A stretch of 64,000 bases of DNA. Origin: Planctomycetota bacterium (lineage in GTDB: Bacteria; Planctomycetota; UBA1135; GCA-002686595). The stretch is taken from NCBI GenBank assembly GCA_016795205.1, contig JAEUHZ010000051.1:62001-126000 (forward strand), read 5' to 3'. The position numbers were made by a program, and so were the translations under genes. The notes under the pieces are model-generated. The model was not told the origin of the DNA. It ran no database searches and was given only the letters and a program-made list of their open reading frames with translations. Positions 1 through 64,000 of this stretch are shown here, in pieces. Positions within the stretch are counted from its first letter, which is position 1. Each line of letters begins with the position of its first letter.

Positions 1-120
1 TCTCGGTCCAGCGGCCGGGAGGCCGCGGGTCGCGGGCGAACGACGCCCGCGCGGGTCGTATCCTCCCGGATCGCCGGGCCGGAGTCGATCAGGAAGCCGG
101 GAATCCGGCCGCGGGGGCCT

Positions 121-1617
121 TCAGGGCTGTGCGCGGTCCGCCACGCGCCCGATCACGCGGGAGCGGCCGTCCGGGGCGGGGCGCACGTCGAGGGGCTCGA
201 CCCGCATCCGCATGCCCTCCTCCGTGATGAAGGTCACGCTGGCCCCATCGCGGCCCAGCACGCGCCCGGTCAGCGTGCCGCCGGGCAAGAGGATCTCGAC
301 GCGCGGCAGGCTGGCGAGCGCGGCACCGCCGGGCTTCGACAGGCTGGCAGTCGAGCCCGAGATCAAGGCCATGCCGCGCACCTCGGCTGCGTCGAGCGAC
401 ATGCGTCCGAGTTGGACATCGAGCCAGATGCGCGACTGCCCCACGGCGTGCAGACGCCCCTCGATGAACTCGCCGTTCACGAGTTCCGCACGCACCAGAC
501 CCACGTTCACGGTGTGCAGACGATCCGGCCCGTGGATGGCGTCCGATGGGATCGTCGTCTCGAGCCACAGCCCGCGCGTGTCCGCGGCGGTCACGCGGCG
601 TCCGCCGCCCAGGCCGGGTGCGTCGGCCGGCAACTGCGGCGCGCGGGAGGGCTCCGGGCTGCGGGCGAGCTCCGCCGGCGTGGGGGTCGGCGTGGGGGTC
701 GGTGTCGGCAGCAGGACCTCGTCCTGCGAACTCGGGCGGGCTCCGCCGGAGGGATCCGGGCGCACGGACCACGGGTCGACGGCCGCGATCGGCTCGGCGG
801 GAGCCACCGCGACCGGGTCCGACACGGCGCCGCGCTCCGGATCGATCGAGACGGCGGCGGTGCGCTCCGGCTCGTTCGAGTTCGACGCGGACGCCAGCTC
901 CTCCTGGCCGCCCGGGGCCGAGCCCGAGTCCGCGACCTGGGGCGTGCGATCGAGCGCGCTGTCCACGGCGGGCGCCGTGCGCGGCGTGGGCGGGCCGGAC
1001 TTCGCCGGCTTGGCGGGCACGTGGGCGGTCGTGGCCACCTGCGTCGAAGGGAGCAGGCGGTCGAGGCCGTACTCGTTCCAGGCGTACCAGCCGCCCGCGG
1101 CGAGCAGCGCGCTGGCCGCGGTCGCGAGGAGCACGCGGCGCAGGATGCGCGGGCCGCGCGCCACGGCCGGGGGCAGATCCTCCGCCAGCGCGGGTTCGAG
1201 CTCGCCCTCCAGGTCGCTCTCGAAGTCGCCGGTGGGCGGACCATCGGCGCCCTCGCCTTGGTCCTCGAGATCCCCGTCGGCGCTCGCCTCCTCCTCGTAC
1301 GGCTCGCCCGGCGGGGCCGCGAGGGCCGTCGCGGGGTGCGCGACCGCGGCCTGCTCGATGTCGAACAGCCAGGATTCGGTCGGCCCCTCGCTGGAGCCCG
1401 AGGTGCCGCCGCGCAGGTCGGTCTCGAGCCCCAGGAAGTCCGTGGCGCCCGGGTCGGGCTGCCAGCCGGCCACGGGCGGGCTGCCGGCCGCGCGCCCGCC
1501 CGTCGCCGGGCGGTTCGGGACGAGTCCCGCCGGCTCGCTGCCGGCGGACGCGTCGGAACGCGGCCAAGCGGCGGTCCCGGACGGGTCCTGGGGGTCGTTG
1601 GGTCGGGTCTCCGCCAT
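121..1617 (-). CDS. Single-pass membrane protein with P/T-rich linker and tandem Sm/SH3-like C-terminal repeats, function unknown
   Basis: I do not recognise a named family. The chosen start (ATG at 1617) gives 498 residues and has a GAGA sequence just upstream; an upstream in-frame ATG at 1668 adds 17 basic residues without a better ribosome site. The N-terminal part is acidic and low-complexity. One hydrophobic helix rich in Leu/Ala (near residues 162-180) follows an Arg pair, giving a cytoplasmic N-terminus and an external C-terminus. A long disordered linker contains a PTPTPTPTPTP run. The last ~130 residues hold two similar beta-rich units (each with a G-x-(L/I)-x-G-R-(L/V) core) that resemble Sm/SH3-like barrels. 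It is the last gene of the minus-strand run after the actin-like gene, from which a strong hairpin separates it. A scaffold or envelope-binding role is only a guess. Confidence 0.75.
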   Translation of the reverse strand: MAETRPNDPQDPSGTAAWPRSDASAGSEPAGLVPNRPATGGRAAGSPPVAGWQPDPGATDFLGLETDLRGGTSGSSEGPTESWLFDIEQAAVAHPATALAAPPGEPYEEEASADGDLEDQGEGADGPPTGDFESDLEGELEPALAEDLPPAVARGPRILRRVLLATAASALLAAGGWYAWNEYGLDRLLPSTQVATTAHVPAKPAKSGPPTPRTAPAVDSALDRTPQVADSGSAPGGQEELASASNSNEPERTAAVSIDPERGAVSDPVAVAPAEPIAAVDPWSVRPDPSGGARPSSQDEVLLPTPTPTPTPTPAELARSPEPSRAPQLPADAPGLGGGRRVTAADTRGLWLETTIPSDAIHGPDRLHTVNVGLVRAELVNGEFIEGRLHAVGQSRIWLDVQLGRMSLDAAEVRGMALISGSTASLSKPGGAALASLPRVEILLPGGTLTGRVLGRDGASVTFITEEGMRMRVEPLDVRPAPDGRSRVIGRVADRAQP

Positions 1618-1733
1618 CTGTCTCTCGCTGTTCGTGCGTGGGGACCGATCCCGCGGGAGATCGTGCACCGACCGAGTATCGGTCAGCGCCCCGTCGTAGC
1701 CGTAGTCGAACCGCGGGGGTGCAGGAAAGGCAC

Positions 1734-1761
1734 GGAGCCGGCCCCCGAGGGGGCCGGCTCC
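1734..1761 (-). terminator. Perfect GC-rich hairpin downstream of the actin-like gene
   Basis: The 13-base arm 1734-1746 is exactly complementary to 1749-1761, leaving a 2-nt loop (or 12 bp with a 4-nt loop). It lies about 40 nt past the stop of the actin-like gene and before the next gene. No long T-run follows, so termination may need Rho or may rely on stem strength. Confidence 0.55.
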
Positions 1762-1801
1762 GCCGGGCCAACGCGCGCCGCGGACGTGCGGCGCGCAGCG
1801 C

Positions 1802-2923
1802 TCACTTCAGCTTGTCCCAGTACTCGCCCGGCATGTCGTGCGCGATCTTCAGCGCGCCGTTCGCGCCACCGTAGACCGGCTCCTCGATCCGGTAGACCTT
1901 GCCGGCGCCCAGGCGCTGCTTCATCTCGGCCTCGATGGCGAGGTCGAGACCCTTGATCATGCTGCCGCCGCCGGCGAGCAGCACGCGGTTCTTCAGGCGA
2001 TTCTGGAACTCGGGGTCGAACGTCGCGATCAGCTTGGCGAGGCCGTCCACCATGTGCGGGACGATCGAGCGGCAGGCCGTGCGGATCTCCTCGGTGACGT
2101 CGAAGGAGGTCGGCTTGCCGTTCACGGGCAGCTCGACGACGACCGGCGGCATCGTGTCGGAGATGTTGGAGTGCTTCTCCTTGATCTCCTTGATCATCTG
2201 CGTCGTGAACTGCGCTTCGGGATAGCGCTTCGCGATCAGCTCCGCCAGGCGGTTGTCGACGTAGTCGCCGGCGTAGGTGTTCGTGAGCTGGTCCGACTCC
2301 TCGGGCATCGTGCCGTGCATCCGGCAGAGGTCCGTCGTGCCGGCGCCGATGTCGATGACCAAGACGTCGTCGAGCATGTCGAGGCCATAGGCGACCGAGA
2401 ACGGCTCGGAGCACAGCATGACGCTGTCCACGGACTCGCGCGCGGCCTTGATGATCGCGTCCTTGTGGTGGATGGCGGCCTCGGCCGGGACGCCGATGAC
2501 GGCGTACACGAGCTCGTCGCTGCGCGGCTTGGCCAGGCGGATGATCTCGCGGATCAGGTCCGCGGCGGCCTTCATGTTGCCCTCGACGTCGTTGGTCTTC
2601 TCGTTGCTCGTGGCCTTGAGCACGCCCGAGGCCAGCGGACGGTAGAAGCGGCAGGAGAGGCGGTGCTGGACGGCCTCGTCGCCGAACAGGACGTCCTTGC
2701 CGAGCAGCTTGCGCGCCACGACGTCCTTGGGGTAGCCGACGTGCGAGCTGAGGGTCACGCGCTGGCCGTTGCTGGCCGCGATCGACGTGCGGGACGTGCC
2801 CAGGTCCACGCCGAGGTACAGGACGCCACCGTCCTTCTTCGTCGTCGCGCCCTTGTCGGCGGTGCTCGTGGCGGCTTCCGCGCCGCCCTTCTGGCCGATG
2901 TCGGCCGTGGTGTTCTTGGTCAT
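1802..2923 (-). CDS. MamK/MreB-like bacterial actin homologue
   Basis: The 373-residue protein has the ASKHA/actin nucleotide-binding motifs in order: phosphate-1 D-L-G-T-S-R-T at 40-46, phosphate-2 D-I-G-A-G-T-T-D at 191-198 and the adenosine motif A-G-G-G-S at 317-321. Length and motif spacing fit filament-forming actins of the MamK/MreB/ParM group rather than Hsp70 or PilM. The first ~35 residues are Lys/Thr/Ala-rich and probably flexible. The ATG at 2923 is chosen because GGAGAG sits at the correct distance; the longer in-frame extension to 2980 lacks this. It follows the degenerate GGDEF gene on the same strand, with the pilus-like genes further upstream. No mreC/mreD neighbours are present, so it is unlikely to be the cell-shape MreB. 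A filament that positions the envelope machine is an inference. Confidence 0.85.
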   Translation of the reverse strand: MTKNTTADIGQKGGAEAATSTADKGATTKKDGGVLYLGVDLGTSRTSIAASNGQRVTLSSHVGYPKDVVARKLLGKDVLFGDEAVQHRLSCRFYRPLASGVLKATSNEKTNDVEGNMKAAADLIREIIRLAKPRSDELVYAVIGVPAEAAIHHKDAIIKAARESVDSVMLCSEPFSVAYGLDMLDDVLVIDIGAGTTDLCRMHGTMPEESDQLTNTYAGDYVDNRLAELIAKRYPEAQFTTQMIKEIKEKHSNISDTMPPVVVELPVNGKPTSFDVTEEIRTACRSIVPHMVDGLAKLIATFDPEFQNRLKNRVLLAGGGSMIKGLDLAIEAEMKQRLGAGKVYRIEEPVYGGANGALKIAHDMPGEYWDKLK

Positions 2924-3007
2924 CGTTCTCTCCGGATCGTTCGTTCTTCCCTGGCCTGCGCTCCCTCCCATGCGGCGCACGTCGCGCCGACGGGGACTCT
3001 CGCGCGG

Positions 3008-4045
3008 TCACCCGACTGAGGCCGTCTCGGGTGCCGCTTTCTTCTGGAAGGCGAGGTTCTGCTCGAAGATCGTCGACATCATCGCCTTCTTGGCCTGCGC
3101 CTGCGGATCGTCCGCGCGCAAGCCCTGTACGGTCTTGAAGATGGACGCGACCCCGGGGTCGACCATCTTCAGCTCCATGACGCGGCGCAGCTCCTCCTCG
3201 GTGACGCCGATCACGCTGGTCAGCTTCGCGATCCGCCGCTCGAGCATGTCGACCTGGCGCGCATGCTCGCGCATCTGCGCCGCCACGGCCTTCTTGCGCT
3301 CTTCGTAGAGTTCGGCGACCGCCAGTTCCACGACGCGCACCTCGAGCGCTTCGATGTCCGGAGTGCGCACGACCGTGGCGAAGATCCGCTGGATCTTGTC
3401 GACCAGCTCGGCGCGCTGCAGGCCACCCGCGTCCCCGGCCTCGTCCGCCAGCGTCTGCTGTTCCTCGCGGAAGGACTTCGTGGCCGCGGCCAGGTCGTTG
3501 CGCAGGGCGTCGATCTCGCTCTCGGCTTCGCGCCACATCACGTAGCGCCCACCGCCGTGACCGGTGGCGAGGTGCAGCGCGCGTCCGGCGCTCTCGACCA
3601 GGCCCTCGAACGAGGAGTTCGTCTCGGCCAGCAGGTTGTGCGAGGCGCCCAGCGCGAAGCGCAGGGCGAGACCCGCAGCCGACGTGGTGGACTGTGCGGC
3701 GCCAGCCTCGCACAGGAGCCGCCCCAGCTCCCCCATGCGTTCGGTGGAGGTGTTCGGGAAGACCGCCATGATCCGGTCGCCGGACTGGATCGCCATCCCG
3801 ATGAAGCCGTGCTCGCGCGCCACGCGCTTCAAGAGCCCATAGGCCGCGGCCATGGCGGACGACTTGGCCTGCCAGCCCTCGCGCGCCGCCAGATCGTCGA
3901 CGCCCTCGACGGCCACCATCAGGCAGCAGAGCGGATAGCGTTGCGTCCGAGCGCGGTGGAACTCCACGCGCATCACGGAGAGCATCTGCGTGATCGAGAG
4001 GCGCGGAGCCTGCCGTGTCGCGCTGCCGTTCGGTTCCGGGGTCAT
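3008..4045 (-). CDS. Degenerate GGDEF-fold protein with C-terminal coiled coil
   Basis: Residues ~35-170 follow the nucleotidyl-cyclase fold: a C-C-L-M-V-A-V-E first strand, Q-S-G-D-R-I-M-A-V-F-P (87-97) where GGDEF normally stands, R-F-A-L-G-A for the S-I-G-V-A strand, and A-G-R-A-L-H-L-A for the A-D-x-A-L-Y-x-A-K helix. The catalytic motif is reduced to S-G-D-R-I (88-92) and no RxxD inhibitory site is seen, so it is unlikely to make c-di-GMP; it may bind nucleotide or act as a scaffold. From ~172 to the end the protein is rich in Glu, Arg and Ala heptads, suggesting a long coiled coil. No clear ribosome site precedes the ATG at 4045. It lies between the secretin and actin-like genes on the same strand, behind a terminator-like hairpin. 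Confidence 0.75.
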   Translation of the reverse strand: MTPEPNGSATRQAPRLSITQMLSVMRVEFHRARTQRYPLCCLMVAVEGVDDLAAREGWQAKSSAMAAAYGLLKRVAREHGFIGMAIQSGDRIMAVFPNTSTERMGELGRLLCEAGAAQSTTSAAGLALRFALGASHNLLAETNSSFEGLVESAGRALHLATGHGGGRYVMWREAESEIDALRNDLAAATKSFREEQQTLADEAGDAGGLQRAELVDKIQRIFATVVRTPDIEALEVRVVELAVAELYEERKKAVAAQMREHARQVDMLERRIAKLTSVIGVTEEELRRVMELKMVDPGVASIFKTVQGLRADDPQAQAKKAMMSTIFEQNLAFQKKAAPETASVG

Positions 4046-4141
4046 CGACGTGCGGTCACGGTCGGGGCGCTCTGGGCGAGCCGATCCGCGCAGGCTCTGT
4101 CGGGCCCCGGCGCGACCGATCTTGAGCGCGGGACCCGAACC

Positions 4142-4182
4142 GCGGCGGGCCGCCTCGGCACGTCGCCGAGGCGGCCCGCCGC
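4142..4182 (-). terminator. Strong 18-bp hairpin downstream of the secretin gene
   Basis: Arms 4142-4159 and 4165-4182 are perfectly complementary over 18 bp with a 5-nt loop. The hairpin begins 14 nt after the secretin stop on the minus strand and probably ends the pilM-N-O/P-Q transcript. There is no T-tract after it. Confidence 0.65.
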
Positions 4183-4196
4183 GCGCGGAGCGCTGG

Positions 4197-6053
4197 TCAT
4201 TCCCCAGCCGGTTCGGTCTCGCTCGCAGGCGCGGGGACCGAGTTCAAGAGCGCGTCCATCTGCTCCTTCAAGCCGATGCGGCGCCGCTGCAACTCCTGCT
4301 GCAGCAGGAGCTCTTGGTCTTGGCGATTGTAGACAATCGTCGGCGTCACGAACACGATCAGGCTGCGGCGCTCGCGCGTGTTGGCGTCGTGACTGAAGAG
4401 GAAGCCCAGCACCGGGATGTCGCCCAGGAACGGGATCTTGCTGCGCACCTTGATGTCCTGGTCGCTCGTGAGGCCGCCGATGACGGCCGTCTGACCGGCG
4501 TCGAGCATCATGGTCGTCACGATCGTCGAGGAGCGCGTGCGGGGCAGCGCGATGGAACCCTCGAGGCCCGAGGCACCGATCGTGAAGATGTCGAAGCCCT
4601 GCGGCGCGATCGCCGAGTTCGTGCCGGTGCCCGAGAGGCTGGTCTCCTTCGGGATGACCTCCATCATGATGCGGTCGGTGCCGGGCACCACGTTGGGCCG
4701 GATCAGCAACTGGAAGCCGATCTCGACCGGCGAGCCGCCGGCTTCGCCGATCGTGAGCTGCAGACCGCCCGCCTGGCCCTGCTCGGACTTGGCTTCCGCG
4801 TAGCGGATCGTCTCGCCGACGAAGATCGTCGCCTCTTGGCCGTCCAGGGCGATGATCTTCGGCGCCTGGATGACCTCGGTGGACGAGTCGCGCTGCAAGA
4901 GCCGCAACGTGCCCTGGAACTTCTGGAACGAGAGCGAGCCGAAGATCGTGTCGGGCACGAAGGTGGCGCCGCCGTTGCCGGTCGGATCGACGAACGGGCC
5001 CTCGCCGCTGGGGCTGGCGATGATCCAGTCGTCCCAGCCGCCGGAGCCGGTGTCGAACGGCAACGTGATCGGGATCTGGCCGCCGACCATGGTCACCGAC
5101 GCGCCGTCCTGGCCGTAGTCGACACCCAGGTTGAGCAGGTCGCCGTTCAGCGTGGAGACGAACTTGACGTCGCAGAACACCTGCGCCGGCTCGACGTCGA
5201 GCCTGAGCAGCATGTTCCGGATCTCCTCGTGCACCTGCTGGGTGTCACGCACGATCACCACGTTGGCCGAGTCGATGTAGTCGAGGTCGCCCTTCGTGCT
5301 GAGCGCCTTCTTGAGCGCCGCCAGGACGCTGAAGGACTTGGTGAAGTCGGTGCCCCCCGCAGCGGCCGCGCCCGTGGCCTTCTGCTGCGCCTGCTGGATG
5401 AACTCCGACTTGATGACCGGCTTGTAGAGGCTCTTCGGGCGCAGGTAGCGCAACTGGTAGGTGCGCGTCTCGAGTTGCTCTTCGAGCTTCTGCGGCGCGA
5501 CGACGCGCAGCACGCCGTGCCCCTCCTCGACCACCACGAACCCGAGGCTCTTGGCGGTGACGTTGAGCGCCTCACGCCAGGGCACGTTCTCGAAGCGCAC
5601 GTCGATCGTGCCCACCACCTCGGGCCCCACGACCACGTTGGCGTTGGCCGAGACGGCGATGGCCTGGATGACCTTGCGGATGTCCTGCGGGACGTCCTTG
5701 GTCTGGAACGTGACCCGGGCCGGGCTCACGACCGCCAGCACCTCGCCGGGCCGCCGCTCGATGACCGCTCCGACCTTCTCGGCGACGAGCGCCAGCGCGT
5801 CGCGCCAGGGCACGTCGGAGAGCTCGATGGTCACCCGCTGACCGGAGATCTTGCGCTTCTCGTCGTCTGGGTGGTCGATGACGACGATGTTGGCGCCCGA
5901 GCGGGCGCGCAACTCGGCGACGACGTCCTCCAGACTACGGTCGGCGATGTTGAGGTTGACCCGCGCGTCCAGGCTCGGGGCCTGGGCGGCGGCCGCCGTT
6001 GCCACGAGGGGCAGGGCGAGAGCCAGGGACAGGACGAACATGCTCTTCTTCAC
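4197..6053 (-). CDS. pilQ: Secretin (PilQ/GspD family outer-membrane pore)
   Basis: The 618-residue precursor begins with a signal peptide (K-K then a Leu/Ala core ending A-A-A-A-Q-A). Two STN/secretin N-type modules follow (about 30-110 and 115-185), then a region with an A-A-A-A-G-G insert, and the C-terminal secretin homology domain (about 330-570). The family signature is visible as V-R-S-K-I-P-F-L-G-D-I-P-V-L-G-F-L-F, followed by the R-R-S-L-I-V-F-V-T-P-T-I-V strand. It forms the outer-membrane gate of type IV pilus or type II secretion systems. Translation starts at GTG 6053 with GGGAG about 8 nt upstream. It is the last gene of the pilM-N-O/P-Q run. PilQ is preferred over GspD because the upstream genes are PilM/N/O-like. 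Confidence 0.93.
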   Translation of the reverse strand: MKKSMFVLSLALALPLVATAAAAQAPSLDARVNLNIADRSLEDVVAELRARSGANIVVIDHPDDEKRKISGQRVTIELSDVPWRDALALVAEKVGAVIERRPGEVLAVVSPARVTFQTKDVPQDIRKVIQAIAVSANANVVVGPEVVGTIDVRFENVPWREALNVTAKSLGFVVVEEGHGVLRVVAPQKLEEQLETRTYQLRYLRPKSLYKPVIKSEFIQQAQQKATGAAAAGGTDFTKSFSVLAALKKALSTKGDLDYIDSANVVIVRDTQQVHEEIRNMLLRLDVEPAQVFCDVKFVSTLNGDLLNLGVDYGQDGASVTMVGGQIPITLPFDTGSGGWDDWIIASPSGEGPFVDPTGNGGATFVPDTIFGSLSFQKFQGTLRLLQRDSSTEVIQAPKIIALDGQEATIFVGETIRYAEAKSEQGQAGGLQLTIGEAGGSPVEIGFQLLIRPNVVPGTDRIMMEVIPKETSLSGTGTNSAIAPQGFDIFTIGASGLEGSIALPRTRSSTIVTTMMLDAGQTAVIGGLTSDQDIKVRSKIPFLGDIPVLGFLFSHDANTRERRSLIVFVTPTIVYNRQDQELLLQQELQRRRIGLKEQMDALLNSVPAPASETEPAGE

Positions 6054-6074
6054 TTGCCTTACTCCCTCGCGGTC

Positions 6075-7478
6075 TCAGAACCGCCGAGCGAACACGATGC
6101 CGCGGAAGATGAACTCGATTTCCTCGCGCTTGATGGCGAGTACGACGAGGTCGTTCTGGAGCAGGTCGCCTTCCGTGACGGTCCTGCCATTGATCATCGC
6201 GACCGGGGCTCCGCCCTCGATCAGGAACACGCCGCCCACGGTCATCTTGACCTTCTCGAAGTCGAGGACGGTGCGGGCCTCGTAGGCCAGGTCGCGCAGG
6301 CGCTCGACGAGGGGCTTCCGCAGGGGATCGTTCTCGATCGTGGCGAGACGGTTGTCCACCATCCCGAACGCCTCGAGCATGAGCTTGAACTCGCCCTTCT
6401 CGCGGTGGGCGACCATCGAGCTCTCGATCTCCTTGAGCTGGGCCTCGGTCGGGCCGCGGCCCTGCTCGGCGGACGCCACCGTCGTGCGCAGCTGGCTGAC
6501 GACGTCGACCACCTCGACCCCCAGGCGCGTCTGCGACGGGACGTAGACGATGGACTTCTCGGACAGGACCCGGCGGATGTCCTCCTCCAGCTTGGCGAGG
6601 AGTTCCTCCAGCTCGGCCCGCGTGGTCATCTCGACGATCACGTTTTCGGCGACCTTGACCGCCTCCCACTTGCCCAGGACGGCCTGCGTGCGCTCCACCA
6701 GGGACTGCACGAGGTCCATCTGCTCCTGGACGGTCAGCGGGCTGGGCGCGTCCGGCTGCACCGGCACGCGCGGGTCGATCCACGGATCGCGGCGCCCGCG
6801 GGCGCCGCGGTAGGCGTAGGTCGAGACCTGCAACGATCCCTTGCGCCGATCGATCTCGCCGAGCAGCAGGTCGCGCTTGCGGTCGTAGCCGTCGATCTTG
6901 ATCGGCTTCTGGTCCTTCTTGGGCTCGTAGACGTAGGTCTCGACGTCGATCGTGACCTTGTGCGCCGGGACGCCCTCCTTCTCGAGCTGATTCCGCTGTG
7001 TGGCGCTGATGCGGAAGGCCGGAACGCGCATGAACCGCGAGTGGCTCTCGACCAGGTCGAGGAAGTCCAGGTACTGGAAGGCGTCACCTTCCAGGCTGAG
7101 CGTGTAGGCCACCTTGTCGAAGTCGTTCTTCTCCTTGCGGTTGGTCTGCTCGGCCTTCTTCTTGAGGCCCGCGATGCGCACGCCGGATTCGTCGGAGAAG
7201 CGCTGGATCGTGCGCACCAGGTTGTTGACGTCGTTCGTGTCGGGGAGGATCCCCTTCATGACCTCGGTCAGCTCGCGCAGCACGATGACCTCGCGCTCGA
7301 GCGCGCCCGTGCCCTCGATGAGCTTGCGGGACGTCTCGATGTTCGCGCGCAAGCTGGCCACGTTGGCGCGCGCCTCCTCGATCTGGCCGTGCTGCCACCA
7401 CAAGAGCGTGCCGAGTCCGATGCAGGACAGAACGCCGCCGCCGATCACGGCGAGCCAAGCCTTGCGGATGTTCTTCAT
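6075..7478 (-). CDS. PilO-PilP-like fusion protein (inner-membrane alignment subcomplex)
   Basis: The 467-residue protein starts with a short basic stretch and one transmembrane helix (about 8-27), then a periplasmic coiled coil and ferredoxin-like PilO-type region up to ~200. A central linker (about 205-260) is followed by a helical part (260-400). The last ~55 residues contain G-G-V-F-L-I-E-G, V-A-M-I-N-G-R-T-V-T-E-G-D and a closing R-G-I-V-F strand, the pattern of the PilP/GspC HR domain. In the classical pil operon PilO and PilP are separate proteins; here one chain appears to cover both. The ATG at 7478 shares its A with the TGA of pilN (TGATG), so the two are translationally coupled. 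No lipobox is present, as expected if the HR domain is tethered by the PilO helix. Confidence 0.8.
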   Translation of the reverse strand: MKNIRKAWLAVIGGGVLSCIGLGTLLWWQHGQIEEARANVASLRANIETSRKLIEGTGALEREVIVLRELTEVMKGILPDTNDVNNLVRTIQRFSDESGVRIAGLKKKAEQTNRKEKNDFDKVAYTLSLEGDAFQYLDFLDLVESHSRFMRVPAFRISATQRNQLEKEGVPAHKVTIDVETYVYEPKKDQKPIKIDGYDRKRDLLLGEIDRRKGSLQVSTYAYRGARGRRDPWIDPRVPVQPDAPSPLTVQEQMDLVQSLVERTQAVLGKWEAVKVAENVIVEMTTRAELEELLAKLEEDIRRVLSEKSIVYVPSQTRLGVEVVDVVSQLRTTVASAEQGRGPTEAQLKEIESSMVAHREKGEFKLMLEAFGMVDNRLATIENDPLRKPLVERLRDLAYEARTVLDFEKVKMTVGGVFLIEGGAPVAMINGRTVTEGDLLQNDLVVLAIKREEIEFIFRGIVFARRF

Positions 7479-8182
7479 CACTTGGCTCCCTGGCCCGCGG
7501 CGGGCTTGACGGCCGGCTTGGCGGCGGGCTTCTTGGCCTCGGCGGCCGGCTTGCCGAGCCGCTCCTCGGTCGACTTCAGGGTCAGGGACATCGGGAACGA
7601 CCAGGCCACCGGCGGCATGAGGGTCGTGTCCACGTTCGTCTGCGAGCCTTCCGGCGGAGCCGGCGGCTGGAAGTCGGCGATGAAGGTCGAGCCCTCGAGG
7701 TCCTCGAGGAAGTTCGCCACGTGGGCGAACTTGTCGGAGCCCGAGTGGCCGGCGGCACGCACCGAGCCCGGCACCTTGGCCTTGGGGTCCGTGCTCTGCG
7801 TGACCTGGAGATCGTCGAACCAGACCAGGTGTCGCTGGCCGTTCTGGCCGCGATTCACCACGTCGATCAGCTCGTCGAGCTTCTTCGTCCAGGAGATCCG
7901 GCTGGCGGTGATGCCGGCCAGGGTGTCCTCGCGCGACTTGTACTGCTTGGACTCGCTCTGCAGCGAGGTGTGGTAGTTCACCTGCGGCGTCAGTCCGTCC
8001 ATCTCCGTCTGGAGCGACGCGGCCTCGCTCTCGATCTCGGCCTGGACGCCGATCTTCTGCCAGGCCCACCAGGTCGCGAGGCCGGCGTTGACGGTGACCG
8101 CCGCGACGAGGGCCAGCACCAGCTTGAAGGGCGTGCGCGCCTTCTTGCGGTATTCCTCGGGGAGTAGGTTGATGCGGATCAT
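7478..8182 (-). CDS. pilN: PilN-like inner-membrane assembly protein
   Basis: The 234-residue protein opens with M-I-R-I-N-L-L-P, the conserved PilN cytoplasmic peptide that docks into PilM. A transmembrane helix (about 18-44) and a periplasmic coiled coil follow. The C-terminus is a Lys/Pro/Ala-rich tail (K-P-A-A repeats) that is unusual for PilN. The ATG at 8182 overlaps the pilM stop (ATGA) and the stop overlaps the next gene's ATG, so pilM, pilN and the fused pilO/P gene form one coupled unit. Confidence 0.88.
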   Translation of the reverse strand: MIRINLLPEEYRKKARTPFKLVLALVAAVTVNAGLATWWAWQKIGVQAEIESEAASLQTEMDGLTPQVNYHTSLQSESKQYKSREDTLAGITASRISWTKKLDELIDVVNRGQNGQRHLVWFDDLQVTQSTDPKAKVPGSVRAAGHSGSDKFAHVANFLEDLEGSTFIADFQPPAPPEGSQTNVDTTLMPPVAWSFPMSLTLKSTEERLGKPAAEAKKPAAKPAVKPAAGQGAK

Positions 8183-9234
8183 GAGGTGCGCACTCGCGAG
8201 GCGAGTCCCACGGCGACCACCAGGGTGGGGGCCCAGGTTTCGAGTTCCTCCACGTCGACACGGCTGGCGTCCACGCGCAGGCCCTCGAGGGGGTTCCAGG
8301 TCCGGGCCTTGCGACCCGTCGACTGTTCGATGTGCTGGGCGGCACCGGGCGCGAGCACGCCGCCACCCGAGAGCAGGATCTCTTCGACCTGCACGCCCTC
8401 GTGGTGCTCGACGTAGTCGAGGCTCAGGGTCAGCTCGCCCACCAGGTCCTCCAGGACCGGCTGGATGGCGGTGTTGACCTCGAGTTCGTGGGCTTCGCTG
8501 GCGCGCTTGATGGCCTCGGCCTCGAAGTTCTCGATCGACATGGCGCGGGCCACCGCCTGCGTCATGTCGGCGCCGCCGATGTTGATCTCACGGCTGAAGC
8601 AGGTCTCGCCGCCCACGATCACGTTGATCGAGGTACGGGTGGCGCCGACGTCCACCAGCGCGATGGCCGTCTTGATCTCGCCCTCGGTGACTTCGTCGGC
8701 CGGCAGGCCGCAGAGCTCCCAGGCGTTCGCCAGCGCGAAGACGTCGACGTCGATCGCCACGGGCGAGAGGCCCTGGCCTTGGACGAGCTGGATGCGCTCG
8801 TCGATCGCGCGCGACTTGCAGGCTGCCAGCAGGACCGCCTGCTGCTCGCCGTCCTTGCCCTTGGCCGCTTCCCCGGAAGCCGGCGTGCGCTTCAACGGCA
8901 TCAGGTCGAGTTGGACCTCGTCCAGCTCGAAGGGCAGGTACTTGTCCGTCTCGAAGCGGATCGCCTGCCGCAGCTCGCCTTCCGACATCTTCGGCATCGT
9001 CACGTAGCGCACGACGACCGACTGTCCGGCGACCGAGGTCACGACCTTCTTCGACTTGAACTTGCCGGCCTGGAAGCAGGCGGCGACGGCGTCGGAGGCG
9101 CTGCCTCCGGGCGGGATCTCGGCCCGGGCGAATCCGGTCACGACGGGCTCGGGACCCTCGAGCGAGAGCTCCACCGCCTTGACGACGGAGCTCCCGAGGT
9201 CCAACCCGACGAGGCTCTTCTGTCTCTTGAACAC
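8179..9234 (-). CDS. pilM: PilM-like actin-fold cytoplasmic assembly protein
   Basis: The 351-residue protein has the PilM/FtsA-like actin fold: L-V-G-L-D-L-G-S-S near the N-terminus, R-F-E-T-D-K-Y-L-P-F (the R-(W/F)-E-x-x-x-Y-(I/L)-P-(F/Y) PilM signature), A-L-V-D-V-G-A in phosphate-2, and I-L-L-S-G-G-G in the adenosine loop. PilM binds nucleotide and the N-terminal peptide of PilN, linking the cytoplasmic motor to the envelope complex. The GTG at 9234 is chosen because a long GGGGGAGGAG lies 8 nt upstream; the in-frame ATG at 9297 would place that site inside the gene. Its stop overlaps the pilN start. Confidence 0.92.
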   Translation of the reverse strand: MFKRQKSLVGLDLGSSVVKAVELSLEGPEPVVTGFARAEIPPGGSASDAVAACFQAGKFKSKKVVTSVAGQSVVVRYVTMPKMSEGELRQAIRFETDKYLPFELDEVQLDLMPLKRTPASGEAAKGKDGEQQAVLLAACKSRAIDERIQLVQGQGLSPVAIDVDVFALANAWELCGLPADEVTEGEIKTAIALVDVGATRTSINVIVGGETCFSREINIGGADMTQAVARAMSIENFEAEAIKRASEAHELEVNTAIQPVLEDLVGELTLSLDYVEHHEGVQVEEILLSGGGVLAPGAAQHIEQSTGRKARTWNPLEGLRVDASRVDVEELETWAPTLVVAVGLASRVRTS

Positions 9235-9513
9235 GGACGCGGCTCCTCCCCCGATGGCCGAGGTGGCGGCTGGATCGCGCCCGGTCCACGCGGACACCGG
9301 ATGGACGCTCTCCTGGCCGGGGTCCGGGATCGGCGCGCACCGCCGTCGGGGTTGAGGGCCCCGTGAAGGAAAGCGCGCGTGGCCCGCGGCGCGGCGCCCG
9401 CGCAGGAGGGCCTGGAAGTCTCTTCCCCCCCGAGCGCTCGCGGCCGGCCCGCTCGGACCCCGGGGTCCGGTCCGGACGCCGAGGCGGGGCCGCAGGGCGC
9501 CTGGCGGCGCGGC

Positions 9514-9789
9514 TCAGTCCAACTCGCCGAAGCCCGAGCGCACCAGCGAGGCGACGCCCTGCACGAGGTCCTGGGCGTCGTCGCCGCGCGCGCGCAGGGT
9601 CAGGGTGGCTTCGCAGGGCGCGCACAGGGTCATGAGCTCCAGGATGCTCTTGCCATCGGCTTCGACCCCGTCGCAGGCCACGCGCAGCGAGGCGCGGTGG
9701 CGCTGGGCCAGCGCGACGATGGCCTGGCAGGGACGGGCGTGGAGCCCAGCCGCGTTCGGCACGCGCACGTCGAGGACGACCTCGGCCAC
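9514..9789 (-). CDS. HPr-family phosphocarrier protein (NPr-like)
   Basis: The 91-residue protein matches HPr throughout. The phosphorylatable histidine is H17 in G-L-H-A-R-P, and the regulatory serine equivalent to Ser46 is S48 in A-D-G-K-S-I-L-E-L-M. Start is GTG at 9789, 23 nt after the ptsN stop; no strong ribosome site is visible. Being downstream of hpf and ptsN, it resembles NPr of the nitrogen PTS. No enzyme I or HPr kinase gene is in the window, so the phosphate source is unknown. C-P-C-type cysteines (C56, C59) are unusual for HPr. Confidence 0.92.
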   Translation of the reverse strand: MAEVVLDVRVPNAAGLHARPCQAIVALAQRHRASLRVACDGVEADGKSILELMTLCAPCEATLTLRARGDDAQDLVQGVASLVRSGFGELD

Positions 9790-9812
9790 GGTACGACGAC
9801 GCGCCGCGCGCG

Positions 9813-10292
9813 TCAGACGGCGGACTTTTCCTTGAGGAGGTCGATCAGCTCGATCTTCGTCTTCACGCGGATCGCGAAGCGGCGGAAGTCGGCGTCGCGC
9901 GACAGCCGCGCGATCCAGCGCATCATCTCCAGGTGGCGCTCGGGATCGTGTGCGTCACCGGCCTTCTCGGGGCGCAGCACGGTGAAGACCACGTGCACGG
10001 GAAGCGAGTCCACCGCCGCCCACGGCAGGCCCTCGGGATGGATCGCGAGGCTGCACACCGCGCGCTCGATGCCGCGCACCTTGACGTGCGGGACCGCCAC
10101 GTGCGCCCCGACGCCGGTCGAGCCGAGCTTTTCGCGTTCGAGCAGCGCGCGCAAGGTCTCCGGGCGCGCCGCGGCCTCGAGCCCCCCGGCGTCGACGAGG
10201 AGGTCCGTGATCTCCTCGAGCACCAGCTCCTTCGTCGGGGCCACGAGCTTCGTCGTGCAGTGCTTGGTCTTGAAGAGCTTCCAGAATTCCAT
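9813..10292 (-). CDS. ptsN: PTS EIIA domain protein, PtsN (EIIA-Ntr) type
   Basis: The 159-residue protein is a single EIIA fructose/nitrogen-type domain. The active histidine is H69 in V-A-V-P-H-V-K-V, preceded by the typical E-R-E-K-L-G-S-T-G-V-G helix-turn. There is no EIIB or EIIC, so it is probably a regulatory acceptor from the HPr encoded next. It sits between hpf and the HPr gene, as in proteobacterial rpoN operons. The ATG at 10292 has no Shine-Dalgarno sequence, but TATACT lies 7 nt upstream (see the separate site). Confidence 0.93.
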   Translation of the reverse strand: MEFWKLFKTKHCTTKLVAPTKELVLEEITDLLVDAGGLEAAARPETLRALLEREKLGSTGVGAHVAVPHVKVRGIERAVCSLAIHPEGLPWAAVDSLPVHVVFTVLRPEKAGDAHDPERHLEMMRWIARLSRDADFRRFAIRVKTKIELIDLLKEKSAV

Positions 10293-10299
10293 GTCGCGC

Positions 10300-10305
10300 A
10301 GTATA
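10300..10305 (-). promoter_or_regulatory. TATACT -10 hexamer directly before ptsN
   Basis: TATACT on the minus strand ends 7 nt before the ptsN ATG. With a usual 6-8 nt distance to the start site, the transcript would begin at or next to the A of the ATG. No good -35 box was found. Confidence 0.5.
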
Positions 10306-10381
10306 CGCTGCCGGGCTCGCCAGCGCCGGATCGGCGCGCCGGCCGGAGCGGGTGCGCCGTTGCGGGGCTGACTAGCCTGAT

Positions 10382-10402
10382 CTGCCGCCTGCCGCCTGCC
10401 GC
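10382..10402. repeat. Three tandem copies of a 7-bp unit after hpf
   Basis: CTGCCGC is repeated three times without interruption, immediately beyond the hpf stop codon. Function unknown; it may be simple slippage. Confidence 0.6.
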
Positions 10403-10702
10403 TCAGGCGCGCCGGCGCTCGATGCGGCGATCGTGGTCGCGCTTCAGGAGGCGCTCCATGCGCGCGGTGGCCTCGTCCAGGGCCGCGCCGAAGTCTTCGC
10501 GCAGCGCGTCGGCGACCAGCACGGCACCGCGGCCGACGTTGGCCACGAGCTCCACGCGGTGGTCCGCCCGCTGGCGCTCGAGGAGCGCGCGCATCGTCAC
10601 GATGCTGTCGTTGAAGCGACCGAGGTGCTGCAGCTTGGCGTCGACCGTGTCACGGACGAGCGGCGGGTAGTCGTGGTGGAGGATCGAAACCGAAGTCTGC
10701 AT
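10403..10702 (-). CDS. hpf: Ribosome hibernation promoting factor, short HPF/RaiA type
   Basis: The 99-residue protein fits the short HPF fold (beta-alpha-beta-beta-beta-alpha): a V-S-I-L-H-H-D-Y-P-P first strand, a helix ending K-L-Q-H-L-G-R-F, R-V-E-L-V-A-N in the middle, and an acidic-basic final helix with A-L-D-E-A-T-A-R-M-E-R-L-L-K-R-D. HPF binds the decoding site of idle ribosomes and promotes dimerisation. The ATG at 10702 is preceded by GAGGGG with 7-nt spacing. It is the first gene of the hpf-ptsN-HPr run; ptsN starts 110 nt further on and may also have its own promoter. Confidence 0.9.
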   Translation of the reverse strand: MQTSVSILHHDYPPLVRDTVDAKLQHLGRFNDSIVTMRALLERQRADHRVELVANVGRGAVLVADALREDFGAALDEATARMERLLKRDHDRRIERRRA

Positions 10703-10876
10703 GCCGATACCCCTCGGGGCGGATGGCGCCGCCGCTGCGCGCGCGGAAGACCAGGGCCCGATCCCGGACCGTCCGATGGCGAGCCTCCGCGCCGGCTCCG
10801 GACGTCGCGTCGCACGGCGCACACAGCGCGCCGCGCGGAGCAGGAGACGGATCGCGACGTCCAACCCACGCCGCCC

Positions 10877-10905
10877 AGCCTGGACGCGCGCCGTGAAACG
10901 GTCAA
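10877..10905 (-). promoter_or_regulatory. Candidate promoter for the hpf run
   Basis: TTGACC (10900-10905) and CAGGCT (10877-10882) lie 17 nt apart on the minus strand, about 175 nt before hpf. The -10 box is weak. Confidence 0.35.
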
Positions 10906-10962
10906 GCCCTCCCCCACGGGCCCTTGGTCGGCTCGCGCCGCGGGCCGACTCGAGTGCGGGCT

Positions 10963-11733
10963 TCAGGCTCGCGGCCGCCGCCCGGCGAACGGCCGTTCGC
11001 GGTACTGGACGGACACGAGGTGCAGCCCGCAGGCCGGTGCGGTCGGCCCGGCGTCGTCCCGCTCGCGGCTCGCGAGCGCGCGGGCCGGCGCGTCCTCGCC
11101 CAGCTTGCCGCGCCCGACGTCGAGCAGCGTGCCCGCGATGGTGCGGACCATGTTGTAGAGGAAGCCGTCGCCCTGGATCACGAAGCACAGCCGCTCCCGG
11201 CGGGCGACGAAGCGCAGGTGCTGCACCGTGCGCACGGTGGAGGTCCGCGGTGAGCCGGCGTTGCCGAAGGCCGCGAAGTCGTGGGTGCCCAGCAGCGCCC
11301 GCGCCGCGCGCCGCATGCGCGGGACGTCCAGTGGCCACGACGTCCAGTGCGCGTACTGCGCCCCAGCGGCCGGGCGGAAGCGCGTCGTCACGAACTGGTA
11401 GGCGTAGCGCTTCGAGCGCGCGCTGAAGCGCGCGTGGAAGTCGTCCGCGCAGGTCTCGGCCTCGCGCACGACCACGCCCGGCGGCAAGTGGGCGTTCAGC
11501 GCGTGCCGCAGCCGGTCGTCGTCGAGGCGCGTCTCGACGTGGAAGTGCGCCACCTGGCCCAGGGCGTGGACGCCCGTGTCGGTGCGCCCGGCGCCGTGGA
11601 CCGTGGCGCGCGCGCCGGTGGCGGCGAGCAGCGCTTCCTCGAGCGCCTGCTGCACGGAATCGAAGCCGTCCTGGCGCTGCCAGCCGAAGAAGCGCGCGCC
11701 GTCGTAGGCCACCAGGACGCGGACGTTGCGCAT
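10963..11733 (-). CDS. truA: tRNA pseudouridine38-40 synthase
   Basis: The 256-residue protein is TruA. The catalytic aspartate is D52 in G-A-G-R-T-D-T-G-V-H-A, and the N-terminal Y-D-G-A-R-F-F-G-W-Q-R-Q and the later F-L-Y-N-M-V-R-T-I-A-G are family signatures. It isomerises uridines in the anticodon arm of many tRNAs. The ATG at 11733 overlaps the recR stop (TGATG), so it is coupled to recR. The C-terminus ends in a short Arg-rich tail. Confidence 0.95.
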   Translation of the reverse strand: MRNVRVLVAYDGARFFGWQRQDGFDSVQQALEEALLAATGARATVHGAGRTDTGVHALGQVAHFHVETRLDDDRLRHALNAHLPPGVVVREAETCADDFHARFSARSKRYAYQFVTTRFRPAAGAQYAHWTSWPLDVPRMRRAARALLGTHDFAAFGNAGSPRTSTVRTVQHLRFVARRERLCFVIQGDGFLYNMVRTIAGTLLDVGRGKLGEDAPARALASRERDDAGPTAPACGLHLVSVQYRERPFAGRRPRA

Positions 11734-12350
11734 CAGGAGGACGGCCGCCGCCGGATCGGCCGGCGCCCGGCCAGCGCGTCCTCGAGCACGCCCTTGTGCA
11801 GGTACTCGAGCGCCGCGCCGGCCGGCGCGCCGCGCGCGATGCGCGTCACGATCGGCCGCGGCTCCGGCAAGGCGTCGAGCGCCTCCAGCACGTGCAGCGC
11901 CGTGGCCTCGCCTTCCGCGTCGGGGTCGGTGGCCAGCACGACCTCGCGGATCCCGCCGCGCCGCACGCGCTCGACGAGGCGGGCCGTGGTGAGGTGCCGC
12001 TCCTCGGTGCCGTCGGCCGGGTTCAGCGCGCCGAAGAGCACGTGATAGCGCCCGCGGAACGCGCCGGAGCGCTCGAAGGCCTCGACCTGGCGCGGCTCCT
12101 CGACCACGCACACGAGCCCGGCGTCGCGCGCCGGGTCGGCGCAGATCGCGCAGGGGTCGCCGGCGCTCACGTTCTGGCACGTGGCGCAGCGCCGCGTCTC
12201 GTGGAGCGCGCGCTCGATGGCCGCCGCCAGGCCGCGCGCCTCGGGATCGCGCAGGACGTGGAACGCCAGCCGCTCCGCGCTCCGGCGGCCGATCCCGGGG
12301 AAGCGCTCGAAGGCCGCGACCAGCGCCTCGAGGGGTTCAGGGTACGCCAC
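11733..12350 (-). CDS. recR: Recombination mediator RecR
   Basis: RecR of 205 residues from GTG 12350. It contains the helix-hairpin-helix (F-P-G-I-G-R-R-S-A-E-R), a C4 zinc finger (C55, C58, C67, C70) and a Toprim domain with V-V-E-E-P and A-T-D-P-D-A-E-G-E-A-T-A. It acts with RecO/RecF to load RecA at gaps. A longer frame opens at 12449, but its first 33 residues overlap ybaB and do not look like RecR. The ybaB stop is 13 nt upstream. Confidence 0.93.
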   Translation of the reverse strand: MAYPEPLEALVAAFERFPGIGRRSAERLAFHVLRDPEARGLAAAIERALHETRRCATCQNVSAGDPCAICADPARDAGLVCVVEEPRQVEAFERSGAFRGRYHVLFGALNPADGTEERHLTTARLVERVRRGGIREVVLATDPDAEGEATALHVLEALDALPEPRPIVTRIARGAPAGAALEYLHKGVLEDALAGRRPIRRRPSS

Positions 12351-12363
12351 GGCGGCCGCCGCG

Positions 12364-12681
12364 TCAGGAGAAGCCGGGCAGCGGGAGGCCGCCCATGACC
12401 TTGCCCATGCGCGCCTGGCGCTCGAGCGCCGCCCGGCCCTGCGCGTCACGTGCCGCCGCCAGGACCAGCTCCTCGAGCAGGCGCGCGTCCGAGCTGGCGT
12501 CGGGCGTGATCCAGACCCGCAGCACCGCGCCGTCGCCGTCGACCTCGACGCGGACCGCGTCGCCGCCCGCGCGGCCGACGACCCGCAGGGTCTTGACCTC
12601 CTCGCGCACCCGCTCGAGCTGGCGTTGCATCTCCTGGGCCTGCTTGAGCAGGTTCCCCATCTCGCCGAACGAGCCGCTCAT
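12364..12681 (-). CDS. ybaB: YbaB/EbfC-family nucleoid-associated protein
   Basis: The 105-residue protein has the family layout: an N-terminal amphipathic helix with N-L-L-K-Q-A-Q-E-M-Q, a small beta sheet with G-D-G-A-V-L-R-V, and a C-terminal helix ending K-V-M-G-G-L-P-L-P-G. It binds DNA as a dimer. Its start overlaps the dnaX stop by 4 nt, and it precedes recR, the widely conserved dnaX-ybaB-recR order. Confidence 0.93.
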   Translation of the reverse strand: MSGSFGEMGNLLKQAQEMQRQLERVREEVKTLRVVGRAGGDAVRVEVDGDGAVLRVWITPDASSDARLLEELVLAAARDAQGRAALERQARMGKVMGGLPLPGFS

Positions 12682-14498
12682 CCTTCGTCCTCGATGCGGC
12701 CGCCGAACAGCTCCGCGACCTTGCCGGTGTAGGGATCGCGCGACTTGCGCGCGGCCGCCTGGTCTTCGAGCACGACCTCGACGGTCGCGCCCAGCACCGC
12801 GCTGAACACCGCCGAGCAGCGCCGGCGGTTCTGCGCGTCCGAGATCGCGACGCGCTCGGCCTCGCGCAGGTTCGAGAGCAGCACGAGCGCCCGACCGTTC
12901 GCGAGGTCGGAGAGCCGTCCGCGGGCGCGCAGCGTGTCGGCCAGGGAGCTCGAGGTCTTGGCCAGCGCCTGGAGGAAGCCCTCCCAGGCTGCGGCGTGGC
13001 CTGCGACGCGCGGACGCGGGACGTCGGACGGCGGCCGCTGTTCCGCCTCGGTCTCGCGCTCGGGCGCCAGGTCCGCGTCCGGGGGCTCGGCCGCCGCGCG
13101 CGACCTGGGCGGCGACGCGGGCAACGGAGCAGGCGCCGAGCGCGTGCCCGCCGGCGAGGTGCTCGGGCGCGGGAGCTCGTCCCGGGCGGCGGGCGCGCGC
13201 GCGGGCGGCTCGCTGCTCGCGTACGCGCGGCCGCCCGGCGCGCGCGGCGCGGCCTCGCGGGCGGGCGGGCGCGGGAGGAGGTCGTCGGGCGCACCCGCAG
13301 CGGCCGCGGGGCGCACCCCGCCGACGGCGGGCGCCGTCCCGGTGCCACCCGCCGCCGGCGCGAGGCGCGTCTCGAGCGCCACGAGGCGCCGCTCGAGGTC
13401 GGCGAAGGAGAAGCCCGACTCGGGGCGCGCCATGTCGAGGAGCGCGATCTCGAGCACCACCCGCGCGTGCGAGGGGAGACGCGCCATGCGCTCGCGCGCC
13501 AGGACCAGCTCCTCGATCCAGGCCGCGAGCCGCGCCGTGCCGATCGCGGCCGCGCGCTCGTGGAGCGCGGCGCGCTCGCCCTCGTCGAGGGCCACGACGA
13601 CCGCGTCGCGGCCCAGGAGCGCGAGCAGCAGCATGGCGCGCAGGCGGTCGAGCAGCGTGCCGACGAGCTCGGGCTCTCCGCCCTCGCCCACGGGCAAGGC
13701 CGCCAGCACGCCCGCGCGATCCGCGGCGGCAAGCCGCGCGAGGAGCAGGTCGGCGAGGTCCGCGCCGCCGTCCGCGGCCAGGCGCTCGAGATCCGCGACC
13801 TGGGGCCGGGTGCCGACCAGCGAGAGCAGTTGGTCGGCCATGGACAGCGCGTCACGCATGCCGCCGCGCGCGCGCCGCGCGATCTCGAGCGCCACGCCGG
13901 CCTCGGCCGCGACGCCTTCGGCCGCGAACACGTGCTCGAGGCGCGCGGCGATGACGGCCTCGGCGAGCGGCGCCAGGCGCAGGATCTGGCAGCGCGACAG
14001 GATCGTCGCCGGGACCTTCTGCGGGTCGGTCGTCGCCAGCAGGAACTTGACGTGCCGCGGCGGCTCCTCGAGCGTCTTGAGCAGGGCGTTGAAGGCCTCC
14101 TTGGTCAGCATGTGGACCTCGTCCACGATGTAGACCTTGAAGCGCGCCTTCATCGGCGCGTAGGCCACGTTCTCGCGCAGCTCGCGCACGTCCTCGATGC
14201 GGCGGTTGCTGGCCGCGTCCATCTCGATCAGGTCGGGGTCGGAGCCCTTCTCGATTCCGAGGCAGTGCTCGCAGGTGCCGCACGGATTCGCGGTCGGCCC
14301 ATGCACGCAGTTGAGGGCCTTGGCGACCAGCCGCGCCGTGGTCGTCTTGCCCGTGCCACGCGGCCCGCAGAAGAGGTAGGCGTGGCCCACGCGCTGCTCT
14401 TCGATCGCGCCCTGGAGCGTGCGCGCCACGACCTCCTGGCCCACGAGGTCGGCGAACGTGCCGGGCCGGTACTTGCGCGCGAGGACGAGGTAGGACAC
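12678..14498 (-). CDS. dnaX: DNA polymerase III subunit gamma/tau
   Basis: The 606-residue clamp-loader ATPase has Walker A G-P-R-G-T-G-K-T-T (about 45-53), a zinc-binding cysteine group (C64, C73, C76, C79), Walker B with V-D-E-V-H-M-L and the SRC motif L-S-R-C-Q. Domains I-III occupy about 1-365, then an Ala/Pro/Arg-rich low-complexity linker (about 370-490) and a C-terminal tau-like domain (about 495-600). No A-rich slippage heptamer was noticed, so a programmed gamma form is not evident. Translation starts at GTG 14498 without a Shine-Dalgarno sequence; TACGAT lies 7 nt upstream. Confidence 0.95.
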   Translation of the reverse strand: MSYLVLARKYRPGTFADLVGQEVVARTLQGAIEEQRVGHAYLFCGPRGTGKTTTARLVAKALNCVHGPTANPCGTCEHCLGIEKGSDPDLIEMDAASNRRIEDVRELRENVAYAPMKARFKVYIVDEVHMLTKEAFNALLKTLEEPPRHVKFLLATTDPQKVPATILSRCQILRLAPLAEAVIAARLEHVFAAEGVAAEAGVALEIARRARGGMRDALSMADQLLSLVGTRPQVADLERLAADGGADLADLLLARLAAADRAGVLAALPVGEGGEPELVGTLLDRLRAMLLLALLGRDAVVVALDEGERAALHERAAAIGTARLAAWIEELVLARERMARLPSHARVVLEIALLDMARPESGFSFADLERRLVALETRLAPAAGGTGTAPAVGGVRPAAAAGAPDDLLPRPPAREAAPRAPGGRAYASSEPPARAPAARDELPRPSTSPAGTRSAPAPLPASPPRSRAAAEPPDADLAPERETEAEQRPPSDVPRPRVAGHAAAWEGFLQALAKTSSSLADTLRARGRLSDLANGRALVLLSNLREAERVAISDAQNRRRCSAVFSAVLGATVEVVLEDQAAARKSRDPYTGKVAELFGGRIEDEG

Positions 14499-14505
14499 GC
14501 GCGCG

Positions 14506-14511
14506 ATCGTA
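14506..14511 (-). promoter_or_regulatory. TACGAT -10-like hexamer directly before dnaX
   Basis: TACGAT (TAnnnT) ends 7 nt before the GTG of dnaX and no ribosome site is present, suggesting a leaderless start. No clear -35 box. Confidence 0.4.
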
Positions 14512-14589
14512 CGCCCGCCGGCTCACGCGGGGAACACGAGGGCCGCGCGTGCGCCGGGTCGCGCGCGCGCCACGCGGCGCAAGCGCGGC

Positions 14590-14714
14590 GCGAGCGGGGA
14601 GTTGGGCCCGGGCACCGTGCGCCTGGAACCTTGCTCTTAGGGCTGCTCCGTTCCCGGCCTGACCCGGTTCGAGCCCGTCCCATCGCCCGGGACCGGACCC
14701 AATTCCCCGCTCGC
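14590..14714 (-). ncRNA. ffs: Signal recognition particle RNA (4.5S-like)
   Basis: On the minus strand the sequence contains GGTCAGGCCGGGAACGGAGC followed by AGCCCTAAG, the conserved apical core (GGUCAGG, GGAA-type tetraloop region, AGCAGCC) of bacterial SRP RNA. The ends pair: 14590-14600 is complementary to 14704-14714, and the pairing continues inward through GTTGGGCCC/GGACCCAA with few mismatches. This gives one long hairpin of about 125 nt, without an Alu domain. It binds Ffh. Its position just upstream of dnaX is common in bacteria. Ends are set by the terminal helix and could shift by a few nt. Confidence 0.9.
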
Positions 14715-14760
14715 TGGATCGCAAAGAGGCGCGCACGACCTGTCGCCGGCGGGTGGTCCG

Positions 14761-14797
14761 CCGGGGCGGCGCGAGCACGTGGCTCGCGCCGCCCCGG
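14761..14797 (-). terminator. 16-bp hairpin after the tRNA-Ser genes
   Basis: Arms 14761-14776 and 14782-14797 are perfectly complementary with a 5-nt loop, 24 nt beyond the tRNA-Ser(GGA) 3' end. It probably ends the tRNA-Ser transcript before ffs. Confidence 0.65.
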
Positions 14798-14820
14798 ATC
14801 AGGACGCGTGACGGGCGAGG

Positions 14821-14910
<90 letters not shown>

Positions 14911-14944
14911 GCACGTTGCCGGGCGAGGAGCGGGTCCACGGAGT

Positions 14945-15034
14945 TGGCGGAGAGGGGGGGATTCGAACCCCCGATGCACTTGCGCGCATGCTGGTTTTCG
15001 AAACCAGTGCCTTCAGCCGCTCAGCCACCTCTCC
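14945..15034 (-). tRNA. tRNA-Ser (anticodon CGA)
   Basis: Class II tRNA with acceptor GGAGAGG/CCTCTCC, anticodon loop TTCGAAA in a CTGGT/ACCAG stem, a long variable arm and encoded CCA. It reads UCG. It lies 34 nt upstream of tRNA-Ser(GGA), so both are probably in one transcript. Confidence 0.96.
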
Positions 15035-15101
15035 AAGTTCCGTGGAGGACGCCGGGCGCGTGCACGCCGACCGGGGACCCGGAGGGCCCTCGATCGGCGG
15101 A

Positions 15102-15593
15102 TCACTCGCCGCGTCCGCGCTTCTTCTGAAAGAACTCTTGGAGCAGCGCGCGGGCCTCGTCGGCCAGCACGCCCTCCGCGATCTCGGCCCGGTGGTTGAG
15201 TCGCGGGTCGGTGAGCACCGCTCCGAGGCTCGCGGCGCCGCCGAACTTCGGGTCGCGCACCGCCCAGACGACGCGCGCCACCCTCGCATGCGAGAGCGCG
15301 CCGGCGCACAGGAAGCAGGGCTCGACCGTCGTGTAGACGACCGCTCCAGGCAGCCGCAGCGCGCCCAGGCGTGCGCACGCGCGCTGCACCGCGAGCAGCT
15401 CGGCGTGCGCGGTCGGGTCGCGCCGCGCGTGGGTCTCGTTGTGAGCCTCCCCCACCACGACGCCCTCGAGGAGGACGACCGCGCCGACCGGCACCTCGTC
15501 GAGCGCGGCGGCGCGACGGGCGAGGTCGAGCGCGAGCCGCATGCCGTCCTCGTCGTCGCGCGCCGTTCCCGGTGAGGAGGCGGCGGGCGTCAT
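15102..15593 (-). CDS. tadA: tRNA-specific adenosine deaminase
   Basis: The 163-residue protein has the deaminase zinc site: H63-A-E65 and P92-C93-F-L-C96. E65 is the catalytic proton shuttle. TadA converts A34 to inosine in tRNA-Arg(ACG). That substrate tRNA is encoded about 90 nt upstream on the same strand, which strengthens the assignment. The start at 15593 has no strong ribosome site. M18 (15542) is an alternative that would shorten a disordered N-terminus. Confidence 0.95.
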   Translation of the reverse strand: MTPAASSPGTARDDEDGMRLALDLARRAAALDEVPVGAVVLLEGVVVGEAHNETHARRDPTAHAELLAVQRACARLGALRLPGAVVYTTVEPCFLCAGALSHARVARVVWAVRDPKFGGAASLGAVLTDPRLNHRAEIAEGVLADEARALLQEFFQKKRGRGE

Positions 15594-15648
15594 CGGAGCA
15601 GGGCTCCCTCTCGGGGGGGTCGCGTCGGGATCGGTCGTGGATGCCCCG

Positions 15649-15670
15649 GGGCGCGGAACGCGCCGCGCCC
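15649..15670 (-). terminator. 8-bp GC hairpin after tRNA-Arg
   Basis: GGGCGCGG (15649-15656) pairs with CCGCGCCC (15663-15670), starting 13 nt past the tRNA-Arg 3' end and before tadA. It may partly separate the tRNA from tadA. Confidence 0.4.
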
Positions 15671-15682
15671 GAGGACGTGAGC

Positions 15683-15759
15683 TGGTACACCCGAGTGGAC
15701 TCGAACCACTAACCTTCTGATCCGTAGTCAGATGCTCTATCCAATTGAGCTACGGGTGC
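15683..15759 (-). tRNA. tRNA-Arg (anticodon ACG)
   Basis: Acceptor GCACCCG/CGGGTGT, D-arm GCTC, anticodon loop CTACGGA in a TCTGA/TCAGA stem, T-arm GTGGTTCGAGTCCAC and encoded CCA. A34 would be deaminated to inosine by TadA, encoded just downstream. Confidence 0.97.
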
Positions 15760-15771
15760 ATGGGGGCGGAG

Positions 15772-15800
15772 GTTGTAGCCGCGGCCCGTGGGGCTGTCAA
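15772..15800 (-). promoter_or_regulatory. Promoter for tRNA-Arg
   Basis: TTGACA (15795-15800) and TACAAC (15772-15777) are 17 nt apart on the minus strand, with the -10 box 12 nt before the tRNA 5' end. This is the best sigma70-type match in the window. Confidence 0.85.
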
Positions 15801-15865
15801 CGCGCGGGGGCGATCCGGACCGCGCGGGCGCCGGAAGCCGCCTTCGCTCCGCGCCCGGCTCCAGC

Positions 15866-15871
15866 TAGGCT
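15866..15871 (+). promoter_or_regulatory. TAGGCT -10-like hexamer directly before the carbamoyltransferase gene
   Basis: TAGGCT ends 7 nt before the ATG at 15879, with no Shine-Dalgarno sequence. A weak TTCGCT lies 17 nt further upstream (15843-15848). The same hexamer precedes mutS2 and the GT-C gene. Confidence 0.45.
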
Positions 15872-15878
15872 CTGCCGC

Positions 15879-16895
15879 ATGGCGGAGCGCAGCACGATCC
15901 CCCACCTCCTGAACCTCCAGGACCTCTCCGAGCAGGAGGTCGACGACCTGCTGGACCTGTCGATGCGCATCAAGCGCCGCGCCGGGGCGTTCCAGCTCAC
16001 GGGGCGCACCGTCGGGCTGCTCTTCTTCCGCCCCTCCCTGCGCACGCGCGCCTCGTTCGAGGCGGCAGTGAACCAACTCGGGGGAGAGGCCATCCACCTC
16101 ACGGCCTCCTCGGACTTCTGGGAGCTCGAGTCCCAGGACGGCGCGGTCATGGACGGCCGCGCGCCGGAGCACGTCAAGGACGCCGCGCGCGTCCTCTCGC
16201 GCTACGTGTCCGCGCTGGCGATCCGGCCGGCGCTCGTCGGGCAGTCGTGGGCCGCCGACCGGCGCGACGCGTCGATCCGGGCCTGGGCGCAGCACGCGCA
16301 GGTGCCGGTGATCAACATGGAGAGCGCGCTGTGGCACCCGCTGCAGGCGTTGGCCGACCTCATGACCCTGCGCGAGTCGCTCGGGAAGCTCCCGGGGAAG
16401 ACGCTCTCCGTCGTGTGGACGCGCTCGCCGCAGCCGGCCAGCCACGCCGCGGTCCATTCGCTGCTCCTGGCCGCCCTGCGCAGCGGGATGCGCGTGCGCG
16501 TCGCGCACCCCAGCGGGTACGAGCTCGACGAGCAGGTCATGGCCGAGGCGCGCGCGCTGGCGGACGCGAAGGGCGGAGCGCTCGAGGCCGGCCTGGGCGT
16601 CAAGGAGGCGGTCAAGGGCGCGCACGTGGTCTATGCGCGCTCGTGGAGCTCGCTCGAGGACTACGGCAACGCCACCCTGGCCGCGAGCCGCGTGGCGCGC
16701 ACGCAGGGCTGGATCGTCGACGAGGCCCTGATGAAGCTCGGCGCGGACGCGCGCCTCATGCACGCCGGGCCGGTGCGCCGCAACCTCGAGGTGACCGACG
16801 ACGTGCTCGATGGCGCGCGCAGTCTCGTCTACGAGCAGGCGGAGAACCGCCTGCACTCGCAGAAGGCCTTGCTCGCGCGGCTCCTGCGCGCCTGA
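15879..16895 (+). CDS. Carbamoyltransferase of the N-acetyl/N-succinylornithine type (ArgF'-like)
   Basis: The 338-residue protein has the carbamoyl-phosphate site F-R-P-S-L-R-T-R (50-57) and H-P-L-Q (153-156). V-M-D-G (90-93) and A-E-N-R-L-H-S-Q-K-A (321-330) are typical of acetylornithine and succinylornithine carbamoyltransferases rather than classical OTCases. These enzymes make acetyl- or succinyl-citrulline in arginine synthesis. The substrate-loop motif HCLP is replaced by H295-A-G-P-V-R-R-N, so the usual cysteine is missing and the loop resembles the ATCase HPGP loop. Substrate therefore cannot be fixed. The ATG at 15879 is chosen because the family N-terminus begins there; a longer open frame upstream covers the tRNA-Arg promoter. 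The next gene is dnaE, 72 nt downstream. Confidence 0.85.
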   Translation: MAERSTIPHLLNLQDLSEQEVDDLLDLSMRIKRRAGAFQLTGRTVGLLFFRPSLRTRASFEAAVNQLGGEAIHLTASSDFWELESQDGAVMDGRAPEHVKDAARVLSRYVSALAIRPALVGQSWAADRRDASIRAWAQHAQVPVINMESALWHPLQALADLMTLRESLGKLPGKTLSVVWTRSPQPASHAAVHSLLLAALRSGMRVRVAHPSGYELDEQVMAEARALADAKGGALEAGLGVKEAVKGAHVVYARSWSSLEDYGNATLAASRVARTQGWIVDEALMKLGADARLMHAGPVRRNLEVTDDVLDGARSLVYEQAENRLHSQKALLARLLRA

Positions 16896-16967
16896 GGGGC
16901 CGTCCTAGAAGCTGTTTGTGGCGCCGCTCCCGCGGCGCGGGCGGCGCGAGCGCCGCCGGAGACGCCG

Positions 16968-19900
16968 ATGTCCGCGCCCGATTTCGTCCACCTCCACGTC
17001 CACTCCGAGTACAGCCTCCTCGACGGCGCGAACCGCATCGGGGACCTCGTCGACGCCTGCACCCGCGACGGGCAGCGGGCGCTGGCGCTCACGGACCACG
17101 GCAACCTGTTCGGCTCGATCGAGCTCTACCAGACCGCCAGGAAGAGCGGCGTGAAGCCGATCCTGGGCTGCGAGGTGTACGTCGCGCGCCGCTCGCGGTT
17201 CGAGCCGCACAGCAAGGCCAAGGGCAACGGCTACCACCACCTCACGCTGCTCGCGCGCGACGCGGAGGGTTGGCGAAACCTCGTGCACCTGGCGTCGCTC
17301 GCCTACCTGGAGGGCCATCACTTCCGTCCGCGCGTCGACCGCGAGGTGCTGGCCAAGCACGCCCGCGGGCTCACCTGCCTCTCGGGCTGTCTCGCCGGCG
17401 AGATGTCCCAGCTCGTCATCGCCGAGCGCGAGGCCGAGGCGCTCGAACTGGCGGCGACGTGGCGCGACCTGTTCGGGCCGGAGCACTTCTGGCTCGAGCT
17501 GCAGCGCAACGGCCTCGAGACCCAGGACAAGGTCAACGAGGCGCTCGTGCGCATCCACCAGCGGACCGGGATCCCGCTGGTCGGGACGAACGACATCCAC
17601 TACCTGCGCGAGGAGGACTGCCAGGCGCAGGACGTGCTCCTGTGCATCAACACGGGCGCCAAGCGCTCCGACGAGAAGCGCTTCCGGTTCGAGACGGACA
17701 CGCTCTTCTTCAAGACGCGCGCGCAGATGGCGGACGTGTTCCGCGACCTGCCGCAGTGCGTCAAGGGCACGATGGACGTCGCCGAGCAGGTGAACCTCGA
17801 CATCGAGTTCGGGAAGTACCGCCTGCCGGTCTTCACGCCCGACACGGCCGAGACCGCGGATCAGGTGTTCGACCGCCTGCTCGAGGCTGGCCTCGGCCGT
17901 CTCTATCCCGCGGGCCACGAGGCGGCGCGCGCGCGGCTCGACTACGAGAAGCGTGTCATCCGCGAGCTGGGCTTCGTCTCCTACTTCCTCGTCGTGTGGG
18001 ACCTCGTGCGCTGGTCGCGCGAGAACGGCGTGCCCGTCGGCCCGGGCCGCGGATCGGCCGCGGGTTCGATCGTCGCTTACCTGCTCGGGATCACGAAGGT
18101 CGACCCGCTCCGCTACGACCTGCTCTTCGAGCGCTTCCTGAACAGCTCGCGCGTGTCGATGCCCGACATCGACATCGACTTCTGCATGGAGGGCCGCGAG
18201 AAGGTCCTGGCCTACACGCGCCGGCGCTATGGCGACGACCACGTCGCGCAGATCGTGACGTTCGGGACGATGGCCTCGCGCACGGTCGTGCGCGACGTGG
18301 GCCGCGCGCTGGACCTGCCGCTGGCCGAGGTCGACCGCGTCGCGAAGAAGATCCCGGCCGGCCCGAACGCGCCTTCCTTGAAGGAGTTCATCGAGAAGGA
18401 CGCCGACATCCAGGCCGTGATCCGCGAGAAGCCGCAGCTCGCCGAGCTGTTCCAGATCTCGGTGCCGCTGGAGGGGCTCGCGCGCCACATCTCGACGCAC
18501 GCGGCCGGCGTCGTGATCGCCGACCGCCCGATCGTCGAATACGTGCCGCTCGCCAAGAACGGCGACGACGTGTGCACGCAGTGGCCGGCGCCGCAGCTCG
18601 AGGACCTCGGCCTGCTCAAGATGGACTACCTGGGTCTCAGGACCCTGACGATCCTCGAGAAGGCGCTGGCCAACATCCGCAAGCAGGGCGGGACGCCGCC
18701 GGACCTCGACGCCTTGCCGCCCGGTGACCCGCGGACGTATCGGCTGCTGACCGCGGGCGACACGCTGGGCGTCTTCCAGTTGGAATCCGAGGGCATGAAG
18801 AAGCTGCTCGGCCGCATCAAGCCCGACTGCTTCGAGGACCTGATCGCGATCCTGGCGCTCTACCGGCCGGGCCCGCTCGAGTCGGGCATGGTCGAGATGT
18901 TCACGCGCCGCAAGCACGGCGAGGAGGCGATCCAGTATCCGCACCCGTCGCTCGAGACCATCCTGCGCGATACGTACGGCTGCATCGTCTACCAGGAGCA
19001 GGTCATGCTCATCTCCAGCGCGCTGTCGGGCTTCTCGCTGAACGAGGCCGACAACCTGCGCAAGGCGATGGGCAAGAAGAAGCCGGAGATCATGCAGAAA
19101 TTCTCCGAGCAGTTCGTGGCCGGCGCGGTCGCGAACGGCTGCGCGGAAAGCGTCGCGCGCGAGATCTGGGACAACATCCTCAAGTTCGGCGGCTACGGCT
19201 TCAACAAGTCGCACTCGACCGCCTACGCGGTGCTCACCTACCAGACCGCGTTCTTGAAGGCCAACCACCGCAGCGCGTTCCTCGCCGCCAACCTCTCGTG
19301 CGAGATGTCGAACACGAAGAAGGTCAAGGAGTTCGTCGACGACGCGCGCAAGAGCGGCGTGGAGCTGCGCCCGCCGTCCATCGAGCGCTCGGTGTGGGAG
19401 TTCGAGCCGGAGGGCGAGGCGCTGCGCTACGGCTTCGGCGCGATCAAGGGCACGGGCGAGAAGGCGATCCACGCGCTGGTCGAAGCGCGCAGCGGATTGC
19501 ACGGGCGCCGCACCGCGCCGACGCTGCACGCCTTGTGCGCCGAGGTCGACCCACAAGCCACCGGCAAGCTGTGCTGGGAAGCCCTGATCAAGGCCGGAGC
19601 GTTCGACGCGCTCGACCAGGACCGGGGAGCGCTGCTCGCGTCGGTGGAGTCCGCCATGGCGGAGGGAGCGCGCGCGGCGGCCGACCGCAGGTCCGGCCAG
19701 GGCAGTCTGTTCGGAGCCGCTCCGGCCGTGGCGGGCGGCGCCGCGCGCGCGGCCGCCACGGGCCCGCGCGCCGGCACGCTCTCGAAGGCCGAGGTCCTGC
19801 GCGGCGAGTTCGAGGTCCTGGGCTTCTACCTCTCCGGCCACCCGCTCGAGGAGCGGGCGGGCCTGCTGTCGCTCTTGTCCTCCGTGAACGTCGAGGGCCT

Positions 19901-20429
19901 GACGGCGATCCCGGGCGGCACCGAGCTCACGGTCGCGGGCATGATCCTCGGGAAGTCCGAGGTCGTCGTGAAGTCCGGCGCGCTGGCCGGCCGCAAGATG
20001 TGCCGCTTCCGGCTCGAGGACCTGTCCGGCAACGTCGGCGTGACCTGCTTTCCGCGCACCTACGAGGAGCAGAAGCACAAGCTCGAGGACGGCCGGGTCG
20101 TGGTCCTCAAGGTCAAGCTCGAGGAGGGCGCCGAGGAGCCCGCGCTGCTGCTCGAGGAGCTCTGGACCGTCGAGGAGGCGCTGGGCCGCTTCCAGGGCGG
20201 CGTGGTGGTCAACGTCGCGCCGGAGGACGAGCACCTGCTGCCGGAGCTGCGCCGGGTCGTCGACGGCCACAAGGGTCGTGCGCCGCTCTACCTCCAGGTC
20301 CAGGGGCTCGACGGCCGCACGCGCCGCGTGCGCGCCGGCGGCGACTGCCGCGTGGCGATCAGCGAGCGCTTCGCGCAGGACGTCGACGCGCTGCTCGGCC
20401 AGGGTCGCGTGCGCCTGGCGCGGGTCTGA
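16968..20429 (+). CDS. dnaE: DNA polymerase III subunit alpha
   Basis: Replicative polymerase of 1153 residues, full length for DnaE1. The N-terminal PHP domain has H-L-H-V-H-S-E-Y-S-L-L-D-G and T-D-H-G-N. The palm carries P-D-I-D-I-D-F with the catalytic pair at about D401/D403, and G-P-G-R-G-S-A-A-G-S is the conserved palm loop. A helix-hairpin-helix region, an OB fold (about 950-1060) and the C-terminal tau-binding region follow. A Pro/Ala/Arg-rich insert lies around 895-935. The ATG at 16968 has GGAG 6 nt upstream. A hairpin (16940-16957, 8 bp) lies just before the ribosome site and could influence translation. Confidence 0.97.
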   Translation: MSAPDFVHLHVHSEYSLLDGANRIGDLVDACTRDGQRALALTDHGNLFGSIELYQTARKSGVKPILGCEVYVARRSRFEPHSKAKGNGYHHLTLLARDAEGWRNLVHLASLAYLEGHHFRPRVDREVLAKHARGLTCLSGCLAGEMSQLVIAEREAEALELAATWRDLFGPEHFWLELQRNGLETQDKVNEALVRIHQRTGIPLVGTNDIHYLREEDCQAQDVLLCINTGAKRSDEKRFRFETDTLFFKTRAQMADVFRDLPQCVKGTMDVAEQVNLDIEFGKYRLPVFTPDTAETADQVFDRLLEAGLGRLYPAGHEAARARLDYEKRVIRELGFVSYFLVVWDLVRWSRENGVPVGPGRGSAAGSIVAYLLGITKVDPLRYDLLFERFLNSSRVSMPDIDIDFCMEGREKVLAYTRRRYGDDHVAQIVTFGTMASRTVVRDVGRALDLPLAEVDRVAKKIPAGPNAPSLKEFIEKDADIQAVIREKPQLAELFQISVPLEGLARHISTHAAGVVIADRPIVEYVPLAKNGDDVCTQWPAPQLEDLGLLKMDYLGLRTLTILEKALANIRKQGGTPPDLDALPPGDPRTYRLLTAGDTLGVFQLESEGMKKLLGRIKPDCFEDLIAILALYRPGPLESGMVEMFTRRKHGEEAIQYPHPSLETILRDTYGCIVYQEQVMLISSALSGFSLNEADNLRKAMGKKKPEIMQKFSEQFVAGAVANGCAESVAREIWDNILKFGGYGFNKSHSTAYAVLTYQTAFLKANHRSAFLAANLSCEMSNTKKVKEFVDDARKSGVELRPPSIERSVWEFEPEGEALRYGFGAIKGTGEKAIHALVEARSGLHGRRTAPTLHALCAEVDPQATGKLCWEALIKAGAFDALDQDRGALLASVESAMAEGARAAADRRSGQGSLFGAAPAVAGGAARAAATGPRAGTLSKAEVLRGEFEVLGFYLSGHPLEERAGLLSLLSSVNVEGLTAIPGGTELTVAGMILGKSEVVVKSGALAGRKMCRFRLEDLSGNVGVTCFPRTYEEQKHKLEDGRVVVLKVKLEEGAEEPALLLEELWTVEEALGRFQGGVVVNVAPEDEHLLPELRRVVDGHKGRAPLYLQVQGLDGRTRRVRAGGDCRVAISERFAQDVDALLGQGRVRLARV

Positions 20430-20675
20430 CGCCGGGCGCGCTCGCCCCGCGGGCACGGGCCTGGGACCCAGCCCGCACGGCCCGGTGGCGATGGCTCCCG
20501 CCCGGCGCGCCAGCGACGCTCCTCGGATCTGCCGCCCGGCCTCCTCGCGCGGCCTCGTCGTGCGGTCACGCCGCACGCCGCTCGGCACGAGCCCGGGGGC
20601 GGCCGGCGAGAGGCCGCGGGCACGCGCGGCACCCTCGACGCGACGGCAGCCCCTCGGACGCACGCTGCCAAGCGA

Positions 20676-20727
20676 GCGCGCCGCGCCGGACGCGGGGTCC
20701 GGCGCGGCGCGCGGAGAGTTCTCTCCG
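20676..20727. terminator. Convergent terminators between dnaE and rplQ
   Basis: A perfect 16-bp stem (20676-20691 with 20697-20712, 5-nt loop) is followed directly by a 7-bp stem (20712-20718 with 20721-20727). They lie between the converging dnaE and rplQ genes and could act in both directions. The rest of the 305-nt spacer (20430-20675) holds no gene I can support. Confidence 0.65.
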
Positions 20728-20734
20728 GAGAGCG

Positions 20735-21121
20735 TCAGCCTTCCGCCGTCTTGTCCTTGGGGCTGCGCTCGACGAACTCGAGGATCGAGCGCTGGCCATT
20801 GTCGCCCAGGCGCGGCTTCGAGAGGTGCAGCACGCGGCAGTAGCCGCCCGGACGCGACTTGAAGCGCGGGCCGATCGTCCCGAACAGCTTGTCGACCGAG
20901 CCCTTGTCGCGCAGGGCGGCGAAAACCATGCGGCGGTGATGCAGCGTGTCCTCCTTCGCGAGCGTCACGAGACGCTCCACGAAGGGCTTCACGGCCTTGG
21001 CCTTGGGCGTCGTGGTGACGATGCGCTCGTGCAGGATCAGCGAGTTCGCCATGTTCTTCGTCATGGCGATCCGGTGTTCCGTCGTCCGGCCCAGCCGGTT
21101 CCCTGCGCAACGGTGTCTCAT
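20735..21121 (-). CDS. rplQ: Ribosomal protein L17
   Basis: The 128-residue protein has the L17 hallmark M-R-H-R-C-x-G-x-x-L-G-R-T-x-x-H-R near the start, then N-M-A-N-S-L-I-L-H-E-R-I-V-T-T and K-P-F-V-E-R-L-V-T-L-A. L17 sits at the polypeptide exit tunnel. GGAG precedes the ATG. It is the final gene of the alpha-type cluster, 38 nt after rpoA. Confidence 0.97.
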   Translation of the reverse strand: MRHRCAGNRLGRTTEHRIAMTKNMANSLILHERIVTTTPKAKAVKPFVERLVTLAKEDTLHHRRMVFAALRDKGSVDKLFGTIGPRFKSRPGGYCRVLHLSKPRLGDNGQRSILEFVERSPKDKTAEG

Positions 21122-21159
21122 GGCTTCGCTCCTGTCGATCCGTTCGGGGACCGCACGTC

Positions 21160-22149
21160 CTACACGTTCATCCCGAGCGAGAGCCCGCGCTCGGCCAGCT
21201 TGTTCTTGATCTCGGTCAGGCTCGTCTTCCCGAGGTTCTTCAGGTTCATGACCTCGTTCTCGCTCATGCGCACGAGGTCGCCGATCGTCAGGATGTTCGC
21301 GCCGTCCAGGCAGTTCCGCGCGCGCACGGAGAGCTCCAGGTCGGCGATCGGCTCGGTCAGCACCACGGACAGCTCGCTCGTCTCGCGATTGCGCTGGTTG
21401 TATTCCGAGCTGTCGGGGGAATCCGGGACCAGCTCGCGGTCGCGGCTCGCGCCGTAGAGCACGAACGGGTTCAGGTGCTTGCGGTAGATCTTGGCCGACT
21501 CGACCAGCGCCAGCTCGGGCGTGATCGTGCCGTCGGTCCAGATCTCCAGCACGAGGCGGTCGTAGTTCGTCAGCTTGCCGACGCGCGTGGCCTCGATCGA
21601 GTACCGCACGCGATGCACGGGCGAGAAGATGGCGTCGACCGGGATCGTCCCGAGCTGCTGGATCTCGTTGCCCGTCTCCTCGGCCGGCACGTAGCCACGG
21701 CCGCGCTTGACGCGCAGCTCGACGCGGAAGGGACGGTCCTTCGTGAGCGTCGCGATGAACAGCTCGGGATTGGCGACCTGCGCGTCTCCCGGGCACTGGA
21801 CGTCGGCGCCCGTGATCACGCCCTTGCCCGACTTCTCGATGCGGCAGGTGACCTCGTCCCCGCCCTCGAAGGCGACCCGCAGCCGCTTGAGGTTCAGGAT
21901 GATGTCGGTCACGTCTTCCAGGACGCCTTCCAGCGAGTCGAACTCGTGGCTGGCGCCCTCGATGCGCACGGACACGACCGCCGTGCCCTCGATCGAGGAC
22001 AGCAGCACGCGGCGCAGGCCGTTGCCGATCGTGTGCCCGAAGCCGCGCTCGAACGGCTCGATGAGGAACCGCCCGTAGGTCTTGGTGAGGGTGCCGCCGT
22101 CCGGCTGCACCTTGCTGGGGAGCTCGAAATTCCGCCAACGAATACGCAT
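21160..22149 (-). CDS. rpoA: RNA polymerase subunit alpha
   Basis: The 329-residue protein has the N-terminal dimerisation domain (R-F-L-I-E-P-F-E-R-G-F-G-H-T-I-G-N-G-L-R-R) and the C-terminal helix-hairpin-helix domain (C-L-D-G-A-N-I-L-T-I-G-D-L, then N-L-K-N-L-G-K-T-S-L-T-E-I-K). It nucleates polymerase assembly and contacts activators and UP elements. It ends the alpha cluster with rplQ. The 172-nt gap before it from rpsD may carry an internal promoter, but none was clear. Confidence 0.98.
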   Translation of the reverse strand: MRIRWRNFELPSKVQPDGGTLTKTYGRFLIEPFERGFGHTIGNGLRRVLLSSIEGTAVVSVRIEGASHEFDSLEGVLEDVTDIILNLKRLRVAFEGGDEVTCRIEKSGKGVITGADVQCPGDAQVANPELFIATLTKDRPFRVELRVKRGRGYVPAEETGNEIQQLGTIPVDAIFSPVHRVRYSIEATRVGKLTNYDRLVLEIWTDGTITPELALVESAKIYRKHLNPFVLYGASRDRELVPDSPDSSEYNQRNRETSELSVVLTEPIADLELSVRARNCLDGANILTIGDLVRMSENEVMNLKNLGKTSLTEIKNKLAERGLSLGMNV

Positions 22150-22321
22150 GGTTCTCTGATTCTCCGGGTGAGGCCTGGTTCCGGGGTCGTCCGGCGCGCA
22201 GCGCTCCGCCGCTTGCGAGTCCCGTCGGCGCGCCGCGGCCTCAGGCGCGCGCAGGCGGGACTCCTCTGGCGGGCGGACGCGTTTCGCGGCTTTCAGGCCG
22301 CGAGCGCGCGCCGGCGTTCGA

Positions 22322-22948
22322 TCACTTCGAGCAGAGCTCGATGATGAGCTGCTCCTGGATGGGGTGCGGGACGTCCTCGCGGCGCGGGATGCCCACGATC
22401 TTCGCCGTCAGTGTGTCGCCTTGGACCTCGAGCCAGGCGGGGATCGACTGCGACTTGTTCACCTCGATGGCCTCGCTGACCATCTTGCGCGTGTTCTCCC
22501 GCGTCCCGGGCATGACCACGTCGCCGGGACGCACCTGGAACGAGCACACGTCGACCTTGCGGCCGTTGACGCGGAAGTGCCCGTGGTTGATGAGCTGGCG
22601 CGCGTGGTTGCGCGACAGCGCGAACCCGCTCGCCAGCACCACGTTGTCGAGCCGCCGCTCCAGGAGGACCATGAGGTTCTCCCCCGTGTTCCCGCGCAGA
22701 CGCTCGGCCTCGTTGAAGTACAGCTTGAACTGGCGCTCGCCCACGCCGTAGATGCGCTTGAGCTTCTGCTTCTCGCGCAGGCGCACGCCGTACTCGGTGA
22801 CCTTCGCGCGCTTCTGAGCGTGGACGCCCGGCGGGTAGTCACGCCGCGAAACGGCGCACTTTTCCGTGAAGCAGCGCTGGCCCTTCAGGAAGAGCTTCAT
22901 GCCCTCCCTGCGGCACAGTCGGCACTTGGGATCGATGATGCGGGACAT
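22322..22948 (-). CDS. rpsD: Ribosomal protein S4, zinc-binding form
   Basis: The 208-residue S4 has the C-x2-C...C-x4-C zinc module at C9, C12, C26 and C31, and the S4 RNA-binding domain with R-R-L-D-N-V-V...A-R-Q-L-I-N-H-G-H-F-R-V-N-G. It is a primary 16S rRNA binder and, in other bacteria, a translational repressor of this operon. Confidence 0.98.
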   Translation of the reverse strand: MSRIIDPKCRLCRREGMKLFLKGQRCFTEKCAVSRRDYPPGVHAQKRAKVTEYGVRLREKQKLKRIYGVGERQFKLYFNEAERLRGNTGENLMVLLERRLDNVVLASGFALSRNHARQLINHGHFRVNGRKVDVCSFQVRPGDVVMPGTRENTRKMVSEAIEVNKSQSIPAWLEVQGDTLTAKIVGIPRREDVPHPIQEQLIIELCSK

Positions 22949-22996
22949 GCTTCGTTCTCGGTTGTTCGGTGGTGGTGCGCGGCGCGGGTCGGAGGA

Positions 22997-23377
22997 TCAG
23001 ACGCGGCGCTTCTTGCGGGCGCGGCAGCCGTTGTGAGGGAGCGGCGTCATGTCCTCGATCGTCAGGACCTTGAGGCCCGTGTTCGACAGAGCGCGGATCG
23101 CCGACTCGCGGCCGGACCCGGCGCCGCGCACGCGCACGTCGACTTCCTTGACGCCCAGGCGCATGGCGCCCGCCGCGGCACGCTCGCCGGCGCGTTGGGC
23201 CGCGAAGGGCGTGCTCTTGCGCGTGCCCTTGAACCCGACGCAACCGGCCGAGCCCGTGGCCACGACCTCGCCGTTCGCCGTCGTGATCGTGACGTGCGTG
23301 TTGTTGAACGTCGCCTTCACGTGCGCGACGCCCCGCGAGGTGATCCGACGGACCTTCTTCTTGGCGACCTTCGACAT
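22997..23377 (-). CDS. rpsK: Ribosomal protein S11
   Basis: The 126-residue protein shows [11 protein letters not shown] near the N-terminus and the C-terminal [14 protein letters not shown]. It forms part of the platform of the small subunit. It lies 3 nt from rpsM. Confidence 0.98.
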
Positions 23378-23380
23378 GGA

Positions 23381-23764
23381 CTACTTCATCCCCTTCACGG
23401 ACTTCTTGCCGGCGACCGTCTTGCGCGGACCCTTCCGCGTGCGCGCGTTCGTGCGTGTCCGCTGACCGCGGACCGGCAGGCCGCGACGGTGACGCAGGCC
23501 GCGGTAGCAGCCGATGTCCCGCAGGCGGGTGATCGACGAGGCGATCTGCCGGCGCAGGGTGCCCTCGACCGGGTACTCCTTCTGCAGGTAGTTCGCGAGG
23601 TTCGCGATCTGCTCCTCGGAGAGCTCGCGCGCCTTCATGCCACGCGGGAGCTTGAGGTGATCGCAGACCTTGTGGGCAGTGGTCTCGCCGACGCCGTACA
23701 GGTACTGCAGCGCGATCTCGAGACGCTTGTTCGGGGGGATGTCGACACCGATGACACGCGGCAT
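23381..23764 (-). CDS. rpsM: Ribosomal protein S13
   Basis: The 127-residue protein has G-V-D-I-P-P-N-K-R near the start, a helix-turn-helix-like region and the basic C-terminal R-G-L-P-V-R-G-Q-R-T-x-T-N-A-R-T. It contacts 16S rRNA in the head and the P-site tRNA, and makes bridges to the large subunit. Confidence 0.98.
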   Translation of the reverse strand: MPRVIGVDIPPNKRLEIALQYLYGVGETTAHKVCDHLKLPRGMKARELSEEQIANLANYLQKEYPVEGTLRRQIASSITRLRDIGCYRGLRHRRGLPVRGQRTRTNARTRKGPRKTVAGKKSVKGMK

Positions 23765-23843
23765 CTGGCTTAGGCTCCGGTTCTCTGCTGTTGGTGTTCG
23801 GGGATGGGCGCCGCGGGCGGCGCACTGGGGTGGGGTCCGCGCA

Positions 23844-23960
23844 TCACTTCCCTTGCCGCTGCTTGTGGCGCGGGTCCGTGCAGATGACCCGGATCACTCC
23901 GCGGCGGCGGATGATCTTGCAGTGCAGGCACATGCGGCGGACGCTGCTTCGAACTTTCAT
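23844..23960 (-). CDS. rpmJ: Ribosomal protein L36, zinc-binding form
   Basis: The 38-residue protein is exactly the family length, with zinc ligands C11, C14, C27 and H32. Its ATG overlaps the infA stop (ATGA). The 79-nt gap to rpsM holds nothing recognised. Confidence 0.97.
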
Positions 23961-24196
23961 TGCGAATCCCTCTTCCTTCGCTCGCCGCGACAGATGATGC
24001 GGCCCTTCGTCAGGTCGTACGGCGACATCTCGACCGTGATCTTGTCTCCGGCCAGGATGCGGATGTAGTGCATGCGCATCTTGCCGCTGACGTGCGCCAG
24101 GATCTCGTGGCCCGAGTCCAACCGGGCGCGGAAGCGCGCGTTGGGCAGGGCCTCGGTCACGATGGCCTCCACGGTGATCGGCTCCTCCTTGGCCAT
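23957..24196 (-). CDS. infA: Translation initiation factor IF-1
   Basis: The 79-residue OB-fold protein shows [12 protein letters not shown]-x-[11 protein letters not shown] and K-G-R-I-I-C-R. It binds the A site during initiation. Its ATG overlaps the adk stop (TGATG) and its stop overlaps rpmJ. The C-terminus carries an unusual basic tail, E-R-R-K-R-D-S-Q. Confidence 0.97.
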
Positions 24197-24855
24197 CACG
24201 CGGCCTCCATGCCGGCGGCCGCCGTGCGCAGGGAGCGGAAGACCTCGTCGGGGGCGCGCTCCCCGTCGACCTCGCTGAGCAGGCCCTTCCGCGCGTACCA
24301 ACCCTGCAGCGGCTGGGTTTGCTCGCGGTAGACGGCCAGTCGCTTCGCGACCGTCGCGGCCTCGTCGTCCGAGCGGGTGTAGAGCTCGCCGCCGCAACGA
24401 TCGCAGCGGCCGGCGATCTTCGGCGGAGAGTTCTGCACGTGGTGGATGTTCCCGCATTGACGGCAGGTGCGCCGCCCGGTCAGTCGCTCGAGGAGCGCCG
24501 CGTCGGCCACGCGCAGGTCGAGCACGCGCACGGCCGTGCCCGTAGGCAGGCGCTTCTCGAGCGCCTCGGCCTGCGGCAGCGTGCGCGGGAAGCCGTCGAG
24601 GAGGAACCCCCGGACGCAGTCCGGCTGCGCCACGCGCTCGAACAGCATGTCGAGCACCAGGTCGTCGGGCACGAGCCGGCCGCTGTCCATGAACTCCTGC
24701 GCTCGGCGCCCCAGGTCGGTCCCCTGCGCGCGATGCGCGCGGAAGAGGTCGCCCGTGGACACGTGCGGCAATCCGAGCTCGGCGCACAGCCGGCTCGCTT
24801 GCGTGCCCTTCCCCGCGCCGGGGGGGCCCAAGAGGATGAGGACCCTGCGGCTCAC
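24196..24855 (-). CDS. adk: Adenylate kinase with zinc LID
   Basis: The 219-residue enzyme has the P-loop G-P-P-G-A-G-K-G-T (10-18), S-T-G-D-L for AMP binding and F-L-L-D-G-F-P-R-T. The LID contains two C-x2-C pairs, a structural zinc site seen in many Gram-positive and thermophile enzymes. It interconverts ATP + AMP and 2 ADP. Translation starts at GTG overlapping the secY stop (GTGA). The usual map gene after adk is absent. Confidence 0.97.
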
Positions 24856-26180
24856 TTCTTGTCGTCCCGCGCCTCGGCGCTGCGGGTCCAGCCAGGGCCG
24901 GAGCCCTTCATGAAGCCCTCGTAGTTGCGCATGACCAGGGCGGCGTTCAGGCGGTCGACGAGGTCGAGCGCCACGCCCACCGTGATCAGGATCGAGGTCC
25001 CGCCCAGGAAGTACTGCATGTCGAGCGGGATGCCACTGCCCTGCGTCACGAACGCGGGCAGGATCGCGATGATCGCCAGGAAGGCCGCGCCGGCCAGCGT
25101 GATGCGGGTCAAGACGTTGTCCAGGTACTCGGCCGTCTTGGCGCCCGGGCGGATCCCCGGGATGAAGGAGCCGTGCTCGCGCAGGTTGTCGGCGATCTCC
25201 GTCGGCTGGAACATCAGGCGGTTCCAGAAGAAGCAGAAGAAGAACACCAGGGCCACATAGCTGACGACGTGCACGAAGCCCGTCGGCGAGCTGAAGACCT
25301 CGCGCAGGTTGGACAGCCCGATCCAGTCGAAGACGAGCGCCGGGATGATGAAGACGACGGAGGCGAACACGATCGGCATGACGCCGGCCATGTTCACCTT
25401 GAGCGGCAGGTAGTGACGTTGGCCACCGTAGGCGACGTTGCCGCGCGAGAGGCGCGCGTACTGGATGGGCACGCGGCGCGCGCCCTTGTGGATGAAGACG
25501 ACGACCAGGATGGTCACCGCCCAGATCAGCGCCAGGGTCAGGAGCGTCTGCCAGAACTCGCCCTGGTCGGCGGTGCGCAGGCGCATGAGCGCCGTCGGGA
25601 CCGTGGCCACGATGCCGGCCATGATGATCAGCGAGGCACCGTTGCCGACGCCGAACTCGGTGATCAGCTCGCCGATCCACATCACGAGCAGCGCGCCCGC
25701 CAGGAGCGAGAGCACCACGACGAGCCCCAAGGTGAAGGTGCTCTCGCGCATGCCCGGCGCGACCATGTCGGGCTTCTGCAGGAAGACGCCCGTGTAGATG
25801 AAGAGACCCTGGATCAGCGCGATGGGCACGACCGCCAGGCGCGTCCACTGGTTGATCTTCTTCTGGCCCGAGGCGCCCTCCTTCTGGATGGCCTCGATGC
25901 GCGGCGAGACCTTGCTCAGCATCGAGAAGATGATCGACGCGGAGATGTAGGGCATGATGCCCAGGGCGAACAGGTTCGTGTTGCCGATGTCGCTGCCCGA
26001 AAGCGCGCTCATCAGGCCGAACAGCGAGCCTTGGTCCTGGTCGCGGCGCAGGAACTCCGGGTTCATCCCCGGGATGGGGATGTGGAACCCCACCCGATAG
26101 GCCAGCAGGAGGGCCAGCGTGGCCCAGATCCTGCGGCGCGTCTCGGGCACCCTGAAGAGCTGGAGGATGGAGTTCTGCAC
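24852..26180 (-). CDS. secY: Protein translocase subunit SecY
   Basis: The 442-residue, ten-helix membrane protein shows I-P-I-P-G-M near the N-terminus (residues ~35-40) and the cytoplasmic loop with [10 protein letters not shown]. It forms the protein-conducting channel with SecE. Start is GTG 26180 with GGAG 6 nt upstream. It overlaps adk by 4 nt. Confidence 0.98.
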
Positions 26181-26193
26181 GGTCGTCTCCGGA

Positions 26194-26673
26194 TCAGGCC
26201 TGCGCCGGAGCCGCCTCGCGGCCTTGATCGTCGAGCAAGACCACGGAGCCGCCGGCGGCCTGGATCTTCTCGCTGGCCGACTTCGTGAACTTCTGGGCGC
26301 GAACGACCAGCTTGCGCTCCAGCTTCCCGTTGCCGAGCACCTTGAACAGGTTCGAGACCCGGCTCGTGAGACCCTGCTCCAGGACCGTCGCGAGCTCGAT
26401 CGTCGAGCCGTCCGGGAACCCGTTCAGGTCGTCGACGTTGATCACGGTGAAGTCCGTGCGGAAGCGCGCGTTCGTGAAGCCGCGCTTGGGGACCCGCCGG
26501 TAGATCGGCATCTGGCCGCCCTCGTAGCCCGGGCGACGGCTCGTGCCCGAGCGCTGGCCCCAGCCCTTGTGGCCGCGGCCCGAGGTCTTGCCGAGTCCGC
26601 TGCCCGGCCCGCGGCCGATGCGGCGGCGGTCCTCGTAGCGCACGCCCTTCGCTGTGACTGTCTTCAGGTCCAT
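26194..26673 (-). CDS. rplO: Ribosomal protein L15
   Basis: The 159-residue protein has the glycine-rich N-terminal R-I-G-R-G-P-G-S-G-L-G-K-T-S-G-R-G-H-K-G and R-R-P-G-Y-E-G-G-Q. It lies directly between rpsE and secY; rpmD (L30), normally between rpsE and rplO, is absent. Confidence 0.98.
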   Translation of the reverse strand: MDLKTVTAKGVRYEDRRRIGRGPGSGLGKTSGRGHKGWGQRSGTSRRPGYEGGQMPIYRRVPKRGFTNARFRTDFTVINVDDLNGFPDGSTIELATVLEQGLTSRVSNLFKVLGNGKLERKLVVRAQKFTKSASEKIQAAGGSVVLLDDQGREAAPAQA

Positions 26674-26713
26674 GGGGTTCTCGTCGAGCTCGTGTGCAGG
26701 GGTAGGACGCTCG

Positions 26714-27229
26714 TCAGGCCGCCGGCTGGCCGCGCAGGGCGGCGACCTGCTCCGGCGTGCGCAATTGCGAAAGCGCGTGGAGCGTGGCCTTCACCAGGTT
26801 GACGGGGTTCGTGGATCCGTACGACTTCGTGAGGATGTCCTTGATGCCGGACATCTCGCAGACGGCCCGCACCGACGGGCAGGCGATGATGCCCGTGCCC
26901 GGCGAGGCCGGCAGGATGCGCACCATGGCGCTGCAGTACTCGCCTTGCACCTCGTGCGGGATCGTGCCGCTCTTCGTGAGCGGGACGCGCATCAGGTGCT
27001 TGCGCCCGTCGCGCGCGGACTTCTCGATGGCGTTGGGGACCTGGCGGGCCTTGCCGAAGCCGTAGCCGACCACGCCACTCTTGTTGCCGACGACCTGCAG
27101 CGCGGCGAAGGAGAAGCGGCGGCCGCCCTTCACGACGCAGGCGGAACGGTTCACCTTGACGAGCGCCTCGGACAGGCCTTGGACCTCGCCGACTTCCATG
27201 CCGTCGAGGAATCGAATCTTGGGCTTCAT
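26714..27229 (-). CDS. rpsE: Ribosomal protein S5
   Basis: The 171-residue protein has the double-stranded-RNA-binding-like N-domain (V-V-K-G-G-R-R-F-S-F-A-A-L) and the loop G-Y-G-F-G-K-A. It sits near the mRNA entry site and helps decoding accuracy. Confidence 0.98.
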   Translation of the reverse strand: MKPKIRFLDGMEVGEVQGLSEALVKVNRSACVVKGGRRFSFAALQVVGNKSGVVGYGFGKARQVPNAIEKSARDGRKHLMRVPLTKSGTIPHEVQGEYCSAMVRILPASPGTGIIACPSVRAVCEMSGIKDILTKSYGSTNPVNLVKATLHALSQLRTPEQVAALRGQPAA

Positions 27230-27290
27230 CGTTCTGGGACTCTTCTCGTGCGTGCTCTCTGGGGGTCGCGCGTCGTGGTTCGGCTCGGGA

Positions 27291-27659
27291 TCAGAACTTC
27301 AGGCCGCCTTCGCGCGCGGCGTCGGCCAGCGCCTTGACGCGGCCGTGGAAGCGGGCGAACCCGCGGTCGAACACGACCTCCTGGACGCCGGCCTCGCGCG
27401 CCTTGCGCGCGATCTCGCTGCCGACGGTCTTGGCGCGCTCGGTCTTGGTCTTGCCGGCCAGGCTCGCGGCCAGCTCCTTGGAGGTGGTCGTGACGTGCGC
27501 CAGCGTGCGGCCCGAGGCATCGTCGATGACCTGGGCCGAGATGTGCTTCAAGGAGCGCGACACGGACAGCCGGGGCAGGCTCGTCGTGCGACGGATCCGG
27601 TTGCGCACGTGGTTCGCACGGCGCGCGCGGCGGGTCTTCTTCAGCGTGATCGCGTCCAT
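27291..27659 (-). CDS. rplR: Ribosomal protein L18
   Basis: The 122-residue protein shows [18 protein letters not shown] and the C-terminal [23 protein letters not shown]. It binds 5S rRNA. The 61-nt gap to rpsE is the place where a promoter would fit, but none is clear. Confidence 0.97.
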
Positions 27660-27662
27660 CTG

Positions 27663-28211
27663 TCAGCTCCCGAAGCTCTTGCCGGCCTTGCGGCGGACGA
27701 CCTCGTCCTTGTAGCGGACGCCCTTGCCCTTGTAGGGCTCCGGCGGGCGGCGCTTGCGGATCGTCGCGGCCAGGTGTCCGACGGCCTGCTTGTCCGCGCC
27801 CGTGATGACGATGTTCGTCGGGTCCGGCGTCTGGACGTTGATCCCCTTGGGGATCTCGACCGTGACCGGCTTGTTGTAGCCGATGTTCAGCACGATCTTC
27901 TGGCCCTGAGCGGCGGCGTTCCAGCCGACGCCCTGGATCTCGAGGCGCTTCTCGAAGCCCTTCGTGACTCCTTCGACCATGTTGCTGAGCAGGGCGCGGG
28001 TCATGCCGTGGTAGGCGCTGGCGGTGCGTTCCTCGCCGACGCCGTCGATGGCGGCGACCGCCACGACGCCCTTGTCGACGCTGACGTCGATCTCCGGCCG
28101 CAGGTCGAGCGTCAGCTCGCCTTTCGGCCCCTTCACGGCGACCGTGCGGCCGCTCTTCGTGAGCGTGACCCCGGCGGGCAGGGAAATCGTCTTTCGACCG
28201 ATGCGGGACAT
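27663..28211 (-). CDS. rplF: Ribosomal protein L6
   Basis: The 182-residue protein consists of two similar domains, with M-S-R-I-G-R-K at the start and the signature P-E-P-Y-K-G-K-G-V-R-Y near the C-terminus. It lies near the GTPase-associated centre. Confidence 0.98.
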   Translation of the reverse strand: MSRIGRKTISLPAGVTLTKSGRTVAVKGPKGELTLDLRPEIDVSVDKGVVAVAAIDGVGEERTASAYHGMTRALLSNMVEGVTKGFEKRLEIQGVGWNAAAQGQKIVLNIGYNKPVTVEIPKGINVQTPDPTNIVITGADKQAVGHLAATIRKRRPPEPYKGKGVRYKDEVVRRKAGKSFGS

Positions 28212-28234
28212 GGGGACGTTACCTCGGGGTCCGG

Positions 28235-28633
28235 TCAGTAGACCTTGCAGAGGACCTCGCCCCCGACGCGGTCGCGGCGCGCGACCCGGTCCGAGACGAT
28301 GCCCTTGGGCGTCGAGAGGATCTGGATGCCGAGGCCGCGCACGATCGGGCGCAGGTCGTCGGCGGACGAGTACACGCGGCAGCCCGGCTTGCTGACGCGC
28401 TCGATGGAGCGGATCACCAGCTCGCCGGTCTCGCCGTACTTCAGGTCGAGGACGAGCCGGGCGGTGGGCTGGCCGGGCTCGACGCGGAAGTCGCCGATGA
28501 ACCCCTCCTCCTTGAGGACGCGGGCGATGCCCTGCTTCACGGTCGAAGCAGGCATCGTGACGGACTTCTTCTGGACCCGCGTGGCGTTGCGGATCCGGGT
28601 GAGCATGTCGGCGATCGGGTCGGTCATGGGCAT
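28235..28633 (-). CDS. rpsH: Ribosomal protein S8
   Basis: The 132-residue protein shows D-P-I-A-D-M-L-T-R-I-R-N and C-terminal S-T-P-K-G-I-V-S-D-R-x-A. ATG 28633 is preferred over the second ATG at 28627 because GGAG lies 8 nt before it. S8 binds 16S rRNA helix 21 and in other bacteria represses the spc operon. Confidence 0.97.
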   Translation of the reverse strand: MPMTDPIADMLTRIRNATRVQKKSVTMPASTVKQGIARVLKEEGFIGDFRVEPGQPTARLVLDLKYGETGELVIRSIERVSKPGCRVYSSADDLRPIVRGLGIQILSTPKGIVSDRVARRDRVGGEVLCKVY

Positions 28634-28649
28634 GGCGTGATCTCCGGGC

Positions 28650-28835
28650 TCACCACGAGGCCTTGCGCATGCCGGGGATCTCGCCCTTGTGGGCCAGATC
28701 GCGCAGGCAGATGCGGCAGATCCCGAACTTCTGGTACACGGCACGACGCCGGCCACACATCGAGCAGCGGGTGTAGTTCCGCGTGCTGAACTTCGCGGGA
28801 CGCGAACACTTGACGATCCAGGTGGTCTTGGCCAT
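28650..28835 (-). CDS. rpsN: Ribosomal protein S14, short zinc-binding form
   Basis: The 61-residue type Z protein has zinc ligands C24, C27, C40 and C43 and ends G-M-R-K-A-S-W. It lies 3 nt after rplE. Confidence 0.97.
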
Positions 28836-28838
28836 CGA

Positions 28839-29423
28839 TCAGTCCTTCTTCTTGCCCTTCGTCTCGCGGATCTGGAAGGGCATGCCGAGCTCCTTGAGCA
28901 GCGCGTAGCCGCGTTCGTCCGTGCCGGCGCTGGTGACGAACGTGATGTGCATCCCCTGCTGGAAGTCGACCTTGTCGAAGTCGATCTCCGGGAACACCGT
29001 CTGCTCGGACAGCCCGAGCGTGAAGTTGCCGCGACCGTCCAGCTTGTCCTTGACGCCGCGGAAGTCGCGGATACGAGGCAGGACGATCGAGAACAGGCGG
29101 TCCGCGAACTCCCACATGCGCTGGCGGCGCAGCGTGACCATGCACGCGATCGGCATGTTCTCGCGCAGCTTGAAGCCCGAGATCGCCTTCTTGGACTTCT
29201 TGATCACGGCGCGCTGACCGCTGATCGTGGCCAGGTCGCGGGCGGCCTGCTCCACGCGGGTCTTGTTCTCGACGGCGCCCTTGACGCCCATGTCGATCAC
29301 GATCTTCTCGAGACGCGGGACCGCGTTGGGATTCTGGATCTTGAAGCGCTCCTTGAGACGCCCCTTGACCTCGGTGTCGTACTTCGCCCGCAGGCGGGGG
29401 ACGGCAGTCTGGACCTTGCTCAT
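28839..29423 (-). CDS. rplE: Ribosomal protein L5
   Basis: The 194-residue protein shows N-P-N-A-V-P-R-L-E-K-I-V-I-D-M-G-V and M-P-I-A-C-M-V-T-L-R-R. It binds 5S rRNA and contacts S13. It is 5 nt downstream of rplX. The C-terminus ends in a short K-G-K-K-K-D tail. Confidence 0.98.
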   Translation of the reverse strand: MSKVQTAVPRLRAKYDTEVKGRLKERFKIQNPNAVPRLEKIVIDMGVKGAVENKTRVEQAARDLATISGQRAVIKKSKKAISGFKLRENMPIACMVTLRRQRMWEFADRLFSIVLPRIRDFRGVKDKLDGRGNFTLGLSEQTVFPEIDFDKVDFQQGMHITFVTSAGTDERGYALLKELGMPFQIRETKGKKKD

Positions 29424-29428
29424 GACGC

Positions 29429-29731
29429 TCAGCGACCCTTGCCCTTCGCTTGATTCTTCTCCGCGCGGTCCGGCGCCTTGCGCGTCGGCTCGCCCTTCCC
29501 GTCCAGGTGCATCACGTTGCTGGCGTGGATCGGGATCTCGATCTGGACGCGCTCGCCCTTGGGGTTCTTCTGGGTGGGCTTGCGGTGCTTCCAGCGCAGG
29601 TTGACGCCCTCGACGACGACCCGCCCCTCCGCGCGGTGGACCTCCTTGATCGCGCCCTTGCGGCCCTTGTCGTTGCCGGCGATCACGACCACGGAGTCGC
29701 CCGCGCGGAACTTGATGGTGGAAGCGGACAT
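29429..29731 (-). CDS. rplX: Ribosomal protein L24
   Basis: The 100-residue protein has the KOW motif (G-D-S-V-V-V-I-A-G-N-D-K-G-R-K-G). It is an assembly initiator of the large subunit. Its ATG overlaps the rplN stop (TGATG). A Lys/Arg-rich tail of ~20 residues extends past the usual core. Confidence 0.96.
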   Translation of the reverse strand: MSASTIKFRAGDSVVVIAGNDKGRKGAIKEVHRAEGRVVVEGVNLRWKHRKPTQKNPKGERVQIEIPIHASNVMHLDGKGEPTRKAPDRAEKNQAKGKGR

Positions 29732-30099
29732 CACACCACCTCCTGCGCGAGCGAGATGATCTTCATGAAGTCGCGGTCGCGCAGCTCGCGCGCCACCGCG
29801 CCGAAGATGCGCGTGCCCTTGGGGTTGTTGTCGGCGTCGACGAACACCAGCGCGTTCTGGTCGAAGCGCACGTAGGACCCGTCCGGGCGGCGCGTGTTCT
29901 TCTTGACGCGCACGATGACGCCCTTGGCCACGGAACCGGCCTTGAGCTCCGAGCCCGGCAAGGCCTTCTTGACGCTGACGACGATGACGTCGCCCAGGCC
30001 GGCGTAGCGGCGGTGGGTCCCGCCGAGCACCTTGATGCACTGGACGAGCTTGGCGCCGGTGTTGTCGGCGACGTCCAGGAAGGTCTGCATCTGGATCAT
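29731..30099 (-). CDS. rplN: Ribosomal protein L14
   Basis: The 122-residue protein is exactly the family length. M-I-Q-M-Q-T is the canonical start, D-N-T-G-A-K is conserved, and F-D-Q-N-A-L-V-F and [13 protein letters not shown] follow. Start and stop both overlap the neighbouring genes. Confidence 0.98.
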
Positions 30100-30398
30100 T
30101 GGGCACCCCCCTCGGCGTTGAACTGGACCTGCGAGGCCGCCGTGGCGCGTTCGACGACGCGCACGAGGCGCCAGCGCTTGAGGCGGCTCATCGGGCGGCA
30201 CTCGACCAGCTCGACGCGGTCGCCGGTCTTGGCCAGGCCGTCCTCGTCGTGCGCGTGGTACTTGACCTGACGGCGCAGGTACTTGCCGTACTTCGGGTGG
30301 CGGTACGTCCGGGTCACGAGCACGGTGATGGTCTTGGCCATCTTGTCGCTCGTGACCGTGCCTTCGGTCGTCCTGCGGCGGTTGCGGGTGGTCGTCAT
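30096..30398 (-). CDS. rpsQ: Ribosomal protein S17
   Basis: The 100-residue OB-fold protein has [14 protein letters not shown] and [17 protein letters not shown]. The C-terminus is ~10 residues longer than in E. coli. The stop overlaps the rplN start. Confidence 0.96.
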
Positions 30399-30415
30399 GA
30401 CTGGGTCGGGCGCCT

Positions 30416-30628
30416 TCAGCGCGGCTCTTGGCCGCGGATGCCGGCCGTGCGTTCGTTCTGGATGGTGAGGAGCCGCGCGATCGTGCGCTTCAGCTGGCGG
30501 ATCTTGGCCGGGCTCTGGAGGCTCTGGGTCGCGGACTTGAAGCGCAGGTCGAACAGCTCCTTGCGGAGGTTCTTGAGCTCGTACTCGAGCTCGTCGCCCG
30601 TCTTGCCGCGGATCTCGTCGATCTTCAT
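30416..30628 (-). CDS. rpmC: Ribosomal protein L29
   Basis: The 70-residue two-helix protein shows [10 protein letters not shown] and [14 protein letters not shown]. It sits at the exit tunnel near SRP and trigger factor. It lies between rplP and rpsQ as usual. Confidence 0.96.
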
Positions 30629-30655
30629 GGGGGTCGTCTCCGAGGTTCGTCCGCG

Positions 30656-31058
<403 letters not shown>

Positions 31059-31075
<17 letters not shown>

Positions 31076-31802
31076 TGCGGGCCTCCTTCTGGGCTTGGGG
31101 CCGGGCGGGGTTGCGGCGCGCGCGGTCGGCACGCGAGCTCGAGCCGGTCGTCGAACGGAAGTCGACCATCTTCCCGCGCTCGATGTCGCCCTTGTAGATC
31201 CAGACCTTCACGCCGATCACGCCGTAGGTGGTCTTCGCGATGGCCGTGCCGTAATCGAGGTTGGCCTGCAGGGTCGAGAGCGGCACGCGCCCCTCGCGCT
31301 CCTTGGACTGACGCGCCATCTCGGCGCCGCCCAGGCGGCCGTTCAGCTCGATCTTCATGCCGCGCGCGCCGGCCTGCATGGTCGTCTGCAGCGCGCGCTT
31401 CGTGGCGCGCCGGAAGGCCATGCGCTTCTCGAGCGCCTCGGCGACACCCTCGGCGACGAGCTTCGACTCGAGCTCCGGGCGCTTCACCTCGTGGAGCGTC
31501 AGGTGGACCGTCGTCTTGGTGATCGCCTGGAGCTCCTTCTTGAGCTCCTCGACGCGCACGCCCTTGCGGCCGACGAGCACGCCCGGCCGGGCCGTGTAGA
31601 TGATCACGTGCACCGCGTCCGAGGTGCGCTCGATCTCGATGCGCGGGATGCCGGAGGAGTTGAACTCCTTGGTCACGTGGTCGCGGATCTTCTTGTCCTC
31701 CAAGAGGAGGCGGCCGAAGTCCTTCTTCTTGGCGTACCAGCGGGAGCGCCAGGGCTCGGTCGTGCCGAGCCGGAATCCGAGCGGATGGATCTTCTGTCCC
31801 AT
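31059..31802 (-). CDS. rpsC: Ribosomal protein S3
   Basis: The 247-residue protein starts [12 protein letters not shown] and has the KH domain (P-G-V-L-V-G-R-K-G). It forms the mRNA entry channel. A Ser/Arg/Pro-rich tail of ~30 residues extends beyond the core and overlaps rplP. Confidence 0.98.
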
Positions 31803-31814
31803 GGTTCCTGGCCC

Positions 31815-32234
31815 TCAGGCCTTGGCCGCCTTCTGCTGCTTGCGGGCCTTCTTCTTCTGCGGCTCCGGCTCGGGCGCCGCCTCGGCCTCGCGCACCCGCA
31901 CGGTCAGGTGCGAGAGGCGCTTGGCGAAGGGCATCGCCCGGCCCTGCGGACCGGGGCGGAAGCGCAGACGGTTGTTGAGCAGCGGGCCGACGTCGGCGCG
32001 CGCGTCGGAGACGTAGAGCCGGTTCACGTTGACCGCCTCGTCGAGGCTGGCGTTCGCGACCGCCGAGCGCACGACCTTCAGGTAGAAGGCCGCGCCACGG
32101 TTCGGGGTGAACGTCAGGAGCTCGAGCGCCTCGTTCACGCTGCGCCCGCGGATCAGGTCGGCGATGCGACCGGCCTTGCGCGCGGTGATGCGCGCGAAGC
32201 GGTGCTTGGCCGTGAATTCACGTGCGTCGCTCAC
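31815..32234 (-). CDS. rplV: Ribosomal protein L22
   Basis: The 139-residue protein shows [11 protein letters not shown] and [12 protein letters not shown] with G-R-A-M-P-F in the tunnel hairpin region. The start is GTG overlapping the rpsS stop (GTGA). The C-terminal ~25 residues are Lys/Glu/Ala-rich and non-canonical. Confidence 0.96.
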
Positions 32235-32527
32235 CCGGCACCTCCCGCCCCCGGCTTGGTCTCTTCCTTCTTGTTCGTGTGGCCGCGGAAGACGCGGGTC
32301 GGCGAGAACTCGCCGAGCTTGTGGCCGACCATGTCCTCGGTGACCACGACGCGGATGTGCGTGCGGCCGTTGTGGACCATGAACGTGTGCCCGATGAAAT
32401 CGGGCGGAATGGTGCTGCGGCGCGACCAGGTCGTGATCGCGTCGCGCTTGCCGCTCTTCTTCTGCACGGCCACCTTCTTCGCCAGGTGGTCGTCGATGAA
32501 AGGGCCCTTCTTGAGGCTACGTCCCAT
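32231..32527 (-). CDS. rpsS: Ribosomal protein S19
   Basis: The 98-residue protein starts [12 protein letters not shown] and has [16 protein letters not shown] and K-L-G-E-F-S-P-T-R. It lies in the head next to S13. Confidence 0.98.
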
Positions 32528-32535
32528 GGTTCAGC

Positions 32536-33378
32536 TCAGGAGTGGTGCGGGCCCGGCTTGCGGCGCCGCATGATGAACTTGTCCGTCGGGTGGTTCGGGC
32601 GGCGCGTCTTGCCGCCCTTGGCGAGCACGCCCGAGGGCGAGCACGGGTGGCGACCGCCCGCGGTGCGGCCTTCGCCGCCGCCCATCGGGTGGTCGACCGG
32701 GTTCATGGCCGTGCCGCGCACGACCGGCCGGTGGCCCATGTGGCGCTTGCGGCCGGCCTTGCCGAGCTTGACGTTCTGGTGGTCCGTGTTGCCGATGCGT
32801 CCGATCGTGGCGCGGCACTCGACGTGGACCTTGCGCAGCTCGCCGGAGGCCAGGGTGACGACGGCATAGCTGCCTTCGCGGGCCGTGAGCTGCGCCACGG
32901 AACCGGCCGAGCGGCAGATCTGCGCGCCCTTGCCGGCGTGCAGCTCGATGTTGTGGATCTCGAGGCCGACGGGGATGTCGGCGAGCTTCATCGAGTTGCC
33001 CAGCAGCGGATCGGCCTGCTTGCCCGACATCAGCGTGGAGCCGACCTGCAGGCCGAGCGGCGCGATGATGTAACGCTTCTCGCCGTCCGCGTAGTGCAAG
33101 AGCGCGATGTTCGCCGAGCGGTTGGGGTCGTACTCGATCGAGAAGACCTTGGCCGGGACGCCGTCCTTGTCGCGCCGGAAGTCGATCACGCGGTACATCC
33201 GCTTGTTGCCGCCGCCGCGGTGACGGCGCGTCTGGTGGCCGTGGTTGTTGCGGCCGCCGGTGCGACGCACGGGCCGGAGGAGGCTCTCCTCGGGCTCGGT
33301 CCGCGTGATCTCCGCGTAGTCGAGGACGGTGCCGAAGCGGCGTCCCGCGGAGGTCGGTCGGTAGGTCTTGATGCCCAT
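32536..33378 (-). CDS. rplB: Ribosomal protein L2
   Basis: The 280-residue protein shows [16 protein letters not shown] and the active-centre-proximal segment [18 protein letters not shown]. The N-terminus is a few residues shorter or more divergent than usual but otherwise complete. Confidence 0.98.
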
Positions 33379-33405
33379 GGTTTCCTGGTTCCTTGGCGCG
33401 CGGCG

Positions 33406-33696
33406 TCAGAGGATCTCGATCGTGTCGCCCTCGCGGAGCGCCACCATGGCCTTCTTCCACTCGGGGGTCAGGCCCGCCACCCAGCCGCGACGGCGCACCT
33501 TGGGGGTGATCCGCAGCGTGTTCACCGAGACGACCTTGACCTTGAACAGCTGCTCGATCGCCGCGCGGATCTCGACCTTGTTGGCCGAGATGGGCACGCG
33601 GAACGCGTAGGCGTTGCGCTTGACCTGGTCGTCGGTGGCCTTCTCGGTCACGACCGGCGCCTTGACGATCTGGTACAGGTCCTCGAGACGGCTCAT
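33406..33696 (-). CDS. rplW: Ribosomal protein L23
   Basis: The 96-residue protein shows A-P-V-V-T-E-K-A-T, Y-A-F-R-V and I-R-A-A-I-E-Q-L-F-K-V-K-V. It forms the exit-site docking point for SRP and trigger factor. Its ATG overlaps the rplD stop (ATGA). Confidence 0.97.
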   Translation of the reverse strand: MSRLEDLYQIVKAPVVTEKATDDQVKRNAYAFRVPISANKVEIRAAIEQLFKVKVVSVNTLRITPKVRRRGWVAGLTPEWKKAMVALREGDTIEIL

Positions 33697-34331
33697 GCCG
33701 CACCTCCGTCGGTCTTCGTGCCCACGCGCTCCGCCAGCGCGGTCATGGCCGCGGGCTCGGCGATGATCGTCCCGCCGTTGACCACGTCGCGCGCGTTCAG
33801 GTCGGCGGCCGTCCGCACCACGACGCCCGGGAAGTTGCGGAAGGACTTCCACACGTTGGCGTTGGGCGCGGAGAGCAGCACCAGCGCGCGCCGCGGCGCG
33901 CCCAGGTCCGCGAGGACCTTGCGCGCGGACTTCGCGGAGGGCGCGTCGAGCCGCGGCAGGGTGGCCAGCACCAGCTCGCCGTCCTGGAGCTTGCCGTAGA
34001 GCGCCGAGCGCAGGGCCACGCGCCGGGCAGTCTTGGGCATGTGGTAGCCGAAGTCGCGCGGGTGGGGCCCGAAGATCGTGCCGCCCTTGCGCCACAGCGG
34101 CGACTTCTTGTCGCCCGCGCGCGCGCGGCCCGTGTGCTTCTGCTTCCACGGCTTGGCGTGGCTGCCGTGCACCTCGGCGCGCGTCTTGACCTTGGCCGTC
34201 CCCTGACGCTGGTTGGCGTGGTACATGACCACGGCGTCCTTGAGCGTGCGGTACAGGACGCGCGTGCCGAAGGGCGCGCTGTCGAACTCGGCGGTGCCGA
34301 CCTTGCCGGCGTCGTAGCTCTGGACCTTCAT
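33693..34331 (-). CDS. rplD: Ribosomal protein L4
   Basis: The 212-residue protein shows the extended tunnel loop with K-P-W-K-Q-K-H-T-G-R-A-R-A-G-D-K-K-S-P and W-R-K-G-G-T-I-F-G-P. In E. coli L4 also represses the S10 operon by binding its leader. Confidence 0.98.
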   Translation of the reverse strand: MKVQSYDAGKVGTAEFDSAPFGTRVLYRTLKDAVVMYHANQRQGTAKVKTRAEVHGSHAKPWKQKHTGRARAGDKKSPLWRKGGTIFGPHPRDFGYHMPKTARRVALRSALYGKLQDGELVLATLPRLDAPSAKSARKVLADLGAPRRALVLLSAPNANVWKSFRNFPGVVVRTAADLNARDVVNGGTIIAEPAAMTALAERVGTKTDGGAA

Positions 34332-34334
34332 GGC

Positions 34335-34982
34335 TCAGCTCCCCGCCTTCTTCTGCTTCAGGCCCGTGCGGGCGGCCTGGACCTCGACGAACCCGTTGTT
34401 CGGACCGGCCACCGAGCCGCGCAGGTAGATCAGGTTGCGCGCCGGGTCGACCTTCACGACCGCCAGGTTCTTCGAGGTGCAGCGCTCGTTGCCGTAGTGG
34501 CCAGCGAGGCGCTTGCCCTTGACGACCTTGCCGATGCGCTTGCTGGCGAGCGAGCCGGGATCGCGCACGTTCATGCAGCCGTGCGTCTCGGGGCCGCGGT
34601 TGAAGCCGTGGCGCTTGATCGTGCCGGCGAAGCCGCGCCCTTTCGAGGTGCCGATCACGTCGACGACGTCGCCGACCTGGAACACGTCGACCTGGACGGT
34701 GTCGCCGACCTTCTTGTCGGCCGGAGCGGCCAGGCGGTCCTCGCGCAGGAAGCGCTTCGTGGCGACGCCGGCCTTGGAGCAGTGCCCCACGCGCGGCTTG
34801 GCCACGCGCTTGTCGGCCACGTCCTCGTAGCCGAGCTGGATGGCGTCGTAGCCCTCGCGCTCCTTGGTCTTGACCTGCGTGACGACGCACGGACCGGCCT
34901 CGACCACGGTCACTCCCGTGACCGTGCCGTCGTCGGTGAACAGCTGCGTCATACCGCGCTTGCGTCCTAGGATCAGCGTCAT
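34335..34982 (-). CDS. rplC: Ribosomal protein L3
   Basis: The 215-residue protein shows G-R-K-R-G-M-T-Q-L-F, G-T-S-K-G-R-G-F-A-G-T-I-K-R-H-G-F and G-P-E-T-H-G. A weak AAGGA lies very close to the ATG, while AGGGAG lies 11 nt upstream. Unusually for this operon, 466 nt separate it from rpsJ. Confidence 0.97.
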   Translation of the reverse strand: MTLILGRKRGMTQLFTDDGTVTGVTVVEAGPCVVTQVKTKEREGYDAIQLGYEDVADKRVAKPRVGHCSKAGVATKRFLREDRLAAPADKKVGDTVQVDVFQVGDVVDVIGTSKGRGFAGTIKRHGFNRGPETHGCMNVRDPGSLASKRIGKVVKGKRLAGHYGNERCTSKNLAVVKVDPARNLIYLRGSVAGPNNGFVEVQAARTGLKQKKAGS

Positions 34983-35448
34983 GAGTCCTTGAACTCCCTG
35001 GTGGACCCCCGTCGGCGCGGAGGGAGCCGCGCGCGCCAGGAGATCCGTGGCCACCGGTTCGACCAGGTGGTCCCCCACGTCAGGGGACTCGGGACGCCTG
35101 GCCACTCGGCGGGCTCGGGCGTCGCGCGGACGCGGGCGGCGCGAGCGGTGGAGCTCGCGACGTCGCGGCCGCGGGACGACGCCCGCGCCTGGGGAGCGCT
35201 CGCCGCGCCACATCCCGCCCCGCGTCGGGGCCGCCCCGTCGGGGCGTGGCCCACGCGGGGCCCAGGACGCGCGCGAAGCGTGGCGACGGGCCGGAGATCC
35301 GGCTCGGCGCGCTGCGCTCCCGTGTCGTCAGAAGTGGAAAAGAATCGATCCCGCCCGTGTGGCCGGACTCGCGTCCGACTCCCACGCGGCGCGTCCTCCG
35401 TCGGGAGGCTGCTCCCGGGGCGGGGAGCACGCGCCGCGCTCTCGGCCG
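34983..35448 (-). other. 466-nt spacer between rpsJ and rplC
   Basis: No convincing gene on either strand. It is GC-rich with several short hairpins, such as GCTCCC/GGGAGC (35411-35428) just after the rpsJ stop and GCCCC/GGGGC with a repeated CGTCGGGGC near 35223-35245. A local A-rich patch lies at 35330-35345. It may be a long structured leader or carry an unrecognised promoter for rplC onward. Confidence 0.5.
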
Positions 35449-35754
<306 letters not shown>

Positions 35755-35887
35755 GGTCGTCGGGCGGTCCGCGGCCGGGATCGGCGCGGAAGTTCGTCTT
35801 CGGGCGTGCGCGTGCGGGGGGAAACGTCTCGACGCCGCCAGGGTCCGCGCGTGCCGCGCGAGGCCTCCGTGGCGCAAAGGGCCGAGG

Positions 35888-35916
35888 ATGGTACTCGTGC
35901 CCCCCCACCCCGTCAA
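35888..35916 (-). promoter_or_regulatory. Promoter for rpsJ and the S10 genes
   Basis: TTGACG (35911-35916) and TACCAT (35888-35893) are 17 nt apart on the minus strand, between the fusA hairpin and rpsJ. Confidence 0.75.
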
Positions 35917-35917
35917 C

Positions 35918-35939
35918 GCTCGGGGGGAGTTCCCCGAGC
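35918..35939 (-). terminator. Hairpin after fusA
   Basis: GCTCGGGG (35918-35925) pairs with CCCCGAGC (35932-35939), beginning 9 nt after the fusA stop. It directly abuts the next promoter's -35 box. Confidence 0.55.
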
Positions 35940-35948
35940 GGGCCCGGA

Positions 35949-38024
35949 TCAGGTCCACACCAGGCCGCGCGCGGCGAGCTCGTCCTCGGGGACGTGGCGC
36001 AGGCCGGCCGGGGTCATGGCGAAGCTCGCGCGCCCCTGCGACAGGGACCGGACGGCGGTCGCGTAGCCGAACATGCGCGCCAGCGGCACCTGCCCCACGA
36101 GCGTGCGGTACGGCCCCTCGCTGCGCACATCCTCGACGCTGGCCTTGCGCGCGTTCAGGTCGGCCAGGATCCCGCTGGCGAACTCCGCCGGGGACTGGAC
36201 CTCGAAGGCCATCTGAGGCTCGAACAGGCCGACCTGCGCGCTCTCCAGCGCCTGCCGCAGGGCCAGGGTCGCGGCCTGGACGAAGCCCAGCTCGGCGTCG
36301 CGGCGGGGTTCCGAGGCCCCCCCCACGACCTGGATCGCCACGTGGACCAGCGGGTGGCCGAAGCGCGGCCCGGCCTGGGCCTCGAGCGTGAGGGCCTCGC
36401 TGATCGCGCGCCGGAACGGCTCGGGGACGGGGCATCCCGGGGCCCAGGCCACGCGCGGGCGCTCGAGGGCCTCGTCGACCGTCACCTCGACCTCGACCGC
36501 GCCGAAGACCTCCTTGCCCCCCACCACCTTCTCGACCCGCGCGGCGCCGCGGCCGCCCGACAGCAGGGCCTCGCGGTAGGCCACCCGCGGAGCCCCCGTC
36601 TTGACCCCCACGTGGAACTCCGATTCCAGCCGGTGCCGCACGACCTCCAGGTGGAGTTCCCCCATCCCCGACACGAGCCACTGGCCCGTCTCGGGGTCCT
36701 CGCGCAGGTGGAAGGTCGGATCCTCGTGCTCGATGCGCAGGAGCGCGGCGCGCAGCTTGTCCCGGTCGGCCGAGCTCGTGGGCTCGACGACCAGCGACAG
36801 GACCGGCTCGGGGACCTCCAGCCGCTCCAGCACGATCGCCGCGTCCTTGGCGCACAGCGTGTCGCCCGTGGCCGTGGCCTTGAGGCCCGTCAGCGCCACG
36901 ATGTCGCCCGCGACGGCGCGCGGCAGCGCCTCGCCCGCCTGGGCGTGCATGCGCAGGATGCGCGCCACGCGCTCGAACTTGCGTGTGCGCGGATTCCAGA
37001 GCGAGGCCCCCGGCTCGACCGCCCCCGAGTAGATGCGCACGAAGGTCAGGTCGCCGTGCGGCAGCGCCTGGAGCTTGAAGGCCAGTGCCGCAAAGGGTGC
37101 CGCCGGATCGCAGGGACGCTCGACGACGTCGCCGATCTCCGGGTCGCGCCCCTGCACCGGCGGCAGGTCGAGCGGCGACGGCAAGAGGTCGACCACCGCG
37201 TCGAGCAGCGGGTGGATCCCGAAGTTCCGCTGCGCCGCGCCGCACAGGACCGGGATCAGGGTCCCCGCGATCGTGCGGCGGCGCAACGCCGCGAGGATCA
37301 GCTCGCGCGGCGGCTCGCGCCCCTCGGTGACGTACCCGAGGAGCGCCAGATCGTCCTCGGCCAGCTTCTCGAGCAGCTCCGCGCGCAGGACGAGCACGTC
37401 GTCGCGCGCCCCCGCCGGGATCCCGGCCTCGTCCGCGCGCGCCTCCGTGCGCTCCGCGTCGAACCTCCACGTCGCGAGGCTCACGAGGTCGACGAGCCCG
37501 TCGAGCACCGGCGCGCCGCCCGTTTCCGACGGGGAAACCAGCGGATACTGCACCGGGATCGCCGGCTCCCCGAGGCGCTTCCCGAGGTCGCCCGCGACGC
37601 GCAGGTAGTCCGCCCCGACCTTGTCGAGCTTGTTCACGAACGCGAAGTACGGCACGTGATGCCGCTTCATCTGGCGCCAGACCGTCTCCGACTGCGCCTG
37701 GACGCCGCGCTCCGCGTCGAGCACGAGCACCGCCCCGTCGAGCACGCGCATCGAGCGCTCGACCTCGATGCCGAAGTCGACGTGCCCGGGCGTGTCGATG
37801 AGCTGGATGCGATGCCCGCGCCAGGGCACCGACGTCGCCGCCGCGGTGATCGTGATCCCCCGCTCCCGCTCCTCCTGCATCCAATCGAGGACCGTCGTGC
37901 CCTCGTCGACGTTCCCGAACCTGTGCTCGACGCCCGTGTCGAAGAGGATCCGCTCCGAAACGGTCGTCTTCCCCGCGTCGATGTGCGCGGCGATCCCGAT
38001 GTTGCGGATGCGGGCGGGATCCAT
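35949..38024 (-). CDS. fusA: Elongation factor G-type GTPase, divergent (possible EF-G2/recycling type)
   Basis: The 691-residue protein has all GTPase motifs: A-H-I-D-A-G-K-T (13-20), R-G-I-T-I (55-59), D-T-P-G-H (77-81) and N-K-L-D (131-134). Domain order II-V follows, with [16 protein letters not shown] near the C-terminus. It departs from canonical EF-G in domain IV: the usual Q-S-G-G-R-G-Q-Y-G-H loop region reads [11 protein letters not shown]. Its switch I ([20 protein letters not shown]) is closer to the EF-G2 type. Planctomycetota and mitochondria have two specialised EF-Gs, so this may be the ribosome-recycling one. The ATG at 38024 has no ribosome site but a TATCCT 9 nt upstream. 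Confidence 0.9.
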
Positions 38025-38033
38025 GACGCGCGC

Positions 38034-38039
38034 AGGATA
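38034..38039 (-). promoter_or_regulatory. TATCCT -10-like hexamer before fusA
   Basis: TATCCT ends 9 nt before the fusA ATG, in the 50-nt gap after the Tsr3-like gene. It is the same hexamer as the -10 box of the tRNA-tuf promoter. No -35 box is clear. Confidence 0.45.
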
Positions 38040-38074
38040 CTCGCGCCCCCCCGGCCGATCCGGCGCCGGCCCGC

Positions 38075-38566
38075 TCAACCCCGCTGGGGCAGGCCCGGAT
38101 TCAGCCGCAGGAACTCGAGGCCGAAGCGATACCCCTCGAGCAGCTCGGGGCTGGGCCGCCCGAGCAGCGCCAGCGCCGCGTACAGCGCCTCGACGGACGC
38201 CAGCCCCTGCTCGGGGTCCTGGAACGTGCGGCTCCTGCGCGGGTAGGCGGTCACGAGCCGCGGCAGACGGCGGAGCGCGAGCTCACCGTCGCAGGTCGCG
38301 AGCAGCGTGGGCACGCGCCGCCAGGCGCAGTCGATCAGGAGCAGCGGCCGGCCGGCGTCCGCCGGGGTGATCTCCTCGCCGTCCGCGTGGAGCAGCACGC
38401 GCGTCCCGACGTCGAAGCGGCGATCGTGCTTCCAGGAGAGGAAGCGGATCCCCGGGTGGCCGCGCAGGGGCGTGAGCGAGCACTTCGCCGCGGACTCACG
38501 CGGATCGCGCAGGATCAGGACGTCGAGCACGCGGAGAGCGGGCGTCGAGGAGGGGGCGGGCTGCAT
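38075..38566 (-). CDS. Tsr3/DUF367-like rRNA aminocarboxypropyltransferase homologue
   Basis: The 163-residue protein follows the Tsr3 (Ribo_biogen_C, DUF367) pattern: [10 protein letters not shown] (21-30) for D-x-K-K-C-(S/T), I-T-P-A-D (67-71), L-L-I-D-C-A-W (76-82), R-L-P-x-L-V-T-A-Y-P (100-109), a [11 protein letters not shown] helix (122-132) and F-G-L-E-F-L-R-L-N (148-156). Tsr3 transfers the aminocarboxypropyl group of S-adenosylmethionine to a hypermodified small-subunit rRNA pseudouridine in eukaryotes and is known also from archaea. Here it lies between rpsG and fusA, which fits ribosome modification. The second half of the N-terminal domain differs from archaeal forms, so activity is not assured. 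No ribosome site is visible at the ATG; a divergent TPR gene starts nearby. Confidence 0.75.
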
Positions 38567-38575
38567 GGAGCCGGG

Positions 38576-38998
38576 ATGGTGGCATGCTTCCGCTTCGGCA
38601 TGGTCGTCTCCTTCCCCCGGGGGCTCTGCGAGACGGCGGCGTCAGCCCTGGAGGGCTACGTCAAAGCGGAAGGAGTTTCGTTGCAGGCAACACTCTACGA
38701 GGCGGCCAACGAGTTCGAGTGGGCGCGGAAGCTCCTGCCCGACTCGCCCGACCCGCGCATCAACCTCGGGCTGTGCCTGGAGCGCGCAGGCCGCGTCGAG
38801 GACGCCCTGCGCGCCTACGACTCGGCGCTGGAAGTGGCACCGGAGTCCCTCGCCGCCATGCAGGGTGCCGCGGTCCTCGTCGTCCGCGCAGGGCGCGCGG
38901 ACCCGCGCCTCGTCGAGTGGCTCGACGCGATCGCGCTGCGGACCGACGACGCGGGCTGGCGGGAATGGGCCGCCCGTCGCGCGGCCTCGACGCACTGA
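38576..38998 (+). CDS. Small TPR protein, function unknown
   Basis: The 140-residue frame ends with a clear TPR unit (P-D-P-R-I-N-L-G-L-C-L-E-R-A-G-R-V-E-D-A-L) and further helices. It is the only plus-strand gene inside the ribosomal super-cluster. Two starts are possible. The ATG at 38576 lies only 10 nt from the divergent Tsr3-like start. TTG at 38681 has AAGGAG 5 nt upstream and would give 105 residues and free ~110 nt for divergent promoters. I find the TTG start at least as likely. No partner is evident. Confidence 0.6.
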   Translation: MVACFRFGMVVSFPRGLCETAASALEGYVKAEGVSLQATLYEAANEFEWARKLLPDSPDPRINLGLCLERAGRVEDALRAYDSALEVAPESLAAMQGAAVLVVRAGRADPRLVEWLDAIALRTDDAGWREWAARRAASTH

Positions 38999-39131
38999 CC
39001 GCCTCCGCCGTCCTCCAGGCTCCAGCCTCCCCCCCAGAACGCGAAGAGCCCGCGCGGCGGTCCGCGCGGGCTCCTCGGGAATGGAGCGCCTTCTCGGGAA
39101 CGGAGCGTGCTGTGCGCTCCGTCGACGTGCG

Positions 39132-39611
39132 TCAGTTGTTGGCGTAGTGCGCGTACGCCTTGTTCGCCTCGGCCATCTTGTGGACCTGTTCCTTCCACTG
39201 GACCGACGCGCCCGTGCCGTTGAAGGCGTCGACCAGCTCTTCCGAGAGCTTCTTGGCCATCGCCTTGCCCTTCTTCTTGCGCGAGTTGTCGATGAGCCAG
39301 CGGATCGCGAGGCTCTGCTGCCGCGCGCGCTTGACCTCGCGCGGCACTTGGTAGTTCGCGCCGCCGACGCGCTTGCTGCGCACCTCGACCATCGGGCGCA
39401 CGTTGTCGATCGCCTTGTTGAAGATCTCGGCCGGATCCTGCACGTCCGGGAGCTTCTTCTGGGCCATCTCGATGGCCTCGTAGAAGATCGCCTGGGCGGT
39501 GCTGCGCTTCCCGCCCCACATGAGCTTGTTGATGATTTTCGTCGCGAGCAGCGACTGGAACTTCGGATCCGGGCGCAGGAGCCGGGCGGTCGAGGTGTAG
39601 TTGCGGGGCAT
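39132..39611 (-). CDS. rpsG: Ribosomal protein S7
   Basis: The 159-residue protein shows P-R-N-Y at the start, D-P-K-F-Q-S-L-L-A-T-K-I-I-N-K-L-M and the V-R-P-M-V-E-V-R-S-K-R-V-G-G-A-N-Y-Q-V-P motif. It nucleates assembly of the 30S head. It lies 41 nt after rpsL; the Tsr3-like gene and fusA follow further downstream. Confidence 0.98.
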   Translation of the reverse strand: MPRNYTSTARLLRPDPKFQSLLATKIINKLMWGGKRSTAQAIFYEAIEMAQKKLPDVQDPAEIFNKAIDNVRPMVEVRSKRVGGANYQVPREVKRARQQSLAIRWLIDNSRKKKGKAMAKKLSEELVDAFNGTGASVQWKEQVHKMAEANKAYAHYANN

Positions 39612-39652
39612 GTTCGGTGTGGGGCGTTCGGTGGCCTACGGGTGCGCCGGCG

Positions 39653-40027
39653 TCACTTCTTCGGGCGCTTCGCGCCGTACTTCGAGCGGCCTTGCTGGCG
39701 ACCGTCGACGCCCGAAGCGTCCAAGGTCCCGCGCAGGATGTGGTAGCGCACGCCCGGGAGGTCGCGCACACGTCCGCCGCGCACGAGCACGACCGAGTGC
39801 TCTTGGAGGTTGTGCCCCTCGCCCGGGATGTAGCACGTGATCTCCTTCTGGTTCGAGAGACGCACGCGCGCGACCTTCCGCAGCGCCGAGTTCGGCTTCT
39901 TCGGCGTCTGCGTCTTGACGATCAGGCAGACCCCGCGGCGCTGGGGGCACTTGTCGAGCACCGGGGACTTCGAGCGGTTCTGGACCGGCTTGCGGCCCTT
40001 GCGCACGAGTTGGTTGACGGTCGGCAT
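39653..40027 (-). CDS. rpsL: Ribosomal protein S12
   Basis: The 124-residue protein is full length, with [11 protein letters not shown] and [11 protein letters not shown]. Lys43 (E. coli K42 plus Met) and the P-G-E-G-H-N-L loop are as in streptomycin-sensitive strains. S12 monitors codon-anticodon pairing. It starts the str group from a readable promoter. Confidence 0.98.
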
Positions 40028-40081
40028 GCGGATCTCGGTCAGGGGCGCCGCGGGCTCCTCGGGGAGCACGGCACGGGTGGG

Positions 40082-40105
40082 GCGCGGGCCGGGTCGGGCC
40101 CGCGC
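40082..40105 (-). other. Leader hairpin in the rpsL 5' region
   Basis: GCGCGGGCC (40082-40090) pairs with GGCCCGCGC (40097-40105). It lies just after the predicted start site of the str promoter, so it would form at the 5' end of the mRNA. It could stabilise or regulate the transcript. Confidence 0.45.
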
Positions 40106-40116
40106 GGGGGGCAAGG

Positions 40117-40144
40117 AGTCTACCGGGAGCGGAGAATCGGTCAA
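40117..40144 (-). promoter_or_regulatory. Promoter for rpsL-rpsG (str group)
   Basis: TTGACC (40139-40144) and TAGACT (40117-40122) are 16 nt apart on the minus strand, 90 nt before rpsL. Confidence 0.75.
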
Positions 40145-40194
40145 GGACCCCGCCGGGCGCAGGGCCCGCGAGGTCCGGGGAGTGCTGGTTGCCG

Positions 40195-40216
40195 GGCGCC
40201 GGGCGGGGCCGGCGCC
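40195..40216 (-). terminator. Hairpin after rpoC
   Basis: GGCGCCGG (40195-40202) pairs with CCGGCGCC (40209-40216), beginning 7 nt after the rpoC stop and before the str promoter. Confidence 0.5.
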
Positions 40217-40223
40217 GGGCGGA

Positions 40224-44543
<4,320 letters not shown>

Positions 44544-44554
44544 GGCATCTCCCC

Positions 44555-48280
<3,726 letters not shown>

Positions 48281-48349
48281 GGGCGGGGGTGTCGGGAGGA
48301 GCGGGGCTCGCCGAGGGGCTTCTCGGCGGGGTTCCCGATCAGCGACTCG

Positions 48350-48391
48350 CGACCTGGAGGGCTCGACCTGGGGGACTCGACCTGGGGTGAC
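48350..48391. repeat. Three tandem 14-bp repeats in the rplL-rpoB spacer
   Basis: Units 48350-48363, 48364-48377 and 48378-48391 share CGACCTGG(A/G)GG, with a further partial copy near 48418. They lie in the untranslated region before rpoB. Confidence 0.75.
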
Positions 48392-48565
48392 GGCTCGAAC
48401 CGCGCGCGGACGCGGCTTGGACCTGGGAGCCACGCGTCGGGGGCGGCACGCGGCGGGGACACGGTTCCGCTCGCACCACGGGCGAGCGGACGGTCAGGGG
48501 CAGAAGATGCGGTGAAGGCTGTGGAGCGGCGGGGTCGTTCGCGGCGACGGGTCGCGTCACGCGCG

Positions 48566-48599
48566 CGAACCGGCGAGGAGACACCTCTCCCCCGGTTCG
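48566..48599 (-). other. Hairpin in the rpoB leader
   Basis: CGAACCGG (48566-48573) pairs with CCGGTTCG (48592-48599), and inside it GGAGA pairs with TCTCC. It resembles the processing or attenuation elements that lie between rplL and rpoB in other bacteria. The whole 48281-48746 spacer holds no supported gene. Confidence 0.5.
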
Positions 48600-48726
48600 T
48601 CTGCGGTTCGGCCCGGCGCGCGCGGGGACTTGCAGGCCTCCCACCTTGAACGATGGGAACGGAGATTGCAAGCCCGGGCGGACCGGGTCGCCGCGAGGAC
48701 CCCAGCCACCCCGAGCGCCGGTCGGC

Positions 48727-48748
48727 GATCGGGGGCCGGGCCCCGATC
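48727..48748 (-). terminator. Attenuator-like hairpin at the rplL stop
   Basis: GATCGGGG (48727-48734) pairs with CCCCGATC (48741-48748), overlapping the rplL stop codon. It could cause partial termination so that rpoBC is expressed less than rplL. Confidence 0.5.
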
Positions 48749-49154
48749 AGGCCAGCTTGACCTTGGCGCCGGCGTCCTCGAGCTGCTTCTTGAAGTTCTC
48801 GGCCTCGTCCTTCGAGAGGCCCGGCTTGACGACCTTCGGGGCGCCGTCGACCAGGTCCTTGGCCTCCTTGAGGCCCAGGCCGGTGATCGCACGGACGACC
48901 TTGATGACCTCGATCTTCTTGTCGCCCGCGGCCTCGAGGTGCAGGTCGAACGAGGTCTTCTCCTCCTTCGCCGCCGCCGCTCCGCCGCCGGCGGCCGGAG
49001 CGGCCGCCACCGCGACCGGCGCGGCGGCGCTGACGCCCCAGTGGCCTTCGAGGTACTTCACCAGCTTGGAAGCCTGGAGCAGCGTCAGCCCGTCCATCTT
49101 CTGGGCGATGCTCTGGAGTTCCGGCTCGAGTTCGATCGTGTTGCTGTCGGACAT
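48747..49154 (-). CDS. rplL: Ribosomal protein L7/L12
   Basis: The 135-residue stalk protein has an N-terminal dimerisation helix pair, an Ala/Gly/Pro hinge (about 45-65) and the C-terminal domain with [23 protein letters not shown]. It recruits translational GTPases. Slightly longer than the usual ~125. Confidence 0.98.
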
Positions 49155-49255
49155 GGGACTGCCTTCTTCGAAAGGAGGATTCGCGGGATCTGGAGGGGGT
49201 CGCCGCGGCGCCGCTCCCGGAGGGCGGCCACGGCACTGGGTGTTCGCGGGTGGGG

Positions 49256-49801
49256 TCAGGCGGCCGGAGCTTCGGCGCCCTTCTCGAGCTGCTCGGCGCG
49301 GGCCGAGAGCAGGCGGACGAGCGCCGAGGGCACGGCGTTCATGGCGCTGACGAGGCCGCGCGCCGGGCCGCTCACGCAGCCCAGGAGCCGGGCCTGCAGC
49401 GTGGCGCGATCGGGCACGTCGGCGAGCTCGACGACGTCGGCCGAGCCGAGCAAGCGCCCCTCGAGGAGCCCCATGCGGACGGCGACCTTGTTGAGCTTCT
49501 TCGCCTCGGGCGAGGTGAAGGTCTTGGCGGCGTGGATCACGGCCTCCGCGTCGCCGTAGGCGATCGCGATGTTGCCCGTGAAGTGCTCGGCTGGCACCTC
49601 GTGGCCACGCTGCTTGAGCACGATGCGCGCCAAGGCGTTGCGCACCAGCCGGAGCTCGCAGCGCTTCTCGGCCAGCTTGTCGCGCAGCGTCTCGTTCTCG
49701 ACGGCGGTCAGGCCGCCGTAGGTCACGACGATCAGGCCCTCGGCCTGCTCGAAGGCGGCCGCGAGGTCCTTGACGATGAGACGATTGACGAGACTAGGCA
49801 T
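49256..49801 (-). CDS. rplJ: Ribosomal protein L10
   Basis: The 181-residue protein shows [19 protein letters not shown] and a C-terminal helix that carries L7/L12 dimers. It overlaps rplA by 8 nt. In E. coli L10 with L12 represses this transcript. Confidence 0.97.
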
Positions 49802-50489
49802 GGGTCACCTCCCAGGCGATCGCGAGTCCGGGCCCCATCGTGGTCGAGATGGAGATCCTGCGGAGGAATTCACCCTTCACGGCCGGCGGTCGCATGGCCG
49901 AGATGTGCTCGAGGAACGCGACCAGGTTCGCTTGCAGGTCCTCGACGGCGAAGCTGCGCTTGCCGAGCGGGGCGTGGACGTTGCCGCCGGCGTCGGTGCG
50001 GAACTCGACCTTGCCGGCCTTGAACTCCTTGACCGCGTTGCCGACGTCGGCCGTCACGGTGCCGGACTTCGGGCTCGGCATCTTGCCCTGGGGGCCGAGG
50101 ACCTTACCCAGCTTGCCGACGTGCTTCATCATGTCGGGGCTGGCGATGACGATGTCGAAGTCCATCCAGCCGCCGAGGATCTTGTCGGCGAGGTCGCCCG
50201 AGCCGACCAGGTCGGCGCCGGCGCTCTTGGCCGCCTCGGCCTTGTCGCCTTCGGCGAAGACCACCACCTTGACGGTCTTGCCCAGGCCCTTCGGCAGCGA
50301 CACCGCGCCGCGGACGAGCTGGTCCGTCTTCTTGGGGTCGATCCCGAGCCGCACGGCGATCTCGACGGTCTCGTCGAACTTCGCCGCGGGCAGGGTCTTG
50401 ATGACCTTGAGCGCCTCGACGGGCTCGTAGGTCTTGGCGGGGTCGACCTTGGCGGCCGCCTGCACGTATCTCTTGCTGCGCTTCACCAT
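49794..50489 (-). CDS. rplA: Ribosomal protein L1
   Basis: The 231-residue protein shows G-P-Q-G-K-M-P-S-P-K-S-G-T-V and V-E-F-R-T-D-A-G-G-N-V-H-A-P-L-G-K. It forms the mobile stalk at the E site and in other bacteria represses the rplKA mRNA. Confidence 0.98.
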   Translation of the reverse strand: MVKRSKRYVQAAAKVDPAKTYEPVEALKVIKTLPAAKFDETVEIAVRLGIDPKKTDQLVRGAVSLPKGLGKTVKVVVFAEGDKAEAAKSAGADLVGSGDLADKILGGWMDFDIVIASPDMMKHVGKLGKVLGPQGKMPSPKSGTVTADVGNAVKEFKAGKVEFRTDAGGNVHAPLGKRSFAVEDLQANLVAFLEHISAMRPPAVKGEFLRRISISTTMGPGLAIAWEVTHA

Positions 50490-50496
50490 GGTGGAC

Positions 50497-50922
50497 TCAG
50501 CCCTCGACCTGGATGCCGGACGAGCGCGCGGTGCCCTCGACGATCTTCATCGCCGCCGCGATGTCGCGGCAGTTGAGGTCCGGCATCTTGATTTTCGCGA
50601 TCTCCTCGACCTGCTTGCGCGTGACCTTGCCGACGATCTGCGTGCCGACCGCGCCGGCGCCGCTCTCGACGCCCGCGGCCTTCTTGAGCAGCACGGACGC
50701 CGGCGGCGACTTGAGGATGAAGTCGAACGTGCGGTCCTTGTAGACCGTGATCTCGACCGGGATGATCAGCCCCTGCTGCGCACGCGTGGCGTCGTTGAAC
50801 TGCTTCACGAACGCCGCGATGTTCACGCCGTAGGAGCCGAGCGCGGGGCCGACCGGCGGCGCAGGCGTGGCCTGCCCGGCGGGGCACTGCAGCTTGATCT
50901 TGCCTGTGATTTCCTTGGCCAT
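50497..50922 (-). CDS. rplK: Ribosomal protein L11
   Basis: The 141-residue protein shows the proline-rich N-domain ([14 protein letters not shown]) and the RNA-binding C-domain. It forms the GTPase-associated centre and is needed for the stringent response. It lies 7 nt from rplA. Confidence 0.98.
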
Positions 50923-50985
50923 CTTTCGTCTTGCTCTTCCGGCGCGGGCGGCGGGGTGGGCCCCCGGACGCGGCGCGCACGCCGA

Positions 50986-51579
50986 TCACATCGGCTCGAC
51001 TTCCCAGTACTCGAGTTCCACGGGCGTGGGCCGCCCGAAGATGGTCACGATGACCCTCACGGTCCCCTTGTCGGGGTTGACGTCGTCGACGACCCCGTCG
51101 AAGCCGTCGAAGGCCCCGGACTTGATCTTGACCATGTCGCCCTTGTGCAGGCCGATCGTGACCTGCGGCCGCGACTCGGAGTCCGACATCCGCGCCAAGG
51201 TCTTCTGGACCTCGACCTCGTTGATCGGGGTCGGCTCGCCGCGCGTGCCGAGGAAGTCTCCCAGCCCGTCGACCTCGCGCAGGGTGTTGCGCGCCTTGAT
51301 CACGCGCACGTCCTCGGCGTCCTCCAGGTCCGCCTGGACCATGAGGTAGCCGGGGTAGAGCTTCTTGTTCTTGACGCGCTTCTTCCCGTTCTTGAGGTCG
51401 GTCACGCGCTCGAACGGCACCAAGACCTGCGGCACGACGTCGGCGACGCCGGCGATCTTCAGGCGCAGGAGCGCGTTCTTGGCGATGCTGTCCTCGCGGC
51501 CGGACTGGCAGCGGACGAAGTACCACCTCATGCCCATGGCTTGGCTTCCCATTCCAGCGGTCTCGCGCGTCGGGCCCAT
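50986..51579 (-). CDS. nusG: Transcription elongation/antitermination factor NusG
   Basis: The 197-residue protein has the NGN domain ([11 protein letters not shown]) and the KOW domain ([16 protein letters not shown]). The frame starts at 51579, 3 nt after the secE stop, but the family N-terminus would also fit ATG 51537 or 51531; the first ~15 residues are not conserved. NusG tethers RNA polymerase to Rho or the ribosome. Confidence 0.96.
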
Positions 51580-51582
51580 CGG

Positions 51583-52020
51583 TCAACCCCCCAGGAGGAG
51601 GCGCTCCGCCCAGCGGCCGAGCAGCCAGTCCGCGCCGGCCAGGTAGGCCATGATGAACAGCACGCAGGCGATCACGACCACCGAGGAGCGGACCGCCTCG
51701 GGCACCGTGGGCCAGGTCACCTTGCGGAGCTCGCTCTCCGTCTCGATCAGCGCGTCGGCCTGCTTGGGGCGCTCCAGGAGCCGGTAGAGGAACCAGACCG
51801 AGAGGCCCAGCACGGCCGCCGCGATGAGCATCCCTGGGTTGAGCGGCACGCCCAGCACCGGGACCTTCGGCATGCCGGCCACGAGCGGCTTCGCCATGAC
51901 GTTCGGGAAGTACCCGAGCAGCGTCGTGTAGAGCGACGTGCAGCCGTAGAAGATCAGGATGGCGAGCGACCAGAACGCCGCCAGGCGCGCGTAGCGACCT
52001 TGATCCTGCTTGTAGGCCAT
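51583..52020 (-). CDS. secE: Protein translocase subunit SecE
   Basis: The 145-residue protein has three predicted transmembrane helices (about 13-38, 64-86 and 114-137). The conserved amphipathic segment E-L-R-K-V-T-W-P-T lies before the last helix. It clamps SecY. The two additional N-terminal helices are as in enterobacterial SecE, but the loop between them is longer. It overlaps nothing and precedes nusG by 3 nt. Confidence 0.96.
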   Translation of the reverse strand: MAYKQDQGRYARLAAFWSLAILIFYGCTSLYTTLLGYFPNVMAKPLVAGMPKVPVLGVPLNPGMLIAAAVLGLSVWFLYRLLERPKQADALIETESELRKVTWPTVPEAVRSSVVVIACVLFIMAYLAGADWLLGRWAERLLLGG

Positions 52021-52093
52021 GGGGTTCTTCGGGACTTCCGGGGGAGGGCGAGGAGAGCCGTCGACGCGGGGGCCGCGGGGGCCCGCCGGCGCG

Positions 52094-52252
52094 TCAGAGC
52101 TTCTTCTCCTTGTGCGGGAGGTGCTTGCGGCAGAAGCGGCAGTACTTGGACTTCTCGAGCTTGTAGGCCGCCTTGAGCCGCTTGTGCGTCGTGTAGTTGC
52201 GGTTCCCACACGTGGTGCACTCGAGGTAGACGAAGCGTTCCTTGATCTTCAT
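52094..52252 (-). CDS. rpmG: Ribosomal protein L33, zinc-binding form
   Basis: The 52-residue protein starts M-K-I-K-E-R-F-V-Y-L and has zinc ligands C12, C15, C38 and C41. It lies between tuf and secE, a common place in bacteria. No ribosome site or promoter was recognised. Confidence 0.97.
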   Translation of the reverse strand: MKIKERFVYLECTTCGNRNYTTHKRLKAAYKLEKSKYCRFCRKHLPHKEKKL

Positions 52253-52302
52253 GGCGGGGTGTTCGGGCGGGGCTCGCGGGCGGGGTCGGCGAGCCGCGCT
52301 GC

Positions 52303-52369
52303 GCCACCCGCGCGCGGGTGGCGTCGAGGCTCGCGCGCGCCGCGGAGGGGTCTCCCCCGCGGCGCGCGC
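52303..52369 (-). terminator. Tandem hairpins after tuf
   Basis: The first, 52333-52369, pairs GCGCGCGCCGCGG with CCGCGGCGCGCGC plus a G4/C4 inner stem, starting 8 nt after the tuf stop. The second, 52303-52322, is a 9-bp palindromic stem (GCCACCCGC/GCGGGTGGC). Confidence 0.65.
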
Positions 52370-52376
52370 CCGATTC

Positions 52377-53579
<1,203 letters not shown>

Positions 53580-53669
53580 GGTTCGTCCTTGGTCTCCTGT
53601 GCGGGCCTCGCGAGCCCGTCGGTCGTCGTCTGGGTCTGGTGGTTCTCGGGTTTCTCGGACCGGGCGGGA

Positions 53670-53687
53670 GCTCCTCGCGGGAGGAGC
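53670..53687 (-). other. Hairpin in the tuf 5' leader
   Basis: GCTCCTC (53670-53676) pairs with GAGGAGC (53681-53687) with a 4-nt loop, about 90 nt before tuf. The rest of the leader (53580-53825) has no gene. Confidence 0.4.
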
Positions 53688-53825
53688 CCGTCGCTCGCGG
53701 CGCCGTGCCCGCGGGCCCGGGTGAGGCTCGCGGCGACGGCGTGGATTCGTGTTCGTTCTGGGAGGCTGTGCGCTGGGATCGTGGGAACGGTCAGGCGGCG
53801 ATCGCGGGGCGATCACCGCTCGGGC

Positions 53826-53901
<76 letters not shown>

Positions 53902-54001
53902 ATCGGTGCGCCGCGCCTCGCGGCGCGACGACACCCATGCAGGTCTCGAGCGGGACCGAGGGCTGCTCGGTCGCGATCTTCCACACGGCCTGCGCGCAGG
54001 T

Positions 54002-54076
<75 letters not shown>

Positions 54077-54345
54077 GTGTGCGTCCGGCACCGCGCGCGG
54101 CGCGAGCCTGACGAGGCTCGGCCAGAGCTCGCCGCCCTGCGCGCGGAGGCGACCCGCAGCGCAGCCCGTCGAGAGCTCGCGAGGGATGGAACTCAAAGCG
54201 ACGGGGCACGGGCCGCAGGGCGCGGGCACCAGGACGCGCACGCCAGGGTGCGGCGACGCGTGGAAGGGACGACGCAGGGGGTCCAGCGCCAAGGGCGCGA
54301 GCAGGGCTCGCGCAGCGGCGGCAGGGCGATCGGAACGGGCGGAGT

Positions 54346-54430
54346 TGGTGGGGAGAGGCGGATTCGAACCGCCGAAGGCTGAGCCACCAGATTTACAGTC
54401 TGGCCCGTTTGGCCGCTCCGGAATCTCCCC
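54346..54430 (-). tRNA. tRNA-Tyr (anticodon GTA)
   Basis: Class II tRNA with acceptor GGGGAGA/TCTCCCC, anticodon loop CTGTAAA in a CCAGA/TCTGG stem, a long variable arm and encoded CCA. Corresponds to tyrU. Confidence 0.97.
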
Positions 54431-54749
54431 GGACGGTCGTTGGACCGCCGCGGGGCCGGACGCGCCGGGTGCGACGGGAACGCTCGGGCTCCTCCGGTCC
54501 AGACGCGGGCTCCTGCACGCCTCGGACACGTGCCGCGCGGCGCAGCGCGCGGCGGGGACGCCGGCGTGGCGAGCGCGGACCGAGCCCGAGCGCGGTGCTG
54601 AGCACCGCTCCCTGAGTCATCCTCGAGAGGTCTCGTTGAGAGGGAACCGAGCGGCGCGCGGAACGCGCCTCGCCACGCGCTCGCGGGAGCTTCGGGGCGG
54701 CCCGGGTCCATCCGCAGGCCTCGACCGCGGCCGCGCGGGCCGCGGCCGC
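54431..54749 (-). other. 319-nt spacer between tRNA-Thr(TGT) and tRNA-Tyr
   Basis: No gene is supported. It contains a 7-bp hairpin, GCGGTGC/GCACCGC (54592-54608). The spacers on both sides of the tRNAs are long for a tRNA operon, so separate processing or internal promoters are possible. Confidence 0.4.
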
Positions 54750-54825
54750 TGGAGCCAGCGGCGGGACTCGAACCCGCAACCACCTGATTACAAATCAGGG
54801 GCTCTGCCAATTGAGCTACGCTGGC
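54750..54825 (-). tRNA. tRNA-Thr (anticodon TGT)
   Basis: Acceptor GCCAGCG/CGCTGGC, anticodon loop TTTGTAA in a CCTGA/TCAGG stem, T-arm CGGGTTCGAGTCCCG and encoded CCA. First of the four tRNAs, corresponding to thrU. Confidence 0.97.
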
Positions 54826-54921
54826 TGGACCGGGGAGGTCGCGCCGGGGTGGCTCACCGGCAGCCCGACGCACGAGCCCGCGCGGACGCGAGCTCCTGCC
54901 GGACGGCGAAGTGAGCGCAGG

Positions 54922-54949
54922 AGGATACGGATCCCCACCCGGGAGTCAA
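54922..54949 (-). promoter_or_regulatory. Promoter for the tRNA-tuf group
   Basis: TTGACT (54944-54949) and TATCCT (54922-54927) are 16 nt apart on the minus strand, about 97 nt before the first tRNA. Confidence 0.8.
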
Positions 54950-55018
54950 GCCTCCCCTGGAGCAGCATCGGCAGGATTCGCCCGCGCCGCAAGCGCAGGC
55001 CCCCGCCGCCACCCGTCT

Positions 55019-56185
55019 TCAGACCTCCCGCGCCACCCGCAGCCAGGCGGCATGGGCCTGTTCGACCGCCGCCAGGGAGTCCCCGCCGAACTTCTCGAGG
55101 AAGGCCCGGGCGAGCTCCAACGCCACGACCGCCTCCCCCACGACGCTGGCGGCTGGAACCGAGGTCACGTCCGAGCGCTGCCAGGTCGCCGGGACCGGCT
55201 CCAGCGTGGCGAACTCGACCGTGGGCAGCCCCTGGCGCAGGGTCGGGATGGGCTTCATCGCGACGCGGGCGACGAGCGGCTCGCCGGTCGTCATCCCGCC
55301 TTCGAGGCCGCCGGCGCGGTTCGTCGCGCGCCGGTAGCGCGTCCCGGCCGGCCCCCCGCCGCCCGGCGCCCCCTCGATCGCGTCGTGTGCCTGGCTGCCG
55401 CGCCGGCGGGCGGTCGCAAAGCCCAGCCCGAACTCGACGCCCTTCATGGCCGGGATCGAGAACAGCGCGCCCCCCAGCCGCGCGGTCAGGCGCTGCGCCC
55501 CGCTCTGGTAGCTGCCCAACCCGGGCGGGAGGCCCAGCACGCGCACCTCGAAGACCCCCCCCAGCGTGTCGCCGGCCTCCTTGGCCGCGTCGACGAGCGC
55601 CGCCGCGCGCGCGTCGAAGGCCGGGTCGAGCGCGTAGAACGCGCTCGCCGCCCGGCGCGCGGCGCGCTCGTCCGCGCCGCGCGCGAAGGCCGACTCGATC
55701 GCCGCAGGCTCCGCGTCGACCTCGCCCAGGCACACGACGTGCGCGCACAGCTCGACGCCGAAGCGCTCGAGGAGCTGGCGCGCGACGCCGCCCAGCGCGA
55801 CCCGCATGGCCGTCTCGCGTGCGCTGGCCCGCTCGAGCACGGCGCGCGGATCGCGCACGCCGTGCTGGAGGCAGCCGGAGAGATCCGCGTGCCCCGGCCG
55901 CGGGTTCGTGGGCACGGGCAGGCGCTCGATCGTGGCGTCCCGGTTCACGATCGACAGCGCGATGGGCGAGCCCAGCGTCCGCCCGGCGCGCAGGCCGGAC
56001 AGGACCTCGGCCCGGTCCGTCTCGATCCGCATCCGCCCGCCGCGGCCGTAGCCGCCCTGCCGCCGCGCGAGCTCGGCGTCGACGCGCGCGACATCCAGCT
56101 CGAAGCCCGAGGGAAAGCCCTCGAGCAGCCCCACGAGCGCCGGCCCGTGGGATTCGCCGGCGGTCGTCCAGCGCAGCTCGCTCAC
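55019..56185 (-). CDS. aroC: Chorismate synthase
   Basis: The 388-residue enzyme shows G-E-S-H-G-P-A-L near the start, G-R-M-R-I-E-T-D-R, R-A-S-A-R-E-T-A-M-R-V and G-G-M-T-T-G-E-P. It converts EPSP to chorismate, the last shared step of aromatic amino acid synthesis, using reduced FMN. A glycine-rich insert (A-P-G-G-G-G-P-A-G) lies near residue 288. Start is GTG overlapping the receiver gene stop (GTGA). Confidence 0.96.
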   Translation of the reverse strand: MSELRWTTAGESHGPALVGLLEGFPSGFELDVARVDAELARRQGGYGRGGRMRIETDRAEVLSGLRAGRTLGSPIALSIVNRDATIERLPVPTNPRPGHADLSGCLQHGVRDPRAVLERASARETAMRVALGGVARQLLERFGVELCAHVVCLGEVDAEPAAIESAFARGADERAARRAASAFYALDPAFDARAAALVDAAKEAGDTLGGVFEVRVLGLPPGLGSYQSGAQRLTARLGGALFSIPAMKGVEFGLGFATARRRGSQAHDAIEGAPGGGGPAGTRYRRATNRAGGLEGGMTTGEPLVARVAMKPIPTLRQGLPTVEFATLEPVPATWQRSDVTSVPAASVVGEAVVALELARAFLEKFGGDSLAAVEQAHAAWLRVAREV

Positions 56186-56625
56186 GGCGCGCGGGCCTCC
56201 GGCGCGAGCTCGACCCAGCCCTCGTCCGCGTCCGCTGCTGGCGCGGCCCGCCCCGCCGCGGGCGCTTGCGCCAGGGCCTCGGCGATGCGCGCGACGAGCA
56301 CGTCGAGGTCGAAGGGCTTGGCCAGGACGCCGACGATCGCGGGCAGGCGCTCGAGCTCGAGCTGCGCCGCGCGGTCGAGGTAGCCCGACACGACCAGGGT
56401 CGGCGGCAGGAGCCCCTCGCGCGCGAGCCGCGGGAGCTCCTCGAGCCCGCGCTCCGCGCCCAGGTCGAGATCGGAGAGCACCAGATCCGGCCGCGCGCGC
56501 GCCAGCTCGGCACGCGCCGCGGCGAAGCTCCCCGCCGTGCGCACGGCGTGTCCCGAGCGCCGCAGGAAGAACGCCACGAGCTCGACGATGCGCGCGTCGT
56601 TGTCGACCAGGAGGAGGTCCGCCAC
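56182..56625 (-). CDS. Stand-alone response-regulator receiver protein
   Basis: The 147-residue protein is one CheY-like receiver with D8, D10, phosphoacceptor D52, S80 and K103, so it should be phosphorylatable. An Ala/Pro-rich tail of ~25 residues ends the chain, without an output domain. The GTG at 56625 has AAGGG upstream. No histidine kinase is nearby. It overlaps aroC by 4 nt, an unusual pairing whose meaning is unknown. Confidence 0.85.
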   Translation of the reverse strand: MADLLLVDNDARIVELVAFFLRRSGHAVRTAGSFAAARAELARARPDLVLSDLDLGAERGLEELPRLAREGLLPPTLVVSGYLDRAAQLELERLPAIVGVLAKPFDLDVLVARIAEALAQAPAAGRAAPAADADEGWVELAPEARAP

Positions 56626-56714
56626 GACCGCCCTTCTCGCCTTCCGCGCGGCGCGAGGCAAGCGCGGACGCGCTTCCCCCGTCGCGGCCGTGCCGTGACG
56701 ATCCGCGCCCGCGC

Positions 56715-59120
56715 CTAGCGCGGCGCGCCGGCGCCCGGCGTCGGCTCCCGCCGCCGGCGGCTTTGTCGCGGGTCCTCGAGCTCGTAGGGCCGTTTCTCGA
56801 GCAGCTCGGGCGCCAGCGCGTCGAGGCCCGCCACGAGCCGCGCGAGCAGCTCGGCCTTGGATTCGGCCTCGAGCCGCGCGCGCAGCTGCTTGGCCGTCTC
56901 GACCGGCGTGATGTTGAGCCCGTCGGGCGTGGCGGCCGCGTTGGGCGCGCGCTCGAAGGCGGCCAGGATGTCGTCCGTGGCGCGTTCCAGGTCGCCGGCC
57001 TCCAGCCGCAGGCGCGCGCGTCCCGCCAGACCCAGCGCCGCGAAGTGGTCGGCCGTCGTGGACACCTCCGGCCGCCCCTGCGCGGCCAGGCCGAAGCGCT
57101 CGATCCCGCGCTCGTAGGCCACGAGCGCCGCCGCCGCGTCGCCCTCGCGCCGGCGGTGCTCCGCAACGACCAGCGCGGCGTAGCCGGCGTACCACACCAG
57201 GTCCTGGTTGTCCGGCTCGTGCGCGAGGCGCTGGGCGTAGCCCGACTCGAGCGCCGCCGGGCCGCCTTCGTAGAGCAGCCGCGCGCGCAGGCGATCGTGC
57301 GCCTCGGGTGACCCCGGGAAGCGTGCCAGCGCCTCGTCCAGGACGGCGTTGGCCCGCGGCGTCGCGCCCAGCCAGCGCAGGAAGTCGTAGAAGGACACGA
57401 GGTGCCCGTCGGTCGAGAGCGGGCTCCTCGCGACCAGCGCGTAGGCCGCGTTGACGTCCGAGAGCCACTCCGGCGGCCAGTTGCGCCGCGCACGGTAGGC
57501 GTCGCGGATCGCGCGTTGGCGTGCGGCGGCGAAGAGCGTCACGACGCGCAGCGCGGTGCGCTCGTGCACCGTCGCGGACTTGGCGTCCGCGGTCAGCATC
57601 CCGCCCTCGACGGCCGCCAGCGCGTGCCGGCGCGCGGCCTCGCCGTCGCCGGCCCAGTCCGCCGTGGCCGCCAGCACGGCCTCGAGGCGCCAGCCGGCCG
57701 CTCCCAGCCCGCGCGCGGCCTCGGCCGCCGCGCGCGCGTCCTCGGCGAACAGGCGTGCGAAGGCGTGGTCCTCGCCGGGCTCCTCGGCGCGCTCGAGCAG
57801 CGACTCGGCCAACGCCAGGCGCGAGCTTGCATCGGCCGGCTCGTGCTCCGTGGCCTGCACGCGTCCTTCCAGGCTCTGGGCGTAGTCCAGCGGGGCCGTG
57901 CGGCGCGCGCGCGTGGCGTACTCGATCTCCGTGAAGCGCCGCGCGTCGAGGAAGGTCGAGGTCTGGGCCAGGCCCTGGTGCACCGCGGTCAACGTCCCGG
58001 CGCGCGGGAACTTGGCCGCCAGGCGCGCGGCGGCCTCCAGGAGCAGCGCGCGCTCGTCGTCGGCGAGCGGCACCTTGAGCGCCTCGGCGATCAGGTCGAC
58101 CGCGCCCTCGGTCTCCGAGCGCGCCAGCGCCGCGCGCGCCAGGCGCGCCAGCTCGCGGTCGAGCCCGAAGATGGCCAGGCGCAGCAGGTCGTTCTGGTCG
58201 ACGGCCCGGCGCTCGAGCACCGTGGTCAGCAGCGCGCGCCGCGCCTCGGGCGTGCCCGCCACGTACGCGGCCTCGATCGCCTCGCGGTCGGCGACGTCCG
58301 GCGACAGCGCGCGCTCGGCGAGCGGCAGGTCGCGCGACAGGGGCCGGCCGGGCGGCAGGTGCTCGATGCCCTTGACCAGCGCGGTCGTGACCGTCTGCGT
58401 GTCCCAGGAGAAATAGACGTCGTAGAGCTCTTGGCCCGTGAGGTCGAGCGCGATGTGGCGCGGGGAGATGCGCAGGCCCTCGAAGTACTTCTCGTAGAGC
58501 TCGGTCTCGGCCGTGATGTGCTCGCCGCACGTCATGCTGCCCAGGCGCGGGCAGACGACCCGCCGGCCTTCCTCGTCGTGGTCGCGCGGCGTGTGGCGGT
58601 AGACCGACGCGGCGATGCACACGTAGGGCTCGAACAGCTTGGCCGTCGCGGGATCGCGGTAGCGCACGCCGGCCCAGTGCTCGCTCGCGATCTCGCCGTC
58701 CATGTTCACGCACACCAGGATCGGCTGGCCCGTGGCGCGCGAGACCTGGAGCGCGTCGTCGAAGCTGCGCTGGAACGGCACGAGCACGGGCTTCTTCCAG
58801 CCCTCCGCGGTCGCGGCCGGCCACATGTCGGGCTCGGAGAGCCCCTGCGGCAGGGAGGGCGGCGACCCGAAGCGGAACGAGTCCTCGGACGGAGCCGCCC
58901 CACCCGTGATCCGCCGGGGTGCGGACTGCGGCCCGGCCGGCGGCGCGGGCGGTCCAGGCGGCGCCGGCTCCTGGGTCGCCGCGGGCGTGGCGGTCGGAGC
59001 GGCAGCGGGCCGGACGTCCTGGAGGGCGGCCGCGGCCGGCGCCGCGGCGCACAGGAGAGCGGGGAGCACGAGCCGCCGGGAGGCGCCGAGGAGCGGGTCT
59101 TGGGTCTTCACGATGGCCAT
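56715..59120 (-). CDS. Secreted thioredoxin-like/TPR protein, function unknown
   Basis: The 801-residue protein has a signal peptide (R-R-L-V-L-P-A-L-L then Ala-rich to residue ~34), a Pro/Ala-rich linker (about 38-70), a thioredoxin-like domain (about 115-235) and several TPR-like helical repeats to the end. The Trx-like part lacks a C-x-x-C active site: it reads C-V-N-M-D-G. Two cysteines occur instead in V-C-P-R-L-G-S-M-T-C-G-E-H. It is probably exported and not a classical oxidoreductase. ATG 59120 is chosen over 59174 because AGGA lies closely upstream and the signal peptide then starts correctly. It is the gene before the receiver. Confidence 0.75.
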   Translation of the reverse strand: MAIVKTQDPLLGASRRLVLPALLCAAAPAAAALQDVRPAAAPTATPAATQEPAPPGPPAPPAGPQSAPRRITGGAAPSEDSFRFGSPPSLPQGLSEPDMWPAATAEGWKKPVLVPFQRSFDDALQVSRATGQPILVCVNMDGEIASEHWAGVRYRDPATAKLFEPYVCIAASVYRHTPRDHDEEGRRVVCPRLGSMTCGEHITAETELYEKYFEGLRISPRHIALDLTGQELYDVYFSWDTQTVTTALVKGIEHLPPGRPLSRDLPLAERALSPDVADREAIEAAYVAGTPEARRALLTTVLERRAVDQNDLLRLAIFGLDRELARLARAALARSETEGAVDLIAEALKVPLADDERALLLEAAARLAAKFPRAGTLTAVHQGLAQTSTFLDARRFTEIEYATRARRTAPLDYAQSLEGRVQATEHEPADASSRLALAESLLERAEEPGEDHAFARLFAEDARAAAEAARGLGAAGWRLEAVLAATADWAGDGEAARRHALAAVEGGMLTADAKSATVHERTALRVVTLFAAARQRAIRDAYRARRNWPPEWLSDVNAAYALVARSPLSTDGHLVSFYDFLRWLGATPRANAVLDEALARFPGSPEAHDRLRARLLYEGGPAALESGYAQRLAHEPDNQDLVWYAGYAALVVAEHRRREGDAAAALVAYERGIERFGLAAQGRPEVSTTADHFAALGLAGRARLRLEAGDLERATDDILAAFERAPNAAATPDGLNITPVETAKQLRARLEAESKAELLARLVAGLDALAPELLEKRPYELEDPRQSRRRREPTPGAGAPR

Positions 59121-59216
59121 GTTCCTAACACCTCTCGTTCGCGTGCGGCTAGCGGGGCGCTGTGGCGCGGTCACCGGAACCGGCCGGGAAGCCCGCGGTC
59201 TCGCCGCGCGCGGCGT

Positions 59217-61373
59217 TCAGCGGGCCTCGACGGAGGTCACCTCGTCGAAGCCGACCGTCATGCCGATCCCGCCCAGGAGCACCTTGACCTCGCGCCGCTC
59301 GCGGTCGACCTTCTGGACCGCGACGCGCTGCTTGAAGCGCGGCAGGTAGACGAAGCTGCCCTTCTTGAGCCCGTCCAGGAAGGCCTGCCGCCGGTCGCTG
59401 ACGGCTGCCCCGGAGAGCTCGCGATCCAGCTCGCCCAACGCCGCCTCGAGCGCCTGGCGCTGCGCGCCGGGGACCTGCGCCAGGAGCGCTGCGATGCGCG
59501 CCACCCGCGCACGTGCCGCGCGCACGCGATCCTCGATCGAGCGCTGCGCTTCGGCCTCGAGCCGCTCGCCCTTGCGGGCCAGCTCGGCCTGGCGCTCCTC
59601 GGCCTCGCGCGCCACCGCCTCGACCTCGGCCAGACGCCGCTCGGTCGCGCCGCGCACCTTCTCGGCCTCGGTGCGCGCGGTGCGCACGTCGGCCATGAGC
59701 TTTTGGACCTCGACGTCGCGGCGCTTCAGGCGTTGCTCCGCGCGGTCGCACACGCGGTAGGGCAGCCCCAGGCGGCGCGCGATGAGCAGCGCGCTCGACT
59801 CGCCCGGCACGCCGACGAGCACCTTGTAGCGCGGGGACATCGACTTGGGATCGAACTCGACGCAGGCGTTCTCGGCGCGCGGATTGCGGAAGGCGAACTC
59901 CTTGAGCTTGCCGATGTGCGTCGAGGCCAGGGTCGGGCACAGGCGCGCGAGCAGCTCCTCCAGGATCGCTTCCGACAGCGCCGCGCCCTCGTCGGGGTCC
60001 GTGCCGGTGCCCAGCTCGTCGAGCAGGAACAGCGTGCGATTCGTGGCGCGCGCCAGTCCGGCCTTGATGCGCGCCAGGTGCGAGCTGAAGGTCGAGAGCG
60101 AGCTCTTGATCTCCTGCTCGTCGCCGATGTCGGCCACGATCCCGTCGTAGAGCGGCACGGTCGAGCCCTCGCCGCAGGGGAACGGCAGCCCGCAACGCGC
60201 GAGCAGCGCCGCCAAGCCCGCGGTCTTGAGCGCCAGCGTCTTCCCGCCGGTGTTGGGCCCGGTCAGGATCAAGAGGTCGAAGTCGGCGCCCAGGCGCAGG
60301 TCGATCGGCACGACCTCCGCGAGCTTCCCGGTGCGCTGCTGCTCGACCAGCAGCGGATGGCGCGCCGCTCTCAGGACGAGTCCCCCGTCCGCGCCCTGCT
60401 CGCCCGCGAGGCGCGGCACCACGGCGCCCGCCTCGCGGGCGTAGCGCGCCGCGAGCAGCGCGAGCTCGAGCCGCGCGATGCGTTCGGCGCCCTCGCGGAT
60501 CTCGTCCTCGCGCGCGAGCAAGGCGCGCGTGACTTCGAGCAGCACGCGCTCCAGCTCGCGGCGCTCGTCGGCCGCGAGCTCCGCCTGGCGGTTGCCGAGC
60601 GCCACGGTCTCACGCGGCTCGACGAACACGGTCTGATCGCTCTGGGATCGATCGTGGACGATGCCCGGGACGCGCCCCTGGCTCTTCGACTTGACCGCCA
60701 GCACGGCGCGCCCGCCGCGGCGGTGCGTGGCGAGGTCGCTGAGCACGGCCTTGACCTCCGGACGAGCGACGAGCGCCTTGAGCGCGCGCTCGATCGCGCC
60801 ACCCGTCTCCGCCAGCTCCGCGCGCAGCCGCGCGAGCAGGGGCGAGGCCGCGTCGCGCACCCGGCCGCGCTCGTCGACGATCTCGTCGATGCGGGCCACG
60901 AGCTTCTGGTAGTCGGGCAGTCCGCTGGCGAGCTGCGCCAGCGCGGGAGCCGCGCCCGCGCCTTCCCTGAGCCACGCGCCCAGGCGCCCGCAGGCTTCCA
61001 GGAACAGGCGCAACTGGACCAGCGCGACATCCTCCAGCGCCCGTCCGGCGCGGCGCGCGGCCTCCAGCGGCGGCAGCGGATCGGCGACGCCAGCCAGGGA
61101 CGGCGCGGCGCCCGCGCGCTCCAGGGCCAAGGCCTCCGCGGCGCGCGCCAACGCCGCGCGCGTCCCAGACTCGTCCAGCGGCGCGATCGCGCGCAGGGCC
61201 CGCAGCCCGAGCGACGTCGGTGCGTGCCGCTCGAGGTTCACGAGCACGTCGTCGAAGTCCAGCGCGCGCGCGGCCCAGGCCTCGAGCCGCAAGAGCCGCG
61301 CGGGATCGTCGCGGCCCAGCGGATCGGGCGCGTTCGAGGCCGGGTGGGAGGCCTTCACGGACGAGGGCGACAC
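59217..61373 (-). CDS. mutS2: MutS2-family ATPase lacking the Smr domain
   Basis: The 718-residue protein has the MutS core (about 40-335) and ABC-type ATPase: Walker A T-G-P-N-T-G-G-K-T (371-379), Walker B L-F-L-L-D-E-L-G-T-G-T-D-P, and the S-T-H-I-G-K-L-K switch. A long coiled coil (about 515-640) and a small KOW-like end (Y-L-P-R-F-K-Q-R...G-I-G-M-T-V) follow. The protein stops where the C-terminal Smr nuclease domain normally begins (family ~780 aa), so it cannot nick DNA by that route. MutS2 acts in recombination suppression or ribosome rescue. Start is GTG 61373 with TAGGCT 6 nt upstream; GTG 61358 would give a GTGA overlap with the upstream gene. Confidence 0.9.
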   Translation of the reverse strand: MSPSSVKASHPASNAPDPLGRDDPARLLRLEAWAARALDFDDVLVNLERHAPTSLGLRALRAIAPLDESGTRAALARAAEALALERAGAAPSLAGVADPLPPLEAARRAGRALEDVALVQLRLFLEACGRLGAWLREGAGAAPALAQLASGLPDYQKLVARIDEIVDERGRVRDAASPLLARLRAELAETGGAIERALKALVARPEVKAVLSDLATHRRGGRAVLAVKSKSQGRVPGIVHDRSQSDQTVFVEPRETVALGNRQAELAADERRELERVLLEVTRALLAREDEIREGAERIARLELALLAARYAREAGAVVPRLAGEQGADGGLVLRAARHPLLVEQQRTGKLAEVVPIDLRLGADFDLLILTGPNTGGKTLALKTAGLAALLARCGLPFPCGEGSTVPLYDGIVADIGDEQEIKSSLSTFSSHLARIKAGLARATNRTLFLLDELGTGTDPDEGAALSEAILEELLARLCPTLASTHIGKLKEFAFRNPRAENACVEFDPKSMSPRYKVLVGVPGESSALLIARRLGLPYRVCDRAEQRLKRRDVEVQKLMADVRTARTEAEKVRGATERRLAEVEAVAREAEERQAELARKGERLEAEAQRSIEDRVRAARARVARIAALLAQVPGAQRQALEAALGELDRELSGAAVSDRRQAFLDGLKKGSFVYLPRFKQRVAVQKVDRERREVKVLLGGIGMTVGFDEVTSVEAR

Positions 61374-63049
61374 GCGAACAGCCTAGCTTCGAGCGGCGGG
61401 CGCAGTGGACGCGCGATCGCCACGCGCCCCAGCTCGCGCACCTCCGAGGGGCGCAGCGCGACGAGGCGGTCGCGCAGCGCCCCCGCGAAGGCGCGCTCGC
61501 GGCGTTCGCGCAGGTCGCTTGGATCCGTCCACAAGAGGACGTCGAAGCGCGCGGCGTAGGCCAGGATCTCCGCGTCGGAGCAGCCCGGGTCCGTCCCGAA
61601 GTACGTCAGGTCGAGCGCCGGCGGATCGCGCTCCAAGAACCAGCCCCCGTCGCCGCCGCGCGCGCAGAGCCCCAGGTGCAGCACAGCCGGCGAGATCTCG
61701 CTCGACATGCCGATCCAGCCGACGCGCTCGCCCGCGCGCACCTCGGCCGCCGCGAGGTCGAGCAGCGCGTCGTGCTCGGCGCGCGCCAGGCCGGCGGTCG
61801 GGAGCCGGCGCCTCGGGCCGAGGCGCACGCGCTCCGCGAGGACCTCGCGCACGTAGGTGCGCGCCGGTTCGGCCTCGGGCAGTCGTCCGAGCCGGTCCGC
61901 GAGCCACGCGCCGTCCACGCCCGGCGCGACGGAGAGCGTCAACGCGAGCACGGCGACGGCCGTCGCGCGCGCGAACCGCGTACGCGGCAGCGCGCGCGCG
62001 CAGCCCAGGCCCACGAGCGCGAAGAGTGGCACCAGGCCCGGCACCAGGAAGCGGTCGAGGAAGAAGGGGTGGACGAGTGGCGCGGCGAGCAGCGCCGCCG
62101 CGCACAGTGCCAGGACGCGCACCGCCGGCCGCCGCGCGCCGCCGAGCGCGACGAGCGCGACGAGCGCGAAGAGCGCGACGACGAGCGACGCGCGCACGGA
62201 GGCACCGATCCCGGTGGCCGCGTAGAGCACGCGCTCGGCCGCGCTCGCCGGCGCCGCGCCCAGGTTCCCGCCCAAGAACCCCGCGAAGGCCGCGCGGTGC
62301 TCGGCCGCCCGATCGAGCCCGCCCGGCAACGGCAGCACGAACCACCACGCCAGCGCCAGCGCGATCGGAGCCGCGAGCCACGCGCTGCGCACGAGCAGCT
62401 CGCGCGCGCGTCCGGCCCGCGCCGCGAGCAGGATCTCGAACGCCAGATCGGCCGCCAGCGCCAGGGCGACGAGCAGCCCGTAGTTCCACTTGGTGAAGAG
62501 CGCCAGGACGATCGCGAGGCCCGCGACGACCTCCCGCGCGCGCGAGGGCGCGTCCGCGCGCCACAGCCAGGCCCACAGCGCGAGGCCCACCGCCAGCGCG
62601 CTCGGCACCTCGAGGAACAAGGTGCCCGCGTAGGACGCCGCCAGCGGCGAGAGCGCCCCGAATGCGAGCGCCGTCCAGCCGGCCACGCGCGGATCCGCGC
62701 GCGCGTCTCCCACCGCCGCGCGGCGCGCGAGCAGCACGACGCAGACCAACGCCGCGCCCCACGCCAGGCTCGTGACCGCGCGCGCGAGCGCCTCGCTCAC
62801 GCCGCCGGGAAGCTGCGCCAGCGCCAGCACGGCCGGCCACGCGGGCGGATACTGCGCGCAGCCGAGCAGCGCCTCGAGCGCGACACCCGGCTGTCCCGCG
62901 CGCAAGGCCTCGACGACGCGCGCCGCCGGCAGGAGCGCGTGCATGGATTCGTCCCACCCCAAGGCGGGCGATGCGGGCACGGTCGCGGCGAGCCACACGC
63001 CGTACGCGAGGCACAGGACGGCCGGGAGCAGGGTCGCGAGACGGTTCAA
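61355..63049 (-). CDS. Polytopic membrane protein, GT-C (family 39-like) glycosyltransferase
   Basis: The 564-residue protein has about 10-12 hydrophobic segments within the first ~400 residues. After the first helix, G-W-D-E-S-M-H carries the acidic pair expected in the first periplasmic loop of GT-C enzymes, which use polyprenyl-phosphate sugars. A soluble C-terminal domain (about 400-564) follows. The only possible start in this frame is TTG 63049, since an in-frame TAG lies at 63062-63064. Donor and acceptor unknown. It overlaps mutS2 by 19 nt (or 4 nt with the alternative mutS2 start). Confidence 0.7.
   Translation of the reverse strand: MNRLATLLPAVLCLAYGVWLAATVPASPALGWDESMHALLPAARVVEALRAGQPGVALEALLGCAQYPPAWPAVLALAQLPGGVSEALARAVTSLAWGAALVCVVLLARRAAVGDARADPRVAGWTALAFGALSPLAASYAGTLFLEVPSALAVGLALWAWLWRADAPSRAREVVAGLAIVLALFTKWNYGLLVALALAADLAFEILLAARAGRARELLVRSAWLAAPIALALAWWFVLPLPGGLDRAAEHRAAFAGFLGGNLGAAPASAAERVLYAATGIGASVRASLVVALFALVALVALGGARRPAVRVLALCAAALLAAPLVHPFFLDRFLVPGLVPLFALVGLGCARALPRTRFARATAVAVLALTLSVAPGVDGAWLADRLGRLPEAEPARTYVREVLAERVRLGPRRRLPTAGLARAEHDALLDLAAAEVRAGERVGWIGMSSEISPAVLHLGLCARGGDGGWFLERDPPALDLTYFGTDPGCSDAEILAYAARFDVLLWTDPSDLRERRERAFAGALRDRLVALRPSEVRELGRVAIARPLRPPLEARLFACRPRP
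61380..61385 (-). promoter_or_regulatory. TAGGCT -10-like hexamer before mutS2
   Basis: TAGGCT ends 6 nt before the mutS2 GTG, inside the 3' end of the upstream gene. No Shine-Dalgarno sequence is present. Confidence 0.4.
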
Positions 63050-63058
63050 CGCGCGCGC

Positions 63059-63064
63059 AGCCTA
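63059..63064 (-). promoter_or_regulatory. TAGGCT -10-like hexamer before the GT-C gene
   Basis: TAGGCT ends 9 nt before the TTG start and includes the in-frame TAG stop. No ribosome site and no clear -35 box. Confidence 0.35.
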
Positions 63065-63167
63065 CCGGGCGGCGCGTCGCGCTTCGCCGGCAGCCCGACG
63101 GCCTTCAGGGCCTTCGACGAACGGGCCGCGGGCGGCCGCGCCCGCGGCCGGGCCCGAATCGGAGCGG

Positions 63168-63512
63168 GTGCGGGCAGCAGCTCCCGCAGCCCACCACGAT
63201 CGAGCACGCCGCCAGATCGCCGGATCGCGCGACCGCGGGAGACCCTGCTCGCCACCGTCGCCGACGCGCGGAGGCGGGCTCGACGCCGCTCCCGAGGCGG
63301 GCCTGCGCGCGGCGCGCCGCGCCTGGCCGCCGGCGCGGCGCGCCACCGAGCTCGGCGGCCGCAGGCTGCGCGACGCGGTCGACGACGACCAGCGCGCCGT
63401 GATCCGCTGGGAGCTCGATCGGGCAGAGGGCAACGCCGCCGCGGCCGCGTGCGCGCTCGGGATGCACCGTGGCAGCCTGCGCCACCGCGCGCAGCGGCCC
63501 GGACTCTCGTGA
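63168..63512 (+). CDS. Possible small Fis-type helix-turn-helix protein or remnant
   Basis: The last ~50 residues of this frame match the Fis/NtrC-type helix-turn-helix: R-D-A-V-D-D-D-Q-R-A-V-I-R-W-E-L, then R-A-E-G-N-A-A-A-A-A-C-A-L-G-M-H-R-G-S-L. The N-terminal half is Arg/Ala-rich and unlike any domain. The GTG at 63168 has GGAG close before it, but the start is uncertain. It may be a decayed fragment of a sigma54-type regulator. The remaining parts of 63050-63603 hold nothing I can support. Confidence 0.35.
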   Translation: MRAAAPAAHHDRARRQIAGSRDRGRPCSPPSPTRGGGLDAAPEAGLRAARRAWPPARRATELGGRRLRDAVDDDQRAVIRWELDRAEGNAAAAACALGMHRGSLRHRAQRPGLS

Positions 63513-63603
63513 AGCGCGTGCGCGGCGGCGCGGGACGATCCGACGCGCCGGCGCCGGCCCGGACCGAGGTCCGAGCCGGCGCCGCGCGGGGGAATCGGCG
63601 AGA

Positions 63604-64000
63604 TCAGCGCAGGAAGTGGCTGCGCTCGACCGCATAGTCGCGGCCCGGGCCGTGGCACACGCCGCACGACTCGTAGCCGTACTGGCTGGTGTTCACGTCG
63701 ATGTGCGCGACGGCGTCCGTGGAGTCGTGGCACGAGGAGCAGGACACGTACCAGGCGCGCGTGGGCACCGTCTGATCGGGGTGCATGCGCGGCGCGGGCA
63801 CCTTCCAGGCTTCGTTCCCGGAGCCGTGGCAGGCGGCACAGTCCTGCACCCCGCTCGGCTGCGCCGGGAAGACGCCCGCGTGCGCCGCGTGGAGGAAGTT
63901 GCGGAACTCCAGCGAGGCGATCGGTCCGCTGGCCGGGGTCAGGGACTCGTAGGGCTGCGTGTTCTCGGTCCCCGCGGCCCCGTGGCACTGGATGCACGAG
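63604..64000 (-). CDS. Multihaem c-type cytochrome, 3' part (cut by window edge)
   Basis: The visible 131 C-terminal residues contain four C-x-x-C-H haem sites: C-I-Q-C-H at the edge, C-A-A-C-H, C-S-S-C-H and C-G-V-C-H. Additional histidines (H-A-A-H-A-G) are likely distal ligands. The spacing resembles OmcA/MtrC-like or decahaem cytochromes used for electron transfer in the envelope or outside the cell. The gene continues beyond 64000, so start, signal peptide and total haem number are not visible. Confidence 0.85.
   Translation of the reverse strand, partial: SCIQCHGAAGTENTQPYESLTPASGPIASLEFRNFLHAAHAGVFPAQPSGVQDCAACHGSGNEAWKVPAPRMHPDQTVPTRAWYVSCSSCHDSTDAVAHIDVNTSQYGYESCGVCHGPGRDYAVERSHFLR

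Follow-up and report, generated by a model that had tools for sequence, protein, structure and literature searches.

In Magnetospirillum, the actin MamK is reported to be tethered by the protein MamJ, which also speeds MamK turnover (PMC5059902, PMC10653835), and residues E143 and D161 of MamK are described as its ATPase residues (PMC5059902). The coiled-coil proteins Mad20, Mad23, Mad25 and Mad26 are likewise reported to work with MamK and Mad28 (PMC12748827). Related actins have been described in other settings. BeeR of Verrucomicrobiota is presented as a MamK-related actin of non-magnetotactic bacteria that carries an extra N-terminal segment (PMC11929497). Saltatorellin, a MamK-like actin of the Saltatorellus clade of Planctomycetota, is described as a possible driver of shape-shifting (PMC11032199), and the G+C content of this clade was reported as 70% (PMC11481906). 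In the literature searched, we found no description of a dedicated partner of planctomycete MamK-type actins.

Herein, we describe a candidate for such a partner, found in a group of uncultured planctomycetes. The locus lies in a 64,000-nucleotide stretch of a Planctomycetota genome, hereafter the window, and consists of a MamK-family actin gene and the gene directly upstream of it, whose product we call PAR (partner of actin). We read positions 1802-4045 as a cytoskeletal module in which the actin is joined by a dedicated, co-inherited partner that we propose to be its adaptor or regulator, and we assign this reading a probability of about 0.6. The features of the locus are as follows.

121..1668, minus strand: acidic/proline-rich protein of no known family, 3' of the actin gene
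1732..1763, minus strand: 14-bp hairpin, 3' of the actin gene, likely end of the PAR-actin unit
1802..2980, minus strand: actin of the MamK family (392 aa), with the actin core starting near residue 53
3008..4045, minus strand: PAR, 345 aa, GGDEF fold, coiled coil and conserved C-terminal module
3035..3346, minus strand: conserved C-terminal module of PAR, residues ~234-337, with LERRIAKL coiled coil, GVASIFKTVQGL and a final amphipathic helix with IFEQNL
3530..4009, minus strand: degenerate GGDEF-fold domain of PAR, residues ~13-172, no RxxD
3770-3784, minus strand: motif position of PAR, SGDRI, residues 88-92
4142..4182, minus strand: hairpin with 18-bp perfect stem between secretin and PAR, terminator-like, without a U-run
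4197..6053, minus strand: PilQ-type secretin, neighbouring pilus unit, outside the conserved pair
6075..7481, minus strand: pilO, tail possibly PilP-like, neighbouring pilus unit
7478..8182, minus strand: pilN, named by position, neighbouring pilus unit
8179..9297, minus strand: pilM, start at 9297 or alternative GTG at 9234, neighbouring pilus unit

The actin scored 423.4 bits against the NCBIfam MamK model NF040964 (cut-off 400), which bears out the MamK-like actin of the initial annotation. When aligned with the MamK chain 5ljw, 131 of 331 aligned residues were identical, and E192 and D210 fell on E143 and D161 of MamK with the same spacing of 18; the ATPase residues are kept. The MamK-MamJ system differs from the present one in that no magnetosome markers were found here and that PAR has an architecture of its own, with a GGDEF head and a C-terminal module. 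The Mad proteins share with PAR a coiled coil beside a MamK-type actin, a likeness by description, but belong to magnetosome clusters. BeeR and the window actin are both MamK-related actins outside magnetotactic bacteria with an extra N-terminal segment, but the window actin lies under the cut-off of the BeeR model (195.4 bits against 530). The likeness to saltatorellin is confined to phylum (through named relatives), MamK-like kind and G+C content, which is 71% in the window. The kind of actin is already known, being of the MamK or "saltatorellin" type.

PAR itself was not recognizable by a direct search: alone against Pfam, the window's protein (P0005) gave no significant match (best GGDEF_2, E 0.046), and it is not among the 23 of 25 aligned PAR proteins that PF00990 matches. 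Its AlphaFold model matched the solved GGDEF domain 6eib with a Z score of 21.9 over 154 residues at 1.7 A. The catalytic motif is broken, since the signature position reads SGDRI, and the earlier description of a GGDEF-fold protein with a broken catalytic motif holds in both parts. The loss is general, as the GG[DE]EF signature occurred in 0 of the 25 aligned PARs and 0 of the 47 PARs of the window's family, most of which carry the GGDEF fold. An RxxD motif stands nine residues before the signature position in 36 of these 47, a spacing that we take to be that of the PleD I-site (R359, D362, GGEEF 368-372). RxxD is missing in the other 11, the window's own copy included; the genome thus has one PAR copy without the I-site motif and a second copy that keeps it. 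The nucleotide-sensing adaptor suggested initially therefore gains some support for the family, but none for the window's copy. Degenerate GGDEF receptors of c-di-GMP resemble PAR in having the fold without the catalytic motif and, for most PAR relatives, an RxxD that is presumably an I-site. They differ from it in that PAR is fused to a coiled coil and an actin-linked module and that its copy in the window is devoid of RxxD.

What the group has in common is the C-terminal module of ~110 residues, whereas the head varies. The consensus of the module comprises an RRIxKL coiled coil, GVASIYRxVQGL and a terminal IFEANLxLQ helix, and its comparison with solved structures returned coiled-coil background only. 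No GGDEF-like head was found among 26 PAR matches at 40 further loci outside the window's family, and in the model of a PAR from family f8 the N-terminal part was of low confidence (block means of 47-56 over the first 60 residues). In the sister families f2-f6 and f8, a gene for a BY-kinase-like ATPase lies upstream of PAR at 39 of 39 loci. All four such genes scanned passed TIGR01007 (132.6, 137.2, 125.5 and 129.5 bits, cut-off 108.05), a likeness to BY-kinases and CpsD-Wzc tyrosine autokinases; the difference is that the sister-family gene sits in an actin operon, with kinase activity predicted only. There is no BY-kinase gene next to the PAR-actin pair of the window.

Within the window's order, the PAR module ended the gene directly upstream of the actin, on the same strand, at 115 of 118 actin loci (104 genomes), a count that leaves out contig-end fragments (G101, split in two; G023:C433; G023:C745; G044:C479) and extra matches in G075 (C315 and a second C199 row). 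The three loci at which no PAR was detected beside the actin all belong to genus g11 (G020-G022); an unlinked PAR is present in G021, and unlinked P0005 matches with open frames of 272-273 aa are present in G020 and G022. A P0005 match was obtained in 105 of 105 actin-bearing genomes vs 3 of 23 without actin (Fisher p 1.5e-20). The pairing stays while all other neighbours change, and paralogous PAR-actin pairs group into corresponding clades in the PAR tree and the actin tree, which were built by a quick method and have many weak forks. The window's genome has a second pair, at G000:C53. Only 13 of 16,383 within-genome partner swaps (14 genomes) gave a fit to the actin distances that equalled the true pairing; pair tree distances also carry species history, for which the swap test controls within these 14 genomes only. 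The initial suggestion of a link between the GGDEF-fold protein and the actin is thus supported, by a pair conserved well outside this genome and by co-inherited paralogues. Some genomes hold more PARs than actins, such as G028 with four PARs and one actin, and PAR may therefore serve further partners.

The pairing extends partly to the phylum, where the actin was found in 95 of 97 PAR-positive vs 46 of 295 PAR-negative genomes (p 1e-52). Of the phylum's 141 genomes with the actin, 46 gave no PAR match, and at 14 of the 40 further loci no PAR was found even with a loose threshold. Outside the order, among the matches listed, 47 of 68 PAR matches were directly upstream of a listed actin; for 10 of the 21 non-adjacent ones the actin was absent (G165, G248) or outside the matches listed (8 genomes). 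By distance, an actin lay within the set limit at 56 or more of 76 named PAR loci, leaving 20 without. The figure of 56 is too low: the actin at L203 escaped the count (a false negative), as its frame extends upstream, L246 and L276 run out within 180 bases, and at others, such as L263, L266 and L271, second PARs lie away from the actin.

Gene pairing alone does not prove contact between PAR and the actin. In the mechanism we propose, the coiled coil of PAR would mediate dimerisation, and the C-terminal module would contact an actin subunit or the filament. By analogy, PAR may play toward its actin the role that MamJ plays toward MamK, combining tethering with tuning of turnover. The head would be exchangeable and carry the input: in the window's family it would be a GGDEF domain of the degenerate kind, in the six sister families a short N-terminal module together with the separate BY-kinase-like ATPase. 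The GGDEF head of most family members could read c-di-GMP at the I-site; the I-site is gone in the window's PAR, and its head is therefore probably one for protein-protein docking.

The initial annotation had suggested that the pil genes and the actin could form one machine, in which the filament would place the PilMNOQ complex with the GGDEF protein as adaptor. This arrangement is indeed compact and same-stranded in the window, G036 and G037, and at six f8 loci another, TPR-bearing secretin stands convergent with the actin operon, albeit on the opposite strand and with ExbB/ExbD genes. However, among the 128 genomes of the order, secretin and actin are neighbours in no more than three, namely G000 (the window's genome), G036 and G037, of the 99 genomes having both. 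In the other 96 the pair has no pil genes nearby: secretin and actin are on different contigs of drafts in 93, and on the same contig at more than 0.5 Mb in three. The distance was 0.54 Mb in G005; in G054 and G052, each a single contig, it was 1.7 Mb and 2.7 Mb, respectively. Furthermore, G085, G089 and G096 all keep the PAR-actin pair and gave no secretin match at E 1e-40, and in the window a hairpin stands between the two halves. The actin and GGDEF genes thus occur independently of pil genes in relatives. This gene-neighbourhood comparison across the order led us to reject the pil-actin machine as a conserved unit, and we regard such a machine as very unlikely. The pil genes probably came to lie beside PAR-actin through a local, lineage-specific rearrangement, and would make up a type IV pilus alignment complex of the ordinary kind, with a terminator of its own.

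The score over the MamK cut-off, together with the magnetosome genes reported for some Planctomycetota (PMC12713370), could also suggest that the actin is the MamK of a magnetotactic planctomycete and positions magnetosomes. The MamA and MamQ models had no over-cut-off match in the window's genome (~90% complete), the weak ones being at the background of control genomes, and the neighbour clusters of the actin loci that Pfam identified included none recognisable as mam-like. Since the actin is moreover present in 105 of the 128 genomes of the order, this explanation is extremely improbable. NF040962, tried as an extra magnetosome marker, proved to be an unrelated family and was uninformative. 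BY-kinase homologues usually serve polysaccharide systems. The pairing might accordingly reflect shared ancestry and tight operon inheritance while PAR acts elsewhere, e.g., in polysaccharide export beside the BY-kinase, and several genomes do carry PAR paralogues apart from any actin. The presence of the actin in 95 of 97 PAR-positive genomes, the persistence of the pair as other neighbours change and the paralogue-specific co-inheritance make this quite unlikely. A further possibility, that all PARs of the window's family are c-di-GMP effectors and that the second messenger switches the filament, draws on a fold whose active site is missing from all 47 proteins, yet which mostly retains RxxD. 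We consider it doubtful, since the motif may be retained for structure, is lacking in the window's copy among others, and belongs to a head that PARs outside the family do not have.

The reading of a MamK-family actin with a dedicated partner has consequences of its own. MamK-type actins occur in many planctomycetes without sign of magnetosomes, and PAR and the actin point to a previously unnoticed control system of the bacterial skeleton. As a phylum-wide companion with an interchangeable head, PAR offers a named protein and short motifs for testing. If the head does read c-di-GMP, a lifestyle second messenger would be tied directly to an actin filament. A bolder version, which we judge rather unlikely, would place the actin cytoskeleton under direct c-di-GMP control: a pseudo-GGDEF adaptor, anchored on filaments of the MamK/saltatorellin type through its conserved C-terminal module, would couple the messenger to filament behaviour, and perhaps to the shape changes reported for the Saltatorellus clade, with sister families using the BY-kinase-like ATPase for the same input.

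All six genes annotated from pilM to the actin were found, on the minus strand, as was the strong hairpin said to separate the halves (z = -4.0; 1 of 200 shuffles equally stable). In the pilus unit, pilM, for which the initial annotation had taken the start at 9234, scored 216.5 bits against TIGR01175 (cut-off 133) and 180 bits against Pfam PilM_2. The name pilN was given mainly by position, as its Pfam search gave no match and NCBIfam one weak match to the PilM-like Amuc_1101 family (E 6e-8). The annotated pilO/P fusion was upheld for its PilO part (27.5 bits, Pfam cut-off 22) and is only likely as a whole, because the PilP-like tail is a sub-threshold T2SSB match (22.6 vs 28.4). The secretin had a Secretin domain over the Pfam cut-off (129.7 bits) and scored below the cut-off of the PilQ model TIGR02515 (202.7 vs 284). 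PilO-PilQ pairing was retained in 7 of 7 loci checked, with PAR present at only 2 of them. The pilus ATPases, correctly noted as missing from the window, lie outside it on the same contig (coordinates G000:C3), where PilB/PilT/PilC-type genes occupy 34320-36029 (MshEN+T2SSE), 36040-37107 (T2SSE) and 33058-34296 (T2SSF). At the other end of the locus, the acidic/proline-rich protein has the same place only in G000, G036 and G037 among 41 clustered loci.

The window (G000:C3:62001-126000, G+C 71%) belongs to a genome of 4.62 Mb in 84 contigs. The genes considered here lie on the minus strand of the window, in the following order:

9813-10292 (-), PTS EIIA-type protein
9514-9789 (-), HPr
(-), pilM, pilN, pilO(P) and a PilQ-type secretin
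(-), 18-bp hairpin
(-), PAR (P0005), the partner protein with a GGDEF-like head, 345 residues
(-), P0006, a MamK-family actin, 392 residues
(-), second hairpin
121-1668 (-), protein rich in acidic residues and proline, probably with one membrane segment

The HPr and EIIA-type genes (9514-10292), both over the Pfam cut-off, are directly 5' of pilM. The acidic gene lies 3' of the actin in G000 (the window's genome), G036 and G037; a family match for its product was looked for and none was found.

The initial annotation associated the GGDEF protein with the actin, and the gene neighborhoods bore this out: we surveyed 118 actin places across 104 genomes, and at 115 the directly upstream same-strand gene ended in the PAR module (the conserved C-terminal ~110 residues), with gaps of -70 to 298 bases. 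The three exceptions all belong to one genus. P0005 was matched in 105/105 actin-bearing genomes of the window's order versus 3/23 genomes without actin. Among 392 genomes drawn from the phylum, 97 had the module and 141 matched the actin family at E 1e-30, of which 98 exceeded its curated cut-off; module and actin occurred together in 95. Outside the order, 47 of the 68 module matches listed sit directly 5' of a listed actin. We also read 40 outside-order loci, 20 picked for a known PAR and 20 picked with no PAR listed beside the actin; at a loose threshold, the module was upstream of the actin in 20/20 and 6/20, respectively. We consider the pairing established. No other named phylum carried the module in 76 loci at the sensitivity of the pattern, and the named relatives of the PAR gene in the genome collection, the closest being a Lake Pavin bin, were Planctomycetota or unspecified 'bacterium' metagenome bins.

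Fourteen genomes each hold two complete pairs. The actin and PAR trees, built by a quick method and with many weak forks, share paralogue clades, for example {G003:C66, G048:C97, G012:C6, G028:C73, G050:C171, G041:C90} and {G013:C35, G014:C113, G004:C18, G026:C24, G027:C71, G039} (genome:contig). Actin and PAR distances correlated at 0.513 over 28 pairs, a value matched by 13 of 16,383 within-genome partner swaps.

The pilus genes had been proposed to form one envelope machine with the PAR-actin pair. This link did not hold up. Of 128 genomes from the order, 102 have the secretin, 105 the actin and 99 both, and among those 99 they adjoin only in G000, G036 and G037. They are 2.7 Mb apart in G052 and 1.7 Mb apart in G054 (each one contig), and 0.54 Mb apart on one contig in G005; in the remaining 93 genomes they are on different contigs, where, in drafts, nearness is still possible. 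Within 40 loci of 8-20 kb read around actins, a pil secretin was near the actin only in the three genomes where they adjoin. Around seven secretins, the pilO gene was 5' in 7/7 and PAR 3' in 2/7. The other pilus genes of the window's genome are on the same contig, 25-29 kb past the window edge, beyond ordinary genes (RNase E/G, L21, Obg, EF-G).

A GGDEF fold with a broken motif had been read in P0005, and both parts held. By family sequences and structural model, P0005 has this fold: Pfam GGDEF matched 23/25 aligned proteins, P0005 itself not being among the 23, and the P0005 model (mean pLDDT 77.7; about 84-96 across residues 21-120) aligned to a diguanylate cyclase domain with Z 21.9 over 154 residues. 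Past the domain, the model has two long helices, then a stretch of low confidence, and ends in a further helix. The signature position reads SGDRI, and GG[DE]EF was found in 0/47 GGDEF-like PARs of f1, the window's family; fold and motif loss are both established. RxxD lies nine residues upstream in 36 of these 47, which we take to be the PleD I-site spacing. It is absent from the window's PAR and its nearest relatives (G036, G037:C109, G034:C72) and present in the second PAR of the window's genome (C53).

P0006 exceeded the NCBIfam MamK cut-off (423 bits), was identical to the solved MamK chain 5ljw at 131/331 aligned positions and, in the alignment, keeps both MamK residues to which PMC5059902 assigns an ATPase role. 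The model score ruled out a BeeR identity. The closest published actin, by description, is saltatorellin, a MamK-like filament former reportedly found, according to a preprint abstract, in genomes that also encode type IV pili. PMC11032199 names saltatorellin as a possible basis of shape-shifting. A dedicated partner of such an actin was looked for in the searchable literature, and no description of one was found.

PAR probably serves this actin in the way MamJ serves MamK, as a coiled-coil adaptor: its conserved tail would contact the filament, and its head would bring in regulation or cargo. Filament contact, any effect on the filament and a PAR ligand are putative. In some f1 genomes modules outnumber actins (four matches and one actin in G028), which suggests several adaptors for one filament.

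The head of PAR differs between families: the f2-f6 and f8 PARs have about 262 residues and a short N-terminal module, and a BY-kinase-like P-loop ATPase is the third, upstream gene in 39/39 of their loci; none adjoins an f1 PAR. In f7 (G077-G099), mostly small genomes, 20/23 have neither actin nor PAR, the 3/3 that keep actin keep PAR, and a PilQ-type secretin match is absent from 23/23. G075 has a divergent second actin (47% identical; locus L092, G075:C315) besides the standard operon. Six f8 loci (L110:9229-14924, L090, L091, L095, L096, L097) carry another secretin of 846-933 residues with TPR repeats, on the opposite strand to the actin and convergent to the BY-kinase-PAR-actin operon. 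Where the surroundings were read, ExbD and ExbB genes follow it, an unusual pairing of a secretin with an ExbB/ExbD motor.
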